From the NCBI RefSeq assembly GCF_011317445.1, contig NZ_JAAAPL010000002.1, forward strand, positions 1-64,000: a DNA stretch of 64,000 bases, in the 5' to 3' direction. Position 1 is the stretch's first letter. Every line of letters starts with the position of its first letter. Positions 1 to 64,000 of the stretch are shown here, in pieces. Both the position numbers and the translations under genes were made by a program. The stretch is from Chelativorans multitrophicus. Lineage in GTDB: Bacteria; Pseudomonadota; Alphaproteobacteria; Rhizobiales; Rhizobiaceae. The notes below the pieces were generated by a model. It had not been told where the DNA came from. It saw only the letters and a program-made list of their open reading frames with translations, and did no database searches.

Positions 1-3000
1 CCCGGATCGTGAACGGCGCCTGCTCGCCGCGCCGGATGGCGCGCAGATTGGCGATCTTCGCAATCGAGATATTGCTCGCCGCAGCCGGAAGCGTCACCGT
101 CGCTTCGCTACCTTCGGATTCGACCTTGGTGCCCGTGACCTGATCGCCGTTGACGTAGCCGATCGCTTTCGCTTCGTTCTCGACGGCATCCTCAACGCCC
201 GCGCCGTTGTCGATATCGGATTGGCCGAGCGTGTAGGTCGCCGTGAACGCCTGTTCCTCGCCCGGCTCGAGCCTCGCACTTTCCGGGGTGAACTCGGAAA
301 GTTTGTTCTCGGCGGTCTTGCCAGCGAAAGTCGGGCCGGCATCCTCCGGCACCACGTCGTTGACCGGAACATTGCCCGTATTGGTCACCGTGAAGGTGTA
401 GCGGATCGTGTCGCCCGCATTGGCGAAGCCGTTGCCGTCGGTGTCCTCGTATTCACCTTCCTTAACAAGGGTCAGAGAGGGCGCCTGCGGCTCGGTAATG
501 GCGCACTGGTTTGGCCGGGCGGTGCAGTCCGGCTCCGGTTCGCCCTGCCTGAAGGCGATGTTGCGGATCTCCGTCACATCTTCGGGGATCGTGTCGGCGA
601 CCGTGACCTGGTAGACCACGTCCAGCGTGCCGTTCGCCGGCACGACAAGATCGTTCCACACCAGCGGATCGCCCGCGGTGTCCGGCTCCTGGGCCGCGCC
701 GCCGACCGTCGCCGAGCCGGCCACATAGGTGGTGTTGTCGTCGATGTTGTCGGCCAGGTCGTAAAGCGTCGGATTGGCGCTGCTGTTGGTAATCGTCACC
801 GTGTAGGTGAGGGTTTCCCCCGGCTCGGCCACATTGTCCGCCTCACCGCTTTCGTCCGTCAGAGCCTTTGAAGGCATGGCCTTGCTCGGAACGGGAAGGA
901 TCACGCATTCCGGCGGCGTCGGCGTTACCTTACAATCGGGCTCGGGTTCACCGATCCTGTAGACGACATTCCCGATCTCCTCGACGCCGTCGGGAATAGG
1001 ATCGACCACCTGCACCTGGTAGACGACCTGGAGTGTGCCGTTCGCAGGCACGATAAGACCCCTCCACTCCAGCGGATCCGTGCCGGTCGGCTCCTGCGCC
1101 GCGCCGCCAACCGCCGCCGAGCCGGCCACATAGGTCGTGTTGTCGTCGATATTGTCGGCAAGGTCTTCGAGCGCGTCATCAGCATCGTTGTTGATCAGCG
1201 TCACCGTGTAGGTGAGCGTCTCGCCCGGCTCGGCGACGCCGGCGATCGTGCCGGTCTCGCCCGTAAGCTGCTTCACATGGGTGGCCGAGCCGGGTGTCGG
1301 CGTCGTGACGCAGGCATCCGGATTGGCCTGGCAGTCGTCCGTCGCTTCGTTACGGATCTCCGTCACGCCGTCGGGCAGCGGGTTTGCAACCGTAACCTGA
1401 TAGACAACCTCCACCGTGCCGTTTCCGGGAACCGGAAGGTCGTTCCAGACGAGCGGGTCGGTTGCCGTATCCGGCTCCTGCGCTGCGCCGTTCACCGTGG
1501 CCGAGCCCGCCACGTAAGTGGTGTTGTCGTCGATATTGTCGATGAGATCGTGAAGGGCGTCGCCCGCGCGGGAATTGGTGAGCGTCACCGTGTAGGTGAG
1601 CGTCTCGCCCGCTTCCGCCACCCCGTCGATGACGCCGTCCTCGTCCGTCAGAGCCTTCGACGGAGTCACGATGCCGGGCGTGGGCATGACCACACATGCT
1701 TCCGGAGCAGCCGCGCAATCCTGGGTCGCCGCGTTGCGGATCTCCTCCACGTCGGCCGGAAGCTGGGGGTCGACCAGCACGTCATAGGTGATGGTGAGCG
1801 TGGTGTTCGCCGCTATTGAAACACCGTTCCAGAGGAGCGGATCGGTCGTCTGATCGGGCTCCTGTGCTGTGCCGCCGACCTCGGACGAACCGGCCACGTA
1901 GCTGGTGTTGTCATCGATATTGTCAAAAACGTTGTACTGGACGTCGGAGCCTTGCTCATTGACGAGCGTCAATGTGTAGGTGAGCGTCTCGCCTGGCTCG
2001 GCAACATCGTCGATGTCGCCGTCCTCGCCTGTCAGAGCCTTGCTGATGCGCACCAGCGGATAGACGTCGCGGTCCCTCGCCGTGTTGTTGTCGAGGTTGG
2101 TGTCGGGCGAGCCGTCGGGCGTAGTAACCGTGACCACGTTGATGATTTCGCCCTCTTTGCCCGGCGGCACCGACATCGTCAGCGTGAAGGTGACCGTTGC
2201 TCCCACCGGCAGGTTTACCGGCACGTCCACGATGGCGCCGGTACCGTTGGCCTCGCCGCACACGCCGCCTCCGGTCTCCGAATCGCAGGTCCAGCTCGCC
2301 GTGGTTATGTCAGCGGGCAGGGCATCGTTCACCAGCGCGTTCTGCACACCGAACGGGCCGTTGTTCGAGACGACGATCTCGTAGAAGATGTTGCCGCCAG
2401 GCAGATAAGTCTCGCTGCCGTCGTCCTTGGTGACGACGACATCAACGGGAAGCGTAACGGGCGAGTTGGGACACTTGGCGCCGTCGCCGCCGCCCGCAGG
2501 CGCATCGGATATTTCCGTCGCCGCGCCCGTCGTGGTATCGAACTGGTAGAACGCGCCGGAATTGAGACGCCCAAAAATGCCATTGCTGGCGCTGATCATC
2601 GACCCGAAGGCATCGCTAGTGATACCCGTCTGCCCGATCTGGGACACTGTTCCCGTGCCGGGGTCGATCGAGTAAAGCCATCCATCGACATGGTTGTGCG
2701 TGTAAATCGTTCCGTTGTGCCAGGCAAAATCTGCCTGCTGAATAGCCTGGCTGAGCGGAATCGCGGTCGCCGCCCGGGTTGTCACATCCACGCGCCACAT
2801 CATGTCTGTAAGGTGGTTGTGCTTGATATAGAGGTAACCATCTGACCCGATCACGCCGGAGGCGATCTGGGACTGATAATCGGTGCCGTTGATGCCTCCG
2901 CCAGTGATGTCGCCGCGCACCTGGACGCTGCCATCGCTGCCGATGCGCAGGAGTTGGTGCACCGACCGATTTGGATTCCAGCGCGGCGCATAGATATAGT

Positions 3001-4804
3001 TGTCGTCGGGGCTATAGCCGATGCCGTTGTAGCCGCTGCCCGAGGCCGGCCACGGATCGCCGATAGGGGGGAAGGTGAACGGGTTGGTGCTCGTGTCGAC
3101 ACTGTGGAGCTGAGTCGGAGCGCCGCCGATCGCGAGATACATGGTCGACGTGCAGGAACCGAAGCTCGGCTGCTCGTTCGAAATCGTCACCTGGTAGTCT
3201 TCGACCTCGCCCGAGGAAGCCGGCCCGGTCGCCCCCAGGCCGGATTCTTCTGCGATTCGGAAGCGGGCGAAAGTGGTGCCCGAGACCGCGTCCACCGGAA
3301 CGGTGACATCGAAGGTGTTCAGGCCGTCAGTAACCGCCTGGTCGATGAAGATCTGATCGCCCGCCTCGGCGAAGCTGCCGTCGCGGCCCCAATCGATCCA
3401 CGCCTGCAGCCGGGTTCCCGCGCTGACATTGCCGACATTGACCTCGATCTGCGTCGTGGCACCGCGGTCAAGCACCGGGATGGTGACGCCATCCTCGTCG
3501 TCTGTGCCGGTGCCGTTGTCCCCGGTGGCAGTGGCATTGGGTTGGCCGTCCACTTCGAAATCTGGCTGGCCCGATCCGAAATACGAGCCGCCGGTGACGA
3601 TCGCGTGATACGCTCCGCCGCCCGCACGCTGCGTTCCGTAGCTGTTGGGCGCGTCACCGTAGTCGTAGAAACAGCTCGGCAACACCGGGCCACCCACCCG
3701 GGCCATGTCGCCTGGACCGCCATTGTAGAACTCACTCTCCCTATTCGGCGGGTCATACTGTGTGGCTTCCCTGTAGGCGATCGCAGGACTGGCGAAAAAC
3801 GGGTCGTTGACGTGCCCCAGTTCATCATCGCCGCGGTTCTCGGCGATGTTCAACCGGCAGGAATCGGCGGCAGCATTTCCACTTCGCGCAGACAGATTGC
3901 TCGTAAAACCGACACCCACGATTGCATAGGGTGGCGTAAGGCTGCTGTCGAAACCATTATTCTGCGTTGAAATCGGAACATCCGCAATCCAGCCGGCATC
4001 CGGATCAAAGGTGCGGAATGCCAACCCGCTATAACCGATGATGCCGATGCCATTGGCGGCAAAGTCCAGGTCGACTGCGAATGAAAACGTGCCGCCAGTC
4101 CCGCTCGCAATTGGGCTGCCTACGATCGCTCCGGTGGCAGGATTGATCTGGATTATTTCCTCGGCAACACAGTCGATGGCCCAAAGACGGCCCTGACCGT
4201 CGAAGCCCGCACCTGAGATGTGGCGGCCAGCTAGCCAAGAACCTCCAACATAGGTCATCTCGGCGGTGCTGGTGTTGATGGAGACCAGCCGCGAGCGAAT
4301 ATTGGCGGAACAGTAGTCGTCAGAGGCCAGCGGGACGAATCCGGCGGTGGAAGCGTTATCGATGGCGAAGCCATAAAGGGTGCCGGACAGATTGGTCGCT
4401 AAGCCATCGACGGCAATCAGCGTGCCGTCGGACAGATGCAGATAGCTGCCATCGCCGCCAATTTGAGTTTGCGTGTTCGAAGCATCGTTCCACAGGAACA
4501 GCCCCGTTGCGCTTTGCTCTGAGTCAGCAAGTGCCCGCATGCGGCTGAAGTAGAATGAATCAGCAAAAGCCGGCGCGGCTACGGAGAAAAAGGCAAGGCA
4601 CACCAGCATGAGAGCCGGCAGATTGCATCTAAAGCGCGGAAGTCCTGACGCTTTTTGGAAAAATCCAGGAAAGCGGCGCCGAAACCACTTGCCTTTAGCT
4701 CGAAGGGCCGGCACTCCAGCGGCGGCGGAAATGTTTGCGACGATCTCTGTCGATTTTTCGCAAGAAAAACGCGACGCAGCGGAGTTGAATACCGGCTTGT
4801 GCAT
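1..4804 (-). CDS. DUF11-repeat surface/secreted protein, C-terminus beyond left edge
   Basis: An open frame of 1,601 codons runs from an ATG at 4804, with a GAGGGGG ribosome-binding site, off the left edge of the window. The N-terminus is a long basic extension of about 65 residues followed by a hydrophobic stretch and an APAFA cleavage site near residue 81, so the protein is exported. A propeller-like DUF6923-type region with YncE-like repeats comes next. A GEVED domain lies at about residues 370-540, ending in SSGEVEDYQVTI, and a second propeller-like region follows. From about residue 775 there are at least six DUF11 units of about 128-135 residues, each with GETLTYTVT and NIDDNTTYVAGS motifs. 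Such proteins are usually cell-surface or secreted adhesin-like structures. The anchoring or sorting end is not in the window. Domain calls rest on motifs I can read; the function is inferred. Confidence 0.85.
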   Translation of the reverse strand, partial: MHKPVFNSAASRFSCEKSTEIVANISAAAGVPALRAKGKWFRRRFPGFFQKASGLPRFRCNLPALMLVCLAFFSVAAPAFADSFYFSRMRALADSEQSATGLFLWNDASNTQTQIGGDGSYLHLSDGTLIAVDGLATNLSGTLYGFAIDNASTAGFVPLASDDYCSANIRSRLVSINTSTAEMTYVGGSWLAGRHISGAGFDGQGRLWAIDCVAEEIIQINPATGAIVGSPIASGTGGTFSFAVDLDFAANGIGIIGYSGLAFRTFDPDAGWIADVPISTQNNGFDSSLTPPYAIVGVGFTSNLSARSGNAAADSCRLNIAENRGDDELGHVNDPFFASPAIAYREATQYDPPNRESEFYNGGPGDMARVGGPVLPSCFYDYGDAPNSYGTQRAGGGAYHAIVTGGSYFGSGQPDFEVDGQPNATATGDNGTGTDDEDGVTIPVLDRGATTQIEVNVGNVSAGTRLQAWIDWGRDGSFAEAGDQIFIDQAVTDGLNTFDVTVPVDAVSGTTFARFRIAEESGLGATGPASSGEVEDYQVTISNEQPSFGSCTSTMYLAIGGAPTQLHSVDTSTNPFTFPPIGDPWPASGSGYNGIGYSPDDNYIYAPRWNPNRSVHQLLRIGSDGSVQVRGDITGGGINGTDYQSQIASGVIGSDGYLYIKHNHLTDMMWRVDVTTRAATAIPLSQAIQQADFAWHNGTIYTHNHVDGWLYSIDPGTGTVSQIGQTGITSDAFGSMISASNGIFGRLNSGAFYQFDTTTGAATEISDAPAGGGDGAKCPNSPVTLPVDVVVTKDDGSETYLPGGNIFYEIVVSNNGPFGVQNALVNDALPADITTASWTCDSETGGGVCGEANGTGAIVDVPVNLPVGATVTFTLTMSVPPGKEGEIINVVTVTTPDGSPDTNLDNNTARDRDVYPLVRISKALTGEDGDIDDVAEPGETLTYTLTLVNEQGSDVQYNVFDNIDDNTSYVAGSSEVGGTAQEPDQTTDPLLWNGVSIAANTTLTITYDVLVDPQLPADVEEIRNAATQDCAAAPEACVVMPTPGIVTPSKALTDEDGVIDGVAEAGETLTYTVTLTNSRAGDALHDLIDNIDDNTTYVAGSATVNGAAQEPDTATDPLVWNDLPVPGNGTVEVVYQVTVANPLPDGVTEIRNEATDDCQANPDACVTTPTPGSATHVKQLTGETGTIAGVAEPGETLTYTVTLINNDADDALEDLADNIDDNTTYVAGSAAVGGAAQEPTGTDPLEWRGLIVPANGTLQVVYQVQVVDPIPDGVEEIGNVVYRIGEPEPDCKVTPTPPECVILPVPSKAMPSKALTDESGEADNVAEPGETLTYTVTITNSSANPTLYDLADNIDDNTTYVAGSATVGGAAQEPDTAGDPLVWNDLVVPANGTLDVVYQVTVADTIPEDVTEIRNIAFRQGEPEPDCTARPNQCAITEPQAPSLTLVKEGEYEDTDGNGFANAGDTIRYTFTVTNTGNVPVNDVVPEDAGPTFAGKTAENKLSEFTPESARLEPGEEQAFTATYTLGQSDIDNGAGVEDAVENEAKAIGYVNGDQVTGTKVESEGSEATVTLPAAASNISIAKIANLRAIRRGEQAPFTIR

Positions 4805-5091
4805 GAACGCCCCCTCGAAAGTAAACCGTCCGTCGCGGGCGACCGTTGCTGCCTCAGCATCGTGGAAAATCCCTCTCGGATTCCCGCGCGCCGTATGCAA
4901 AACCGGGCAGCCCCCCCACACCGGACGATTCCATCGGGGAAGTGAGAGCGCCTAATGTAAGCGCCTGTATTTCGAAATCCTGCCCCTAGTATCAGGATAT
5001 TGCTCAAGGGGTCGCTTTTCAGAATGTGTTGCAAAATTGCTGCAATCTGATCGTGTACTATCGCAATTATTCAACAATGCTGAGTATACTT

Positions 5092-6009
5092 CTAGAGATC
5101 TTTGCCGCGCCGCCTTATATCTGCTGGTGTTTCTTTCCGGGATCGCTTCATGGCTGCAGTCAGGTGGCTCTGGCTTGAGAACCCGGCGAGATAGGCGATC
5201 TCAGCGATTTTTATATTGCCTTCCAACAGAAGTTTCTCGGCAAAGTTCAGCCGTAGATTAAGGATATACTGGTGCGGCGACTGACCGAATGTCTTGTTAA
5301 ACGCGCGAATGAAATAAAATGGCGAAAGGCCGGCAATATCCGCAAGCTCTGGTATGGACAGTTTACGGGTGAAGTTTTCGTCCAGAAACTCGCGCACTCT
5401 TTTTGCGTCGCCGAGGGAAAGACCGGATCTGGGTCTAGGCGACGTGTGTGCCCCCACATAGTTTCGCAGCAAGTGGAGGGCAAAGATTGTGACCAGCGAA
5501 TCGACATAAAGCTCGATGGCTTCCTCCTGCCGCACCAATTCCACCTTCAGGAGCTCGGCAATGTGGAGCGCTTGAAAATCGACAGTCCCCAATGCGGGGG
5601 GCTGGAGAGTGACATCTCCGAGATCAAGTTCCTTCGCCGCCAGTTCGAGCAGGCTCGCGGGCTTGATGACGATGATCAGGCTCTCTTTGAAATGAGACCA
5701 GACCGGAGGCCCTTCGACATTAGCAGGCTGAATCGCAAGCGATCCGGCAGGGGCATCGTGCGTTCGAAACTTTTCGCATTGCAACGACGACTGATTATTT
5801 GGCGTCGACGGCAGGTTCACGGCCGCAAAATGGGCCTCCGCCGTCAGGCTTCGCAGGCTAGGCTGATGGCGAGCGTAGATCGCGCAACCTTTTGAGGTCG
5901 CCACGCGCGGACCGGTGTTCTCGGGGATCACGTGGAGAAACTGGTGGTCTCTTCTGCGTGAGAGCGAATGGCGGGTGCTGCGCTTCAATGTCGCGATATG
6001 CTGCATCAT
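5092..6009 (-). CDS. AraC-family transcriptional regulator
   Basis: This 305-residue protein has the AraC double helix-turn-helix at its C-terminus (about residues 205-300). The readable landmarks are LSIPELADIAGLSPFYFIRAFNKTFG and then IAEIAYLAGFSSQSHLTAAMKR, split here only for description. The N-terminal 190 residues carry no motif I recognise and probably sense a ligand. I start at the ATG at 6009 because the longer frame begins with TTG two codons earlier; neither has a clear ribosome-binding site. The gene lies on the same strand as the downstream DUF11 protein, with a 287-base gap, and could control that gene. The gap itself holds no gene. Confidence 0.85.
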   Translation of the reverse strand: MMQHIATLKRSTRHSLSRRRDHQFLHVIPENTGPRVATSKGCAIYARHQPSLRSLTAEAHFAAVNLPSTPNNQSSLQCEKFRTHDAPAGSLAIQPANVEGPPVWSHFKESLIIVIKPASLLELAAKELDLGDVTLQPPALGTVDFQALHIAELLKVELVRQEEAIELYVDSLVTIFALHLLRNYVGAHTSPRPRSGLSLGDAKRVREFLDENFTRKLSIPELADIAGLSPFYFIRAFNKTFGQSPHQYILNLRLNFAEKLLLEGNIKIAEIAYLAGFSSQSHLTAAMKRSRKETPADIRRRGKDL

Positions 6010-6712
6010 TGCCAAAGAAGTTCAGTGCGCGTCACCGGTCGGCCGTATTCCCCGCGAACCCCTGGAAGGTTCGCGATAGAATCGCTCGATGGGATTCTGT
6101 TAAGCGGCGGAAGCCGACTTACTAGATTGTCGGGCAAGGGCGATGCAAGCGCCCTCGAAATTAACCGACACGCATGCACAGAGCCGCCCATGGCGACACC
6201 GCGGGCAAGCGAAAATGCCGGCGCCATGGTTCTCTGGCACGGCGACGACGCAAAAACGTGCGCTGCTGGCAGCAGCACAGTAAAATAGTGCATGAACGGC
6301 CCCCTCGGTTGAACGATCATCCGATGGTCGAGCCGCCTCGCGTGTGGCATCCCCGCCATGAACGCGGATTCCAAGAGAATCCGCCATGCCCACCTCGAAC
6401 GTGAACGCAAGGTGCCCGCGCACCTGACAGTCCAGCAGCGAAGCTAATAACAATTGTACTCGCGGTATTATAAAATATTGCCCATATTGCCAGAAAATTG
6501 CTTTAAAATGACGCTTTAGCGAAAAGACTGCTTCTTTTTGCCTGCGTCACTCCATCAGGGTACCTGACCTGGCTATAGTCCCAAATGCCAGGATACGTTT
6601 CGATGCTGGAGCAGAGTCTTGTCGAATTCACGCAGGCTCACATCGAACCGGAACTAAGCCAGGCGGCGCGGGCATTGATCGAGAACTCGCGTTTCTGACC
6701 CAGCTCCGGTCG
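6010..6712. other. 703-base intergenic region, AT-rich, no supported gene
   Basis: This gap lies between the AraC gene and the end of the PAN-domain protein. Around 6430-6540 it is clearly more AT-rich than its surroundings. A 17-base sequence at 6286-6302 (TAGTGCATGAACGGCCC) recurs with one mismatch at 11496-11512 and in part at the start of the DUF11 gene. A 96-residue minus-strand frame beginning inside that repeat (6293 to 6006) and a 31-codon plus-strand frame (6603-6698) are present, but neither resembles a known protein. Confidence 0.5.
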
Positions 6713-9700
6713 TCAGAACTTTATATTTGTGGAGGACTGCGGCGCTTCCGACGGGCCGGCGGCGCGGCTTTCGAATAGGCGCTTGGCGTAGCCGCGGTGG
6801 TCGCTTAGCCAGGTGAGGACCTCATCGGCCATGCTCTCCGAGCCGGGGGCGACCGGATAAGTCGCATATCTTACGCCGAGAATCGGCGGACAGAAGGTCG
6901 ACAGCGCCTTGTTTTCTCCGGACACCCCCGGTTCGAAATCATACGCGCTTCCCAGCGCCGGGTAGGTGTGTCCCGACAGGAAGGGTGGCGGCGGAATCCC
7001 CGTGCCTTGCTGGCCCCGCCAGGGCGATCCATGGTCCAGCCGCTGCAAATTCCAGCAATCGTTCCTATCGGGGGCTGCATCCCACCACGCAAAAACCACT
7101 CCCTTGTCCGTGCCGGTCGGGGATACGTCCTTCACCGCGCTCGGCTCTCCGTAGCGCTGCGTCAGCGTGGCTTTGAGACCAGCCGCGTTGACGGATCCCT
7201 GCGGGACGCGCAACAGACGCCAGATGCCGAGAACCACACCGGGAGCGGCCGGGGGCTCATCGTAGATCGCAATCAGCTCCCTTTGGTCCCGAGACATGAA
7301 GAGCTTGCCCGATGTGTAGGGCAATAGCTTGCCGGTGGCTACTTCCAACTGGCCTGCGCGGTCGGCGGTCATCACGTGGCCGACATCCATATGCTCGCGG
7401 ATCAGCCCCTCAGCTTCCTCGAACGAGTTCCCCAGCCGGATGCCGAGCACATCAAGATTGAGGATGCGCGAGAGCGGAGCCTGAAGAAGCTCGTCCGGAA
7501 GCGGGGCCGGCGTCAGGAGAGGCGGCTCGAGCACGACCTTGCCCGCCTGAACGTCAACGAGGCGGGCGGCAAGAGCCGTCGCATCGAGGAGCATCGCCGT
7601 CGCTTCCAGCGGCCTGTCATCCGGTGGGACAACAAGGCCAAGACCGTGTTCCTCGTCGAACGGCTCGGCCTTCCGGCGCGCAGCTTTCCAGATGCTGTCG
7701 GGCCACTTCTTCGCCAGGATTGCAGCTTTCGGCGCGACCTCAATCTCTAACCTCAACTTCCCGCCGAGCTCCCGAGCCGCTTCGTCAAGCACCGGCAGGC
7801 GGTCCAGGCGGATCAGGTCGAGGATGGACAACTGCGTGTCCATTTCCAGCTCGCTCATCGCGTCATCTATCGCTTCGCAATAGGGATCGGAATTGCACCA
7901 GGACCTCGGCCCGCGTGCGGCGGAATGCGGGTAGTCCTGCGGCTGGCTGTAAGTTCCGATGAACAGGATCGGCTCGGGCGTCGCCCAGGCAGCGTCGAGA
8001 TATTCGCAAAGTGTTGCGCTCAGCACCGTTTTCTCGGTGCGCTCGGCCTGGCGTTCGCCGGATGGCCTGGCGCTGTCGCAGCCGTTCCGGTGCGGCCCCT
8101 GGCCAGACCATTCGAACGGAGCGGCGCCGTTGTTCAGTTCGAGCGAAATGGTCAGGTTTGCAGGCACGGCCTCGGCCCTGGCTTCGCTCCAGGCTCTGAA
8201 CTCCGCGAGCCGGCCCGCCCGCGCGGCTGCGTCGGGATATGTTGAAACATCGGGGAAGAAACGGCCCCACAGGGGTTCCTGGCCGCGCTTCTCCATCGCC
8301 GCCTCGTAGGCGAAACGCGAAATCATCATCCGTTCAATGAAAGCATCATCAACGCTTTCGGGAACGAAACGCAGTTGCAGCAGATCGACCATCTCGGCTC
8401 CGAGGGGCGCTCCGGCGGGCGCTGCAACCATGTTCCCGGCGGAGGCGGGCTTCGGCAGGGCAGCGGCCACGGCAGCCCTTATGCCAGCGACAGTCGGCAG
8501 CGCATCGGCCTCGATCGTGGCAAGGGGCGCGTCATCCGAAGCCCAGCGGAACGACAGCCGCTTCAAACGCGCGCTGATCACCGGCTGGTTGTTCTCCATG
8601 CGCGCGCCGAGAAGCTCCATTTCCCAATGGCCGATGATCTCGTCGCGGTTGCTTCCAAATCCGGTGAGCCTCCGCGCCGCCGCCTCTTCAAGGCTGATCG
8701 GAATCGGGTCATGCTGCAAAAGCCGGTCGAGTTCCAGATCATAGTAGAAATGAGTCTGTGAAACGATCATGGCCCGGAAGCTGGCAGCTGCCCGGTCGAC
8801 TTCCAGCTTCCCCTGATAAAGAGGCAGATCCTGGGAGGACAGCTTCACGCCACGCAACGGATCCTCGCCGGGAACGGGGGTGGAGAAGGCCTCCAAGGTG
8901 ATCCCGGTCCCTTCGCGGTAATAGGCCGTATAACGCCTGTCAGCGGTGACGGTGAGCGGAACTTGCGGAGTGTTCTCGCGCAGCGCCGCGCGCAGGCGCT
9001 CCTGGTTGCGGCCGACAACGACCTCGGGCGCGACGCCGCGGATTGCCTCCATCGGGAGCGGCGATCCGGGCGGCGGGTTGCCTTTGTCGATATCATGTGA
9101 ATGCTGCTGGAAATATGAGAGCGCCGCCTGGTTGAACTTTTCCCTCGCGAGCGCGGGCTCGATGACCGGGCCCAGCAGCGCCGCCTTCAACTCCCCGTCC
9201 CATGCCGCGGCAGGGCCGGCAGCCGCCTCGGTTGCGCCGCCGGAACCCTCCTGGCTGATCTCGAACGCGTGCAAGAGCTCGCCGGATGCCGGATCGTGCG
9301 CGGAAGCCGCCAGGATCCGGCCCACGAGCGGTCCGCGTCCATGCGGCCGCGGCTCAACGATAAGCCTGGCCTTCACCAGCACCTCGTTGTGGCCCGCCGC
9401 CCGGAATGCGCGCGCCCTGTCGGTGCTCATCGGGATGAAATCGGCCCCCGGCACGCCGTTATGTTGCGCGCCCAGACCTGTGAAGCCGGGCGCGGTGTTG
9501 TAGTCGATACCGAAAAGGCCCCAATCATTGCCGGCGCAGAAACTCGGGCGCACGCCGCCGGGCAGTCTGACGATCCCTGGTTCAAGGATCCAATTTTCCG
9601 GCTTCTGATAGCTCGCAAAGGGAAATCCCTGGCGGTCGAAGTCATATTCGTCGAGCCGGTAGCGCGCCTCGATTGGAATTTCGAAGCGGCGCGGCAGGCT

Positions 9701-11386
9701 GGGCAGCCTCTCCGCCAAGTCCCGCAGGCGCCGCGCCGCTTCGGCAAGCAACTCGCGCCGGGCGAACTCATCTGTCTGCTGGACGCGGTAGATCCGCTGG
9801 CACTCCTTCTCGTCCGCGACCGCCTTCATGTAGGCCAGGCCCGCTACCTCCGCTTGTGCCAGATAGGCTTCCAAGTCGGACATCAGGGCGAGGTGGACGA
9901 AATCCGCATGGGTCGGCTCGTATCCGGGGGCTGCGGGATTGCCGGCGATATCTGCGCTTTCCGGCGCAATGGGGAAGCTGTGGAGCAGATCGCCTGTCGA
10001 GGCATCCCGGACGGCAAGGGAAAGAATCCGGCCGCGAAGCGGACCGAAAGCCTCTTCCGGAGGCTCCAGCCGCAACTGGGCCACCAATTCCACGTTGCGC
10101 TTCGAGTTGCGGCTCTCGAAGGCGCGTGCGGCTTCTTCGCCCAGCGGCAGCAACGGCGCGGCCGGCGCGCCGGTCAGCTCGGCCGAGAGCGAACCGAGGC
10201 CGATGCGGACGATGTCCATGGCGTTCTGCGGCAGGGCATGGTGGAGCGGCAGGCCGGCGTCGCATGGCGGTGCGGACTGCCGGTCCCACAATTCGAGACG
10301 TCCTCCCCGGGCAAGGGGAATGCCGGGAAGGGGATACCCCTTGGACTGAAAATCGTAGGGACCGAGTGTGACCTCACGGGAAAGCCGCACCTGCAACGTC
10401 CGGCGCGCCGGGTCCAGTCCGGCCAGGGCCCTGTCAAATTGATCTGCCGATTCGACGACAAAATCCCGCGCCGCGAAAACGTCTCGCGACAAGCCGCCAA
10501 GCCGGGCCGACAGCTCGCGGCAAGCCGCCTGATCGGTCGTCGCCAGGCGGTAGGCCACGCCTGCCACTTCCCGCTGGGCTGCATAGGCGGCCGGGCCGGC
10601 AAGAAGCGCGAGATGGACGAAATCGACATAAGTGGGTTCGGGGCCGGCCGCGACGGTGCTCTGGCCCGCTGATTGGCGAGGCTGAGAGCCTGCCCCCTTG
10701 ATTCCGGATACGGCGCCCCCGAAGAGGGTGGGCTCAGGCACCGAATTCTTCAATATGCAGACCTGCGCTTGCCGGTTGTAGGTGAAGGCTTGACACAGGC
10801 CGTCCGCGGCGCAGGCCCGCTGACACTCGACGGTCGAAATGCCCCTCAAGGTCGGGTCGCTCAATCCGGAACGATAGTCGCTGTAGGGAAGGTCATAGCC
10901 TTCCATGATGGTGAAGCCGGTTTCGGGTCCTTGCCCTGCGGCCACTTGCGCGGGTGGCCTGCTTCCGGCCGTTGCGCCGTTTCCCCTCGCGTGCACGCCA
11001 CGCAGAACGGCCAGGAGAACCGGGTCCGGCTGTCCGGTGACGGCTTGGCCCGTCTCGCGCTGAAAATTGGCGATGGCCTGGCGTGTCTTGGAGCCCATTT
11101 GCCCGTCAACCGGCCCGGCGGGATAGCCGAGCTCGTTGAGGAGCCGCTGGATCTCCGCGATTTGCGCCCTGTCTTGTGCGGGCGCGCGAGGCTGCTTCTT
11201 GACGGGAGGCGCCGCCTGCCTTTCCGGAGCGCGCCTTGGCGCGGCCGGCGGTGGCTGAGTCCCCTGTTGAAGCAGTTGTATGCCGAGGCGAAAGAGATCC
11301 TCGCCCCTGACCTGCGCCAGAGCCGAGAAGGAGGTCCAAAAACTGAGTGCCAGGACGGTGACCGCCCCAATCGGTACCTTTCCCAT
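6713..11386 (-). CDS. Large exported protein with peptidoglycan-binding and PAN/apple domains
   Basis: The product is 1,557 residues from the ATG at 11386. That start gives a clean signal peptide (MGKVPIGAVTVLALSFWTSF, cleaved after SALAQ); the longer frame beginning at 11467 would bury it. A proline-rich linker precedes a PG_binding_1 domain at about residues 74-128 (LLNELGYPAGPVDGQMG, then QAIANFQRETG). A cysteine-rich PAN/apple domain follows at about 156-231. The rest has no catalytic motif I recognise, but contains an internal duplication marked by PTYVDFVHLALL (about residue 252) and PTHADFVHLALM (about residue 487). The architecture suggests a periplasmic or cell-wall-associated protein with a protein- or glycan-binding role. 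It is monocistronic. The specific function is unknown. Confidence 0.8.
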   Translation of the reverse strand: MGKVPIGAVTVLALSFWTSFSALAQVRGEDLFRLGIQLLQQGTQPPPAAPRRAPERQAAPPVKKQPRAPAQDRAQIAEIQRLLNELGYPAGPVDGQMGSKTRQAIANFQRETGQAVTGQPDPVLLAVLRGVHARGNGATAGSRPPAQVAAGQGPETGFTIMEGYDLPYSDYRSGLSDPTLRGISTVECQRACAADGLCQAFTYNRQAQVCILKNSVPEPTLFGGAVSGIKGAGSQPRQSAGQSTVAAGPEPTYVDFVHLALLAGPAAYAAQREVAGVAYRLATTDQAACRELSARLGGLSRDVFAARDFVVESADQFDRALAGLDPARRTLQVRLSREVTLGPYDFQSKGYPLPGIPLARGGRLELWDRQSAPPCDAGLPLHHALPQNAMDIVRIGLGSLSAELTGAPAAPLLPLGEEAARAFESRNSKRNVELVAQLRLEPPEEAFGPLRGRILSLAVRDASTGDLLHSFPIAPESADIAGNPAAPGYEPTHADFVHLALMSDLEAYLAQAEVAGLAYMKAVADEKECQRIYRVQQTDEFARRELLAEAARRLRDLAERLPSLPRRFEIPIEARYRLDEYDFDRQGFPFASYQKPENWILEPGIVRLPGGVRPSFCAGNDWGLFGIDYNTAPGFTGLGAQHNGVPGADFIPMSTDRARAFRAAGHNEVLVKARLIVEPRPHGRGPLVGRILAASAHDPASGELLHAFEISQEGSGGATEAAAGPAAAWDGELKAALLGPVIEPALAREKFNQAALSYFQQHSHDIDKGNPPPGSPLPMEAIRGVAPEVVVGRNQERLRAALRENTPQVPLTVTADRRYTAYYREGTGITLEAFSTPVPGEDPLRGVKLSSQDLPLYQGKLEVDRAAASFRAMIVSQTHFYYDLELDRLLQHDPIPISLEEAAARRLTGFGSNRDEIIGHWEMELLGARMENNQPVISARLKRLSFRWASDDAPLATIEADALPTVAGIRAAVAAALPKPASAGNMVAAPAGAPLGAEMVDLLQLRFVPESVDDAFIERMMISRFAYEAAMEKRGQEPLWGRFFPDVSTYPDAAARAGRLAEFRAWSEARAEAVPANLTISLELNNGAAPFEWSGQGPHRNGCDSARPSGERQAERTEKTVLSATLCEYLDAAWATPEPILFIGTYSQPQDYPHSAARGPRSWCNSDPYCEAIDDAMSELEMDTQLSILDLIRLDRLPVLDEAARELGGKLRLEIEVAPKAAILAKKWPDSIWKAARRKAEPFDEEHGLGLVVPPDDRPLEATAMLLDATALAARLVDVQAGKVVLEPPLLTPAPLPDELLQAPLSRILNLDVLGIRLGNSFEEAEGLIREHMDVGHVMTADRAGQLEVATGKLLPYTSGKLFMSRDQRELIAIYDEPPAAPGVVLGIWRLLRVPQGSVNAAGLKATLTQRYGEPSAVKDVSPTGTDKGVVFAWWDAAPDRNDCWNLQRLDHGSPWRGQQGTGIPPPPFLSGHTYPALGSAYDFEPGVSGENKALSTFCPPILGVRYATYPVAPGSESMADEVLTWLSDHRGYAKRLFESRAAGPSEAPQSSTNIKF

Positions 11387-11538
11387 AAGAAAACGATACC
11401 AGACTTGATCGGCCCGGCAATTCAGCCGAATAGCGTAGCGCTTCGAACCAGCATAACCCGGATCCACGTCAACGTGGGGGATATTGTCGCGGTGTTAGTG
11501 CGTGAACGGCCCATGCGGACGGGCAGGTCAGGTGCGGC

Positions 11539-12423
11539 CTAGGGATTGCTCCGCGTGATGGTCAGCAGGAAGTCGACGAAGACCCGCACTTTAGCAGGAA
11601 CGCGGCGATTGGCCGGAAACACGATGGAGATCGGGTCAGCCTCGACCTCGTATTCCTCAAGTACGGGAACCAGCCGCCCGCGCTGCATGTCCTCACGAAA
11701 CAGCCACCAGGTGGCCTGGGAAATGCCGAGGCCCTGCACGGCGGCCTCGCGCAGGATATCGCCGCTGTCGGTGACGAACTTTCCCGATACGCGCACGATC
11801 TCTTCATGCCCGGCTTCATCGCGGAAATGCCAGGCAGGGCCGAAGGCGCCGACGATGCAGTTATGATGGACGAGATCGGAGGGAACCATCGGCCGGCCGT
11901 GGCGGGCAAGATAATCGGGCGAGGCGACGGTCTTCTGTGCCCCGCGGACAAGGATGCGGTTGACCAGCAGCGAATCCGCCAGCCGGCCCGAATGCACAAC
12001 CAGGTCGAAGCCGCCTTCGATCGGATTGGCGGTCTGGCTCTTGAAGCACAGGTCGAGGCTGACATTCGGGTGACGTTCATAGAACTGCGCAAGGGCGGGG
12101 ATCACCGTCATGTGTCCGAAGGAGGGCGGCAGCGCCATGCGCACCAGGCCGCTGGCCGAAATATGAGCATCGCGGATCGCGCTATCGGCATCATCGAGGT
12201 CGGAGAGGATCTGCTTGCAGCGCTCGTAATATTCCGCGCCGAACTCGGTCAAATGCATCCGGCGCGTGGTGCGATGGAGGAGTTGCACGCCCAAGGTTTC
12301 CTCCAGCCGCGTCACACGCTTGGTCACGGTCGAGGTTGACGAGGACAGCACCTTCGCTGCGGCAGTGAAGCCACCAAGTTCGGCCACTCTCGCGAAGGCA
12401 AGAATATCCTGAAATTTGTTCAC
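11539..12423 (-). CDS. LysR-family transcriptional regulator
   Basis: The N-terminal winged helix-turn-helix reads FQDILAFARVAELGGFTAAA and continues through SSSTSTVTKRVTRLEETLG. A LysR substrate-binding domain follows, giving about 294 residues. I place the start at the GTG at 12423 (AAGGCGGTAGGC upstream) because the helix-turn-helix then begins at the usual distance. A second GTG at 12453 with an upstream GAGG is also possible. The gene is transcribed away from the glycoside hydrolase/ABC operon that begins at 13029, the normal arrangement for a LysR activator of a divergent operon. The 605-base gap between them is larger than usual for such a pair. Confidence 0.85.
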   Translation of the reverse strand: MNKFQDILAFARVAELGGFTAAAKVLSSSTSTVTKRVTRLEETLGVQLLHRTTRRMHLTEFGAEYYERCKQILSDLDDADSAIRDAHISASGLVRMALPPSFGHMTVIPALAQFYERHPNVSLDLCFKSQTANPIEGGFDLVVHSGRLADSLLVNRILVRGAQKTVASPDYLARHGRPMVPSDLVHHNCIVGAFGPAWHFRDEAGHEEIVRVSGKFVTDSGDILREAAVQGLGISQATWWLFREDMQRGRLVPVLEEYEVEADPISIVFPANRRVPAKVRVFVDFLLTITRSNP

Positions 12424-13028
12424 GCCTACCGCCTTTGCTGAATTACGCGCCACGATGGCGCCTCATGAGTCATCCAAGCCTTCTCCGTGGCCCTGCGGTG
12501 GTGCAAAGCAAGTATCATGCCGATTTTTTGGACTGCCCGAGGAGCTAAAGCCGAAAAAGATTATTTCCGGAACAGCATCTTAACGCAGGCAGCCGGTTGC
12601 TGCAAATTAGCCCGATCAATGTCGCTCGTTGGGGACAAAGGCAATCGCGCATGGTTTCTGGTTCGAAAATGCCCTTTGTCTCGCCGACGAGAATGGCCCG
12701 GCTATCCGTCGCGAGCGGCACCGCGCAGGCGAAAGCCCATCAGCGCGGCCGTCGGACCGCCCCGCCCGCAGCGTTGCAAGGATGAGCTGATGGCCCGGGC
12801 AGGCGATTTCAGCCAGTGCCGCGCGATGTTTCTGCATACGCATGTGCTGGAATCGCGGCTGCGGCGCGATATGGGCAGACGCTTCAGCCGGGCGGGAATG
12901 ATCTCGCATCTCGATGCGCTCGGCCTGCTCAACGAATGCACCAAAATTGCCAGGACGGGAGCTGCGGCGGTTGATAGCCCGGTCTCGGATGCCCGCCTCG
13001 GAAGCGGTTTCGACCGGGGCACCTGCTC
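12424..13028. other. 605-base gap between LysR gene and ABC/hydrolase operon
   Basis: No gene is supported here. A plus-strand frame from 12487 to 13038 is open, but its product has low complexity, is rich in Arg, Cys and Ser, and has no recognisable family. The stretch from about 12780 to 13000 has coding-like codon periodicity and could be a decayed remnant. The control region for the operon starting at 13029 should lie here, but I found no convincing operator. Confidence 0.4.
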
Positions 13029-15101
13029 ATGCCACTGAGCTGGACCCGCCAACCCCTTCGTTTCCTGCAGCACCTGCTGCGCGAGTCCGATGCACGCGAT
13101 CTTGAAGTGGGCACGCTTATAGCGGAGATGAAGCGCGTCCACGCCGATGCCTGCATTGCGATGGGCGGCGGATTCTCGGCCTGGTATCCGACCAAGCTCG
13201 CCTGCCAGACGGTCAATCCGCACCTGAACGGCGACTTTCTCGGCGATTTCCTCCATGCGGCAAAGGCCGAGGATTTCCGCGTGCTGGTGCGGATGGACAT
13301 TTCCAAGGGCCGTGCCGGCGTAGAACGGGAGAGGCCGGACTGGTTTGTTCGCAAACCGGATGGCGATTTCTCCGCCGTGTGGGGCATGCCGCAAATGTGC
13401 GCCACCGGCAATTTCTGGCAGGTCGAGGTCTTCGCCATTCTCAGCGAGATCATGGAGAATTACCCGTCCGGCGACGGGTTCTTCTTCAACTATCTGCATG
13501 TACCACGCTGCCATTGCAGCCGCTGCCAGAAGATCGTGTTCGAGGCGACCGGCAAGCCGGTGCCCGCGCTGGGAACACGCGATCCCGCCTATGAACAATG
13601 GCGGCAGAACTACCTCGCCGACTATATGGGACGGGTTCGATCCTTTATCCGCGCGCGCAACCCGGCCGCCGCGCTCGTTCCGTACCATCACGTCCGCGAC
13701 GGCTGGAACATTCGCCGCATGGCGGAAATCGCCGACATTGTCGGGTCGCAGGTTTCCAATCCGATCATGCCCAATCCCGTCGACCCGCAGCCGAGCTGGA
13801 ACCTGTGGGCGGCGGAGGAAGCACAACTCGCCCGCGCGCTCAAGCCTGATGCCGCGCCGTTGCTGATCCAGACCACATCCGCGGTGTTCGCCAGCCGTCA
13901 GACGGCGATGCCGCCCGCGCGTCTCGTCAACAACCTGATGCAGGCGGCGGCGCATGGCGGAAGCACCGCGCCCGCCGTCAATGGACTTCTCGCCCAGGAC
14001 GATGCGCGTTTCGTTCCGAGTCTCGATCTGGTCAGCGCGCACCTGTCGCGACACGGCGGGTGGTATGCGAACCTGCAGAGCACGGCGAGGATCGCCGTTC
14101 TGCGCTGCGAGGCGAGCCGCATGTGGGGCGAGGATGCCGGCCGCAGCGCCGGCGCACCCAGCGGAGAAGGCCATGTGGCCGAATTTCGCGGTGTGTGCGA
14201 AATCCTGACGGATCTTCGCTATCCGTTCGACCTCGTCGTGGCGCCGGAGGTGACGCTCCAGGATCTCGCCCGCTACGATCTGGTCGTGCTGCCTGCCGTC
14301 AGTTGTCTCAGCGATGCCGACGCCGCCGTTGTCGATGCCTATGTCGAGGCTGGCGGCACTATCATTGCCACTGCCGACTTCGCAGCCGCGGATGGCTGGG
14401 GCCGGGGGCGCGCGAACCACGCCACCCGTTGCCTGCCCGCGCTGCCCGGCGAAAGCCGGTCAGCCGTCGGCGCCTATTTCGCGCTTCGAGGCGAGGCCCT
14501 GCGCAATGCGCTCGGGGGCATTCCGCACATCGCCGCCGCCGGTCCCTTCTGGGCTCCCTTTGCACAGGGGGAGGTGGGCGACGATCTGCGCATCATCGGC
14601 CCCTTCGTCAACAACGCGCCGGAATTCACCACGGTCGAGGGCGAAGGCGTCGAGCCGGGCTTGGTCATACGCACCTTCGGCAAGGGGAGGGCATCATGGC
14701 TGCCCTGGCGCGTCGGCGCGCTCTATCATCGATATTCCATGCCCGACTTTCGGGACCTGTTCGGCGCCCTGGTGACGCGCACGGTCGGCGATCCCCCCAT
14801 CAGGACGAACGCGCCAGCGGCGGTCGAGGTGATCAGCCGTGACCATCCCGAAGGACTGATCCTGCATTTCCTCAACCGGGCCGCTTCCCAGACCAAGGGA
14901 CTGGCGGAACTCGCGCCGCTGGCCGGCTTCGAGGTCTCGGTGGAGACCGATGCCGAGATTGCAATCTCGCTTGTCAATAACGAGAAGCTGCCCCTGACGA
15001 GGGCCAGCCGGACAGTGACCTTTCGCGTGGAGCGACTGGATCATTTCGCCGCAATCGTGCTTCCGCGAAGCGCGACCAAAGGGGAGACGACCGAGGAGTG
15101 A
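13029..15101 (+). CDS. GHL6-type glycoside hydrolase with beta-galactosidase trimerisation fold
   Basis: This 690-residue protein has an N-terminal TIM-barrel-like half matching hypothetical glycosyl hydrolase 6 (GHL6). Landmarks are RQPLRFLQHLLRESDA at the start, then GGGFSAWYPTKL and VLVRMDISKG. The middle part (from about residue 345) resembles the glutamine-amidotransferase-like beta-galactosidase trimerisation domain, with FDLVVAPEVTLQDLARYDLV and AVVDAYVEAGGTIIATAD. A small beta-rich tail ends the protein. There is no signal peptide, so it acts in the cytoplasm on an imported substrate. It is the first gene of an operon with an ABC importer (the SBP gene begins 54 bases later). The family is poorly characterised. 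The start matches the family's usual N-terminus although its ribosome-binding site is weak. Confidence 0.75.
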   Translation: MPLSWTRQPLRFLQHLLRESDARDLEVGTLIAEMKRVHADACIAMGGGFSAWYPTKLACQTVNPHLNGDFLGDFLHAAKAEDFRVLVRMDISKGRAGVERERPDWFVRKPDGDFSAVWGMPQMCATGNFWQVEVFAILSEIMENYPSGDGFFFNYLHVPRCHCSRCQKIVFEATGKPVPALGTRDPAYEQWRQNYLADYMGRVRSFIRARNPAAALVPYHHVRDGWNIRRMAEIADIVGSQVSNPIMPNPVDPQPSWNLWAAEEAQLARALKPDAAPLLIQTTSAVFASRQTAMPPARLVNNLMQAAAHGGSTAPAVNGLLAQDDARFVPSLDLVSAHLSRHGGWYANLQSTARIAVLRCEASRMWGEDAGRSAGAPSGEGHVAEFRGVCEILTDLRYPFDLVVAPEVTLQDLARYDLVVLPAVSCLSDADAAVVDAYVEAGGTIIATADFAAADGWGRGRANHATRCLPALPGESRSAVGAYFALRGEALRNALGGIPHIAAAGPFWAPFAQGEVGDDLRIIGPFVNNAPEFTTVEGEGVEPGLVIRTFGKGRASWLPWRVGALYHRYSMPDFRDLFGALVTRTVGDPPIRTNAPAAVEVISRDHPEGLILHFLNRAASQTKGLAELAPLAGFEVSVETDAEIAISLVNNEKLPLTRASRTVTFRVERLDHFAAIVLPRSATKGETTEE

Positions 15102-15155
15102 CAGAATCATCAACCGCAAGGGCCGGTACTGGCCATTATAAAAGAGGGTAACGAA

Positions 15156-16673
15156 ATGACTTTTTCCTTCAAGCGCAGCCTGATGGCGGCCGCAGTGGGT
15201 GTCAGCGCGGTGACGCTGATCGCCGGCAGCGGCCTGGCACAGGACAACTCGACCGTCGTCGTTGCGCAGGCCGTGGACGCCTATACGATGGATCCCGCCA
15301 AGCATTCCAACTTCCCGACCGCGAACATCCTGTTTCAGATCTATGACGGCCTGATCGCGGAGGGAGAGAATGGCGAGCTCGTGCCGGCGCTGGCCGAATC
15401 CTGGAGCAACCCGGACGAACTGACCTGGCGCTTCAAGCTGCGGGAAGGCGTCACCTTCCATAATGGCGAGCCTTTCAATGCCGAGGCGGTGAAGCTCAGC
15501 TTCGAGCGCGCGCTCGATCCCGAGTTCAAGGCCCCTTATTTCTCGCGCATCTCGCACATCAAGGCCGTGGAGGTCGTCGACGAGTATACGGTCGACTTCA
15601 AGACGGAGGAGCCGTTCCCGACGATGCTGCTGTCGCTGTACGAGGCGTCTTTCCCCGCCCTGATCGTGCCGCCGGCATATGCGAAGGAAAACGACGGCGC
15701 ATCCATCGCCGCCCATCCGGTCGGCACCGGCCCCTATAAGTTCGTCGAATGGCTCAAAGACGAGCGCGTCGTGCTCGAAGCCAATCCCGATTATTGGGGC
15801 GGCAAGCCGGCGATCGACAAGGTCGTCTTCCGTCCGATTGCCGAGACTCGCACCCGCATCGCCGAACTCACGAGCGGCGGTGCGGATATCATTGTCGACG
15901 TGCCGCCCGAAGACATCGCCGCGCTCGACGGCGGCGACACCAAGGTCAGCACCATCGCCAGTGATTCCCTCTATTTCCTCGCCTTCGACACGACACGCGA
16001 CACCCCGCTCAAGGACAAGCGCGTCCGGCAGGCGATCAACTACGCCGTCGATGTCGACGCCATCCAGGCTGCGCTGCTGAACGGCATGGGCACGCGCATC
16101 GCGCTGACCTTGCCCACGAACGCCTTCGCCTATGATCAGGCCTGGAAACCCTATCCCTATGACCCCGAAAAGGCCAAGCAGCTTCTGGCGGAAGCCGGGT
16201 ATCCGGAGGGCTTTGAGATTCCCTTCATGTCGCGCAAGGGCCGCTACATGAAGGACAGCGAGATTATCGAGGCAACAGCCGGTTTCCTCGCCCGCGTCGG
16301 CATCAAGGCCAACATCCAGTATCTGGAGCCGGGCGTGTGGGCGCAGGTTTCGGAACGCAAGGGGCGCGAAGGCATCACCTTCCCCGGCTGGGCGGGCCGC
16401 GATCCACAGCTTGTCTGGGCGCCTCTGCTGATCACCGGCCAGTACCAGAGCTATTTCAGCAATCCGGAGCTGGATGAACTGCTCAAGGCCGGCGCCTCGA
16501 TCATCGATCCTGAGGAGCGCAAGGCGAACTACGCGAAGGCAGCCGAAATCATCAAGGAAGAGGCGCCGCACCTGCCGATGATCCAGCCGCCGCTCATCTA
16601 CGCCATTGATGCGAAACTGAACTGGACCCCGCGCAGCGACGGCATCATCGACCTGCGCAAGGCGCATTTCTAG
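15156..16673 (+). CDS. ABC transporter substrate-binding protein, peptide/nickel/opine family (SBP_bac_5)
   Basis: The 505-residue product starts with a Sec signal peptide ending SGLAQ and shows the family hallmarks near the mature N-terminus (DAYTMDPAKHSNFPT, then IYDGLIAEGENGELVPALAE). Further landmarks are LREGVTFHNGEPFNAEAV and HPVGTGPYKFVEW. It would bind the solute in the periplasm and deliver it to the two permeases downstream. An AGAGGG ribosome-binding site precedes the ATG. A strong hairpin at 16691-16717 follows the stop. The neighbours (a glycoside hydrolase and nucleoside enzymes) suggest a glycoside or nucleoside-like ligand rather than a peptide, but that is inference. Confidence 0.9.
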   Translation: MTFSFKRSLMAAAVGVSAVTLIAGSGLAQDNSTVVVAQAVDAYTMDPAKHSNFPTANILFQIYDGLIAEGENGELVPALAESWSNPDELTWRFKLREGVTFHNGEPFNAEAVKLSFERALDPEFKAPYFSRISHIKAVEVVDEYTVDFKTEEPFPTMLLSLYEASFPALIVPPAYAKENDGASIAAHPVGTGPYKFVEWLKDERVVLEANPDYWGGKPAIDKVVFRPIAETRTRIAELTSGGADIIVDVPPEDIAALDGGDTKVSTIASDSLYFLAFDTTRDTPLKDKRVRQAINYAVDVDAIQAALLNGMGTRIALTLPTNAFAYDQAWKPYPYDPEKAKQLLAEAGYPEGFEIPFMSRKGRYMKDSEIIEATAGFLARVGIKANIQYLEPGVWAQVSERKGREGITFPGWAGRDPQLVWAPLLITGQYQSYFSNPELDELLKAGASIIDPEERKANYAKAAEIIKEEAPHLPMIQPPLIYAIDAKLNWTPRSDGIIDLRKAHF

Positions 16674-16690
16674 GCTTTCGCACCGACATC

Positions 16691-16717
16691 CACCGGCCGG
16701 TATCGATCCGGCCGGTG
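16691..16717 (+). other. Intercistronic hairpin after SBP gene
   Basis: CACCGGCCGG and CCGGCCGGTG form a perfect 10-bp stem around a 7-base loop. There is no T-run, so this looks like an mRNA-stabilising or attenuating element between the SBP and permease genes rather than a full terminator. It also covers the GTG at 16715, which argues against that codon as the permease start. Confidence 0.7.
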
Positions 16718-16756
16718 AGCATCCGTACTCGTGTCTGCCATGGAGTGGAGCAGGCG

Positions 16757-17677
16757 TTGGCCGATTTCCTGATTTCCCGATTGCTATATGCCGCGGCGGT
16801 GCTGCTCGGCGTCTCCGTCGCCGTGTTCTTCCTGATCCGGATCGGCGGCGATCCCTCGGCGTTGTTCCTGCCGCCGGAGGCCCCGGTCGAGGAAATAGAG
16901 CGGTTCCGTCGGCTGATGGGCTTCGACCGGCCGTTGGCGGTGCAGTATTTCGACTTCCTCGGCCGCGCGCTCCAGGGCGACTTCGGCATGTCGCTTCGAT
17001 ATGACCAGCCGGCGATGAAGCTGGTGCTGGAGCGCGTGCCGGCCACGCTCCAGCTGGGCGCGATGGCGCTGCTGATGTCGCTCGTTATCTCAATCCCGCT
17101 GGCCATCCTCGCTGCTGCCAAGCATGGCTCGGCGATCGACAGAGCAAGCCTGCTTGCCTCGCTGCTCGGCCAGAGCTTTCCCGCATTCTGGCTGGCAATC
17201 ATGCTGATCTTGCTGTTCTCCGAAACGTTCCGGTTGCTGCCGCCATCGGGGCGGGGAACGTGGCAGCAGCTGATCATGCCAGCGATCGTGCTCGCCACAT
17301 ACTCGACCGCCATCATCACGCGCCTGTTGCGCTCTTCGATGATCGAGGTGCTGCAGTCGGACTATGTCCGCACCGCGCGCGGCAAGGGCGTGAAGGAAAG
17401 CCGCATCATCCTCTCCCACGCGCTGCGCAACGCGGCCATCCCCACGCTGACAGTGATCGGGCTCCAGGTCGGCGCGCTGCTGGGCGGCGCCGTAATCACC
17501 GAGGAGGTGTTTGCCTATCCCGGAGTGGGCCGTCTGGCGATCCAGGCCATCGCCAACCGCGATTTTACCGTGGTGCAGGCGTTCGTGGTCCTGATGGCGG
17601 CGCTGATCGTGACCATCAACCTCCTGGTAGACCTCTCTTACGGCCTGCTCGATCCGCGACTGAGGAAGGGCAAATGA
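16757..17677 (+). CDS. ABC transporter permease, DppB type
   Basis: This inner-membrane permease of about 306 residues has the BPD_transp_1 domain. Its EAA-type loop reads YVRTARGKGVKESRIILSHALRNA, given here in two parts: YVRTARGKGVKE and SRIILSHALRNA. I choose the TTG at 16757, preceded by GGAG at a spacing of seven bases, so that the protein begins just before the first membrane segment. The longer frame starts at a GTG inside the 16691-16717 hairpin. It overlaps the next permease by four bases (ATGA), showing translational coupling. It pairs with the 17674 permease to form the channel. Confidence 0.85.
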   Translation: MADFLISRLLYAAAVLLGVSVAVFFLIRIGGDPSALFLPPEAPVEEIERFRRLMGFDRPLAVQYFDFLGRALQGDFGMSLRYDQPAMKLVLERVPATLQLGAMALLMSLVISIPLAILAAAKHGSAIDRASLLASLLGQSFPAFWLAIMLILLFSETFRLLPPSGRGTWQQLIMPAIVLATYSTAIITRLLRSSMIEVLQSDYVRTARGKGVKESRIILSHALRNAAIPTLTVIGLQVGALLGGAVITEEVFAYPGVGRLAIQAIANRDFTVVQAFVVLMAALIVTINLLVDLSYGLLDPRLRKGK

Positions 17678-18528
17678 GGGACTTTCTCAAACGCTATTCA
17701 TCGAGCAGCCTCGCCATGGTCGGCCTGGCGATCGTGCTGGTCGCGGTGTTCGCGGCGGCGTTCGGCCCATGGCTGGTGCCTTTCGACCCCAATACGCAGG
17801 ACATCCTGCAACGCCTCAAGCCACCCCTGTGGCGGGGAACCGATGGAATGCACCTCCTGGGCACGGACGCGCTCGGCCGCGACATTTTCAGCCGCATCAT
17901 CGTCGGCGCGCGCGTGTCGATCCTCGTCGGTGTCAGCGCCGTGGTCATATCCAGCATCGTCGGCGTCACCTTCGGCCTGATCGCCGGCTACGAGGACAAA
18001 TATGCCGGCCGCGTGCTGATGATGCTCACCGATATCCAGCTCGCCATCCCCTTCATGGTCCTCGCTCTCGCCGTGGCGGCGGTGGTTGGGCCGAGCTTGT
18101 GGAACATCATCGCGATACTGGGCCTGACGAACTGGGTTCAATATGCCCGCGTCGTGCGCGCCGAATGCCTCGTGTTGCGCGAACGCGAATTCGTGCAGGC
18201 CGCGCACATGATGGGCATCTCGACGCCCCATATCCTGACGCGCCACCTTCTGCCAAACGTGATGTCTTCGGTGATCGTTATATCGAGCCTGCTGGTCGCG
18301 AAGATGATCATCTTCGAATCCTCTCTGAGCTTTCTCGGCCTCGGCGTTCCGCCCGCGACCCCCACCTGGGGCACGATGATTGCCGAGGGGCGCAACTACA
18401 TCGGCAATGCGTGGTGGGTGGCCACCATTCCGGGCGTCGCCATCTTCGTCACCGTAATGGGCACCAATCTGGTCGGCGACCGGTTGCGCGACCTGCTCGA
18501 TCCGCGGTTGCGCCAGGTGGAATCCTGA
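17674..18528 (+). CDS. ABC transporter permease, DppC type
   Basis: This is a 284-residue permease with the N-terminal DppC segment (FDPNTQDILQRLKPP then HLLGTDALGRDIFSRIIVGA) and the BPD_transp_1 core. The sequence SSLSFLGLGVPPATPTWGTM near the end is typical of DppC/OppC. The ATG overlaps the stop of the DppB-type gene. The stop is one base before the start of the hydrolase gene at 18530, so it is firmly inside the operon. Confidence 0.9.
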   Translation: MRDFLKRYSSSSLAMVGLAIVLVAVFAAAFGPWLVPFDPNTQDILQRLKPPLWRGTDGMHLLGTDALGRDIFSRIIVGARVSILVGVSAVVISSIVGVTFGLIAGYEDKYAGRVLMMLTDIQLAIPFMVLALAVAAVVGPSLWNIIAILGLTNWVQYARVVRAECLVLREREFVQAAHMMGISTPHILTRHLLPNVMSSVIVISSLLVAKMIIFESSLSFLGLGVPPATPTWGTMIAEGRNYIGNAWWVATIPGVAIFVTVMGTNLVGDRLRDLLDPRLRQVES

Positions 18529-18529
18529 C

Positions 18530-19243
18530 ATGACCGAGGCCAGCTATGAGATACTCATGCCGGGCTTTCCTGGGCGCAGCTCCCGCGGTTTCCTCGGCTG
18601 GAGCACGATCCTGCTGCTGAAAACCGCCCGCGGGCTGGCGCTGTTCGACACAGGCGCCAGCGGCGACCGCCCCGGGCTGATGGCGGCGCTGCGCGGGCGC
18701 GGCATCGAGCCGGACCGGATCGGGACGGTCATCCTTTCGCATCTGCATTTCGATCATATGGCCAATGCCGAATGCTTCCCGAAGGCGGAGATCATCCTGC
18801 ACGAGGACGAATATGCCTATGTGCGCGAACATGGCGCGGCGGACCCGGCCATATCGGTCTTCCAGGTCGATGGGTTGCTGCGAAGCGCGCAGCTGAGCCT
18901 TGTTGCCGGCGAGATCGAGGTCCTGCCGGGTGTGCGGATGATCAGGACACCTGGCCATAGCGGCGGTCATGTCTCTCTGGTGCTGACGGTCGAAAATCGC
19001 CGCGTGGTGCTGGCGCAGGACGCAATCAAGCATCGCGGCGAACTGGTCTCCCGCCATTCGGCGGGCTCCTTCGACGAAGCGGCAGCCAATGCCAGTATAC
19101 GGCGCATTGCTGGAATGGCCGACGTGATCGTACCGGGTCACGACGGTCCCATCACCGTTGAAAATGGCGAATACATCGCCTCCGGCGTCTCTGCCGAGAT
19201 TTCGCTCACCTTGCGCGAGAAGCGCTTTCCGCTGGAGGCCTGA
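18530..19243 (+). CDS. Metallo-beta-lactamase-fold hydrolase, lactonase-like
   Basis: The 237-residue protein carries the zinc motif HLHFDHMAN (His71, His73, Asp75, His76). Further ligand positions are supplied by TPGHSGGHVSL and by VPGHDGPI near the C-terminus. This arrangement is that of the AHL-lactonase and related lactonase group of the superfamily. It has no signal peptide. It sits between the ABC permeases and the amidohydrolase with one-base spacing on both sides. It probably opens a lactone or ester formed during breakdown of the imported compound. Quorum-signal hydrolysis is possible but unsupported beyond family resemblance. Confidence 0.8.
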   Translation: MTEASYEILMPGFPGRSSRGFLGWSTILLLKTARGLALFDTGASGDRPGLMAALRGRGIEPDRIGTVILSHLHFDHMANAECFPKAEIILHEDEYAYVREHGAADPAISVFQVDGLLRSAQLSLVAGEIEVLPGVRMIRTPGHSGGHVSLVLTVENRRVVLAQDAIKHRGELVSRHSAGSFDEAAANASIRRIAGMADVIVPGHDGPITVENGEYIASGVSAEISLTLREKRFPLEA

Positions 19244-19244
19244 G

Positions 19245-20543
19245 ATGGCGACGCTGCTCCATAATGCCTTCATCTGCACCGGCCGCCCCGACGGTTTCTT
19301 CCAGGATGGCGCTATTCTGATCCGCGACGGCAGGGTCGACTGGATTGGCGATCGCGCCGACCTGCCGGAGCAGGACGGCTCCGTCCAGCGCGAAGATCTC
19401 GGCGGCCGCGTCGTGATTCCCGGCCTGATCAACACCCATGCGCATGGCGGACTTTCCACCCACCGCTGCAGTTGCGATGACGGCGACCTGTTTCAGTGGG
19501 CGGCAGCCCTCGCGCCGCATACCTCGCACCTGACCGTCGAGGACAACCGGCGCGGTTGCTATCTCGCCATCATGGACATGGTGCGTAACGGCATCACCAC
19601 CGCCTGCGACTGCACGCGCTATGGAGCGGGCGTTTTTGCCGACGTCGCCAGCGAAATAGGCATGCGCTCGCTAAGCGGCGCGCTGGCGAACTCGCCGGAG
19701 TTGCGCAAGACCGGACGGCCGAATTGGCCGCTGGCGCTGGAGGAGACCGTGGCCGCCATGGCAAAGCATGCGGGCAACGGACTCGCGCGCTTCTATCTCG
19801 GCGGTCATTCACCCTATAGCTGCACGCCGGAGCTGCTGCGCGAGGTGAAGCACGAAGCCGACCGGCTCGATCTGCCCTTCGTCATCCATCTTGCCGAGAA
19901 CAGGCGCGAGAACGAGATGATCCAGGAGCGCTACGGGCTGACGCCGACCGCCTGGCTTCATGATCTCGGGGCGCTCGACCGGCGGGCCATCCTCGCCCAC
20001 TGCGTATGGCTGGACGAGGCCGACATGGACATTCTCGCGCGGACCGGCGCGGGTGTCGCGCACAACCCGGCAAGCAACGCAAAGCTTGCCAGCGGGATCG
20101 CGCCCGTGCCGGCGCTCCGCCGGCGAGGCGTGCCCGTTGGGCTGGGCACGGACAGCACCCTCAGCAACAATTGCCTCGATCTCTTTCAGGAGATGAAACT
20201 TTCGGTGCTGCTGCAGCGCGCGGCCTCGCTCGACGGTTTCATCATGAACGCCGAGGACGCCTTCACCATGGCGACGATCGAAGGCGCGCGCGTGCTGAAC
20301 TGGGACAACGAGATCGGCAGCCTTGAACCCGGCAAGCAGGCAGACCTCGTCATTCTCGACATCGAACATCCGCTTGGCCTCACGGCCCAGCGCGTGCTTT
20401 CCGACGTCGTCTATCATGCCGGACCGCAGCATGTGTCGGGGGTGATGGTCGCCGGACGCATGATCTTCCGAAACGGCAGGCTGCTGCTCGTCGATGAGCC
20501 GGCCATTCGCGCGCAAATCCACCAACACTACGCACAACATTGA
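19245..20543 (+). CDS. Amidohydrolase, MTA/SAH deaminase-like
   Basis: This is a 432-residue metal-dependent amidohydrolase. His65 and His67 lie in NTHAHGG, further ligands lie in HLAENRRENE and LAHCVWLD, and the catalytic Asp lies in GLGTDSTLSNN. The layout matches the methylthioadenosine/S-adenosylhomocysteine deaminase (MtaD) and ATZ/TRZ group. The ATG at 19245 is used rather than the longer in-frame start because it follows the previous stop by one base. The product may deaminate an adenosine-like nucleoside to the inosine form for the phosphorylase encoded next. Other aminohydrolase substrates of the ATZ/TRZ group cannot be excluded. Confidence 0.85.
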   Translation: MATLLHNAFICTGRPDGFFQDGAILIRDGRVDWIGDRADLPEQDGSVQREDLGGRVVIPGLINTHAHGGLSTHRCSCDDGDLFQWAAALAPHTSHLTVEDNRRGCYLAIMDMVRNGITTACDCTRYGAGVFADVASEIGMRSLSGALANSPELRKTGRPNWPLALEETVAAMAKHAGNGLARFYLGGHSPYSCTPELLREVKHEADRLDLPFVIHLAENRRENEMIQERYGLTPTAWLHDLGALDRRAILAHCVWLDEADMDILARTGAGVAHNPASNAKLASGIAPVPALRRRGVPVGLGTDSTLSNNCLDLFQEMKLSVLLQRAASLDGFIMNAEDAFTMATIEGARVLNWDNEIGSLEPGKQADLVILDIEHPLGLTAQRVLSDVVYHAGPQHVSGVMVAGRMIFRNGRLLLVDEPAIRAQIHQHYAQH

Positions 20544-20563
20544 CCCAGGGACTGGAAACAAGC

Positions 20564-21394
20564 ATGACACAAGCGCCTGTCGGCCTCATTACGAGCGCAG
20601 CATCCGAAAACCTTCTCCAGGACCGCCGCACGGAGATCGTCTCGACGCCCTGGGGCGATGCCACCATCCTGATGGGGCAGATCGGCGGACGAGATGCCGC
20701 GGTCAACCTGCGCTATGGCGAGAAGCTGACCACGCCAAGCCACAAGATCAATTATCAGGCCAACCTGTTCGCGCTGCACGAGCTCGGCGTGGAATCCATC
20801 ATCTCGCAAAATGCCATCGGCTCGGTGAATCCGGCCATCCGCCCCGGCGACATTGTTATCTCGGACGATTTCCTCGACAAGACCAAGTCTCGCGCCCAAT
20901 CGCTGTTCGATGAGAGCGAGTGCTGGGTGCGCGTGGACTTCACCGATCCGTTCTGCCCGCGCCTGCGCACCAACTTGATCGAGGCGGCGAACAGGCATTC
21001 CAACCGCGTCATCCACCGCGGCACCTTCGTCTGCACGGAAGGACCGCGCTTCGAGACGCCGGCGGAGATCCGCGCCTATGCGATGGAAGGAGGCGATATC
21101 GTCGGCACGCCGCTGGTCCCGGAGGTGATCTTCGCCCGCGAGTTGGAAATGTGCTTCGCCTCGATTGCGCCGGTCATCAATTTCGGCGCCGGAATGGCCC
21201 CCGCGGTCGTCCATTTCGGCCCCGGCAGTATGAACGAGATCTACTACAAAGAAGGGCTGCACGACCTGATCGAGAAGACGCTGATCGACGCGATCGCCGG
21301 TGTATCGGGCGAGCGCACCTGCGCCTGCGCCCGCGCGCTGGAAGGTGGCTTCCACGGCCATCCGCCCGCATGGCTGAAGCGCAAGATTGCCTGA
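20564..21394 (+). CDS. MTA/MTI phosphorylase-family purine nucleoside phosphorylase
   Basis: The 276-residue protein has the MTAP/PNP family marks [36 protein letters not shown] and [19 protein letters not shown]. In adenine-specific MTA phosphorylases the base-contact position is Asp (TDY); here it is Asn206 in VINFG. Asn is the residue expected for 6-oxopurines, so 5'-methylthioinosine or another inosine analogue is the more likely substrate. That fits the deaminase encoded just upstream. I start at the ATG at 20564; a TTG 24 bases earlier overlaps the deaminase stop. Phosphorolysis would release hypoxanthine and a (thio)ribose-1-phosphate in the cytoplasm. Confidence 0.8.
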
Positions 21395-21418
21395 CCTTTC
21401 CACGGATACGAGTCCGCC

Positions 21419-23266
21419 ATGAGCAACCAAGACTTGCAGACGCCGCCGGCCGGAGACACCACCCAGCCCGTCCTCTCGGTGCGCGGGCTGACGACATCCT
21501 TCCTCGTCGACGGCTCATGGCGGCCGGTGGTCAACAACCTCTCCTTCGACGTGATGCCGGGCGAGACCCTGGCAATCGTGGGTGAGAGCGGCTCTGGCAA
21601 GAGTGTCACCTCGCTGTCGATCATGCGGCTGCTGCAGAAGGGATCGAGCCGGATCGAAGGCGAGATCCGGCTCGGCGGACGCGATCTGCTGGCCCTGCCG
21701 GATGGTGAGATGCGCCATGTGCGCGGGCGCGGTATGGCAATGGTCTTCCAAGAACCGATGACCTCGCTGAACCCGATCTTCACCATCGGCGAGCAATTGG
21801 TCGAGGCGTTGACCTGCCACGGCGAAATGGGGGCGGAAGCCGCGCGGAAAGAAGCGCTGCGCCTCATGGACAAGGTGCGCATACCCAACGCGCGGGCGCG
21901 GTTCGATGAATATCCGCATCAGTTCTCCGGTGGCATGCGGCAGCGGGTGATGATCGCCATGGCGCTCGCCGCGAAACCCGATCTGCTGATTGCCGACGAG
22001 CCGACGACCGCGCTCGACGTCACTATCCAGGGCCAGATTCTCGACCTCATCAAGACCTTGCAGGCCGAGGAAGGCATGTCGGTGCTGTTCATCACGCATG
22101 ACATGGGCGTGGTGGCCGAGATCGCCGACCGCGTGGTCGTCATGTATCGCGGCGAGGCGGTCGAAAGCGGCCCGACGCAGGACATTTTCTACGACGGCAA
22201 GCACCCCTATACGCGCGCGCTTCTGTCCGCCGTCCCGCGCCTCGGTTCAATGAAGGAGCAGGCATTGCCGAAGCGCTTCCCGGTGGTCGATATCGCGACC
22301 GGGAAAAGCACGGAACCGGCCACCGTCGCCGGTACGGTGGTCCGTTCGTCGCGGCCGGTGCTCGAGGTCAGGAATCTCGTCACGCGCTTCCGCACCCGCG
22401 GCGGCCTCCTCAGGCGCAGCGAAGGCGCGGTTCATGCCGTCGAAAATGTTTCGTTCGAGCTGTTCCAGGGCGAGACGCTGGCGCTCGTGGGCGAGTCCGG
22501 CTGCGGCAAATCCACGACTGGACGCTCGATTACCCGGCTCGTCGAGCCGGATCGCGGCAAGGTCATGGTCGACGGTGTCGATATGCGCAGCCTCGGCAAG
22601 CGCGCGCTGCGCCAGACGCGCCGCAATATCCAGATGATTTTCCAGGATCCGTTCGCAAGCTTGAACCCGCGTATGACCGTTGGCGCGGCGATTGCGGAAC
22701 CCTTTCTCGAGCATAGGCTGGGAACAAGGGCCGAAGCGCGCGACAAGGTGGCCGATCTCCTCCAGCGCGTCGGCCTCTCGCCCGATGTGATGGGCCGCTA
22801 TCCGCACGAGTTTTCCGGTGGCCAGCGCCAGCGCATCTGTATCGCGCGGGCGCTGACGCTTGACCCGAAAATCATCGTGGCCGACGAAAGCGTCTCGGCG
22901 CTCGATGTCTCGATCAAGGCGCAGGTGTGCAATCTGCTGATGGACCTGCAGGAGAGCCTGCGGCTTTCATATCTTTTCATCTCGCATGACATGGCGGTGG
23001 TGGAGCGCATCAGCCATCGGGTGGCCGTGATGCATCTCGGTGAAATCGTCGAGATCGGACCGCGCGCTGCCGTTTTCGAGAATCCGCAGCATCCCTATAC
23101 GCGCAAGCTCATGGCGGCGGTGCCGGTTCCCGATCCGTCGCGCCGTTTCATCAGCCGCAGCGCCGAGGCCGACGAACTCAAAAGCCCGGTGCATCCGGCC
23201 GGCTACGAGCCGCCCGAACGCATCTATCGCGAGGTCGGCGACGGCCATTTCGTGCAGGTGGAGTGA
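21419..23266 (+). CDS. Fused double ABC ATPase, DppD-DppF type
   Basis: One 615-residue chain carries two complete ATPase domains. The first (about residues 15-270) has Walker A GESGSGKS, signature FSGGMRQR and Walker [10 protein letters not shown]. The second (about 310-560) has Walker A GESGCGKS, signature FSGGQRQR and a Walker B region reading [12 protein letters not shown]. In that Walker B the usual catalytic Glu is kept but the motif is DES rather than DEP. Each half ends with the oligopeptide-type C-terminal segment ([12 protein letters not shown] and [12 protein letters not shown]). It energises the 15156/16757/17674 importer and closes the operon. Confidence 0.9.
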
Positions 23267-23796
23267 CCATAAGCGGGAGAAGACCGCCAAGATTGAAGGG
23301 GCGATCCGAGGCGCTACTCGAGAATTGACACGTAGCCCCGGTAAGCACAACGGTCGTCTGAATATCCCCCGCCCTGCGCCGCGCCCGGACCGTCCGCCAC
23401 AGCCGCCGGTCCCCACCCGCTGCGCGTAAGTGGCTGGTGCGCATGAGTGTCGATCCGGAACGGCCGCGCGTCGTTCACACCATCCAGCATGCTTTCTTTC
23501 CACCGGTCATTCTCGACTGCTGACAGAGCGAGGCCGGCGCACGCGCCTTCGGAGGGGAATAGGCGCAGCCCTCCAGCAGGTTTATGCATGACTGCATTCC
23601 GGTCTGGAAGACAAGTGATGCGCCCCACGCCGGCCCTCTTCCGCCATTAGCCGAAACCGCTGAACAGGGTGCCTCGAACATCCAAGTTTTCGCCCCACGA
23701 TAATTGGTGAAGTATGCCTTGACAGGCTCATGGATGTGATGACATTTTGTGATCATATTCAGCCCCTCAAGCGGGACGACAAACGAAAATAAGACT
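23267..23796. other. 530-base intergenic region with promoter at its right end
   Basis: Most of this gap shows no gene. A minus-strand frame (23628 to 23314) contains an odd protein-like stretch (WKESMLDGVNDARPFRIDTH) that could be the relic of a lost gene, but I cannot name its family. The right end carries TTGACA at 23719-23724 and two copies of a TGTGATnA-type box, so it is the promoter of the oxidase gene at 23797. Confidence 0.5.
23735..23757 (+). promoter_or_regulatory. Tandem TGTGATCACA-type operator boxes
   Basis: TGTGATGACA (23735-23744) and TGTGATCATA (23748-23757) lie 13 bases apart, just downstream of TTGACA at 23719-23724. The same palindrome occurs upstream of three other operons at 25563, 28717 and 37683, which points to one shared regulator. 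Confidence 0.6.
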
Positions 23797-24972
23797 ATGT
23801 TCCACCTTCCTATCTTCACGATGAAACGAGGATCTTTGGTCAACGTACAGGACTACCGCAAGGCCGCCCGGGCGGTGCTGCCGCGAATGCTCTTTGACTT
23901 TGTTGACGGGAGTGCCCTTGACGGGCAGACAGCTTCCCGAAACTGCGCAGGCTTTTCAGACTGGTGGTTCAGAGCGCACAGCTTCCGCTCAACGGCTGAG
24001 CCTGACATCTCGTGGTCGGCTTTCGGCCAGCGGCATGCCGCGCCGGTTATAATCGCGCCGACCGGCGCCTCTGGGCTGCTCTGGCCGTCGGGCGAGGCCG
24101 AGACGGCGGAGGCAGCCGCCCGGCGGGGTCATGTGATGCAGGTCAGCGCCGGATCGCTGCTCTCGATGGAAGAGATCGCTGCAGGCGGGAAGGGTGAGGG
24201 CGAACGTTGGCTGCAGCTCTTCCTCTACCGGGATCGCGGCTTGACCCGCGAATTCCTCCATCGAGCCAAGGCAGCGGGATACACGGCGATCTGCGTCACC
24301 ACAGACGCCCCGGTGCATGGTCGGCGCGAGCGCGATATGCGCAATGGCTTCACCATCGATCAGCGCTTGAGACTGAGCACACTGCTTGACGCGGCCATTC
24401 ATTGCCGATGGTGGTTCCGCATGCGCGGCAGCGGCAGGCTGACGCTAAAGAACTTTGCCGGCCGCGCCACCGGAAATATGAACGACATGGCTGCCTATAT
24501 TGCATCGGTACTCGACCCGGACGTAACGTGGGACGATATCTCCTGGTTGCGCTCGGAGTGGGAAGGCCCTTTGATCATCAAGGGAATTCTTCACCCGGAC
24601 GATGCGTGCGAAGCTATCGCCCGCGGATGCGACGGCGTGCAGATTTCCAATCACGGCGGACGTCAGCTCGACGGCACGCTTTCCGCGATCGATGCGCTGC
24701 CTGCGGTGTCGGATGCAGTTGAGGGCCGAGTGCCGATCTTCCTTGATGGCGGGATCGAGCGAGGAACTGACATTCTGAAGGCAATCGCGCTCGGGGCCAC
24801 GGCCTGTGTCATCGGCCGCGCCCATCTTTGGGGACTGGCGGTTGCCGGCGGAAAGGGCGTCGAAGCGGTTTGCGACGTTCTCGTTGCCGAGCTAAGGAAT
24901 GCGATGGTGATCGGCGGATGGAAGGCGCTATCTGATTTGGATCGGTCGGCAGTCACACGGCTCCCGCAGTAG
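23797..24972 (+). CDS. FMN-dependent alpha-hydroxy-acid oxidase/dehydrogenase
   Basis: The 391-residue protein matches the glycolate oxidase/L-lactate dehydrogenase/mandelate dehydrogenase family. The active-site motif ISNHGGRQLDG supplies the base His286 and substrate-binding Arg289. FMN-contact regions appear as PVIIAPTGASGLLWPSGE near the N-terminus and PIFLDGGIERGTDILKA. It oxidises an (S)-2-hydroxy acid to the 2-oxo acid. The ATG at 23797 is chosen; an ATG at 23821 is possible and the upstream ribosome-binding site is weak. A RidA gene follows 14 bases later, consistent with 2-oxo or imino-acid chemistry. Confidence 0.85.
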   Translation: MFHLPIFTMKRGSLVNVQDYRKAARAVLPRMLFDFVDGSALDGQTASRNCAGFSDWWFRAHSFRSTAEPDISWSAFGQRHAAPVIIAPTGASGLLWPSGEAETAEAAARRGHVMQVSAGSLLSMEEIAAGGKGEGERWLQLFLYRDRGLTREFLHRAKAAGYTAICVTTDAPVHGRRERDMRNGFTIDQRLRLSTLLDAAIHCRWWFRMRGSGRLTLKNFAGRATGNMNDMAAYIASVLDPDVTWDDISWLRSEWEGPLIIKGILHPDDACEAIARGCDGVQISNHGGRQLDGTLSAIDALPAVSDAVEGRVPIFLDGGIERGTDILKAIALGATACVIGRAHLWGLAVAGGKGVEAVCDVLVAELRNAMVIGGWKALSDLDRSAVTRLPQ

Positions 24973-24986
24973 AAAGAGAGGCATTC

Positions 24987-25337
24987 ATGAACGATATATC
25001 CCGGTTGCCAGGCACGGCCCGCATGAGTTCGGCCGTGATTGTGAACGGCATTGTTTACACAAAGGGGATTACGGCCCGCGGCGGGCCCGTAGATATTGCC
25101 GGGCAGACCCGCAACTGCCTGGACCAACTCGATGACCTGCTTGCTCAGGCGGGGACTTCACGCAGCAAGCTTATCAAGGTGATGATCTGGCTCAAGGATA
25201 TGGCAGACTTCGAGGCAGTGAATGCTGTGTATGACGCCTGGGTTGAACCGGGGCATCAGCCTGTTCGTGCGTGTGTCGAGGCGAAACTTGCTGATCCCTC
25301 GCTTCTGATCGAGGTCCAAGCCGAAGCGAGCCTTTGA
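24987..25337 (+). CDS. RidA/YjgF-family protein
   Basis: This is a 116-residue single-domain protein of the RidA family. Landmarks are AVIVNGIVYTKGITA, then QTRNCLDQLDDLLAQAGTS, and the C-terminal substrate-site Arg in GHQPVRACVEAKLADP. Such proteins hydrolyse reactive enamine/imine intermediates released by PLP or flavin enzymes. An AAGAGAGG ribosome-binding site precedes the ATG. It is the last gene of the short oxidase-RidA unit. Confidence 0.85.
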   Translation: MNDISRLPGTARMSSAVIVNGIVYTKGITARGGPVDIAGQTRNCLDQLDDLLAQAGTSRSKLIKVMIWLKDMADFEAVNAVYDAWVEPGHQPVRACVEAKLADPSLLIEVQAEASL

Positions 25338-25562
25338 AAAAATACCTCCCGAGGATGATTTAGGAGTTTTACCGTCATCTTGTTTTTACATCAGACATAG
25401 AATTGCGACGGCGGTCAGCCGCTACATGATGCTCTGGCCGCCTTTATGACTAGGGAGATTGCTAATTAACGCGTTCGGAGGGCGCTGCGGCTATTCCACT
25501 TGACCGGTATCGGGGCTTCGTTGCGAAGAAGAGTGAATTTTCCAATTGCAATTTTTTGCGGT

Positions 25563-25572
25563 TGTGATCACA
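25563..25572 (+). promoter_or_regulatory. TGTGATCACA operator upstream of first Tct transporter
   Basis: This is a perfect 10-bp palindrome 45 bases before the SBP start, in a 280-base gap with no gene. A TTGCAA at 25546 may be the -35 element. It is the cleanest copy of the box found at four promoters in this window. Confidence 0.6.
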
Positions 25573-25617
25573 CTTTGGGATGGCAACGGGAGGCCTGAAC
25601 AATAAGGGGAATATGAG

Positions 25618-26589
25618 ATGAAAAGTATTCTGGCCGGTATCGCGTTTTTTGGCTTAGGCTTTTTCGCACTGCTGGGTAACGGCCTGGCCCAGGATTATCC
25701 GAGCCGACCTATTACGCTCGTGGTGCCTTGGCCGGCTGGTGGCGGCAGCGATATCCTTATGCGTCTGATCGCCGAAACGGCCCGGAAAGAACTTGGCCAG
25801 CCGGTCGTTGTTGTTAACCAACCAGGTTCTGGCGGCTCGCTGGCATTGCGCGAGGTAGCCGACAGTGAGCCCGATGGCTACACGATGAGCATGATTGCGA
25901 CCGGTTTCATTGCCGAGCAGTACGGCAATCCGAATGCCCCGACTCTCGACGACTATCGCGTGATCGCTCTGGTGGGAACCGACCCTGCGGTAATCGCCGC
26001 TGGGGGCAAGACAGGCATCAGCACCCTTGATGAACTGATCGCGGCCGCAAAGGCTCAGCCGGGTGCATTGCGCAATGCCAACGATCAGCCGGGCGGCACC
26101 TCTTATGTCGCTGCGTCGCTGATGGAAAACGTGCTCGGCATCGACCTCACTCTTGTCCCTTATGCGGGTTCAGCGCCAGTTGTGCAGGCAATAGTGGTCG
26201 GCGAGGTGCAGACGGCCACACCGTCCGTCACGGATCTGATCGCCCAGCACGAGAGCGGTGAGGTAAAAATTCTCGCGGTTGCCGGCGCCGAGCGTCATTT
26301 CAAGGCCGTTGATATTCCCACTTTCACCGAACTTGGCTATCCGCTTGTGACGGGAACGGTGCGGGCTCTGGTGTTGCCGGCGGATACTCCCGACGAGGTG
26401 TTCGACGTTCTCGAAGCCGGCATCATGAAGGCTTTGAACGACGAGACCTTCCGCGAGACGGCAAAGGCATCCGGCTTCTCCATCAATCCGCTCGGCGGCA
26501 GCGAGGCAGAGGCTTTCCTCGAGCAAATGGACGAGAGCATGTACCCGGTGCTTCAGGAGGCCGGGCTCGTCAAGGTTCGCCAAAAGTGA
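25618..26589 (+). CDS. tctC: Tripartite tricarboxylate transporter substrate-binding protein (TctC/Bug)
   Basis: The 323-residue periplasmic protein has a Sec signal peptide ending NGLAQ and the Bug-family opening DYPSRPITLVVPWPAGGGSD. Family motifs VVVVNQPGSGGSLALREVA and PDGYTMSM follow. It would capture a carboxylate (Bug proteins bind citrate-like acids, amino-acid-derived acids and others) and present it to the TctAB pair. An AAGGGGA ribosome-binding site precedes the ATG. Its stop overlaps the GTG start of the TctB gene by four bases. Confidence 0.9.
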   Translation: MKSILAGIAFFGLGFFALLGNGLAQDYPSRPITLVVPWPAGGGSDILMRLIAETARKELGQPVVVVNQPGSGGSLALREVADSEPDGYTMSMIATGFIAEQYGNPNAPTLDDYRVIALVGTDPAVIAAGGKTGISTLDELIAAAKAQPGALRNANDQPGGTSYVAASLMENVLGIDLTLVPYAGSAPVVQAIVVGEVQTATPSVTDLIAQHESGEVKILAVAGAERHFKAVDIPTFTELGYPLVTGTVRALVLPADTPDEVFDVLEAGIMKALNDETFRETAKASGFSINPLGGSEAEAFLEQMDESMYPVLQEAGLVKVRQK

Positions 26590-27125
26590 GCCTCAAGCAA
26601 CGCGGCAGCTTAGTGGGGCGGCAAGACCGCCCTGCCGAGCGGCCCGCAGTGGTCGAAGTGGTTGCCGGCACCCTGTTTGTGGTGATCGCCGTAGTCGGAG
26701 GCTGGAGCCTTTTGACCAATCCCTACCTCGAGTTGGGCCAGGTCGGAAGCGATCCCGGGCCCGGCTTCGTGCCCTGGCTCGGCGTCTGGGCAATCGGGCT
26801 GGGCGGGCTGGCCCAGATTGCATGGGTATTGATGCGCGCTCGCGCCGCGGGTGGATTGCGGGGGAGGGGCAAGTTTGTTCCTGCACGCCTATGGCTGCCC
26901 GTGCTGCTGATTGTCTCGATGGTGCTTTACCATGCAGCCCTGCGGGCGCTGGGTTTTATACCGGCCAGCCTGCTCTTTGCCGTGCCGTGGGTCGCCATCA
27001 TCCACTGGCGGACGGGCGAGCGGTTCACCGCGCGCCATCTCGTTCAGTTACCGCTCGAAGCATCCCTGATCGTGGCGGCGATCTATGTCGTTTTCCACTA
27101 CGGAATCCAGATACAGTTCCCCTAG
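26586..27125 (+). CDS. tctB: Tripartite tricarboxylate transporter small membrane subunit (TctB)
   Basis: This 179-residue protein has about four hydrophobic segments and the TctB-type opening LLTNPYLELGQVGSDPGPGF. It starts at GTG 26586, overlapping the TctC stop. TctB pairs with the large membrane subunit encoded next. The N-terminal 25 residues are hydrophilic and slightly longer than usual. Confidence 0.85.
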   Translation: MSLKQRGSLVGRQDRPAERPAVVEVVAGTLFVVIAVVGGWSLLTNPYLELGQVGSDPGPGFVPWLGVWAIGLGGLAQIAWVLMRARAAGGLRGRGKFVPARLWLPVLLIVSMVLYHAALRALGFIPASLLFAVPWVAIIHWRTGERFTARHLVQLPLEASLIVAAIYVVFHYGIQIQFP

Positions 27126-27132
27126 GCCGGTC

Positions 27133-28632
27133 ATGACCGAATTTCTGCCCGTTGCTCTCCAACTTCTCACTGATCCGGGTACGCTGGCATTGGCCTGTCT
27201 GGCCACATTCCTGGGAATCGTGCTCGGAGCTCTCCCCGGCATTAGTTCCACGATGACACTGGCCGTGTTGTTGCCGTTCTCCTTTTCCATGTCTCCGGGC
27301 GTGGGCATGGTCTTCTTGATCGGGGCGTTCTACGGCAGCGTTTACGGCGGATCGGTCTCGGCAATCCTGCTTAATATTCCGGGCACACCCGGGTCTATGG
27401 TCACCCAGCTCGACGGCTACCCATTAGCCCGTCGCGGCGAGGCGGGAAAGGCGTTGACCTATGCTCTTCTAGCCTCGACATTCGGCGGCATTGTGGGTTT
27501 GACTGCCCTCGTCGTCTTCGCACCAACGCTTGCCCGCGCCGCCTTCGCGTTTCAGAGCCCCGAATATGCCGTGCTGATGATCTTCGGGCTTTCGATGCTG
27601 GCCTATGCATCGCCAGGCTCGACTTTTCTGGGCATTCTTGCGGGTGTACTCGGTCTCTTGCTCGGGACAGTAGGTCTCGACATGATCACCAACCTTTCCC
27701 GTTTCGATTTCGGCGTTTCGCACCTTCAGGCGGGGATCAACTTGATACCCTTTGCGGTAGGCATCTTCGGGTTCGCGGAGATCCTGCGCCTGTTGGAACA
27801 GCCGATCGTGGTGGAAAAGGCCGCAACCCGCATCGGGTCGGTCTGGCCCAAATTCACCGAGGTCATCAGGACCTGGGCCACCGCGGTCCGATCCGCAATC
27901 GCCGGAGTGATTGTTGGCATAATTCCGGCAGCCGGTTCGGCGATAGCCGTATCCATGTCATACGCTCAGGAGAAAAAGCTCTATGAAAAAACCGAGAAAT
28001 TCGGCAATGGCAATCCGCGCGGCATTGTTGCGGCCGAAACGGGCAATAATGCCGCGGTGGGCGCCGCGCTCATTCCTCTTCTGACTCTCGGCATTCCGGG
28101 AGATACGATGACGGCAGTCCTTGTCGGAGCGTTGCTCATCCACGGGCTGCAGCCTGGACCGAAGCTTTTCACGGATCATCCCGACTTCGTGGCGGCCATT
28201 TACTTGGCGCTCGCATTGACGATCCTTTTGACATTCCTCCTGGCGCTGCCTCTCATGCGGATTTTCGCCCGCCTGCTTTCGGCGCCGCCACGCTTTCTCT
28301 ACGTTGGTGTACTCGTCCTTTGCGTCACCGGCTCTTTTGCGGTTCAGAATGCGTTATTCGATGTGCTGCTGATGATATTTTTTGGCGGCGCGGGGTATTT
28401 CATGCTCAAGCTGGGTATCCCAACATCACCGATCATGTTCGGCCTCGTGCTCGGCCCTCTGCTGGAAGAAAATCTCCGGCGTACGCTCATCGTTTATGGC
28501 GACTGGGCTGTGTTTTTTCAGCGCCCTGTCACCATTGGAATGCTCGCAGTGACTGCAGTTGTGCTGATGCTGCCGCTGGTCGACATTGCGCGGCACCGTT
28601 TCTGGCCGTCGCCTGTCGCTCGGCATGACTAG
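27133..28632 (+). CDS. tctA: Tripartite tricarboxylate transporter large membrane subunit (TctA)
   Basis: The 499-residue protein is a polytopic membrane protein with the TctA hallmarks LGALPGISSTMTLAVLLPF, GSVYGGSVSAILLNIPGTPG and PLLTLGIPGDTMTAVLVGAL. The ATG at 27133 follows the TctB stop by seven bases. The longer frame would start inside TctB and is not used. With the two preceding genes it forms a complete secondary uptake system for a carboxylate. Confidence 0.9.
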   Translation: MTEFLPVALQLLTDPGTLALACLATFLGIVLGALPGISSTMTLAVLLPFSFSMSPGVGMVFLIGAFYGSVYGGSVSAILLNIPGTPGSMVTQLDGYPLARRGEAGKALTYALLASTFGGIVGLTALVVFAPTLARAAFAFQSPEYAVLMIFGLSMLAYASPGSTFLGILAGVLGLLLGTVGLDMITNLSRFDFGVSHLQAGINLIPFAVGIFGFAEILRLLEQPIVVEKAATRIGSVWPKFTEVIRTWATAVRSAIAGVIVGIIPAAGSAIAVSMSYAQEKKLYEKTEKFGNGNPRGIVAAETGNNAAVGAALIPLLTLGIPGDTMTAVLVGALLIHGLQPGPKLFTDHPDFVAAIYLALALTILLTFLLALPLMRIFARLLSAPPRFLYVGVLVLCVTGSFAVQNALFDVLLMIFFGGAGYFMLKLGIPTSPIMFGLVLGPLLEENLRRTLIVYGDWAVFFQRPVTIGMLAVTAVVLMLPLVDIARHRFWPSPVARHD

Positions 28633-28716
28633 CGATCCGCGAACGCCGCATCATCAGCATTGAGCATTCGTGTTCGCCATCCGGAGGGGCTCAGAACGAG
28701 CTTGACAGCGGACTGA

Positions 28717-28740
28717 TGTGATCACAAAATGGAATCACAA
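28717..28740 (+). promoter_or_regulatory. TGTGATCACA operator upstream of enolase-superfamily operon
   Basis: TGTGATCACA at 28717-28726 lies ten bases downstream of TTGACA (28702-28707), where it would cover the promoter spacer. A degenerate half-site, GGAATCACAA, follows at 28731-28740 and runs into the ribosome-binding site. Confidence 0.65.
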
Positions 28741-28751
28741 GGAGTTTGATC

Positions 28752-29912
28752 GTGGTAACAATTTCATCGATAGAAACGCGCCTGGTTCGCCTGCCGACCC
28801 GACGCGTGCATAAATGGACTGGGCTTACTGAGCCCATCGGACAGTATCTTCTGGTCAAAATGACCGGCTCGGATGGAACAGTCGGCTGGGGCGAAGCCCC
28901 TGCACTCAAGGACTGGGGCGGTGAGTTCGGGCGTTATTTCGGGGAAAGCACAGCGATCGTGGAGACGGTCATTTCCCGATATCTCGCCCCCGCGGTCCAA
29001 GGCCTGGAGGTGGGCCATCCCGCCGTACTCCATCAGAAGATGGACGCCATCATCAAGGGCTATCCCTATGCAAAGGCGGCGTTGGATTTCGCCTATTATG
29101 ATCTCACAGGAAAGGTATTGGGCGTGCCCGTCCACGTCCTTCTGGGCGGCAAGCTGCGCGACACTGTGCCGGTGACCCATTCCATTGGCCTTCTCAATAT
29201 CGAAGAGGCGGTCCGGGAGGTCGGGCAAGTCGTCCGCGACGGCATCCGCACAATAAAGATCAAGATCGGCGTCGATCCAGATCGCGATGTCGCGATCGTT
29301 GAAGCCATTCGCCGCGAAGTCGGACCGGACATCTCGTTATGTGTGGATGCCAATGAGGGCTATACGACCCCCGGTCAGGCAATTCAGGCGGTTCGCCGAA
29401 TGGAGGCCTCACGCCTCATCTATGTAGAGCAGCCCGTCATGGGCATAGAGCGCATTGCCGCCGTAGCGCGTGCCATCGAGGCTCCGGTTATGGCCGACGA
29501 GTCGGCATGGAACGCGCACGACGTCATTCAGATCGTTGCCCAGAATGCCGCCCAGATCGTCTCGATCTACACCACAAAGCCCGGGGGTCTTTACAGGGCC
29601 ATGCAGGTTTCCGCGGTCTGCCAGGCCGCCGGCATCATTTGCAACGTCAACGGCTCGGTCGAAACCGGCGTCGGCAATCTCGCCAATGTCCATCTCGCCG
29701 CCGCCGCGCCCGCGGTCACCCTTTCCAACGTCATCCCCGTCTCAATGCCGGCCGAGCATCTCAACGGCCGGATCGGCGGCATCTACTATGCGGACGATTT
29801 GCTGGCCGAGCCCATGACCTTCGAGGATGGAGGGATCAGGGTTCCGGACGGGCCGGGCATGGGCTTGCCCATCGATCCGGCCAAGGTGGACAAATATTCG
29901 GTCACGATCTGA
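28752..29912 (+). CDS. Enolase-superfamily enzyme, muconate-lactonising-enzyme subgroup
   Basis: The 386-residue protein shows the complete MLE-type catalytic set. The KxK pair is Lys169/Lys171 in TIKIKIGVD. The metal ligands are Asp199 (CVDANEG), Glu226 (IYVEQP) and Asp249 (MADES), and the opposite Lys276 is in YTTKPGG. These enzymes abstract a proton alpha to a carboxylate, giving racemisation, epimerisation, lactonisation or dehydration. I start at the GTG at 28752, which has AAGGAG at a spacing of seven; the TTG at 28746 is too close to that site. It is the first gene of a five-gene operon. The substrate is unknown. Confidence 0.85.
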   Translation: MVTISSIETRLVRLPTRRVHKWTGLTEPIGQYLLVKMTGSDGTVGWGEAPALKDWGGEFGRYFGESTAIVETVISRYLAPAVQGLEVGHPAVLHQKMDAIIKGYPYAKAALDFAYYDLTGKVLGVPVHVLLGGKLRDTVPVTHSIGLLNIEEAVREVGQVVRDGIRTIKIKIGVDPDRDVAIVEAIRREVGPDISLCVDANEGYTTPGQAIQAVRRMEASRLIYVEQPVMGIERIAAVARAIEAPVMADESAWNAHDVIQIVAQNAAQIVSIYTTKPGGLYRAMQVSAVCQAAGIICNVNGSVETGVGNLANVHLAAAAPAVTLSNVIPVSMPAEHLNGRIGGIYYADDLLAEPMTFEDGGIRVPDGPGMGLPIDPAKVDKYSVTI

Positions 29913-29923
29913 AGAGAAGCACG

Positions 29924-31060
29924 ATGCGCAAAGCCATTACCGAGAAACTTATTGGGCTCATGAAGAATGAGGGGTTGGATGCGATCGTGACGTCTTCCCC
30001 GGAAAATTTTGCTTACGTTATGGGCTTTGTCGTGCCCACCCAGCCCCTGCTTCGGCACCGTCATGCCATGACAATCCTGACGGCCGACGGACGGGCAAGC
30101 CTGTTCGGTGTGGACATGGAAGCGAGCACCATCGCCGGCAAGGCACCGGACATGCCGCTGACTGTCTGGCGGGAATTTCACGACGATCCGATGGTTGTCC
30201 TTGCCGGCGCACTAAAGGAGGCAGGCCTTGGTGAGGCAGTGATCGGTCTCGAAATGGATTATCTTCCGGCCGGAGATTTCACTCGGCTCGTCGCACAGAT
30301 GCCTAAGGCGCGGTTCGTTGCTTGCGAGCGTCAGCTGTCTCGCGCGCGCCAGATCAAGACTCCGGAGGAGGTGACGCTCATTCACCGGCTGTCCCGGATC
30401 GCCGACCAGGCCATCGCCGACAGCTTCGCCGGCGTGCGTGCCGGCGACACTGAACTTGATATCGCCGCCATCCTGACCCGGCGCATCTATGAAATCGGGG
30501 CCGAGAACTTCAAGCTCCTCATCGTGGCGACGGGAGAGCGCAGCCAGCTTCCCAATGTGGGTCCGACAGACCGTGTGTTGACCAAGGGCGACATCTGCCG
30601 GGTGGAGATCTTTTCCGTTATCAACGGATATCAGGCTGGTGTTTGCCGCACAGCCTATGTGCAGGAGCCTCCAGCAATGGCCGATGAGATCTGGAAGCTC
30701 ATGATCGAGTGCAAATACGCGATCCTGGAAAAGATCCGGCCCGGTGCGAGCTGCCTTGCAATTTATCAGGATTTCATCGCCCGGCTGTCCCGGCTCAATC
30801 TTCCGCCGATCTCCTTTGTCGGCCATGGCATCGGTCTTCATCTGCATGAGGATCCCTATTTGGGCACGACGCCGATACTCGGGCATCCGGGTCAGGACGC
30901 CGTGCTGGAGGAAAACATGGTGCTCGGCTTCGAGCCGCTGTGCTACCGCACGGGCTTCGGCTTCGGTGTGCAGAACAAGGACGTGTTGCACGTTACCGCG
31001 ACGGGTTCTCAGCTCCTTTCCGACTATTCCAACACCGACGTTCTCATCCGGATCGACTAA
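29924..31060 (+). CDS. Creatinase/M24-fold protein with eroded metal site
   Basis: The 378-residue protein has the creatinase N-domain and a pita-bread C-domain. Of the five M24 metal ligands, the first Asp is Glu228 (RVEIFSV), the second is replaced by Gly239 (GYQAGVCRT) and the last Glu is Lys352 (GVQNKDVL). His301 (GHGIGL) and Glu337 (GFEP) remain. Known family members without a metal, such as creatinase, cleave C-N bonds. This is therefore more likely a metal-independent hydrolase or lyase than an aminopeptidase. The ATG at 29924 follows the enolase gene by 11 bases. The loss pattern is seen directly; the chemistry is inferred. Confidence 0.8.
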   Translation: MRKAITEKLIGLMKNEGLDAIVTSSPENFAYVMGFVVPTQPLLRHRHAMTILTADGRASLFGVDMEASTIAGKAPDMPLTVWREFHDDPMVVLAGALKEAGLGEAVIGLEMDYLPAGDFTRLVAQMPKARFVACERQLSRARQIKTPEEVTLIHRLSRIADQAIADSFAGVRAGDTELDIAAILTRRIYEIGAENFKLLIVATGERSQLPNVGPTDRVLTKGDICRVEIFSVINGYQAGVCRTAYVQEPPAMADEIWKLMIECKYAILEKIRPGASCLAIYQDFIARLSRLNLPPISFVGHGIGLHLHEDPYLGTTPILGHPGQDAVLEENMVLGFEPLCYRTGFGFGVQNKDVLHVTATGSQLLSDYSNTDVLIRID

Positions 31061-31078
31061 GTGGAAGGAGCGTTTGCA

Positions 31079-32155
31079 ATGGGCAGCCAGGTCGACATCC
31101 TGTTTTCAGGAACGGGCTACTTCACTGAGATCATGCTTGGCGACATCGCCGCGACTGCGAAGTCTCCGCTGCGCATTGTTATCGGCGGGCGTAATCCCGT
31201 TAGAATGAAATGGCTTGTGGATGCCTGCCAGTCGCGAGCGACGATCTACGGTACCAGCGCCACGTTCGAGAGCGTTCATCTCGATTCGAGTTCGCCTGAG
31301 GCGTTGGCCGAGCCGCTCTCAAAATTGCGGCCGCGAGTCGTTGTCCAGTCGGCCTCGATCCAGTCACCGTGGCGCGTCGACAACGGAGAAAGCCGATGGT
31401 CCGACCTTGTGGCGAGCGCCGGGTTTGGGTCGACAATTGCCTTCCACACGCTGCTCGCTTGGCGAATGGCCTCCGCGCTCGAAATGCTGGGCTTAGATAG
31501 CCTTTTCGTCAACACGTGCTATCCAGACGGCGTCAACCAAGTGCTCGCCGCCGCTGGAAAGCCGCTCACCACCGGGGTGGGAAATGTTGGCATTTTCCCG
31601 GCGCTGATCGGCGGGCGGCTGCCTGTGGAGCAACGTGCTGATTTGCGTGTGCTTGGTCACCATCGGCACCTGGTCGAGTGGCGCAAGCCCGTTGGGACCC
31701 GCGGGGGCAAGCCTGTGCGCGCGTGGCTCGGTGACGAGGAAATCGCGGACACGGAAGCCATAACTCGTGATATCCAGCTTCCTTACCGTGATTTGAACCT
31801 AATTTCGGGGGCGAGTGCGGTGCCGGTGCTTCTTGCCCTGGCTGGAGAGGGGCGGCGGCGCGCGCATGTTCCCGGCCCGCAAGGCCGACCCGGCGGGTAT
31901 CCCGTCATGGTCGATCGAGACGGGGTCACCCTCGATCTGCCCAAAGGACTGACCGAGCATGAGGCGATCGCCTGGAACCGTCAGTTCGAAGATGCCGATG
32001 GCGTCAGTGTGAAAGAGGGCAGGGTGGTTTACGCCGAGCATACTCAGGAGGCGCTTCGCGCCCATGATCCGGATATCGCGAACGGCTTTGCCGTGACGGA
32101 GGTAGAGGACGCGGCAGCAGCCATTGGAGCATTGCGCGAGCGGCTGGGAGGCTGA
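31079..32155 (+). CDS. Saccharopine-dehydrogenase-like NAD(P)-binding protein
   Basis: This 358-residue protein has a Rossmann start (ILFSGTGYFTEIM) and RIVIGGRNPVRM, where the second strand and its Arg would contact NADP. The next segment (VHLDSSSPEALAEPLSKLRP, then VVVQSA) matches the saccharopine dehydrogenase NADP domain. The ATG at 31079 has AAGGAG eight bases upstream; the GTG at 31061 would overlap that site. It lies 18 bases after the creatinase-fold gene. Saccharopine-type enzymes form or split an N-(carboxyalkyl) amino acid C-N bond. Whether this one is an oxidoreductase of that kind is not certain. Confidence 0.7.
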   Translation: MGSQVDILFSGTGYFTEIMLGDIAATAKSPLRIVIGGRNPVRMKWLVDACQSRATIYGTSATFESVHLDSSSPEALAEPLSKLRPRVVVQSASIQSPWRVDNGESRWSDLVASAGFGSTIAFHTLLAWRMASALEMLGLDSLFVNTCYPDGVNQVLAAAGKPLTTGVGNVGIFPALIGGRLPVEQRADLRVLGHHRHLVEWRKPVGTRGGKPVRAWLGDEEIADTEAITRDIQLPYRDLNLISGASAVPVLLALAGEGRRRAHVPGPQGRPGGYPVMVDRDGVTLDLPKGLTEHEAIAWNRQFEDADGVSVKEGRVVYAEHTQEALRAHDPDIANGFAVTEVEDAAAAIGALRERLGG

Positions 32156-32177
32156 CCGGCGAAAAAGGAAACCTAAT

Positions 32178-33257
32178 ATGAAAGTGCTTGTAATAGGCGC
32201 CGGCAATGGAGGCGCGGCCGCGGCAGTCGAGCTGACGCAAGCCGGTCACAATGTGACGCTTTATGCGCGTTCAGAAGAAACGCTGGCCCCTTTTCGCCGG
32301 GACGGCATTCGTTTTGCGGGTGTGCTGGGGGAAGGGCGCGTGCGACCTGCTGCCATTACCACCGGTCTTGGCGAGGCTGTGCGGGACCAGCATGCGGCAG
32401 TCGTCGCGCTACCTACTTTTGCGCATGCCGGAGTTGCCCAGGCGCTCCACGCGGCGGGCTGGGACGCTCGGCGCCCGATCATTCTTAATCCGGGGCATAC
32501 TGGGGGAGCCCTCGAGGTTGAGACTGTGTTCCGACGGCTTAGCGCCGCCGTTCCTCCGATCGTGGAATTTGCGACCCTGAGCTATGTCGCGCGCAAGCCG
32601 GAACCTGATTTCGTCAACGTCACCGGCCGTGCGAAGGCTTTGCGCGCAGCGGCGCTGCCCGGCTGTTCCGACGCGCTTGAAATTGCCTGCGCGCTTTTTC
32701 CCGGCGCCTACGATACAGGCGACGTAATTGCCAGCGACCTAAGCAACGTCAACATGGTCATCCATCCGCCAGGGGCGATGCTTGGGGCAGCCTGGGTCGA
32801 GGCGACGGGGGGCGACTTCACCTTTTATGTGCAAGGCATGACGCCGGGGGTGATCGGGGTCATGCGCGGACTGGACGCGGAACGCAGAGCAATCGCACGC
32901 GCTTTCGGTCACGAATTGCCGACGATAATCGCAGAGATGCGTGCGATCGGGACCGTGCCGCCCGACGCCCAGGACGACGATTACTTGGCGATCGCCGCTG
33001 GAGAGGCCAACCGGAAGATCAAGGCGCCTGATAGCCTGCGCCATCGGTACTACATGGAGGATTTTGCGCACGGGCTCGTGCCGCTGCTGGTTTATGCGCG
33101 ATTGGCCGATGTCCCCACGCCGACGGCGTCGGCGCTTGTGGAACTCCACGCAAGCATGACAAGGGACCTGCCCAAACCAGCAATGCGCGATGCGGCGGCA
33201 ATGGGGCTTGAGAACGCGACGATGGATATGTTGCAAAGGCGCGCCGGGATCAGGTGA
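32178..33257 (+). CDS. Octopine/nopaline dehydrogenase-family protein
   Basis: This is a 359-residue protein. The N-terminal Rossmann motif is VIGAGNGGAAAAVELTQAGH. The C-terminal opine-dehydrogenase domain shows NVNMVIHPPGAMLGAA and YVQGMTPGVIGVMRGLD. The His of the IHP motif is the family's catalytic residue. Opine dehydrogenases reversibly join an amino acid to a 2-oxo acid; run in reverse they would release both. The ATG at 32178 follows GGAAACC and a 22-base gap. Its position next to the saccharopine-like gene and an ASL-type lyase suggests a shared N-carboxyalkyl amino-acid substrate. Confidence 0.8.
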   Translation: MKVLVIGAGNGGAAAAVELTQAGHNVTLYARSEETLAPFRRDGIRFAGVLGEGRVRPAAITTGLGEAVRDQHAAVVALPTFAHAGVAQALHAAGWDARRPIILNPGHTGGALEVETVFRRLSAAVPPIVEFATLSYVARKPEPDFVNVTGRAKALRAAALPGCSDALEIACALFPGAYDTGDVIASDLSNVNMVIHPPGAMLGAAWVEATGGDFTFYVQGMTPGVIGVMRGLDAERRAIARAFGHELPTIIAEMRAIGTVPPDAQDDDYLAIAAGEANRKIKAPDSLRHRYYMEDFAHGLVPLLVYARLADVPTPTASALVELHASMTRDLPKPAMRDAAAMGLENATMDMLQRRAGIR

Positions 33258-33312
33258 ACCGCCGATCATCACTTGAGGCCGTGCCGGTGATTTGTGACGA
33301 GGAGTTGGAACC

Positions 33313-34812
33313 ATGTCCCTTGCACTAAACGAAGCACGGTTGGGCAAGGCTGCCCACCCCAGCCTCGTGGAGGCCATGTATGAGCCTCTCATCGCGCAGG
33401 ACATCGAGATGTTCGATGCTTATCTGGCCGTCGATCTGGCCCATGTCATCATGCTTGCCGACAGAGGCATCATAGGGCCTGATCCGGCACGTGCCTTGGT
33501 CGGCGTCCTCTCGAAATTGCGGTCCGATGGGCCGGCATCGATCAAAATCGACGCATCGTTCGGGGGCTTTCTGCTGCAGGTCGAGCGGCATATCGCGTCC
33601 GTATCCGGTCCGGATGCGGCGGGAATGCTTCAACTGGGACGAAGCCGGATCGATCAGAACGCTGCCGTGGCCCGCGTCTACGCGCGCAATTCGCTCATCT
33701 CAGTCATGAATCAGCTCGTCGACCTCCAGGGCGTGGTGCTTGATCGCGCGCGGGAGTGGAAGGCGGTAATCATGCCTGGTTACACGCATTTGCAGCACGC
33801 GCAGCCCTGGGTGCTCGGACACTATCTTCTAGGCCAGCATGATGTCTTTCAACGCGATTTCCAACGGCTGGTCGGGGTCTACGGACGAACCAATCTGGGA
33901 TCGCTGGGTGGGGTCGCCCTTTCAGGCACATCCTGGCCGATCGATAGGCGCTACACGGCAGAGTTGCTGGGCCATGCGGGAATAGTTCGAAATTCGAAGG
34001 ACGCGGGCAATTTCGTGATGGATCACCAGCCCGAGCTCGCTGCCATGCTCTCGATCCTGATGAGCGCGCTGGGACGTTTGGCATCGGAACTCTACATATG
34101 GTCGTCTTGGGAATTCGGCCTCGTGGAACTGGATGAAAGCCTTTGTGGTACCTCCAGCATCATGCCGCAGAAGAAGAATCCCTATGCCCTGGAGCGTATT
34201 CGCGCCTTGGCGGGAGAGGCGATTGGTTGGCTGCCCGGCCAACTGGGGCTGTTCAAGACACCCACGACCAGCGATTGCGACCGCTCCTTCTCGTCCGGCA
34301 TCACGCCCTGCTTCAAGGCCACGCGATGGGGCCTCCTGCTGATGAGCGAGGCGCTGCGCACGATGCGAATCGACGAAAACCGGATGAGGGAGCGCGCAGG
34401 GGCTTTCTGGAGCACAGCGAGCAACCTTGCCGATCTCATCGTACGTGAAAGGGGGCTGGATTTCCGTCGCGCCCATCATGTGGTCGGCGCCCTGGTCAAG
34501 ACGGCCGTTGCGGACGGGCTTCGGCCGAGCGATGTCGGAGCGGCAGAGGTCGACGCAGCGGCCAAGGCTGTGCTTAGCCGATCCCTGGACTTTACCGACG
34601 AGCAAATATCGACGGCTCTCAACTCCGCCGAATTCGTTGCCACGCGGGTGAGCGAAGGAAGCATCGGTCCGCAGGAAATAGAGAAGCAACTGAACCTGGC
34701 GATGGAGGATCATGCTGCCGCCCGTTCATGGATGGAGGAAGAGCGCGCCAGGCTGAGCGCCGCGGAAGACAGGCTGGCGGCGGCTGCGTCCCGCATCATA
34801 GCCGCTGCTTGA
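33313..34812 (+). CDS. Argininosuccinate-lyase-superfamily C-N lyase, paralogue 1
   Basis: The 499-residue protein belongs to the aspartase/fumarase superfamily, argininosuccinate-lyase branch. The three conserved regions are GRSRIDQNAAVAR, MPGYTHLQHAQPW (His159) and GTSSIMPQKKNPY, which carries the catalytic-loop Ser281/Ser282. Two positions differ from true argininosuccinate lyases: SRNDQ is SRIDQ, and KKNPD is KKNPY. These changes sit in the substrate region and argue for a different N-succinyl-type substrate. EDDS lyase of Chelativorans belongs to the same branch. It ends the operon begun at 28752, with a GAGGAG-like site before the ATG. It is strongly similar to the product of 36079-37578. 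Confidence 0.85.
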   Translation: MSLALNEARLGKAAHPSLVEAMYEPLIAQDIEMFDAYLAVDLAHVIMLADRGIIGPDPARALVGVLSKLRSDGPASIKIDASFGGFLLQVERHIASVSGPDAAGMLQLGRSRIDQNAAVARVYARNSLISVMNQLVDLQGVVLDRAREWKAVIMPGYTHLQHAQPWVLGHYLLGQHDVFQRDFQRLVGVYGRTNLGSLGGVALSGTSWPIDRRYTAELLGHAGIVRNSKDAGNFVMDHQPELAAMLSILMSALGRLASELYIWSSWEFGLVELDESLCGTSSIMPQKKNPYALERIRALAGEAIGWLPGQLGLFKTPTTSDCDRSFSSGITPCFKATRWGLLLMSEALRTMRIDENRMRERAGAFWSTASNLADLIVRERGLDFRRAHHVVGALVKTAVADGLRPSDVGAAEVDAAAKAVLSRSLDFTDEQISTALNSAEFVATRVSEGSIGPQEIEKQLNLAMEDHAAARSWMEEERARLSAAEDRLAAAASRIIAAA

Positions 34813-34815
34813 CGC

Positions 34816-35991
34816 TCACCGGGGTATGGTCTCGCTTCGCTGGCCTACATAGCTCGCGCGCGGCCGGATGACCCGGCCGTCACTGTGCTGCTCAAGCGCG
34901 TGCGCGATCCAGCCGACGCTGCGCCCCAGGAGGAACAGGAAAAGCGCCGTATCCTGCGGCAAGCCCAAGGTATGGCGCAGGCCAACAAGCGCGAAATCTA
35001 TGTTGGGCCGATGCCCCGATAGCTCGAAGACAACATCGCTCAGCTCCATGCGGAAGCGGTCTTCAGGGAGCCAGTGCAGCAGTTCGTTGGCCCGAGGATC
35101 GGCAACAAGGTAAAGCGGATGGCCGAAGCCCGGCAGTCGTTCACCTAGGCGCAGCTTGGCATCGATGAAAGCGCGCAGGTTCCCGGCCTGCCGGGCCTGC
35201 TCAAAGAGCGCTTCCACCATCGGAATCTGCCCGCCGTGGCGAGGACCGCTCAGGGCGGCCAGTCCGCCCGTCACAGCGGCGGCCAGCGAGCCTCCCGTGG
35301 AAGCCACCACACGGGCCGCGAAGGTCGAGGCATTGAGTTCGTGGTCGGCGACAAGAACGAGAGCGCGGCGGAACAGGTCTGCGGCCTCCACCCTGTCCCA
35401 ATGGCGGGCAAGCGCTTCATGTACCGGTAGCTCTGCAATCGGACAGCCCGCGCCGGCCCATTCCAGCATCCGGACGATGCTGGCGGCACTCGGCCAGAGA
35501 TTTCTTTGATCGCGCCGCCAGATGGTGGGAAGGTCTGAGGCATGAAGCGCCAGAATAAATTGGCACTTGGCGACAAGCGAAAGCTCATGCGGCGGCTGAA
35601 GCATTGCATGCGTGAATGGCAGGGCGAACGGATCGGTACTCCCGCATCCCCACAAAAGGCGAGCCGTGCTCTCAAGTGTAGCGTGGCGAGAGAATTCAAT
35701 GGCATCGATACCGCGATAGAAGAGCGTGTCGTTGCTGATATGGCTGAGCGCCGAATTCAGCACCGGCAGTCCCCAATCAAGTGCGTTTGCCGCGGCCTCG
35801 CGCGGCTTGCGCCCCAACGCCTTGCGCGCGGCGATCGCCTCCAACTCTCGCGCGTCGTAAAGCTGACGCCGCGGGTCCGCCGGGTCCACTTCCGCTCTGA
35901 TCTGACCCCGGCTGACATAAGCATAAAGGGTTTGCCGGCTCACGCCGAGAATGGCCGCGGCACGTTCGGAACTTACAAGGCGTTGTGTCAC
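34816..35991 (-). CDS. Helix-turn-helix/citrate-synthase fusion protein
   Basis: The 391-residue product starts at GTG 35991 with an N-terminal helix-turn-helix of MerR/excisionase type (SERAAAILGVSRQTLYAYVS, residues 8-27). A citrate-synthase fold follows. The catalytic triad is intact: His217 (ADHELNAS), His252 (GPRHGG) and Asp332 (IDFALVGL). It could therefore condense or cleave an acyl-CoA/oxo-acid pair and also bind DNA. It is divergent from the second ASL-type lyase across 87 bases that contain two palindromes. It is convergent with the first lyase, three bases apart. Earlier in-frame codons to 36231 lie inside the lyase gene and are rejected. Confidence 0.85.
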   Translation of the reverse strand: MTQRLVSSERAAAILGVSRQTLYAYVSRGQIRAEVDPADPRRQLYDARELEAIAARKALGRKPREAAANALDWGLPVLNSALSHISNDTLFYRGIDAIEFSRHATLESTARLLWGCGSTDPFALPFTHAMLQPPHELSLVAKCQFILALHASDLPTIWRRDQRNLWPSAASIVRMLEWAGAGCPIAELPVHEALARHWDRVEAADLFRRALVLVADHELNASTFAARVVASTGGSLAAAVTGGLAALSGPRHGGQIPMVEALFEQARQAGNLRAFIDAKLRLGERLPGFGHPLYLVADPRANELLHWLPEDRFRMELSDVVFELSGHRPNIDFALVGLRHTLGLPQDTALFLFLLGRSVGWIAHALEQHSDGRVIRPRASYVGQRSETIPR

Positions 35992-36003
35992 TGCTTTCTC
36001 ATG

Positions 36004-36038
36004 TTGATTATATGTATCAATCTTGACGATATCATCAA
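36004..36038. promoter_or_regulatory. Two adjacent palindromes between fusion regulator and lyase 2
   Basis: TTGATTATATGTATCAA (36004-36020) and TTGACGATATCATCAA (36023-36038) are inverted repeats with TTGA/TCAA ends, centred about 18 bases apart in the divergent promoter region. They are good candidate operators for the helix-turn-helix/citrate-synthase protein. Confidence 0.5.
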
Positions 36039-36078
36039 CTGGCCATTTCTTGAACAGGTAACCAGCCAGGAGAAAGTA

Positions 36079-37578
36079 ATGGCCACACCTTTTACGAAGG
36101 CGCGGTTGGGTAAAGATGCTCGCGCAACGCTGATCAACGCCGCCCATCTGCCGGTTCTCAAACGCGAACTCGACATGTTCGATGCCTATGTTCGCGTCGA
36201 TCTCGCCCATATCACCATGCTGGCAGAGCAAGGCATCATCCCGATCAAGGTTGCCAAGGCTTTGCTTGGGGCACTACAGGACCTGCGGCGCGCCGGTCCC
36301 CAGGGGCTGGATGTGAAGGGCGAGCTTGGCAGCATTCTTTTGCAGGTCGAGCATTATCTGGCCGAAAGGGTAGGGGCAGAGAGCGCAGGCTACCTGCAGC
36401 TCGCGCGAAGCCGCATCGATCAGAATGCCACGATTTCGCGCGTGCATGCACGGGACGAGCTGCTGCACGTCGCAGAGCGGATCGTCGATTTCCAGAAAGT
36501 TATTCTGCAGCGTGCCGAGGAATGGGCCGACGTACTGATGCCCGGCTATACCCATCTGCAGCACGCGCAGCCCTGGATATTGGGTCACTACATGATCGGC
36601 CAGCACGACGTGTTCGCGCGCGACCTGCAGCGGGTTATCCAGACCTATGATCGGGTGAACCTCAGTTCGCTCGGCGGACTTGCCCTGGTCGGTACCAGCT
36701 GGCCGATCGACCGTGAGCGGACCGCTTTCCTGCTTGGACACAGCGCTCCCATCCGCCACTCCAAGGACTGCGCCGGCTTTGCCATGGATTATCTGGCTGA
36801 AGTGGGCAGCTCGCTGTCGATCCTGATGTCGGGGCTCGGTCGTCTCGCGTCGGAGTGGTACATCTGGTCCACCTGGGAGTTCAATCTCATCGAGCTTGAC
36901 GAAGGGTTGTGCGGCACTTCGAGCATCATGCCCCAGAAGAAAAACCCCTATGTCCTAGAACGCGTCCGCGCACTGGCGGGCGAGTCCATCGGCTGGACGG
37001 CTGCGCAGCTTGGAATGCTGCGCACGCCAACGACGGTGGATGCCGACCGGTTCTTCTCGACTGGCAATGTGGAGTATTTCCGCGTGGCGAATTGGGCGCT
37101 CGACCTGATGCAGGACTGCGCCGCAACAGTCCGTATCAATCGGGAACGCATGCGCGAACTGGCTGGCGCCAACTGGAATACCGCGAGCAACCTCGCCGAC
37201 GCCATCGTGCGCGAATGCGGTCTTGACTTCCGCAGCGCGCACCAGATTGTCGGCGCCTTGGTCAAGGCTTCGATCGAGAGCGGCACGCACTCGCGTGATG
37301 TCGGATTGGCCGAAGTGAACGCGGCGGCAAGAGCCACGATAGGGCGCGAAATTTCCATGACAGACCAGCAGATTCACGACTCCCTCGACCCTGAGCAATT
37401 CGTGGCCACCCGCGTGAGCCAGGGGTCTCTCTCCAAGGCCGAGCTGCAGAAACTGTTTGATATGGCCCGAACGGACATTGCGGCGTCCGAAAAACAATTG
37501 GCATCGGAACGGGCGCGGCTGGCACGCTCGGAAGCCGCACTTAACGAGGCTATAACGGCGATCTCTATGCGAGGGTAG
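36079..37578 (+). CDS. Argininosuccinate-lyase-superfamily C-N lyase, paralogue 2
   Basis: This 499-residue lyase aligns without gaps to paralogue 1 over its first 170 residues and has the same length. The motifs are ARSRIDQNATISR, MPGYTHLQHAQPW and GTSSIMPQKKNPY, so it shares the SRIDQ and KKNPY departures from argininosuccinate lyase. The ATG at 36079 has AGGAGAAAG upstream; the long frame back to 35542 is antisense to the fusion gene and is not used. It is monocistronic, divergent from the citrate-synthase fusion, and precedes the second Tct transporter. Confidence 0.85.
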   Translation: MATPFTKARLGKDARATLINAAHLPVLKRELDMFDAYVRVDLAHITMLAEQGIIPIKVAKALLGALQDLRRAGPQGLDVKGELGSILLQVEHYLAERVGAESAGYLQLARSRIDQNATISRVHARDELLHVAERIVDFQKVILQRAEEWADVLMPGYTHLQHAQPWILGHYMIGQHDVFARDLQRVIQTYDRVNLSSLGGLALVGTSWPIDRERTAFLLGHSAPIRHSKDCAGFAMDYLAEVGSSLSILMSGLGRLASEWYIWSTWEFNLIELDEGLCGTSSIMPQKKNPYVLERVRALAGESIGWTAAQLGMLRTPTTVDADRFFSTGNVEYFRVANWALDLMQDCAATVRINRERMRELAGANWNTASNLADAIVRECGLDFRSAHQIVGALVKASIESGTHSRDVGLAEVNAAARATIGREISMTDQQIHDSLDPEQFVATRVSQGSLSKAELQKLFDMARTDIAASEKQLASERARLARSEAALNEAITAISMRG

Positions 37579-37670
37579 AACCCTCCGGGGCGGGCTCGCT
37601 GCCGTGGTGCGCCCGTCTTCCATTCGATCTGGAGCGGATACACGCGCCGTCAAACAAGAGGAGTCTCATC

Positions 37671-37708
37671 TTGATCACATGATGTGATCACGATATGTTG
37701 TGATCGCG
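37671..37708 (+). promoter_or_regulatory. Cluster of TGTGATCACA-type boxes upstream of second Tct operon
   Basis: TTGATCACAT (37671), TGTGATCACG (37683-37692) and TGTGATCGCG (37699-37708) are stacked; the first two together form a 19-base palindrome, TGATCACATGATGTGATCA, at 37672-37690. TTGATC and TATGTT, 17 bases apart, may be the promoter. A further TGATCGCG lies at about 37720. Confidence 0.65.
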
Positions 37709-37801
37709 GGCAGCGACAGTGATCGCGCTTGGCTCACCAATATCGAATGAATGCCTTCGCGCTTCAAGCTTCACAAATAAGAACCAGAGGGAGATTATTA
37801 A

Positions 37802-38791
37802 ATGTTATCGACCACCATATCGAAGGCCATTGCGCTCACACTTGCGGCAGTGGGGTTACTGCTGCAGGTCGAATCCGCAGCGGCCCAGGGATATCCTGAG
37901 AGGACAGTGCGCCTCATCGTGCCCTTCGCTGCGGGCGGCGGTGTCGGAGTCTTCGGCCAGCAGCTTGTTGCCCATTTGGGGCCCGAACTGGGACAGGAGA
38001 TTGTCCTTGAATATCTTCCGGGTTCAGGCGGCATGATCGGAGCTGCAGCAGTCGCTCAGGCAGCCCCAGACGGCTATACGCTGTTGCTGTCGACCGCCGG
38101 GCCGATCGAGGTCAGTCCCGTTACCTATGAAAACGTGCCTTTCGACCCGATCGAGGATTTCGAGCACATCACCCGGCTGGGCAGCGTTCCCTACATTCTC
38201 GTCGCGCACAAGAAGCTGGGTGTCAAAACGCTTGAGGAGTTCATCGAACTCGCGAAGAAGCAGCCGGGGGCGCTGAGTTACGGCTCCTCCGGATCAGGCA
38301 CGATAAATTTCCTGGCCGCAGAACTGCTCAAGATCCGTGCCGGTATCGATCTGGTTCATATCCCCTATCAGGGCAATGGCCCCCAGATGGTTGACCTTGT
38401 GGCAGGACGGCTTGATGTCTCCATGCTGGTACCCAACGCCATTACTCAATATGTCGACGACGGCACGTTGATTCCGCTTGCGACCACCGGCAGCGAACGC
38501 TCCAGCAATTATCCCGATGTCCCCACCTTCAAGGAACTCGGGGTCGATGTCGAAGTCAGCAGCTGGTATGGCATCTCCGCTCCCCGCGGCACGGATCCCA
38601 AGATTATTGCCGCTCTTGACGAGACCTCCCGCAAGCTCATGCAGGGGGATAGCCTGCCTGCCGAGCTAAAGGGCCTGGGCATCGATGCCGATGTCAGCGC
38701 TTCGCCCGAGGAGTTCGAGAAGGATATAGCCGCTCAGCTTGCCCTCTGGGCGCAGGTCATGAAGCAGGCTGGTATCGAAAAGATCAAATAA
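37802..38791 (+). CDS. tctC: Tripartite tricarboxylate transporter substrate-binding protein, second system
   Basis: The 329-residue protein has a signal peptide ending ESAAAQ and the Bug-family motifs GYPERTVRLIVPFAAGGGVG, LEYLPGSGGMIGAAAVAQA and PDGYTLLLST. It is clearly diverged from the 25618 protein, so the two systems probably take different carboxylates. A GAGGGAG ribosome-binding site lies upstream. A GC-rich hairpin follows its stop. Confidence 0.9.
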   Translation: MLSTTISKAIALTLAAVGLLLQVESAAAQGYPERTVRLIVPFAAGGGVGVFGQQLVAHLGPELGQEIVLEYLPGSGGMIGAAAVAQAAPDGYTLLLSTAGPIEVSPVTYENVPFDPIEDFEHITRLGSVPYILVAHKKLGVKTLEEFIELAKKQPGALSYGSSGSGTINFLAAELLKIRAGIDLVHIPYQGNGPQMVDLVAGRLDVSMLVPNAITQYVDDGTLIPLATTGSERSSNYPDVPTFKELGVDVEVSSWYGISAPRGTDPKIIAALDETSRKLMQGDSLPAELKGLGIDADVSASPEEFEKDIAAQLALWAQVMKQAGIEKIK

Positions 38792-38804
38792 ACCAGGTGA
38801 AAAC

Positions 38805-38824
38805 GGCCGGCAGCCCTGCCGGCC
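38805..38824 (+). other. Intercistronic hairpin after second TctC gene
   Basis: GGCCGGCA and TGCCGGCC form an 8-bp perfect stem around a 4-base loop, with no T-run. It lies between the SBP and TctB genes and overlaps the alternative GTG frame at 38797, supporting the ATG start at 38863. Confidence 0.65.
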
Positions 38825-38862
38825 ATCCCGCCTTAACGCTTGCCCATTCGAAAGGGGCGACG

Positions 38863-39315
38863 ATGCGATACAAGATCAACAAGAACACGATCTCCGGCTT
38901 GGTTTTGTCGGCCCTGGGACTGTTCTTCATGCTGTATAGCATGTCCAACTACAGGATCGGGACTCTGCAGCAGATGGGGCCAGGCCTTTTCCCGATCATC
39001 ATGGGATCGATTCTCTTCGTGCTTGGAATGATGAACTTTCTTCAGGGCCTCTCCGAGACGAATTGGGGCAAGATGGAGTTTGAATTCCGCAGCTTCGTGA
39101 CGATCATCGGATCGATCGTTTGTTTCGGCATCGTTGTTCCTGTTTTCGGCGTCATTCCGGCTGTCGTGTGCATGCTGCTGCCGGCAGTGATGGCCGAGAG
39201 TAGGCTTAGTCTATTGGAATCCGCTCTCATCATTCTCACCATGTCGGTCGTCGTCTATATCGTATTCGAGGTCCTTCTTCACATGCCGCTGCGCCTTTTC
39301 CGCTATCCGTTTTAA
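38863..39315 (+). CDS. tctB: Tripartite tricarboxylate transporter small membrane subunit, second system
   Basis: This 150-residue TctB-family protein has about four membrane segments and the family opening RIGTLQQMGPGLFPIIMG. The ATG at 38863 follows AAGGGGCG. It lies 11 bases before the large subunit gene. Confidence 0.85.
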   Translation: MRYKINKNTISGLVLSALGLFFMLYSMSNYRIGTLQQMGPGLFPIIMGSILFVLGMMNFLQGLSETNWGKMEFEFRSFVTIIGSIVCFGIVVPVFGVIPAVVCMLLPAVMAESRLSLLESALIILTMSVVVYIVFEVLLHMPLRLFRYPF

Positions 39316-39326
39316 GGAGAGCTGGG

Positions 39327-40817
39327 ATGCTGGACAACGTGATCCTTGGCCTCAGCGAAGCGCTGACGCTCAACAATCTTTACTGGTGTTTCGTCGGAGT
39401 GTTCTTCGGAACCTTCCTAGGCGCTCTTCCCGGCATCGGCACCATGGTGGCGATGTCCCTTCTCTTTCCACTCACCTTTCACCTCGACCCGGCCGCCGCC
39501 ATCATCATGCTGGCAGGGATCTACTATGGTACGGCGTATGGCGGCTCCACCGCTTCAATCCTACTCAATCTACCCGGCACGCCCGCTTCGGCGGTCGCGT
39601 GTTTTGATGGACATCAGATGGCGAAGCAGGGGCGCGCCGGAATCGCCTTGATGGTTTCGGCCATTGGCTCTTTCGTTGGCGGGAGCATCGGCATCATCCT
39701 GATGATGACGTTCTCACCCCTGATCAGTTCCCTGGCGCTGTCGTTCGGCCCCTCCGAATATGTCGCTCTCATCGTACTCGGACTCGTGGCGGCATCGTCC
39801 ATCAGTTCCGGTTCCCCGATAAAGGGAGTAGCGATGATCGTGCTCGGCATTCTTCTGGGGCTTGTCGGCATTGACGTGAACAGCGGCGTTCCGCGGTTTA
39901 CGTTCGGGAGCATCGAATTCTTCGATGGCATTGCCTTGGTGGCGCTGGCGATGGGTCTGTTTGGAGTCGCGGAAGTCGTGGTCAGCATACGGGAGGCTGC
40001 CGATATCCCGGCGGCGGCGAGACGCGTGCCGTTGCGTTCCATGGTGCCGACCCGCGATGACGTTTCACGATCCTGGAAGCCGATGCTCCGCGGATCCGGC
40101 ATTGGCGCCTTTCTTGGGGCGCTGCCGGGGACGGGCGCCACCATCGCCTCCTTCATGTCCTACGCGGCGGAGCACTCTCTGGCCAAGGATCCGTCCCGTT
40201 TCGGGAAGGGGGCTATCGAAGGTGTCGCCGGACCCGAGACCGCCAATAATGCGGCTGATCAGACCGCCTTCATTCCCACACTCACCTTGGGTATTCCCGG
40301 TACTGCCAGCATGGCGCTGATCCTCGGCATCCTGATGATGCATAATATAACGCCGGGCCCCAATCTGATCGTTAACCACCCGGACCTCTTCTGGGGCGTG
40401 GTCATGAGTTTCTGGATAGGCAATATCCTGCTCGTGATCCTCAACCTGCCGCTCATCGGCATCTGGGTGCGACTGCTGACGGTGCCTTACAGGTATGTGT
40501 ACCCGGCGATCCTAGTCTTCGTCTGCGTTGGGATATACAGCGTCGAGAGCAAGGGATTCGATGTGCTGGTCGTAGCGGCCTTCGGCGCCGCGGGCTATAT
40601 CATGCGTCTGCTTGGGCTCCCGCCAGCACCCCTCTTGCTCGGCTTCGTTCTTGGGCCAATGCTGGAGGAGAATTTCCGAAGAGCGCTGCTGATGTCGCGC
40701 GGCGACTTGGCAACATTCATAAGCCTGCCGATCAGCGCTCCGGTCCTCGCCTGCGCGGGGTTGATATTGACAACATCCCTGGTGCTCTGGGTCAGAAAGC
40801 TGAATTCGGCTCGGTGA
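39327..40817 (+). CDS. tctA: Tripartite tricarboxylate transporter large membrane subunit, second system
   Basis: The 496-residue polytopic protein has the TctA motifs LGALPGIGTMVAMSLLFP, GTAYGGSTASILLNLPGTPA and IPTLTLGIPGTASMALILGI. AAGGAGA precedes the ATG. It completes the second Tct system and is followed by a terminator-like hairpin. Confidence 0.9.
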   Translation: MLDNVILGLSEALTLNNLYWCFVGVFFGTFLGALPGIGTMVAMSLLFPLTFHLDPAAAIIMLAGIYYGTAYGGSTASILLNLPGTPASAVACFDGHQMAKQGRAGIALMVSAIGSFVGGSIGIILMMTFSPLISSLALSFGPSEYVALIVLGLVAASSISSGSPIKGVAMIVLGILLGLVGIDVNSGVPRFTFGSIEFFDGIALVALAMGLFGVAEVVVSIREAADIPAAARRVPLRSMVPTRDDVSRSWKPMLRGSGIGAFLGALPGTGATIASFMSYAAEHSLAKDPSRFGKGAIEGVAGPETANNAADQTAFIPTLTLGIPGTASMALILGILMMHNITPGPNLIVNHPDLFWGVVMSFWIGNILLVILNLPLIGIWVRLLTVPYRYVYPAILVFVCVGIYSVESKGFDVLVVAAFGAAGYIMRLLGLPPAPLLLGFVLGPMLEENFRRALLMSRGDLATFISLPISAPVLACAGLILTTSLVLWVRKLNSAR

Positions 40818-40852
40818 AAAATTGAAGCTTACGTTAAAAGAATTATGACCTC

Positions 40853-40883
40853 AGCCGCGCCGAAGAAGGCGCGGCTTATTCTT
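40853..40883 (+). terminator. Rho-independent terminator after second Tct operon
   Basis: AGCCGCGCC and GGCGCGGCT form a perfect 9-bp stem with a GAAGAA loop, followed by TATTCTT. It lies 35 bases after the TctA stop and before the convergent LysR gene. Confidence 0.75.
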
Positions 40884-40945
40884 CGAGGGAGGGGATCTCC
40901 AGCTGGAAAGCCTAGATCTCTCGAACGGCTTGAATCTGTGCCAGG

Positions 40946-41836
40946 CTAAGTCCGTTTAAACTCATCGAGCAACCACTTGCGGAACGCTGCGGCCGCGGGC
41001 GGCAACCTGAAATTCTCGTTGCGGGTCAGGTAGTAGTGCTTATTCGTTCTGGTGGTGATGCCCCAAGGGCGCACTAAATCTCCCGTGGCCAACTCTTTCT
41101 CGATGAAACGTGGGTGGACGAGTGCGATTCCGTGGTCGCTCTGCGCCGCCGCAAAGGCGGATTCGCTGCTCAAAAAAACAATTCGCTCTTTTGGGTCGAC
41201 TTGCTGAAAGCCGGCCGCCTCCTTCCAGAGATGGAGATGGTCGGGAGTGTTGGAGCTGTCCAGAACGACAAAATCCGAAAAGCTGTAGGGAGCACCAATT
41301 TTTTCACGCTTCAGATATCGTGGGGTGCAGACCGCGGTTATCTCTTGGGAAATCAGCATTTCCGATTTCACTCGTGGCCAGTCACCCGAACCGAGCCGTA
41401 TCGCGATATCTGCGCGCGGAGAAATGGCGTCGCTCGAATCTCCGGTCAGCACGTCCAATTGTATCTTCGGCGAGCTTGATCGAAAGCGTTCGAGCCGGGG
41501 GAGCAGCCACGCTCTAAGAAACCAAGGCGCGCACCATAGAACCAGGCGCTCACCGTCCGGCCTAATGGCAACTGCCTTTGTCACTGCGCGAATGTCTTCG
41601 AATGCTTGGCTAATCCCCTTGAAAAAGATCTGCCCGGCTTTGGTGAGCCGCACCTGTCTGTGGTTCCGTTCGAAAAGAGGCTGCCCGAGGGAAAGCTCGA
41701 GCTGCTTCACCTGCTTGCTTACGGCACCCGGGGTGATGTTCAGTTCTCCCGCGGCCAGCAGGAAGCTCTGGTGTCTCGCCGCAGCCTCAAAAATCCGAAG
41801 TGTGGTCAGCGGCGGAAGCTGCGTTTCGCTTGGCAC
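40946..41836 (-). CDS. LysR-family regulator (GcvA-like), divergent from flavin reductase
   Basis: This is a 296-residue LysR regulator. The helix-turn-helix region reads LRIFEAAARHQSFLLAAGEL and continues ITPGAVSKQVKQLE, in the GcvA-like style. It starts at GTG 41836. It is a close paralogue of the protein at 50590: both have CAPWFL followed by AWLLPRLERFR, and both keep ADIAIRLG and FVVLDSxNTP. It faces the flavin reductase gene across 106 bases and probably controls it. Confidence 0.9.
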   Translation of the reverse strand: MPSETQLPPLTTLRIFEAAARHQSFLLAAGELNITPGAVSKQVKQLELSLGQPLFERNHRQVRLTKAGQIFFKGISQAFEDIRAVTKAVAIRPDGERLVLWCAPWFLRAWLLPRLERFRSSSPKIQLDVLTGDSSDAISPRADIAIRLGSGDWPRVKSEMLISQEITAVCTPRYLKREKIGAPYSFSDFVVLDSSNTPDHLHLWKEAAGFQQVDPKERIVFLSSESAFAAAQSDHGIALVHPRFIEKELATGDLVRPWGITTRTNKHYYLTRNENFRLPPAAAAFRKWLLDEFKRT

Positions 41837-41849
41837 AGCAAAGGGCCTT

Positions 41850-41894
41850 AGATGAATTCAGTTCACTTGAAGCGGAGCATTTGTCGTTTGTCAA
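41850..41894 (-). promoter_or_regulatory. Conserved LysR promoter element (copy 1)
   Basis: On the minus strand TTGACAAACGAC (41894-41883) is followed 25 bases later by ATTCATCT (41857-41850). The same two blocks at nearly the same spacing precede the paralogous LysR gene at 50590. This is likely the LysR promoter and autoregulatory site. Confidence 0.55.
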
Positions 41895-41942
41895 TCCAAA
41901 CCCTCCTGTTGTTATTTCGAGGCGACAAACCGTGGAAGAGCA

Positions 41943-42431
41943 ATGATATCGACCAACGAATTCAAAGCAGGGATGCGGCGGCTTGTGTCCGGCGTTTCGC
42001 TAGTGACCACTCTGAGCGCCGAGGAAAAACATGGTACTATCGTGACGTCTGTCACCTCCGTTTCCGCCGATCCTCCGACGTTACTCATCTGCCTGAACCG
42101 AGGCAATTCCTGCCACGACGCCGTGATGAGCTCCAGAGTCTTTTGCGTGAATCTCCTGGCGCGGCGTTCGGAAGAAATTTCGAGAAGGTTTGCGTCTCCG
42201 CAGAATCGGGAGCAACGTTTCCAGATTGGCAACTGGACGACGCTGGTCACGGGGGCTCCGGTCTTGCAAGACGCCATGGCTAGCTTCGACTGCCGGGTTT
42301 CCCATTCCATTGAAGCTCATAGCCACACGATCTTCTTGGGACATATCGAAGACATAAGACTGGCTGAAACCTTGCCGCCGCTTCTTTATGGAAGCGGCAT
42401 GTATGGCGATTTCACACCAGCCCCTATGTGA
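41943..42431 (+). CDS. Flavin reductase component of two-component monooxygenase
   Basis: The 162-residue protein belongs to the NtaB/HpaC-type flavin reductase family. Landmarks are GMRRLVSGVSLVTTLSAEEK, GTIVTSVTSVSADPPTLLIC and VNLLARRSEEISRRFA. It would reduce FMN with NAD(P)H and supply it to a partner oxygenase. The best partner in the window is the NtaA-like monooxygenase at 49070-50392. GGAAGAG precedes the ATG. It is divergent from a LysR gene and convergent with the DppD-type ATPase. Confidence 0.85.
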   Translation: MISTNEFKAGMRRLVSGVSLVTTLSAEEKHGTIVTSVTSVSADPPTLLICLNRGNSCHDAVMSSRVFCVNLLARRSEEISRRFASPQNREQRFQIGNWTTLVTGAPVLQDAMASFDCRVSHSIEAHSHTIFLGHIEDIRLAETLPPLLYGSGMYGDFTPAPM

Positions 42432-42498
42432 GGTAGGCGCTTACTCAGAAAGCACGTTTTAACGGGCTCCAACCGTTGGAACTCTAGCGGTTGCGCAG

Positions 42499-43539
42499 CT
42501 AGGAGAATGGGCGGATTGCTTGCCGTTCCATTCCCTCATAGCTCCCTGTTTCAGCAAACCAGCAGCGTGCGAACCGCGAGGGCGAAATCCCGGTGAGCCC
42601 GGGCTCGGCGTGGCAGCCCTCTTGGGCTTGGGGGCAACGGTTGCGGAAAGTGCAGCCAGCCTCCAGACGCGCCATGTCGGGTACGGTTCCCAGAATGGCG
42701 TTCAGGAATTGCTTGGGCGCCATTGCAGGATTCGGTACCGACGCCAGCAGGGCCTTGGTGTAGGGGTGCCTCGGGTCGCGCAGCAACTCGGCGCGGGGGC
42801 CGCTTTCCACCACCTGCCCGGCATACATCACTGCGATCTTGTCTGCGATCTGTGAAACCACCCCAAGATCGTGTGAGATGAAGATCATGCCCATGCCGAC
42901 CTTTCTGTTGAGATCGGCCAGCAACTTCACGATCTGGGCTTGGATGGTTACATCCAGAGCTGTGGTCGGCTCGTCGGCTATGACGACTTCCGGATTGCAG
43001 GCAAGGGCAATGGCGATCACGACCCGCTGGCGCAACCCCCCGGAGAGCTGGTGTGGAAATTGGCGGACTCTGAGTTCGGGATCATCGATGCCGACAAGCG
43101 TGAGAAGTTCGTTGACCCGGGTCCTTAAAGCGACGGAGGAGAGATCGAGATGGCGTCGCAGCGCCTCTGCTATCTGTTCGCCGATGCGGTAGAGCGGGTC
43201 GAGCGCCGTCATCGGATCCTGGAAGATCATTGCGATCCGCCGGCCGCGTATCGTCTCCCATTCGCGCTCGGGCAGCGAGAGCAGGTTTCTTCCGTCGAAC
43301 TCAACGCTCCCGCCCACCCGGGCATTTCGGGCAAGGAGCCCGATTAGCGCGAGCGCGGTGGCCGATTTGCCGCATCCGGACTCGCCGACCAGAGCAAGGA
43401 CTTCGCCGCGCCGCAGATCAAACGACAGCGAGCGAACTGCGGGAGCCAGACCTCCGTCCTTGCGTGCGAATTGCACAGAGAGGTCCCGCACTGACAGCAG
43501 CGGTGCGCTTGCAGATGGTTTTGAGCTGGCTGTCGTCAT
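42499..43539 (-). CDS. ABC transporter ATPase, DppD type
   Basis: The 346-residue ATPase has Walker A GESGCGKS, signature LSGGLRQR, Walker B VVIADEPTT and the C-terminal cysteine-rich oligopeptide-type tail (GCTFRNRCPQAQEGC). Its ATG overlaps the DppC-type stop by four bases. It is the last gene of a PLP enzyme-DppB-DppC-DppD operon. No DppF or SBP gene follows; those lie at 51481-53869. Confidence 0.9.
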   Translation of the reverse strand: MTTASSKPSASAPLLSVRDLSVQFARKDGGLAPAVRSLSFDLRRGEVLALVGESGCGKSATALALIGLLARNARVGGSVEFDGRNLLSLPEREWETIRGRRIAMIFQDPMTALDPLYRIGEQIAEALRRHLDLSSVALRTRVNELLTLVGIDDPELRVRQFPHQLSGGLRQRVVIAIALACNPEVVIADEPTTALDVTIQAQIVKLLADLNRKVGMGMIFISHDLGVVSQIADKIAVMYAGQVVESGPRAELLRDPRHPYTKALLASVPNPAMAPKQFLNAILGTVPDMARLEAGCTFRNRCPQAQEGCHAEPGLTGISPSRFARCWFAETGSYEGMERQAIRPFS

Positions 43540-44372
43540 CGCCGCACCTCGGGGTTTACATAGTCTTGGAACCAGTCGCCCAGCACGTTGACGGCCATGA
43601 TCACGAAAAAGATCATCAGCGACGGAAAGACGATGGGCCAGGGATTGTTGTAGATGTAAGGCTTCAGGCTGCCGACCATCTGGCCCCACGAGGTGTTCGG
43701 GGGCGGCGCACCAAGGCCGAGGAAGCTAAGGCTCGCCTCCAACAGGAGCGCCGACGAGATGGTCAGTGTGAACTTGACCACGATTATGGGCAGGATGTTG
43801 GGGAGAATGTCGCTGAAGATGATGCGCGTGCCGCTGGCGCCCATCGATCGCGCGGCGGTGACATAGTCGGCGTGCCGGGCAGACTGGACCATCGCGCTGA
43901 CGATCTTGGTGAATTGGGGCATATAGATGATGCCGATCGTGATCGTCAGGATGGTTGGGTTCGGCGCCACAAGCGACATGACGAGGATGGCGAAAAAGAT
44001 GTCGGGCAAAGCGATGAAGATGTCGGCCGCACTGCTGACGGCCGCCTCGAGCCTTCCTCCGATGTAGGACACCAGGAGCCCGATCAGGGAGCCGGTAATG
44101 GCTGCAAAAAGGGTGGCACCCAACGCCACGGCGACGGAGGTGCGGGAGGCGATTATGAGGCGACTGAGAATGTCGCGCCCCAGTTCATCGGTGCCAAACC
44201 AATGTGCCGCGGTGGGCGAAGACAGGATGGCCGTATAATCATAGCCGGTCACGGAATAGGGTGCGATCCATTCACCCAGCAGGGCGAACAGGCCCGCTAC
44301 CGCCAGAACGGGGATGGCGAACCAGACCCGCCAGTCGGACTGCCGAGTGAAAGTGAGACTCGAATCAGACAT
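43536..44372 (-). CDS. ABC transporter permease, DppC type (second system)
   Basis: The 278-residue permease has the DppC N-terminal motif HWFGTDELGRDILSRLIIAS and the near-terminal SLSFLGLGAPPPNTSWGQM. The ATG at 44372 overlaps the DppB-type stop by eight bases. The longer frame would start well inside the DppB gene. Confidence 0.9.
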   Translation of the reverse strand: MSDSSLTFTRQSDWRVWFAIPVLAVAGLFALLGEWIAPYSVTGYDYTAILSSPTAAHWFGTDELGRDILSRLIIASRTSVAVALGATLFAAITGSLIGLLVSYIGGRLEAAVSSAADIFIALPDIFFAILVMSLVAPNPTILTITIGIIYMPQFTKIVSAMVQSARHADYVTAARSMGASGTRIIFSDILPNILPIIVVKFTLTISSALLLEASLSFLGLGAPPPNTSWGQMVGSLKPYIYNNPWPIVFPSLMIFFVIMAVNVLGDWFQDYVNPEVRR

Positions 44373-45309
44373 CGCGGCGCCTCGGATTGATGATGCCCAT
44401 GAGCACGTCCATCGAAAGACTGACCAGGGAGAAGACAAAGAAGATGACGACAAGGCAGGCCTGTATGGCTGGATAATCGCGGGCATAGCAGGCCTCGATC
44501 AAATAGGAGCTGAGGCCAGGCCAGTTGAATAGGTTCTCGATCACGACCATGCCGCCCAGCATTGAGCCGATACGGATACCCACGACGGCAATAACGGGAA
44601 TCATGGCATTCGGTAGGGCATGTCGATATACGGAGGCGTTTTCGGAAACGCCCTTGGCTCGGACCGTACGGACGTAGTCTTTACCTAGCGTTTCGGCCAA
44701 GCTCGCCCGCGTTATCCGCTGCACGACGCCAGCAAAACCCAATCCCAGCGTGAGCGAGGGCAGAATAAGGTTTCTCAGATTGGCGGCCGGATCCTGAGTG
44801 AAGGGCGTAAAGCCGGATGACGGCAGAAGGCCGAGTGTGATGCTGAAGATGATGATCAGGATCAGGCCTTTGACGAAGGTTGGAGCCGACAGGCCGATCA
44901 GCGCCAGAACCGAGGCCGCATTGCCGATGAAGCTGTCCGGCCGCCGCGCGGCGACCACACCCAGCGGGATGCCGATTGACAGGCTGACAAGAATGCCGCC
45001 CGCCATTAGTTCCAACGAGCGCGGCAAACGTTTGATCAACTCATTCGCCACCGGCAGGCCTGTCCCGATCGACGTCCCGAAGTCGAGCTGCAGCAGATCG
45101 GTAAGCCAGCGGAAGTATTGCACATGGAGCGGCGCGTCCATGCCCAGCCGCTCCGCCATACGCGCGATGACCTCCGGTGTTGCAGCGCTTTCCCCGAGCA
45201 GCATCATGACCGGATCGCCTGGGAGAATGCGAATGGCGAAGAAGACCAGGCTGGACGAGATCAGCACTGTGGCGATCGCGACAGCCAGTCTGCGGAGATA
45301 GTAGTTCAT
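44365..45309 (-). CDS. ABC transporter permease, DppB type (second system)
   Basis: This 314-residue permease opens RRLAVAIATVLISSSLVFF and RILPGDPVMMLLGESA, with the permease loop DYVRTVRAKGVSENASVYRH. Its ATG overlaps the stop of the PLP-enzyme gene by four bases, so the enzyme and transporter are translated together. This ties the transporter substrate to the PLP enzyme's pathway. Confidence 0.9.
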   Translation of the reverse strand: MNYYLRRLAVAIATVLISSSLVFFAIRILPGDPVMMLLGESAATPEVIARMAERLGMDAPLHVQYFRWLTDLLQLDFGTSIGTGLPVANELIKRLPRSLELMAGGILVSLSIGIPLGVVAARRPDSFIGNAASVLALIGLSAPTFVKGLILIIIFSITLGLLPSSGFTPFTQDPAANLRNLILPSLTLGLGFAGVVQRITRASLAETLGKDYVRTVRAKGVSENASVYRHALPNAMIPVIAVVGIRIGSMLGGMVVIENLFNWPGLSSYLIEACYARDYPAIQACLVVIFFVFSLVSLSMDVLMGIINPRRRDV

Positions 45310-46487
45310 TGGGCGGCTGTCTCCACCAGAGCCGCGTCAAGATATCCGAAGATGCGGTCCAGATCCTCGCGCAGATCCCTTTCGTCCTCGAGCCCGATGC
45401 TCAGCCGGATGTAAGTCGCTCCGGGAACCCGCGGCCACTTGCGCGTGTCATCCACCGTCATCGGGGCGATCAGGCTATGGGTGCCGCCCCAGGAGGCGCC
45501 GATGGCGAAGAAGCGCGACAACCCGATCGCCTCGTCGAGAACCGCGGGGGAGGGGACGCGCACCTCGGCGCTGAAGGTGCCCGTATAGCCCTGGGCCTCC
45601 CGCTCCCAGATCTCGTGTCCCTCACACTCGGGGAATGCGGAGTGAAGTACGCGGGAGACGCTGGCAAACGCCTTGAGGTGCTGGGCCAGATTTAGCCCCG
45701 TCCGTCCCACATGCGCGAGCCGCACCCCCAAGGTGCACAGGCCACGCAGCACCAGGCTGCAATCATCCGGGGACACGCCGATTCCCATTATGGTCCGGGT
45801 TTCCTTTAGTTTGGCGTTGAGCGCGGGGTCGTTCACCGCGACCGAACCCATGAGAATATCGGAATGGCCGCTGGCATATTTGGTCAGCGCCTGCATCGAA
45901 AAATCAATGCCCAAAGCCAAAGGCTGCAGCAACAGCGGCGTGGCCCAGGTATTGTCGCATCCCGTGAGGATGCCGTGTCTGCGACCCAATGTGGCGATCG
46001 CCCGCAGGTCCTGAACTTCCATTGTCGTCGAACCAGGAGATTCCGCCCAAATCAGCCGCACGTCCGGGCCGATCAGGTCCTCAAGATCGCTGCAGTCAGC
46101 GTGGTAGATGTCATGTGCAATGCCGATCCCCGCCAGAAATGTGGCGCAAAAGTTTTTGACCGGCGGATAGACAGTATCCGGGATGAGAATCCGGTCTCCT
46201 TGCTTGAGGACCGACAACGCGATCAGGCTGATCGCCGACATCCCGGAAGGCATCAAGGTGCAATGAGCGGCCCCTTCCAGCGCTGCGATCTGAGCTTCCA
46301 GCGTGCGGCTCGTCGGCGTGCCGTTCAGCCCATAGCTGTAGCCGTCCGGGCCTCGCCTCTTGCGGTCGCGATAGTCCTGCGCCGTTTCGAAAACGATCGT
46401 GGAGGCGCGATGGGTCGCTGGCATCAGGCTGACAAAGCCATCATGCAAAACGGCAGGCTGATGAACGCAACGGCTCAACTTTCTCAT
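45306..46487 (-). CDS. PLP-dependent Cys/Met-metabolism enzyme, cystathionine beta-lyase-like
   Basis: The 393-residue fold-type I enzyme has the PLP lysine at Lys203 (ALTKYASGHSD). GYSYGLNGTPTSRTLEAQIA and MPSGMSAIS are the N-terminal cofactor and phosphate-binding regions. It resembles MetC-type beta-lyases more than gamma-synthases. The ATG at 46487 is preceded by AAGGA. It would cleave a C-S or possibly C-N bond beta to the amino acid carbon. It is co-translated with a DppBCD-type transporter, and its promoter carries an operator shared with the SBP gene at 53869. Confidence 0.85.
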   Translation of the reverse strand: MRKLSRCVHQPAVLHDGFVSLMPATHRASTIVFETAQDYRDRKRRGPDGYSYGLNGTPTSRTLEAQIAALEGAAHCTLMPSGMSAISLIALSVLKQGDRILIPDTVYPPVKNFCATFLAGIGIAHDIYHADCSDLEDLIGPDVRLIWAESPGSTTMEVQDLRAIATLGRRHGILTGCDNTWATPLLLQPLALGIDFSMQALTKYASGHSDILMGSVAVNDPALNAKLKETRTIMGIGVSPDDCSLVLRGLCTLGVRLAHVGRTGLNLAQHLKAFASVSRVLHSAFPECEGHEIWEREAQGYTGTFSAEVRVPSPAVLDEAIGLSRFFAIGASWGGTHSLIAPMTVDDTRKWPRVPGATYIRLSIGLEDERDLREDLDRIFGYLDAALVETAAQ

Positions 46488-46527
46488 CGTGTGATCCTTG
46501 GATTTACCTGAGCGGTCACTTATGTAA

Positions 46528-46580
46528 CTATTATCGTAACGCTGTTTCTCTCTTGTACGGATCGCTATTTTCATTGTCAA
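46528..46580 (-). promoter_or_regulatory. Promoter and IclR-type operator of PLP/transporter operon
   Basis: On the minus strand TTGACA (46580-46575) is followed after 17 bases by TACAAG. The operator GAAACAGCGTTAC (46548-46536) and GATAATAG come directly after that. The same layout with nearly the same operator lies in front of the SBP gene at 53869. The divergent IclR protein (46637) is the likely ligand-responsive repressor. Confidence 0.65.
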
Positions 46581-46636
46581 CGGCAGTTGCTTCCGTGCAT
46601 GGATTGCAAAAGGATTCGCGGGTATCGGGTAAGAAA

Positions 46637-47401
46637 ATGGCTGGAAGTCAATCGCTGGAACGTGGCCTTGAAATCCTTGAAGTTCTCGACAAGGCGGCGA
46701 CGCCGCTTGGTGTTCGCGAGATCGGGCGCCGTCTGAACATCAGCGCGACGATCGTCCAACGACTGGTTAACACCCTGGCGGCGCTGCATTATGTCGTTCA
46801 GGATCCCGAGACGAAACGCTATTCCATAGGGTACCGCGTCCTCGGTCTCGGATGGACGCTGATGAAGAAGGATCCGCTGATCACCGCCAGCCAGCCGCAT
46901 TTGGAGCGGCTGGCGAGGTCGCACCTGCTGAACGGCTACCTGGCGAAACTGCACGGAAGTCGGGCGGTCTATCTGCTGTCGATGCAGAGCGAGGGGCCAA
47001 TCGCCATCCGCAGCGCGCCGGGCAGCCTGGCGTGGCTGCACAGCACGGCGATGGGGAAGGTGCTCCTCGCGGCGATGCCGCCCGAACAGGCCTACGCTGT
47101 GCTTTCGAGCGAACCGCTGCCCCAGCTTACCCCCAACACGATCGTCGATATCGACGCTCTGATGAAGCAGATGGAGGAAGTTCGCACCTCCGGCGTCGCG
47201 ATATCCAACAGCGAGAATTTGGTCGGAGTCGTTTCGGTCGGTGCGCCATTGCGCGACGGCTCCGGCCAGGTCGTGGCGGCGCTCAGCGTGGCCTATACCC
47301 CTTGGTCCGCGCCTGAAATGTCCACCGAGAAGGCGGCAGAGCTCGTTGTGGATAGTGCGCTTCAGATCTCTTCCGCCCTTGGCTATTCGCCTGACCGGTA
47401 A
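46637..47401 (+). CDS. IclR-family regulator A
   Basis: This 254-residue protein has the IclR winged helix-turn-helix (SLERGLEILEVLDKAATPLG, then VREIGRRLNISATIVQRLVN) and the IclR effector domain, with LHSTAMGKVLLAAM and VGVVSVGAPL. The ATG at 46637 is chosen because the paralogous IclR at 62374-63135 begins at the same position relative to SQSLER; the frame extends back to 46553. It is divergent from the PLP/transporter operon. Its 3' end overlaps the convergent amidase gene by 19 bases. Confidence 0.9.
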   Translation: MAGSQSLERGLEILEVLDKAATPLGVREIGRRLNISATIVQRLVNTLAALHYVVQDPETKRYSIGYRVLGLGWTLMKKDPLITASQPHLERLARSHLLNGYLAKLHGSRAVYLLSMQSEGPIAIRSAPGSLAWLHSTAMGKVLLAAMPPEQAYAVLSSEPLPQLTPNTIVDIDALMKQMEEVRTSGVAISNSENLVGVVSVGAPLRDGSGQVVAALSVAYTPWSAPEMSTEKAAELVVDSALQISSALGYSPDR

Positions 47402-48912
47402 AGGCGGCGCGGCATCGCATCCTCTATCCTGCAAGCGATGGCAAATAACAGCTCCTCCGCCCGCATCGGCCCCACAAGCTGGAGACCGATCGGCAGTCCT
47501 TTCCGGTCGAACCCGGCGCGGATGGTCAGGGAGGGGCTGCCTGTCAGATTGGTCGGCTGAGAGAAGGAAGATGGGCGTGCAGCTTCGGCCAGCGGGTCGA
47601 GCCCGGTCAGCAGAGGGGCCGTGGTGGCCGTGGCAGGCATCAAAATGAAGTCGCATTGTTCAAAGAGGGCATTAAACGCGGCCGAAAGACGGGTTTTGGC
47701 CGCAATCATGGAAGCGTGGTCGGCTTCGTCCAGCAGCGCGGCGGGGGCGACACGCCGGCGGAAGACATCCGAATAGCGAAGGAACTGGCGTCCGAGGTCA
47801 ACCGCGTGGATGCGATATGCCTCCCACGCGGTAAGCAGGGACACGGCGGCACGAAATTCGGACAGGGGAGGTGGCGCAAGATCAACTGTTGTCGCGCCAA
47901 GATCGCGGGCCAAGTCCTCCATTTGTCGCAACGCCCGGCGCACCGCCGGTGAGAGCTCGGCCTGGTTGTCGATCCAGTCCCGCGGCAGACCGGCCGTCAA
48001 GCCTTTCAGACCGTCAGCAGGCATCCGCGGTTCGACAAGCCCGTCGACGGCGAGCGCTTCAAAGAGAACGGCGCAGTCCGCTGCATTCGCCGCGACAGGG
48101 CCGACGTGATCGAGCGAGGGGGCGAGCGGAAAAACCCCTTCCGTGTTGATGCGCCCGCGACTGGGCTTCATCGAGACTACCCCGCAAAAGGAGCTTGGGA
48201 TGCGCAACGAGCCGCCGGTATCGGTTCCGACGGAACCAAGCGCCATCCTCGCTGCGACGGCGACGGCCGCGCCGCTGGACGAGCCGCCGGCATAGCGTTC
48301 AGTATCCCAGGGGTTTCGTGGTTGCGGGAAGGGTGTGTCGTCGGTCGGCCCGCCGAAGGCGAATTCATGCGTCGCGCTCTTGCCCAATAAAACGCCTCCC
48401 GCTGACTTCAGACGTGCGGCGGCGTCGGCGTCCCGGACGGGAACGACATCGGTCCTAAGACGAGAGTGGCAGGTCGTGCGGATCCCGGCCGTGTCGATTA
48501 TATCCTTGAGGTTATAGGGGATGCCGTCGAGCGGGCCGCGCGGCTGCCTCCGCATCATTCGCACTTCGGCCTCACGGGCCTGCGCCAGGGCGGCTTCAGG
48601 CAGCACGGTGATATAGCTGTGGAGCGTCCCGTCCAGTCTCTCAATCCTCAGCAGCATGTGCTTGACCAGCTCGACCGGAGAAAGATCGCGTGCGGCATAT
48701 GCCGCAGCCGCCGCAACGATCGTGTCTTCATCCGGAGCGGGGAGGGCGAATTCTATATCCTCTTCATCTCCCGGACAGGGAGGCAGACTGCGGGGCGCCG
48801 CCAGTTCCTCCCGCCAGCCTTGCATAATCTGCCGGCGTCGAGTGATCTGGATGATCTCTTCATCGGGAAGTGGGCCGAAGAGCTGCCTCAGGCGGGCAGC
48901 GTCCGAGGTCAT
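47383..48912 (-). CDS. Amidase-signature-family hydrolase
   Basis: The 509-residue protein has the amidase signature triad: Lys136 (PYNLKDIID), the cis-Ser in GGSSSGAAVA (around 211-213) and nucleophile Ser235 (GTDTGGSLRIP). It would hydrolyse a carboxamide to acid and ammonia or an amine. It lies 157 bases downstream of the monooxygenase gene on the same strand. A plausible role is to process an amide produced in, or accompanying, that pathway. The substrate is unknown. Confidence 0.85.
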   Translation of the reverse strand: MTSDAARLRQLFGPLPDEEIIQITRRRQIMQGWREELAAPRSLPPCPGDEEDIEFALPAPDEDTIVAAAAAYAARDLSPVELVKHMLLRIERLDGTLHSYITVLPEAALAQAREAEVRMMRRQPRGPLDGIPYNLKDIIDTAGIRTTCHSRLRTDVVPVRDADAAARLKSAGGVLLGKSATHEFAFGGPTDDTPFPQPRNPWDTERYAGGSSSGAAVAVAARMALGSVGTDTGGSLRIPSSFCGVVSMKPSRGRINTEGVFPLAPSLDHVGPVAANAADCAVLFEALAVDGLVEPRMPADGLKGLTAGLPRDWIDNQAELSPAVRRALRQMEDLARDLGATTVDLAPPPLSEFRAAVSLLTAWEAYRIHAVDLGRQFLRYSDVFRRRVAPAALLDEADHASMIAAKTRLSAAFNALFEQCDFILMPATATTAPLLTGLDPLAEAARPSSFSQPTNLTGSPSLTIRAGFDRKGLPIGLQLVGPMRAEELLFAIACRIEDAMPRRLYRSGE

Positions 48913-49069
48913 GAAGCCAGCCTCTTACGCTGCGCCGACCGAACGGGCCCTGATGGCGCTGAGACAACGTGGGTGGACCCATTCTGGAGCTTGCAACGGT
49001 AAAAGCAGTGCAAGTTGAACTTCTGGGGCTCGCGGGGCAATGCTCCGACGTCACGCATCGTGCGGGATC

Positions 49070-50392
49070 CTAGACGTATCGGCTTTTCGGGCGCGGCACG
49101 CCGAGATTGTCGCGGAGGGTCTCACCCTCATATGCCGTGCGATAGACACCGCGATCCTGCAGTTCCGGCACGACATATTCAACGAAGTCCTCGATGCCTC
49201 CGGGCAGGATGGCCGGGATTATGTTGAACCCGTCCGCCCCGCGGCCGTCGACCCATTCCTGCATGGCATCCGCCACTTGCGATGGAGTGCCGATAACGGT
49301 GCGATGCCCGCGCCCCATCGAGGCTGCCAGGTAAAGATCGCGAATCGTCCAGTTGTTGCGCTCGGCCAAATCGAGCAGAACCTTGGCGCGGCTTCGGTGC
49401 TGGGGATCATTGGGCACTGGCACCGGTCCGTCGAGCGGGTAGGCGGACAGATCGCCCATCGGGCCATAGACGTGGGCCAGCCCCACCAGGGGGTGGATCA
49501 ACTGTTGCAGTTCCTCATATTTATCGCGTGCCTCCGCTTCCGTCGGCGCGACGATGGCCAGCAAACCGGGCAGGATTTTCAGCGAATCCTCATCGCGACC
49601 GAACTTGCCAAGCCTCGACTTCACCGAACGATAATAATCCTGCGCGTCACGCAAGTCCGTGTGGGCGACGAAACAGACATCCGCACTTGCCGCCGCGATT
49701 TCCTGTCCAGCTTCGGAGCTGCCCGCTTGGACAAGCAGGGGATATCCCTGTATCGGACGCTCCACCGTTAGCGGTCCTCGCACCTGGAAGTATTTGCCGA
49801 CATGATTGAGCACGTGCATTTTCTCGGATTCGAAGAAAATGCCCGTTGCCTTGTCCCGAAGGAACGCATCTTCATCCCAAGAATCCCAAAGGCCTTTCGT
49901 CACCTCGACGAACTCCGCCGCGCGGGCGTAGCGTTCGTCATATTCGAAGTGTTTGTCCCGGTTGAAGTTCTTGGCTTCTTCCTCCGACCAGGAGGTGACG
50001 ATGTTCCAGCCGGCGCGGCCGCCGCTGATATGGTCCAGCGAGGCAAATTTTCGCGCGATGTGAAAGGGTTCGTTGTAGCTGGTCGATGCCGTCGCAACGA
50101 GGCCGATGTGTTTCGTCACCATGGCAAGCGCGGAAAGCAGCGTCAGTGGCTCCAATTCCACATTGCGGTCCGATCGCGCCAGGGAGCCGGCGGGGTTGTC
50201 CCTTTGCCGTAAGCCCAACCCATCGGCCAGGAACAACAAATCGAAGAGGCCGCGCTCTGCGGTCTTGGCGATGTGGACAAAATGACCGATCCGCATCGCT
50301 CCATCGGCCGGTACCGAAGGATGACGCCAGCCTCCGGCATGGTAGCCGAGCTGCCGCATAGATAGTCCGAGCTTGATCTGGCGCTTGGGCAT
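49070..50392 (-). CDS. NtaA/EmoA/SnaA-type flavin-dependent monooxygenase
   Basis: The 440-residue protein is a luciferase-like monooxygenase of the nitrilotriacetate/EDTA monooxygenase component A family. Landmarks are LGLSMRQLGYHAGGWRHP near the N-terminus, then VATASTSYNEPFHIARKFAS, SGGRAGWNIVTSW and PLLVQAGSSEAGQE. Such enzymes use reduced FMN from a separate reductase to oxidise an N-substituent (NTA, EDTA) or a C-S compound (DszA, SnaA). The ATG at 50392 has AGGAG five bases upstream. The gene is divergent from a LysR regulator. Family membership is clear. An aminopolycarboxylate substrate is inferred from the lyases and transporters nearby. Confidence 0.85.
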   Translation of the reverse strand: MPKRQIKLGLSMRQLGYHAGGWRHPSVPADGAMRIGHFVHIAKTAERGLFDLLFLADGLGLRQRDNPAGSLARSDRNVELEPLTLLSALAMVTKHIGLVATASTSYNEPFHIARKFASLDHISGGRAGWNIVTSWSEEEAKNFNRDKHFEYDERYARAAEFVEVTKGLWDSWDEDAFLRDKATGIFFESEKMHVLNHVGKYFQVRGPLTVERPIQGYPLLVQAGSSEAGQEIAAASADVCFVAHTDLRDAQDYYRSVKSRLGKFGRDEDSLKILPGLLAIVAPTEAEARDKYEELQQLIHPLVGLAHVYGPMGDLSAYPLDGPVPVPNDPQHRSRAKVLLDLAERNNWTIRDLYLAASMGRGHRTVIGTPSQVADAMQEWVDGRGADGFNIIPAILPGGIEDFVEYVVPELQDRGVYRTAYEGETLRDNLGVPRPKSRYV

Positions 50393-50534
50393 CTGGAACT
50401 CCTGATGAAATCGCCTGGCGGGCACGCGATGGAATAGCGGGTATGTTTTTGCTGGGCAGAGGAGGGGCGTGGACCGCTCATCCAGCAGTCCAAGTCTCCT
50501 CATTTTCATGCGAACAAACATCGATGGGCTCGGG

Positions 50535-50578
50535 TTGACAAACGACTCCTCCTCTGGTCAGGTGAGCAAAATTCATCT
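50535..50578 (+). promoter_or_regulatory. Conserved LysR promoter element (copy 2)
   Basis: TTGACAAACGAC (50535-50546) is followed after 24 bases by ATTCATCT (50571-50578), 12 bases before the LysR ATG. This repeats the arrangement found in front of the paralogous LysR gene at 41836. Confidence 0.55.
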
Positions 50579-50589
50579 GAACTCCGATC

Positions 50590-51480
50590 ATGTCGGCCCA
50601 CCGCAACCTGCCCCCCCTTCCCGCCCTGCGGATCTTCGAAGCTGCTTCCCGACGTCAGAGTTTTCTCCTCGCGGCGAGGGAGCTGAATTTGACGCCCGGT
50701 GCCGTGAGCAAGCAAATCCGGCAGCTGGAGGAGCATCTGGGCTTGCCTCTCTTCGAGCGACTGCATCGCGAGGTGCGCCTGACCGCGGCAGGAGCGATTT
50801 ATGCTCGGGCCATCGGCCAGTTGTTCGAGGACCTGCGGGCGGCGACGGCCGAGGTGATGGTCTCCCCGGCGGCGGACAAGCTGGTCGTGTGGTGCGCGCC
50901 GTGGTTCCTCAAGGCTTGGCTGCTGCCGCGCCTCGAGCGGTTTCGCGCTTTGCGTCCCGGTCTGCAGATGGATCTTCGCACCGGCGAAAGCAGCGAGGCC
51001 ATCGATCCCAAGGCGGACATCGCCATCCGCTTGGGTCTTGGCACTTGGGCGCGTATGCGGTCGGAATTCCTGATCCCGCAGGAGATCGCGGCCGTCTGCA
51101 CGCCGGCTTATCTGCGGCGGGAGGGGTTGTCGCAGCCTTTTGCCTTCGGGGATTTCGTTGTTCTGGATAGCGCGAACACCCCCCATCACCTTGAACTTTG
51201 GAAGCAGGCGGCGGGGATGGCCGGTGTCGAACCGCGCGAGCGCATCGTCTTCCAGAGCAATGAAACCGCCTTTGCCGCTGCCCTCACAGATCACGGGCTA
51301 GCGCTCGTGAACCCGTATTTCGTCGAGGCGGAGCTAGCGAATGGACGGCTCGTCTGTCCTTGGCCAGCAAGGACGCGGACCGATCGCAGTTATTGGCTGA
51401 CATGGCGGGATCGTTTCAACCTGCCGCCGGCCGCGAGCGCATTCCGCAGGTGGATTCTGGCCGAGTTCCGACGCGAGTGA
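50590..51480 (+). CDS. LysR-family regulator (GcvA-like), divergent from monooxygenase
   Basis: The 296-residue LysR protein is the same length as, and strongly similar to, the regulator at 40946-41836; LRIFEAASRRQSFLLAAREL in the helix-turn-helix region differs at only four positions. It is transcribed away from the NtaA-like monooxygenase. The two LysR genes thus each sit next to one component of the predicted two-component oxygenase. Its stop abuts the end of the convergent ATPase pseudogene with no gap. Confidence 0.9.
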   Translation: MSAHRNLPPLPALRIFEAASRRQSFLLAARELNLTPGAVSKQIRQLEEHLGLPLFERLHREVRLTAAGAIYARAIGQLFEDLRAATAEVMVSPAADKLVVWCAPWFLKAWLLPRLERFRALRPGLQMDLRTGESSEAIDPKADIAIRLGLGTWARMRSEFLIPQEIAAVCTPAYLRREGLSQPFAFGDFVVLDSANTPHHLELWKQAAGMAGVEPRERIVFQSNETAFAAALTDHGLALVNPYFVEAELANGRLVCPWPARTRTDRSYWLTWRDRFNLPPAASAFRRWILAEFRRE

Positions 51481-52269
51481 CTATACTGCGGACGCGATTA
51501 ACCGGCGGGTGTACTCGTGCTGCGGATTGGCGAAGACATCGGCTGCGGGGCCGGCCTCGACGATCTCGCCCTTGTACATGACACAGACATCGTCGCTGAT
51601 GTGCCGAACCAAATGCAGGTTGTGCGAGATGAAGAAGTATGTCAGCCCAAGTTCGGCCTGCAACTTCAGCAACAGATTGACGATCTGGGCTTGAATCGAG
51701 ACATCGAGCGCACTGGTCGGCTCGTCCAGTACCAGGAGTTCAGGTTCGAGAATTAGCGCTCGCGCGATCGCGATGCGCTGGCGCTGCCCGCCGCTGAACT
51801 CGTGAGGGTAGCGACCCCTCTGATCTTCGCGCAGGCCGACGAGCTGCATCATCTCGACCACGCGGGCTTAGCGCCAGGCGCGGTCGCCCTGGCGATGGAT
51901 ATCGAGCGGCTCGCGGATCAGGCGAGCCACGGTTTTGCGGGGGTTCAGAGAGGAGTAGGGGTCCTGGAACACGGTCTGGAAGCCGCGTCGCAGCACCGCG
52001 AGCCGACGATGGTCGGCGGACAGGAGGGATTCGCCCCTGAACAAAACCTCGCCGGCAGTCGGCCGAAGAAGCAGCGTGGCGCAGCGCCCGAGAGTGCTCT
52101 TTCCGCTGCCGCTTTCGCCGACAAGACCAAGCGTCCTGCCTTTGCGGACCGCGACCGACACCTCTCGAACCGCATGGACCGCCGACTCGCTTCGTCCCAG
52201 GAGGGATCCGCGGGAGCCGTAGGTCATGCTCAGGTTCTTGACCTGGAGAACTGTTTCAGATGCAGTCAT
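51481..52269 (-). pseudogene. DppF-type ABC ATPase interrupted by an in-frame stop
   Basis: The two halves of one ATPase lie in the same frame, separated only by a TAA at 51870-51868 (codon 134 of about 263). The first half has [14 protein letters not shown] (Walker A) and the Q-loop FQTVFQDPYSSLNP. The second half has FSGGQRQR (signature), [12 protein letters not shown] (Walker B) and the switch His in [12 protein letters not shown]. The stop falls in the linker between Q-loop and signature (DRAWR, stop, [11 protein letters not shown]). No bases appear to be lost. Reinitiation at GTG or ATG just after the stop is possible. It follows the SBP gene at 52325 and would otherwise be the partner of the DppD-type ATPase at 42499. 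A sequencing error cannot be excluded. Confidence 0.75.
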
Positions 52270-52289
52270 GGTCACTCTCGCCAAAGGAA

Positions 52290-52310
52290 CCGGACGCACA
52301 ATGCGTCCGG
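52290..52310 (-). other. Intercistronic hairpin between SBP and DppF-type genes
   Basis: CCGGACGCA and TGCGTCCGG form a perfect 9-bp stem around a 3-base loop. It separates the SBP stop from the ATPase start and overlaps the earlier in-frame start at 52299, supporting the ATG at 52269. Confidence 0.65.
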
Positions 52311-52324
52311 CCCTGTCGGGGTCA

Positions 52325-53869
52325 TTATGACCAGAATAGGTGCGGTGCGGAAATGGAAACGCTGACGACGTTCAGAGCTCCCTCGAGATGTGCCATTCCC
52401 TGCAGCGATGATTTGTATGCCATGGCGTCGTCGCGCCAGGTGATGAAGATCCAAGGGCTGATCTCCAGCAGGTAAAGTTCGAGCTCCTTGTAGACTTCCT
52501 TCCGCTTCTCGGAGTCGAGTTCGGACCGGCCCCTCGCCAGGAGATCACTCACCTTGGGGTCCTGGAACTTGGCGCCGTTAGCCCAGAAGCCGGTACCAGG
52601 CTCGAAGAAATAGGAATAGGCAAGGTTCGGGTCTGGGCCGCGGATGTTCGTGCCATAGATAACGAGATCGTAGTTGCCAGAGTTCTTCCGCTCGACCACG
52701 GTGGGGAAATCAACCAACTGGATATTCGCCTTGATGCCCACCGCAGCCAGATTCGCGGCGACGATCTGCCCCACCACCACATAGACTGCCGGAGCCTGAG
52801 AGACGAGGAATTCGATCTCCAGTCCTTCCGCGCCGGCTTCCTTCAACAGAGCACGTGCCTTTTCCGGATCGTAGTTGAAGATTTCTGCCGATTCCGGATT
52901 ATGAAAAGGCGACGTCTCCGGCATGGGAAGCCCGCCCAATGGCGCGCCGTAGCCAAAAAAGGCTGCCGTCGACACTGCGTTGCGGTCGATCGCATAGGCG
53001 ATTGCGCGACGGACTCTCGGGTCGGCCATTACCGGACGAGAGACGTTGCACCAAAGGCTCATGAATGCTGCCGGCGCCGAGAACACAGTTAATCCGGGCG
53101 CATTCTTCAAACCATCGATCTGATTCCATGGGACTGTGTCGATCAGATCCACACTGCCGGTCTTGAGCGCGTTTATTCGAGCGCTGTCGTCGGCGATCGA
53201 GCGGAAGATGATGCTTTCCAGCTTGGCCGGACCATCATAGAAGTCGGGATTGCGCTTGACCACCGTCTGGACTTTCGGATCGAAGCTTTCGAGCATGAAT
53301 GGACCGGTTCCGTTCGCTTCAACCGAGACGTTCGGCGAACCGGCCATCCATTCGGCTGAAACGATCGCCACCTCTTCCGAGGCGAGCAGGCTTGGAAAAC
53401 TCACGTCGGGTTGCGGCAGCTTGAAGACAACGGTCGCGTCATCACGCGATTCCACTTCGACGCCCTCCAGCGGCTTTGCTAACGTCGCACCCACCGCAGG
53501 ATCCTGTATACGCGAGAACGTGTAAACGACGTCTGCGGCACTGAACCGCTGCCCCTTGTGGAAGGTCACGCCCGGTTTCAGCTTGACGACGAAGGTGGTC
53601 GGATCGCTGAACTCCCAGCTTTCGGCGAGCTCGCCCTGCAACTTTCCAGTCGTGTCGTAGCCGAGCAGCCGATCGTAAATCATCGTCGTGGTCTTGCGCC
53701 ACACCGAGCTGGCGGCAACATGCGGATCAAGCCCGGCGAGAAGACCAAGCGTTCCGAAAGTAAGTGTGCCTTCGCCTGCCGCTGCACTCTGAGCGTAAGC
53801 CCGAAATGCGAGCGAGCCGGTTAATCCCATGGCTGCGGCCCCAAACATCAGTTGCCGGCGATTCACCAT
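52325..53869 (-). CDS. ABC transporter substrate-binding protein (SBP_bac_5), second system
   Basis: The 514-residue protein has a twin-arginine-like leader (NRRQLMFGAAAMGLTG, cleavage near AYAQ). The SBP_bac_5 features are LAGLDPHVAAS, LKPGVTFHKGQRFSAADVVY, EANGTGPFMLESF and RRAIAYAIDRNAVSTAAFFG. It should supply the DppBCD-type permease/ATPase set encoded 7 kb away at 42499-45309, since no permeases are adjacent. Peptide-family SBPs also bind metal chelates and opine metallophores. Its promoter shares an operator with the PLP/DppBCD operon, which supports the pairing. Confidence 0.9.
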   Translation of the reverse strand: MVNRRQLMFGAAAMGLTGSLAFRAYAQSAAAGEGTLTFGTLGLLAGLDPHVAASSVWRKTTTMIYDRLLGYDTTGKLQGELAESWEFSDPTTFVVKLKPGVTFHKGQRFSAADVVYTFSRIQDPAVGATLAKPLEGVEVESRDDATVVFKLPQPDVSFPSLLASEEVAIVSAEWMAGSPNVSVEANGTGPFMLESFDPKVQTVVKRNPDFYDGPAKLESIIFRSIADDSARINALKTGSVDLIDTVPWNQIDGLKNAPGLTVFSAPAAFMSLWCNVSRPVMADPRVRRAIAYAIDRNAVSTAAFFGYGAPLGGLPMPETSPFHNPESAEIFNYDPEKARALLKEAGAEGLEIEFLVSQAPAVYVVVGQIVAANLAAVGIKANIQLVDFPTVVERKNSGNYDLVIYGTNIRGPDPNLAYSYFFEPGTGFWANGAKFQDPKVSDLLARGRSELDSEKRKEVYKELELYLLEISPWIFITWRDDAMAYKSSLQGMAHLEGALNVVSVSISAPHLFWS

Positions 53870-53898
53870 TTGAAAGTCCCCTACCTGGCATATTGTTG

Positions 53899-53948
53899 CT
53901 ATTATCGTTACAGTGTTTCTATTAATGGATGAGTGGTGCTGTTGTCAA
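53899..53948 (-). promoter_or_regulatory. Promoter and IclR-type operator of SBP gene
   Basis: On the minus strand TTGACA (53948-53943) and TTAATA are 17 bases apart. They are followed by GAAACACTGTAAC (53919-53907) and GATAATAG. This matches the element at 46528-46580 in sequence and in position relative to the -10. Confidence 0.65.
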
Positions 53949-54059
53949 GGGCGCGATCGAGAGGTCAATGCCCGGCATGTGCAGTATTGACAGGCACCAG
54001 TCGACACCATAATCGTCACAGCGTACCGTTATTTGAAACATTGATGCGGAAGGCGACCA

Positions 54060-55235
54060 ATGCAACTTGAACCCTCCCCGACTTCCCTTGTGGAGCTTGC
54101 CGGCATGCGTCTGGCAAAGTTGCGCGCGGCGCTCGAAAGATCGGAAAACGATGCTCTCCTCTTGTTCAGCCCGGAGAATTTTCTTTACGCATCGGGCTAT
54201 GAGAGCATGCCGGCAGCAATAAACCGTCGCTACGTCTACTGCGCGGCGGTGACGCCCGACCGGTTGCTGCTGGTTGTCCCGGCGGCCGACTTCGCCGCGG
54301 CCATCGCGTCGGGCGTGCCGGCCACCGACATCATCACTTTCGGCACTTTCTATTTCAGCGGCGAGACGAATTCGGCGCATATCGATCCGCAGAACGCCGA
54401 TTTCGCCGGCGCGTTGGACAAGGCTCTGTCCGCGCTGGCCGCCCGCCGGGTGGGAATCGATGTGGACCACGCGCCGGCGGTCGCGTTCGATATTCTGGAC
54501 AGGCGGGGGATCATCCATTCTGACGCCGTTTCCTTCATGCTCGCTGTCCGCTCGACAAAGCTGCCCGGCGAGATCGCGCTCATGCGCTATGCCGCGCGCA
54601 TCACGGAAGCGGCGATCGAGGCTGGCATGGCGATGGCTCGTGCGGGCATTACCGATAAGGAAGTGGCAGCCGTCGTCGCCGCCACCATGTCGCGCGGTGG
54701 GGGCTATCCCCGCAACGTCACGGTCGTCGGCGGCCTTGACAGCGCTCTCGCAGATGCTTTCGCCGCGGAGCGGCCTCTTGCGGCCGGCGATCTCCTGCGC
54801 TTCGACGTCGGCTGCAGTTATTACGGGTACAAGTCCGACCTGGCGCGCACGGCGGTGGTGGGGGAGCCGACAAGGGTGCAGGCGCGGCGCTACGAAGCTC
54901 TGCGTATCGGGCTGCAGGCGGAGATCGACCGAGCCCGGGCGGGCGTTGCGGCGAAGGATATTTACGAAGCGGGAATGGACGCGGTGGAAGCAGCCGGTTT
55001 TGAGGGATTCCGCCGGCACCATCTGGGCCATGCCATCGGCCTGGCTGTCTATGAAGCGCCCGTGATCACCGCCACCAGCCAGGCCGTGCTGGAGGCCGGC
55101 TCCACCTTCTGTTTCGAGACCCCCTATTATGAGCCGGGCTGGGGCGGCATGATGTGTGAGGACACCGGTGTCGTGACCGAAGCAGGTTTCGAGCTCATCT
55201 CTTCGATGGACCGCAGCCTTCGGGTCCTGAATTAA
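54060..55235 (+). CDS. M24-family metallopeptidase (Xaa-Pro peptidase-like)
   Basis: The 391-residue protein has a creatinase N-domain and an M24 domain with all five metal ligands visible: the two Asp in LRFDVGCSYYGYKSDLART, the His in HHLGHAIGL, and the Glu residues in CFETPYYEPG and MCEDTGVVT. It should be a dinuclear metal hydrolase of the prolidase/aminopeptidase P type. This contrasts with the eroded paralogue at 29924. It is divergent from the SBP gene and 14 bases upstream of the aminotransferase gene. Confidence 0.85.
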   Translation: MQLEPSPTSLVELAGMRLAKLRAALERSENDALLLFSPENFLYASGYESMPAAINRRYVYCAAVTPDRLLLVVPAADFAAAIASGVPATDIITFGTFYFSGETNSAHIDPQNADFAGALDKALSALAARRVGIDVDHAPAVAFDILDRRGIIHSDAVSFMLAVRSTKLPGEIALMRYAARITEAAIEAGMAMARAGITDKEVAAVVAATMSRGGGYPRNVTVVGGLDSALADAFAAERPLAAGDLLRFDVGCSYYGYKSDLARTAVVGEPTRVQARRYEALRIGLQAEIDRARAGVAAKDIYEAGMDAVEAAGFEGFRRHHLGHAIGLAVYEAPVITATSQAVLEAGSTFCFETPYYEPGWGGMMCEDTGVVTEAGFELISSMDRSLRVLN

Positions 55236-55249
55236 ACTGGAGGCCACCA

Positions 55250-56386
55250 GTGAACCTAGCCGAAGCCCGCAGTGATTTCCCCATCGTCTATCGCCGCGCC
55301 TATCTGAATGCCTGTTCGCTCATGCCGCTGTCCAATCGCGTGGTCGGGGCGGTCCACGCGCAACTCGGCGATCTGCAATTGAACGGCCGCAACAACTCAC
55401 CGCACCGGATCCGCTTTGCCGAGGAGCACATCCGGCCCGCCATCGCCCGGCTGATTGGCGCCGTGCCCGCGGAGATCGCCTTCGTGAAGAACACGACCGA
55501 GGGGCTGAACATCGTCGCCAACGGGATCGACTGGAGAGAGGGCGACAATGTCGTCATCGCCAATATAGAATATCCGTCGAACGTCTATTGCTGGCTGAAT
55601 CTGGCCCGGCGGGGCGTCGAAATCAGATGGATCGATGCCAAAGCGGCCGGCGGACGTGTCACCGTGGACGACGTCGCCCGCCAAATCGACAGCCGGACGC
55701 GGCTTGTGTCGGTGAGTTGCGTCCAGTTCTCGACCGGATTCCGGCAGGACATGGAGGCGACGGGCGACCTCTGCCGCGAGCGGGGCGTTCTTCTGAACTA
55801 TGACGCTATCCAGGCGGCGGGGGTGCTGGAGATCGACGCGAGCCGCACGCATTTCGATTTCATGTCGGCGGGCGGGCACAAATGGATGGGTGGCCCTATG
55901 GGAACGGGCTTCTTCTATTGCAGGGCGTCCTCGCTTGAGCGTCTACATCCCCACGGCATCGGGCCCGGGTCGATGACGAATGAGGAGACGGACATCGACT
56001 ATGACATCGGCCTGATGCAGCCGGATGCGCGCCGCTTCGAAGAGGCGCTCCCGAACTATCCCGGTCTGTGGGGCCTGCACGCCTCGCTCGGTACAATTTT
56101 GGCGCTGGGGCCGCAGGTGGTCGAGGCGCACTCGCTCCGCCTCATATCCCGGGCCATCGAAGGGCTGAAGCGAAAGGGTTATCTGATCCACAGTCCGCAG
56201 GAGGAAAGGCACCGCTCCGGCATCCTGACCTTCCGCCATCCCGAACGGAGCAGCGAGGAGCTGAACGAGCGCCTCGTTGAAGCCGGAGTCGACGTCACCG
56301 TCAGGCAGGGCAATCTGCGCATCGCGCCGCACTTCTACAATGACGACGGCGATATCGATTGGCTGCTCGAGGCATTGCCAGCTTAG
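55250..56386 (+). CDS. Class V aminotransferase-family PLP enzyme
   Basis: The 378-residue fold-type I enzyme has its PLP lysine at Lys211 (SAGGHKWMGG) and the ring-contact Asp185 (NYDAIQAAG). VKNTTEGLNIVANGI forms the N-terminal phosphate-binding region. The family includes isopenicillin-N epimerase-like, cysteine desulfurase-like and aminotransferase members, so the reaction is open. It starts at GTG 55250 with TGGAGG seven bases upstream. It forms a two-gene unit with the M24 peptidase. Confidence 0.85.
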   Translation: MNLAEARSDFPIVYRRAYLNACSLMPLSNRVVGAVHAQLGDLQLNGRNNSPHRIRFAEEHIRPAIARLIGAVPAEIAFVKNTTEGLNIVANGIDWREGDNVVIANIEYPSNVYCWLNLARRGVEIRWIDAKAAGGRVTVDDVARQIDSRTRLVSVSCVQFSTGFRQDMEATGDLCRERGVLLNYDAIQAAGVLEIDASRTHFDFMSAGGHKWMGGPMGTGFFYCRASSLERLHPHGIGPGSMTNEETDIDYDIGLMQPDARRFEEALPNYPGLWGLHASLGTILALGPQVVEAHSLRLISRAIEGLKRKGYLIHSPQEERHRSGILTFRHPERSSEELNERLVEAGVDVTVRQGNLRIAPHFYNDDGDIDWLLEALPA

Positions 56387-56567
56387 CTAGCGTTCCGGGG
56401 TGGCGGGAAACTGTGCCCATGGCGGGCCAGGTTCGTCCGGCAAATCGCTGCGGCACCGCCTGTGTCGGAGATCCGAACGGCGTGTGATGTGCGCCATGCC
56501 GGTCGAACGACGCGTCGGGCTTCCCCTGCCGGCTGCAACAAACCATGCACATTTCCCACGAAAGCCG

Positions 56568-56614
56568 TTGACAGGCAGCAGCAAGAGCGTGATAAATATA
56601 GGAACACCGTTCCG
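56568..56614 (+). promoter_or_regulatory. Promoter with AGGAAC-n3-GTTCCG operator
   Basis: TTGACA (56568-56573) and GATAAA are 17 bases apart. The inverted repeat AGGAACACCGTTCCG (56600-56614) follows at once, where a bound repressor would block the start site. An almost identical element, including TTGACAGG, precedes the lyase gene at 63271 next to an IclR gene. Confidence 0.75.
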
Positions 56615-56654
56615 AATAATAGCAAAGCTTGGTTGAACTCTAAGGGGAAGTTCT

Positions 56655-57749
56655 ATGGTCGACAGGGAGACGACAAAAAACTCACGCCTGGATTTTACGC
56701 GCCGCCAGTTCTTGACCACCGCCGCGGGCGCAGCGACCGCCGCGGTGGCCGGTCCATTGGTGGTAACGCCGGGCAAGGCGCAGGCAAGTGCGGTCGTGCG
56801 CGTGGCCGACGATGGCGGCACGCTGAGCAAGGCGCGGGAACGGCTATTCTTCAAGCCGTTCATGGAGCGCACGGGCATCGAAGTGCAGGTCCATGTCGGC
56901 CAGCATGACCTGTCCAAGATGAAGGCGATGGCCCAGACCGACAACCTGGAATACGATATGGTGCTGGCCAGCGGCAGCATCGCAGCGGCGGCAACGAAGA
57001 GCGGGCTGCTCGCTGAGATCGACAAGTCCAAGCTGGACCTTTCAAACTACATGGTCGAGGAGTGGAACCAGCCGACCTGGATCGCCTGGCAATATTACAC
57101 GGCAGGGCTGACCTACAACACCGACACAGTGGCGGAGGACAAGGTGCCACGTTCCTGGGTCGATTATTGGGATTCGGAAAAGTTTCCCGGTCGCCGCGGA
57201 TTTCGCACCAGTCCCTATGAGACACTCGAACAAGCGCTGCTGGCCGATGGCGTCCCGATCACCGATCTGTACCCCATCGACATGGACCGCGCTTTCGCGT
57301 CGCTCGACAAGATCAAGGATAAGGTCAACGTTTGGGTCGCGGAGACATCACAAACCGTTCAGTTGCTTCAGCAGAACGAATTGGACTTCTGCGTGTCCTA
57401 CAGCGGTCGCGTCGAGCAGGCGCGCGCCAACGGCATCCCCGTCGGCTTCGTCTATGATTCGGCGATCTCGTCCCCCACGGCGATCTGGGTGATGAAGGGC
57501 ACGCCGAACTACGATGCCAGCTTGAAATTGATGCAGTGGTTCCTGACAGGCGAGCCGGGGGTTGCGTGGTTCACCGAATTCCCCGGCAACGGCCCGACCG
57601 ACAGGAAAACCTTCGAAGCTCTTCCTGACGACATCAAGGCCAAGCTGCCGAGCTTCGACAATCCGTCGGCAGTGTGGGTGGATGTCGATTGGTGGGCCGA
57701 CAATCTCGAGGCGGCAACCGTTCGCTACAAGACTTGGCTGCTGAGCTAA
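56655..57749 (+). CDS. ABC transporter substrate-binding protein, PotD/polyamine-type
   Basis: The 364-residue protein has a canonical twin-arginine signal (TRRQFLTTAAGAATAAVAG) and is therefore probably exported folded. The body matches the spermidine/putrescine-type binding proteins: GGTLSKARERLFFKPFMERT, then YNTDTVAEDKVPRSWVDYWD and ELDFCVSYSGRVEQARANG. It starts an operon with two permeases, an ATPase and a GroEL-like protein. Polyamine-type SBPs bind di- or polyamines and other small cationic or chelated ligands, so an amine-containing substrate fits but is not proven. Confidence 0.9.
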   Translation: MVDRETTKNSRLDFTRRQFLTTAAGAATAAVAGPLVVTPGKAQASAVVRVADDGGTLSKARERLFFKPFMERTGIEVQVHVGQHDLSKMKAMAQTDNLEYDMVLASGSIAAAATKSGLLAEIDKSKLDLSNYMVEEWNQPTWIAWQYYTAGLTYNTDTVAEDKVPRSWVDYWDSEKFPGRRGFRTSPYETLEQALLADGVPITDLYPIDMDRAFASLDKIKDKVNVWVAETSQTVQLLQQNELDFCVSYSGRVEQARANGIPVGFVYDSAISSPTAIWVMKGTPNYDASLKLMQWFLTGEPGVAWFTEFPGNGPTDRKTFEALPDDIKAKLPSFDNPSAVWVDVDWWADNLEAATVRYKTWLLS

Positions 57750-57763
57750 CAACCGGGATATTG

Positions 57764-57790
57764 CGGGCGAGCGTCGGCTCGCCCGTTTCT
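57764..57790 (+). other. Intercistronic hairpin after PotD-type gene
   Basis: CGGGCGAGC and GCTCGCCCG form a perfect 9-bp stem with a GTCG loop, followed by TTTCT. It could be a partial terminator or a stabiliser that keeps SBP expression above that of the permeases. Confidence 0.7.
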
Positions 57791-57859
57791 CAATGTAAAC
57801 ACCGCCGCCCCGTCTGACGGCGGGCGCCGCCTTGCAAGCCACTTTGCGCCGAGGGACAA

Positions 57860-58687
57860 TTGTACTTTATACTGCCATTGCTGATCTATATGGCCGCCGT
57901 CTTCCTGTTGCCATTGCTGTTCGTGCTGTTCACCAGCGTGGTGTCCGAAACCAGCGGCCAGCTCACGCTGGAGTTCTTCGAGCGGTTCTTCACGCACGGC
58001 CTTTATCTGCGTGTCTTGAAGACCACGTTGGAGATCTCGCTGATCGGGACGGCGCTCACGCTGCTGATCGCGTATCCGATAGCCTACTACCTCGCCAAGC
58101 AGACGCCGAAACGGCGCTCGTATCTGACGCTGCTTATCCTGCTGCCCTTTTATACGAGCATTTTGGTGAAGGCCTTCGCCTTCATGGTGGTGCTGGGCTA
58201 CAACGGTGTCGTCAATGATGCCATCCGTTTGGTGCTGGGCGAAGACTTCGTTTTGCCGCTGCTGTTCAATCGTTTTGGCGTCATGATCGGCGTGGTCCAT
58301 GACATGGTGCCGTTCATGGTCTTTCCGATTGTGATCAATCTGCTGGCCCAGAACTCCTCGATCCACAAGGCGGCAGAGATCATGGGCGCGACCAGGACCC
58401 GCATCTTCTGGTCCATCATCTTTCCGCTCAGTTTGCCCGCGGTGGCTGCCGGAAGCCTGCTGGTGATCATTCGCCTCATGGGGCAGTTCGTTACGCCGGC
58501 GCTGCTCGGCGGACGCACCGACATAATGATGTCGAACCTGATCAGCTTTCACATCAAGGATGCGCTGGACTGGAACATGGCTGCGGCCGTTTCCATCGTT
58601 CTGCTGCTCCTGTCATGTCTGATTTTGCTTGCCCTCACCCGGGTGAGGGGGGCTCAACTGTTTGGGGAGCAGCCGCGCCATGGATAA
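57860..58687 (+). CDS. ABC transporter permease, PotB type
   Basis: The 275-residue inner-membrane permease begins directly with a membrane segment (LPLLIYMAAVFLLPLLFVLF). Its permease loop includes EIMGATRTRIFWSIIFPLSL. The start is the TTG at 57860 after GAGGGA; there is no ATG or GTG between it and the in-frame stop at 57815. It overlaps the next permease gene by eight bases. Confidence 0.85.
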   Translation: MYFILPLLIYMAAVFLLPLLFVLFTSVVSETSGQLTLEFFERFFTHGLYLRVLKTTLEISLIGTALTLLIAYPIAYYLAKQTPKRRSYLTLLILLPFYTSILVKAFAFMVVLGYNGVVNDAIRLVLGEDFVLPLLFNRFGVMIGVVHDMVPFMVFPIVINLLAQNSSIHKAAEIMGATRTRIFWSIIFPLSLPAVAAGSLLVIIRLMGQFVTPALLGGRTDIMMSNLISFHIKDALDWNMAAAVSIVLLLLSCLILLALTRVRGAQLFGEQPRHG

Positions 58688-59504
58688 AGAACGCGACGTT
58701 GAGGCGCTGGGCGGCTCGGCGCCATCCCCCCTGGTCGCCACCGCCGCTTGGCTGGGGTTCGTCTACCTTCTCCTCCCAAGCCTCATCATCATCCCGATGT
58801 CTTTCGGAGACACGCGCGAGATCGTTTTCCCGCCCGCCACTTATACGCTCGACCTTTACCGGGAATACTTCACCAACCCGACCTGGACCGGTTCCACCAT
58901 CCAGAGCATCCGCATCGCGGTAATCGCGACACTCGCCGGTTTGGCACTAGGCACATCCGCCGCCTATGGCATTGTGCGGGGCAGCTTCCGTGGGAAGGTC
59001 CTGCTTGGCGCGCTCCTGCTGAGCCCGTTTTTCGTGCCGGCGGTGGTCAAGGCCCTTGGCTTCTACATCTATTTCGCGGCGCTCGGCATTCAGGGAACGA
59101 CTCTTAGCGTGGTGCTGGGGCACACGCTGTTCGTCACACCTTACGTCATGATCGTGATGATGGCCGCGTTGCGGAACGTGGACGCGCAGATCGAGGCAGC
59201 GGGAATGATTATGGGCGCAAGCCGCATTTACGTGTTTCGTAAGGTGACGCTTCCGATGCTCCGCAATGCGCTGATCGCGGCAGGGCTGTTCGCCTTCCTC
59301 ATGTCCTTCGACGAGATGATCATCGCATTCTTCCTGTCGGGCTTCGGAACGGCGACCCTGCCCGTCAAGATGTACGAAAGCATCGTGCACGAGGTGTCGC
59401 CGGTACTGTCGGCTATATCGGCGCTGCTGACATTTCTTGCCCTTGTCATCTGCTTGGCCGTCACCGCGCTGAGCGGGAGAAGCGGCAGACAACCGTCGCA
59501 CTGA
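58680..59504 (+). CDS. ABC transporter permease, PotC type
   Basis: The 274-residue permease has about six membrane segments and the loop AAGMIMGASRIYVFRKVTLP. The ATG at 58680 lies inside the end of the PotB-type gene. It is the second half of the membrane channel. A gap of 99 bases separates it from the ATPase gene. Confidence 0.9.
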   Translation: MDKERDVEALGGSAPSPLVATAAWLGFVYLLLPSLIIIPMSFGDTREIVFPPATYTLDLYREYFTNPTWTGSTIQSIRIAVIATLAGLALGTSAAYGIVRGSFRGKVLLGALLLSPFFVPAVVKALGFYIYFAALGIQGTTLSVVLGHTLFVTPYVMIVMMAALRNVDAQIEAAGMIMGASRIYVFRKVTLPMLRNALIAAGLFAFLMSFDEMIIAFFLSGFGTATLPVKMYESIVHEVSPVLSAISALLTFLALVICLAVTALSGRSGRQPSH

Positions 59505-59603
59505 GTGTATGGAGCGGGCTCGGCTGGTCCGCCAGCAGAATGGTGCTCCTCAGAAAATCGGGTTCGCATCGGTGCGTAAAGCATTAATCGTAGGATACCA
59601 AGC

Positions 59604-60725
59604 ATGTATATAGCTCATCATCAGGTGCCCGCCGGCGATACGGCGCAGCCCAAGGTTTGGCTGGAGAACGTCAGCAAGCAGTACGGCTCGGTGACCGCAC
59701 TTCAGCCATCGGACCTCAAGGTCCGGTCGGGCGAGTTCCTCACTATTCTTGGGCCGAGCGGCTCGGGAAAGTCGACGGTGCTGAACCTGATCGCCGGAAT
59801 GACCAACCCCACGGCAGGACGGGTCTGGATCGACGGCCGTGACTGCACCAATGTCCCCCCAAGCAAACGCGGCTTGGGTATGGTGTTTCAGAACTATGCC
59901 TTGATGCCGCATATGAGCGTATTCGAGAACGTGGCTTTTCCCCTCCGCGTACGCAGGGTGACGGAAGCCGAGATCAAGCGCCGGGTCGGCGAGGCGCTGG
60001 AACTCGTCCGCCTGCCTAGCGTTGCCGGGCGCAAGCCCGCCGAACTGTCCGGAGGACAACAGCAGCGCATCTCGATCGCGCGCTGCCTCGTCTACAATCC
60101 CGCCATCATCCTGATGGACGAGCCGCTTGGTGCTTTGGACAAGAAGCTGCGCGAGGAAATGCAACTCGAGCTGAAGCGCCTGCACGTTGAATTGAAGGTG
60201 ACGGCGCTTTATGTGACGCATGATCAGGAAGAAGCACTGACCATGTCGGATCGCATCGTCCTGTTCAATGGCGGCAGGATCGAGCAGGCTGGCACACCGC
60301 ACGAACTGTATTTCCGTCCCAGAACTCTCTTTTCGGCGAAGTTCCTCGGCGACTCCAACGTCCTCTCCGGCAAGCTCCAGGGCCGGGCGCAAGACGGCCT
60401 TGTCGAGACGCCGGTGGGGCTGTTGCGCAGCTCGAACGGCAACGAGCATGTAGGCGACGGCGCGTCCGTGCACCTGATGGTTCGGCCCGAGAATGTGCTG
60501 CTGCTGCCTCCGGACAATAAGCACGAATATGCGAACGGGTTGGAGGCGATGGTCGTCGACACCATTTCCTTTGGTGGCGTGATCAAGACATTCGCCCGGC
60601 TTTCGGATGGCTCCACCATGACCGTTCAGGAGCTTACTCGCGCGCGGCGGCAGGCTTTCGATCGTGGTGCGCGTGTTCGGTTGGCCTGGCAGGCTGAGGA
60701 CATGCTGCTTTTGCCGGCGGCGTGA
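59604..60725 (+). CDS. ABC transporter ATPase, PotA type
   Basis: The 373-residue ATPase has Walker A GPSGSGKST, signature LSGGQQQR, Walker B IILMDEPLGALD and switch region VTHDQEEALTMSDR, followed by a TOBE domain (VHLMVRPENVLLLP). It energises the PotB/PotC-type channel. The GroEL-like gene follows 57 bases later with no visible terminator. Confidence 0.9.
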   Translation: MYIAHHQVPAGDTAQPKVWLENVSKQYGSVTALQPSDLKVRSGEFLTILGPSGSGKSTVLNLIAGMTNPTAGRVWIDGRDCTNVPPSKRGLGMVFQNYALMPHMSVFENVAFPLRVRRVTEAEIKRRVGEALELVRLPSVAGRKPAELSGGQQQRISIARCLVYNPAIILMDEPLGALDKKLREEMQLELKRLHVELKVTALYVTHDQEEALTMSDRIVLFNGGRIEQAGTPHELYFRPRTLFSAKFLGDSNVLSGKLQGRAQDGLVETPVGLLRSSNGNEHVGDGASVHLMVRPENVLLLPPDNKHEYANGLEAMVVDTISFGGVIKTFARLSDGSTMTVQELTRARRQAFDRGARVRLAWQAEDMLLLPAA

Positions 60726-60782
60726 AGCCAGCCTCGCCGCCATCCTTGGCGTGGCACGGTGACGGGAGCTTTACGGACGGAC

Positions 60783-62339
60783 ATGGCGCGCGACTTCATT
60801 TTTGCCGGGGATGACATGCGGCGCATCATGGCGTCCGATGCAGCGCTCGTGGCGCGTGTCATCGCCTCGAGCATGGGGCCGGGAGGCTGTCATGTCGCAA
60901 TCGAGCGCAGCTACGGCAATCCGGTCGCACGCGACGCCGTCAGCGTGGTTCGCGCACTGGCCGGCGGCCCCGACAGCATCTCTCCCGGTCAGCGGCTTCT
61001 GCGTGAGGCCGTCATGGAGGTCCATCAGACCTGGGGCGACGGCGGAAGCACGGTGGCGATTGTCGTTTCGTCGCTCCTGCGGAGCATCACCAGGCTGTGC
61101 GCTGGCCAAATTGATCGCCTTGAACTGGGGCAGGGGGTTCGAACCGCGCTCGCGCAGGCCCGCGATCGCTTGATCGCGGACAGCCGCCCGGTGGTCGAGG
61201 ACCGCGAACTCCTTTGTCTCACCACCACTGCTGCACAGGACAAGGCGCTGGGCGGCCTGGCGATGCAGGCATTGCGGCGAGCCGGGATGGAGGGCCAGGT
61301 CAGCGTGCAGGTCTCGCCGGAAGGCGGCGACCGGCTCGAAGCCGACCATGGCTTTCGCGTTCCGCCGCTTGCGGCGCCGCTTGGGTTCAGCAAAGGGCTG
61401 GCGCTGAACCAGCTGGAACGCCCTTTCGTGCTGCTGCTGGACGAAACACTGCCCGGCTTCGACCCGCTTGGTCCTCTTCTCGACAAGGTTCTACGGACGG
61501 AACGCCCTTTGCTGATCGTATGCCAGGGCGGCGCCCCCGCAGCAATTCAGGCGATCAACCAGAACCGAAGGCAAGGTGGCATGGCCACCGCCCTCGTCAC
61601 AGCGCCTCCGCGTCCCGACCAGCGGGAGGAACTACTGGAGGATCTGGCGGTGCTGTGCGGCGGGTTGGTCACTGGATCCCACCGCGGAGTGCCGCTGGCA
61701 TCCGTCGATATTGACATGCTGGGTTCGCTCGACGAAGCCATCTTCGGTGCGGCGGATACCGTTCTCAAGCCAGACCACACATCAGGGATCTCGAAACGTC
61801 TCGAGATCCTGCGCCGGAGGCGGGAATCGGCACCCCCGCAGGAGGTCGAGGCGCTGCGTCAACGCATTGCCCGGCTGAGCGGCCACCTGGTATCTCTGAT
61901 GATCGGGGGTGCGACGGGGCTGGAGGCGACCGACAGGCGCGACCGTTGCGAAAGCGCGCTCAAGTCAGGCCGTGCCGGGCTGGTCGGCGGCTACGTGGCG
62001 GGCGGCGGCGCGGCGCTGGCGCGCGCGGCGGCGGCGATCACCGTTTCGCCCGAGGCTACGGTGGGCGCGATGGCAGGCGCGCGCATTGTGCAGGAGGCTC
62101 TGCGGCAGCCCTGCTCGACCATCGCTCGCAATGCAGGCCATTCGTCGCCGGCTGCGGTTGCGGCTCTTTTGGCTGAAGCCGATCCCGACATCTGCTTCGA
62201 CCTGCGCACATCTCGGTTTGGAAACATGCTGGACTTGGGCCTGTGCGACGCGGCGGCGCCCCTGGTGCATGGGTTGACGGTAGCCCAATCGATCACACGG
62301 AGCTTCCTGGATGCTGAAATCCTGCTTATCCGGCGCTGA
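60783..62339 (+). CDS. Divergent orphan GroEL-like chaperonin (HSP60 family)
   Basis: The 518-residue product aligns along its whole length with GroEL. It shows ASSMGPGGCHVAIERSYGNP, then RDAVSVVRAL, WGDGGSTVAIVVSSLL, RPFVLLLDETLPGFDP, YVAGGGAALARAAAAI and FGNMLDLGLCD. Equivalents of the nucleotide-site residues Asp52 and Asp87 are kept (Asp51, Asp86). The catalytic Asp398 position is Ser391 (RCESALKSGR against RVEDALHATR). The P-loop Lys of LGPKGRN is Gly, and the GGM tail is absent. No groES gene is nearby. I start at the ATG at 60783, matching the GroEL N-terminus; a GTG at 60759 is possible. It ends a PotABCD-type operon and is probably a dedicated folding or assembly factor. Confidence 0.85.
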   Translation: MARDFIFAGDDMRRIMASDAALVARVIASSMGPGGCHVAIERSYGNPVARDAVSVVRALAGGPDSISPGQRLLREAVMEVHQTWGDGGSTVAIVVSSLLRSITRLCAGQIDRLELGQGVRTALAQARDRLIADSRPVVEDRELLCLTTTAAQDKALGGLAMQALRRAGMEGQVSVQVSPEGGDRLEADHGFRVPPLAAPLGFSKGLALNQLERPFVLLLDETLPGFDPLGPLLDKVLRTERPLLIVCQGGAPAAIQAINQNRRQGGMATALVTAPPRPDQREELLEDLAVLCGGLVTGSHRGVPLASVDIDMLGSLDEAIFGAADTVLKPDHTSGISKRLEILRRRRESAPPQEVEALRQRIARLSGHLVSLMIGGATGLEATDRRDRCESALKSGRAGLVGGYVAGGGAALARAAAAITVSPEATVGAMAGARIVQEALRQPCSTIARNAGHSSPAAVAALLAEADPDICFDLRTSRFGNMLDLGLCDAAAPLVHGLTVAQSITRSFLDAEILLIRR

Positions 62340-62373
62340 TCCGAGCGGCGCGCCGCCTGCGATCCGATCTTTT

Positions 62374-63135
62374 TCAGCCCGGCGACCAGCCCAGATCGCG
62401 CGAGACGGTGTCGGCGGCGGCCACCACGATGGGCGCGACGTTGTCGATCGTCAAATGCGGCGAAGATCGTTCGGCGAATGCCACGCTCATGGCAGCTTGC
62501 ACTTCGCCGGAGGCATTGCGCACCGGCGCGCCGACCGAGATCACGCCCAGTATCGTCTCTTCAACCACGCTGGCGTAGCCGGCCTCACGTGCCTCTCGAA
62601 CCTGCTTAATAATCACGTCCGGATCGGTAATCGTGGCGGGCGTCATCTTAGGAAGCGGCTTCTCACGGAGGATCGCTTCGGCCTCGGCGTCATCCAACGC
62701 CGCAAGCAAGACCTTGCCCATGGCGGTGCTGTGCAAAAATGCCAGCTCGCCCGGCGAATTGCGGATGGCAATCGGCCCAACCGATTGCACGCAGAGCAGA
62801 TAGACGGCTTGGTTGCCATGGCGCCGGCCGAGATAGCCGTTCAGTTCGTGGTTGCTTGCGACCATTTCCAACTGCCGCTGCGCCGACACGATCATGCGGT
62901 CCTTTCTCAGGATCGAATTGCCCAGGCTGAATGCGCGGTAGCCGATGCTGTAGCGGCGGCTTATTCTGTCCTGCTCGACAAAGCCGTGCTCAAGGAAGGT
63001 ATTCACCAGGCGCTGTACGATCGCATTGCTGAGCCCGATGTGGCGGGCGATCTCGCGGATGCCCATCGGTTCATTGGCGCGGTCCAGCAGGTCAAGAATC
63101 TGAAGCGCTCGTTCGAGTGATTGGCTGTTTGTCAT
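62374..63135 (-). CDS. IclR-family regulator B
   Basis: This 253-residue paralogue of the 46637 regulator has SLERALQILDLLDRANEPMG and IREIARHIGLSNAIVQRLVN in the DNA-binding region. LHSTAMGKVLLAAL and LGVISVGAPV lie in the effector domain. It is divergent from the third lyase gene across 135 bases that contain the AGGAAC-n3-GTTCCT palindrome. It is convergent with the GroEL-like gene. It is the natural candidate to bind that palindrome both here and at 56600. Confidence 0.9.
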   Translation of the reverse strand: MTNSQSLERALQILDLLDRANEPMGIREIARHIGLSNAIVQRLVNTFLEHGFVEQDRISRRYSIGYRAFSLGNSILRKDRMIVSAQRQLEMVASNHELNGYLGRRHGNQAVYLLCVQSVGPIAIRNSPGELAFLHSTAMGKVLLAALDDAEAEAILREKPLPKMTPATITDPDVIIKQVREAREAGYASVVEETILGVISVGAPVRNASGEVQAAMSVAFAERSSPHLTIDNVAPIVVAAADTVSRDLGWSPG

Positions 63136-63205
63136 GGCTCTTCTGAAAGGCAGGGTGAAAACGTAATCCAGGAAACGTGAAGCAAAGGCAAGGGGGGCAC
63201 ACGCA

Positions 63206-63250
63206 TTGACAGGAATAGCGCACTACTCTACAAATAGGAACAACGTTCCT
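63206..63250 (+). promoter_or_regulatory. Promoter with AGGAAC-n3-GTTCCT operator
   Basis: TTGACA (63206-63211) and TACAAA are 17 bases apart. The perfect inverted repeat AGGAACAACGTTCCT (63236-63250) follows immediately. The arrangement copies the promoter of the PotD-type operon at 56568-56614. Confidence 0.75.
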
Positions 63251-63270
63251 AATTTAGGTACATCACCATC

Positions 63271-64000
63271 ATGCTAGACGCCAGTAGCGCGGGTGGCTCT
63301 GCTGCCCCATCCGAGCCGTTGTTGACCGATGCGCGACTGGGAAAGAAGCCGGCCGACCGTCTTCAGCGGCACTATCTCCAGGCGACCTTGAAGCGTGAGG
63401 AGAACAAGTTCGACCAGATCATCGCCGTCGATCAGGCCCATGCGGTGATGTTGACGGAACAGGGTATTATTCCCCGCGCAACGGGGACGGCCCTACTGGT
63501 CCAGCTGTCCAAGCTGCGGCGCGAGGATGTCGGCATAGACGTGATGCGCGGCAGCATGTTGCTGCAGATCGAAGGGCACCTGGCCAGCAAGACCGGAAAC
63601 GAAGCCGCTGGCGCGCTCTCGACTGGGCGAAGCCGCATTGATCAGGGCGCGACCTTTCGCAGACTCTACGAACGCCAGGCAATTATCGCGGTCCTTACCG
63701 AGCTGATCGACCTGGAAGCCGCCGTGATTGCGCAAGCTGCAAATCATATCGACACCATCATGCCGGGATACACCCACCTACAGCCATCTCAGCCCTGGGT
63801 CTTCGGCCACTATCTTCTCGGTGTGGCGGAGCGGCTGGATATAGATCTCGTCCGGCTGGAGAGGGCCTACGCGGCGGTCAATCTCTGCCCGTTGGGAACA
63901 GTGGGAGGCAGCGGCTCGACGTGGCCGCTGGATCGGCATCGCGTGGCCAGCCTTCTGGGCTTCGACGGTATCGTCGAAAACGCGCGTCTGGGACGGGACA
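63271..64000 (+). CDS. Argininosuccinate-lyase-superfamily C-N lyase, paralogue 3 (cut by right edge)
   Basis: The first 243 residues of a third lyase are visible. It has the superfamily motifs TGRSRIDQGATFRR and MPGYTHLQPSQPW. Like the two paralogues at 33313 and 36079 it carries SRIDQ instead of SRNDQ. Its N-terminus is about 15 residues longer and it is less similar to the other two than they are to each other. It has its own IclR-type operator. The catalytic-loop region lies beyond the window. Confidence 0.85.
   Translation, partial: MLDASSAGGSAAPSEPLLTDARLGKKPADRLQRHYLQATLKREENKFDQIIAVDQAHAVMLTEQGIIPRATGTALLVQLSKLRREDVGIDVMRGSMLLQIEGHLASKTGNEAAGALSTGRSRIDQGATFRRLYERQAIIAVLTELIDLEAAVIAQAANHIDTIMPGYTHLQPSQPWVFGHYLLGVAERLDIDLVRLERAYAAVNLCPLGTVGGSGSTWPLDRHRVASLLGFDGIVENARLGRD

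Follow-up and report, generated by a model that had tools for sequence, protein, structure and literature searches.

The window, i.e. the whole stretch of 64,000 nucleotides from Chelativorans multitrophicus that was analysed, carries close to its end an open reading frame that starts with an ATG at position 60783 and reaches with its stop codon to position 62339, as had been initially annotated (an in-frame GTG lies at 60759). The encoded protein of 518 amino acids is a divergent chaperonin. The gene had been described as lying inside an operon; it is really the last gene of a same-strand run and is followed by a convergent regulator gene. The run and its downstream neighbours are composed as follows.

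54060 to 55235, plus strand: M24-family hydrolase, creatinase/prolidase-like (Pfam)
55250 to 56386, plus strand: class V PLP enzyme, aminotransferase/desulfurase-like (profile matches)
56655 to 57749, plus strand: periplasmic solute-binding protein (SBP_bac_8, PotD/PhnS-like, scoring below the cut-offs of these families; profile matches)
57860 to 58687, plus strand: ABC permease, PotB-like (profile matches)
58662 to 59504, plus strand: ABC permease, PotC-like (profile matches)
59604 to 60725, plus strand: ABC ATPase, PotA-like (TIGR01187, 359.4 bits, cut-off 355.6); its end lies 57 bases ahead of the chaperonin ATG
60783 to 62339, plus strand: divergent group I chaperonin gene of 518 codons, no groES partner (ORF, Pfam, AlphaFold2, Foldseek)
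62374 to 63135, minus strand: IclR-family regulator, convergent with the chaperonin gene and divergent from the lyase gene (profile matches)
63271 to 64000, plus strand: first part of a C-N lyase gene (510 amino acids, continuing past the window; profile and PDB matches)

The nearest solved structures of the C-N lyase are PDB entry 6rx8 and the 6g3d series, which are named argininosuccinate lyase there and which we take to be the Chelativorans EDDS lyase. The chaperonin gene is flanked by two genes for luciferase-like monooxygenases that are 76% identical to each other, one at 49070-50521 on the minus strand, with MoxC/YtnJ as nearest PDB relatives, and one at about 68700-70025 of the contig on the plus strand. 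A second M24 hydrolase, two Cys/Met PLP enzymes, an amidase and ABC permeases are also encoded around it. We read this setting as an accessory island and infer that its substrate would be a substituted amino acid or an aminopolycarboxylate. The M24, Cys/Met PLP and luciferase-like genes are each present twice, as if the island had been partly duplicated, and at 51481-52299 on the minus strand, a 272-codon frame for an ABC transporter ATPase contains one in-frame stop, such that one of the island's importers may be defective. A scan of positions 60400-63400 for sigma-70-like promoters, which misses other promoter types, found none; in the same region five terminator-like sites were present, compared to 2.3 in shuffled sequences, a difference that was given no weight. 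A tblastn search with E. coli GroES detected no groES in the window or in the next 17.9 kb. Both Cpn10 matches of the genome lie on other contigs, each beside one of the two canonical groEL genes, and thus the initial statement that no groES is nearby was borne out.

The Pfam family Cpn60_TCP1 (PF00118) matched the protein with 106.9 bits at a cut-off of 34.3 (1.4e-30). The models PRK12849 (268.7 bits, cut-off 352) and GroEL equivalog TIGR02348 (232.4 bits, cut-off 582.1) were covered over nearly their entire lengths; all matching GroEL models scored the protein under their cut-offs. With HMMER, 87 PDB sequences were matched, the best at 1e-59. The identity to E. coli GroEL is 25.7% in the MAFFT alignment, and that to the two canonical GroELs of its own genome is 26-27%. 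An AlphaFold2 model (pLDDT 85.9, pTM 0.73) matched GroEL/Hsp60 over the whole length in Foldseek and VIA comparisons, but as an alignment of 63 chaperonins was used as input, the modelled fold is not independent proof that this sequence folds. The terminal segments 3-7 and 513-517 were modelled as strands; in GroEL-type subunits, the terminal strands tether neighbours in the ring. The reading frame encodes a full-length, intact and extremely altered group I chaperonin, and not a normal GroEL. The Pfam, GroEL model and PDB matches also bear out the initial annotation that the entire protein aligns with GroEL.

The alignments were used to inspect the residues of the nucleotide pocket and of the apical surface. 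The following positions (plus strand) carry the changes discussed below.

60933 to 60938: codons of Asp51 and Ala52; Asp52 of GroEL is kept and Gly53 is replaced by alanine (residue census)
61038 to 61052: phosphate loop D86-G-G-S-T90, corresponding to D87-G-T-T-T91 of GroEL; Asp87 is kept, with the changes T89G and T90S (alignment and census)
61557 to 61562: Asn259-Gln260 at the GroES/client-binding positions Val263-Val264 (residue census)
61953 to 61955: codon of Ser391 at the position of the catalytic Asp398, inside a predicted helix, 379-402 (HMMER, MAFFT, AlphaFold2)

The conservation of these positions was quantified in a census of 122 other chaperonins, of which 42 stem from genomes, plasmids and E. 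coli and 80 from viral contigs. The census contains near-copies, as 62 of the 80 viral-contig sequences remain at less than 80% mutual identity. From the comparison sets, duplicates as well as loci L003-L005 and L045, the last being the window itself, were excluded.

Both HMMER and MAFFT aligned Ser391 with Asp398, and the segment from the DR.E.AL block to the GGG block is free of gaps. An alternative register with an aspartate at position 398 was rejected, since the two aligners agree and Glu390 aligns with Glu397. The initially annotated loss of the catalytic aspartate is thus reproduced by both methods. Asp398 is kept in 121 of the 122 other chaperonins, with asparagine in the remaining one, and, in a larger set, in 118 of 119 non-MimG sequences as well as in all 11 MimG-type proteins, which were taken from plasmids for comparison. 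The phosphate loop is changed from GDGTTT to GDGGST. The window chaperonin has Gly88 at Thr89, Ala52 at Gly53 and Ser30 at Thr30, positions that are each invariant in 122 of 122 other chaperonins, a figure that overstates universality because the viral-contig sequences (80 of at least 536) were gathered by two conserved-motif patterns, which favours ordinary motifs. In total, 79 of 154 near-invariant columns are changed. In contrast, Asp52, Asp87, Asp495 and the glycines G32, G88, G414 and G415 (GroEL numbering) are kept, in accordance with the initial annotation that the equivalents of Asp52 and Asp87, here Asp51 and Asp86, remain. That annotation had also stressed a replacement of the P-loop lysine by glycine. 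The change itself is present, but it deserves little weight, because Lys34 is not invariant and is a lysine in only 104 of the 122 other chaperonins. To our knowledge, chaperonins have no Walker-A lysine.

As the catalytic aspartate is lost and the binding aspartates are kept, weak or absent hydrolysis together with possible nucleotide binding, as proposed initially, would be a fair expectation. A precedent is the engineered D398A variant of E. coli GroEL, for which excerpts of PMC3813556 and PMC3326522 give about 2-3% of the wild-type ATPase activity with normal ATP binding and encapsulation, a figure that is not transferable to the window chaperonin because of its several further changes around the phosphate.

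The losses exceed those initially annotated and extend to the phosphate loop, to the R197-E386 and E255 switch residues, and to the GroES/client hydrophobics. The residues of the R197-E386 bridge are replaced by His189 and Gly379. In addition, E255 is replaced by Ala251, E257 by alanine, K80 by glutamate, R452 by Ser445, and E461 by serine. Among the 122 other chaperonins, R197 is kept in 106, E386 in 113, R452 in 95 and E461 in 60. The roles of R197-E386, K80 and E255 are described in the excerpted text of PMC3326522. The GGM tail is gone, and the alignment confirmed this initial observation. Polar residues or glycine (V263N, V264Q, and L234G at residue 230) are found at positions 263, 264 and 234, which we take to be GroES- and client-binding positions of GroEL. 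This polar apical surface could mean that client binding has been lost altogether.

Next, orthologues were sought in genome samples of increasing taxonomic breadth. In the family sample, 150 of 151 genomes matched at 1e-10, because ordinary GroELs match the window chaperonin. The best match outside its own gene had 2.4e-64 and 30% identity, and the cut-offs for the later searches were set just beyond this value. At 1e-66, only its own genome was matched among the 16 genomes of the genus sample, and 4 of 397 genomes were matched in the order sample, i.e. the own copy and three GroELs that are ordinary, as they are 67.5-68.1% identical to E. coli GroEL. At 1e-67, the class sample (1 of 385) and the phylum sample (1 of 398) yielded no orthologue besides the own copy; the order, class and phylum sets are samples in which about three first-look candidates were scored per genome, and a relative of middling identity could be missed by these searches. 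Peptide patterns derived from the protein, which are sensitive to close relatives only, matched 103 stretches in the genome contig collection, and none was a relative; for the active-site pattern D-[AG]-V-x31-G-D-G-G-[ST]-T-[AV], 9 stretches were found there, none of which was a chaperonin by tblastn. A single 37-residue match of 41% and no orthologue was obtained with viral contigs. The 1306 matching plasmid records were all below 60% identity, the best being a MimG-type protein with 32.8%, and the 124 matching phage records were also all below 60%, with about 27% among the matches listed. These plasmid, phage, viral and contig collections may leave out the own genome or near ones. Among the matches listed in searches of open-access papers (at most 20 per search), none described this protein or any chaperonin lacking Asp398 in a catabolic island, which is a weak negative result.

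The neighbouring genes were also followed. In a family sample of 199 genomes, the lyase matched only in its own genome at 1e-120, and no strong match was present elsewhere; the binding protein matched in 1 genome at 1e-90 and in 4 at 1e-60, its own genome included. Relatives of the lyase from Roseibium, Cupriavidus metallidurans and Microvirga are 43-50% identical over the match, and a relative of the binding protein from Chelatococcus is 36% identical. In stretches of 17-31 kb around these four genes (8-15 kb on each side), tblastn detected no chaperonin, and therefore the chemistry does not always need one nearby. These results do not uphold the idea that the chaperonin is regularly tied to a PotABCD operon together with a C-N lyase: no orthologue was found with which synteny could be compared, and the four neighbour-gene relatives lack a chaperonin nearby. 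On a plasmid of Roseibium sp. Sym1 (L052, 10243-20737), a LysR gene, a glutathione-annotated ABC transporter, an argH-like lyase gene and a cystathionine gamma-synthase-like gene lie together, which is possibly a conserved core of the chemistry. Two further divergent chaperonins were observed. One, in a genome of the same family (L050, 8667-10259, minus strand), combines asparagine at position 398 with an ordinary phosphate loop, and no GroES match was found in its stretch of 19.9 kb. The other, on a Cupriavidus oxalaticus plasmid (L039, 11995-13629), has serine at Asp52, glycine at Lys34 and a retained Asp398, and its stretch also contained no GroES match; the plasmid record has no annotated genes in this stretch.

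One alternative considered is that the gene is a relic. In this case, a chaperonin gained by horizontal transfer or by duplication would have lost its former use and would now be drifting, with a frame that has yet to break. The extreme end branch of the protein in the tree (7.61, compared to a median of 0.26), the many changed near-invariant columns, the failure to find kin, and the in-frame stop in the nearby ABC ATPase frame, which suggests that parts of the island may be decaying, would all be in accordance with drift. The GC content at second codon positions is also high, 0.518 versus 0.384 and 0.392 in the own groEL genes; however, the neighbouring amidase (0.524) and LysR (0.502) genes share this property, so that, taken alone, it does not point to decay. 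When neutral drift to 27% identity was simulated for the own canonical groEL, at least one stop codon arose in 300 of 300 runs (mean 10.9), whereas the 518 codons of the window gene contain neither a stop nor a frameshift. In addition, identity to the own canonical groEL clusters in the columns that are conserved among chaperonins, with 51 of 84 near-invariant columns (61%) versus 89 of 428 elsewhere (21%; Fisher p 1.5e-12). Together, these two results indicate that the protein has been under selection for much of its history, although its function may have been lost recently, and we regard a relic as unlikely. The fold might instead have taken on a non-folding job, e.g. as a nucleotide-bound scaffold or a sensor linked to the ABC importer, which would fit the location directly after the importer ATPase gene, the re-shaped apical surface, and the retained D495 and glycine loops of the nucleotide pocket. 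However, nothing specific indicates such a job, and no chaperonin lies within 8 kb of the gene for the Chelatococcus binding-protein relative; we consider such a role quite unlikely.

The genome encodes two canonical GroELs, and the model still shows strands at both termini, so the protein could also enter the rings of these GroELs as an ATPase-dead subunit that slows or retargets them. An identity of only 26-27% to its would-be partners and the replacement of the inter-subunit salt-bridge residues make such a modifier role improbable. Lastly, a MimG/MmoG-type chaperonin might have moved into the island and then diverged. The first rank of a MimG-type protein in the plasmid search would agree with such an origin, and the tree joined the two with an SH-aLRT of 93. 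However, the tree tool flagged meeting long branches, and with its long end branch the protein cannot be placed by the tree, which was therefore set aside. The profile comparison argued against membership: the MimG profile scored the protein with 224.8 bits, less than the six profiles from randomly drawn sets of 11 other chaperonins (238.0-264.3) and less than a profile of all others together (271.5), and on this basis MimG-type membership was rejected. Among 47 diagnostic columns, the protein agrees with the MimG consensus in 10, including one shared deletion, with that of the other chaperonins in 14, and with neither in 23. This MimG share exceeds that of any of 119 controls, the highest of which reached 7 versus 26, but several of the 10 columns are mild changes, e.g. 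I/L, D/E or K/R. Moreover, no di-iron monooxygenase was recognised among 19 proteins scanned around the chaperonin. Taken together, we hold a MimG origin to be highly unlikely.

The explanation that we favour, as a possible rather than a probable one, is a lineage-private, GroES-independent and hydrolysis-poor chaperonin that would serve one enzyme of its own gene island. A group I chaperonin would have given up the general GroEL/GroES folding cycle. It would still form a ring in which nucleotide is bound weakly or serves a structural purpose, and its re-shaped apical surface would hold a specific client. With slow or no hydrolysis, it would act as a holdase, or as a scaffold in the assembly of an enzyme from the catabolic island. 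The initial proposal of an assembly factor for a single cluster enzyme is still a plausible hypothesis. The features underlying this proposal are a whole reading frame, replaced catalytic, phosphate-loop, salt-bridge and GroES/client residues, and the missing groES partner and GGM tail. By their location only, the two luciferase-like monooxygenases and the class V PLP enzyme are candidate clients, and the C-N lyase is a weaker candidate because three of its relatives have no neighbouring chaperonin. A stricter version, which we judge to be rather unlikely, is a pseudo-chaperonin that would retain the fold and perhaps a bound nucleotide and, having neither hydrolysis nor GroES capping nor the allosteric switch, would serve one island enzyme as a static scaffold or as a holdase.

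GroEL belongs to the most highly conserved proteins. A copy that is intact but has lost its catalytic, lid and switch residues together would amount to a natural experiment on what a chaperonin needs in order to assist one client. If the protein is active, this would suggest that a chaperonin cage can be of use without an ATP cycle, and the protein might serve as a GroES-free expression partner for an island enzyme.

In comparison to canonical GroEL/Hsp60, the window chaperonin has lost the catalytic aspartate, the phosphate-loop threonine, the allosteric residues, the GroES/client hydrophobics and the GGM tail, and it lacks a groES. Several of these traits are shared with MimG-type chaperonins. 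For 9 of the 11 MimG-type records, annotated monooxygenase genes are present; in another, the stretch inspected contains only accessory genes, and one is unannotated. No GroES match was found in their stretches of 7.6-25.5 kb. E386 is proline in 11 of 11, E255 is alanine or serine in 10 of 11 and aspartate in one, V264 is alanine, glutamate, glycine or glutamine in 11 of 11, and L234 is leucine in 3 of 11. The two types are thus alike in having no groES nearby, in the loss of E386 and E255, in the replaced V264, and in their location in a catabolic cluster. As MimG-types share these apical and allosteric losses, the pattern observed in the window chaperonin would fit dedication to one client. 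In contrast, D398, G53 and T89-T91 are kept in 11 of 11 MimG-types, and therefore they offer no precedent for a non-hydrolysing chaperonin; the window chaperonin goes further, in that it has lost the catalytic site, and differs also in that no di-iron monooxygenase was recognised nearby.

Other diverged chaperonins share single traits. The R197-E386 bridge is not conserved in the phage EL chaperonin gp146 either, according to the excerpted text of PMC7185714, in which this protein is also stated not to interact with E. coli GroES. Likened by that description, gp146 differs in that only its nucleotide pocket is highly conserved, with a catalytic Asp412 and an active ATPase, whereas the pocket of the window chaperonin is altered too. 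Chlamydial GroEL2 and GroEL3 are likewise diverged paralogues beside a canonical copy, with differences in the GroES-binding and ATP regions reported in PMC1892554. However, they occur in intracellular pathogens and not in an accessory gene island, and their models NF038370 and NF038369 scored the window chaperonin with 52.5 and 91.0 bits, respectively, below the cut-offs of 600. Dedicated chaperonins are known for some catabolic oxygenases, and several actinobacteria have a GroEL gene downstream of prmABCD (PMC4428276, in excerpt). The initial annotation, which named such chaperonins for oxygenases only, was too narrow, as three bacteria have a GroEL-like gene associated with their gbu (gamma-butyrobetaine) cluster, and in E. 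timonensis a GroES/GroEL-like pair is needed for the gamma-butyrobetaine pathway at 37 °C (excerpts of PMC10653785). Likened by this description, the gbu chaperonin of the route from gamma-butyrobetaine to TMA is used with a GroES-like partner, unlike the window chaperonin, but the two are alike in being tied to an amine-catabolic cluster.
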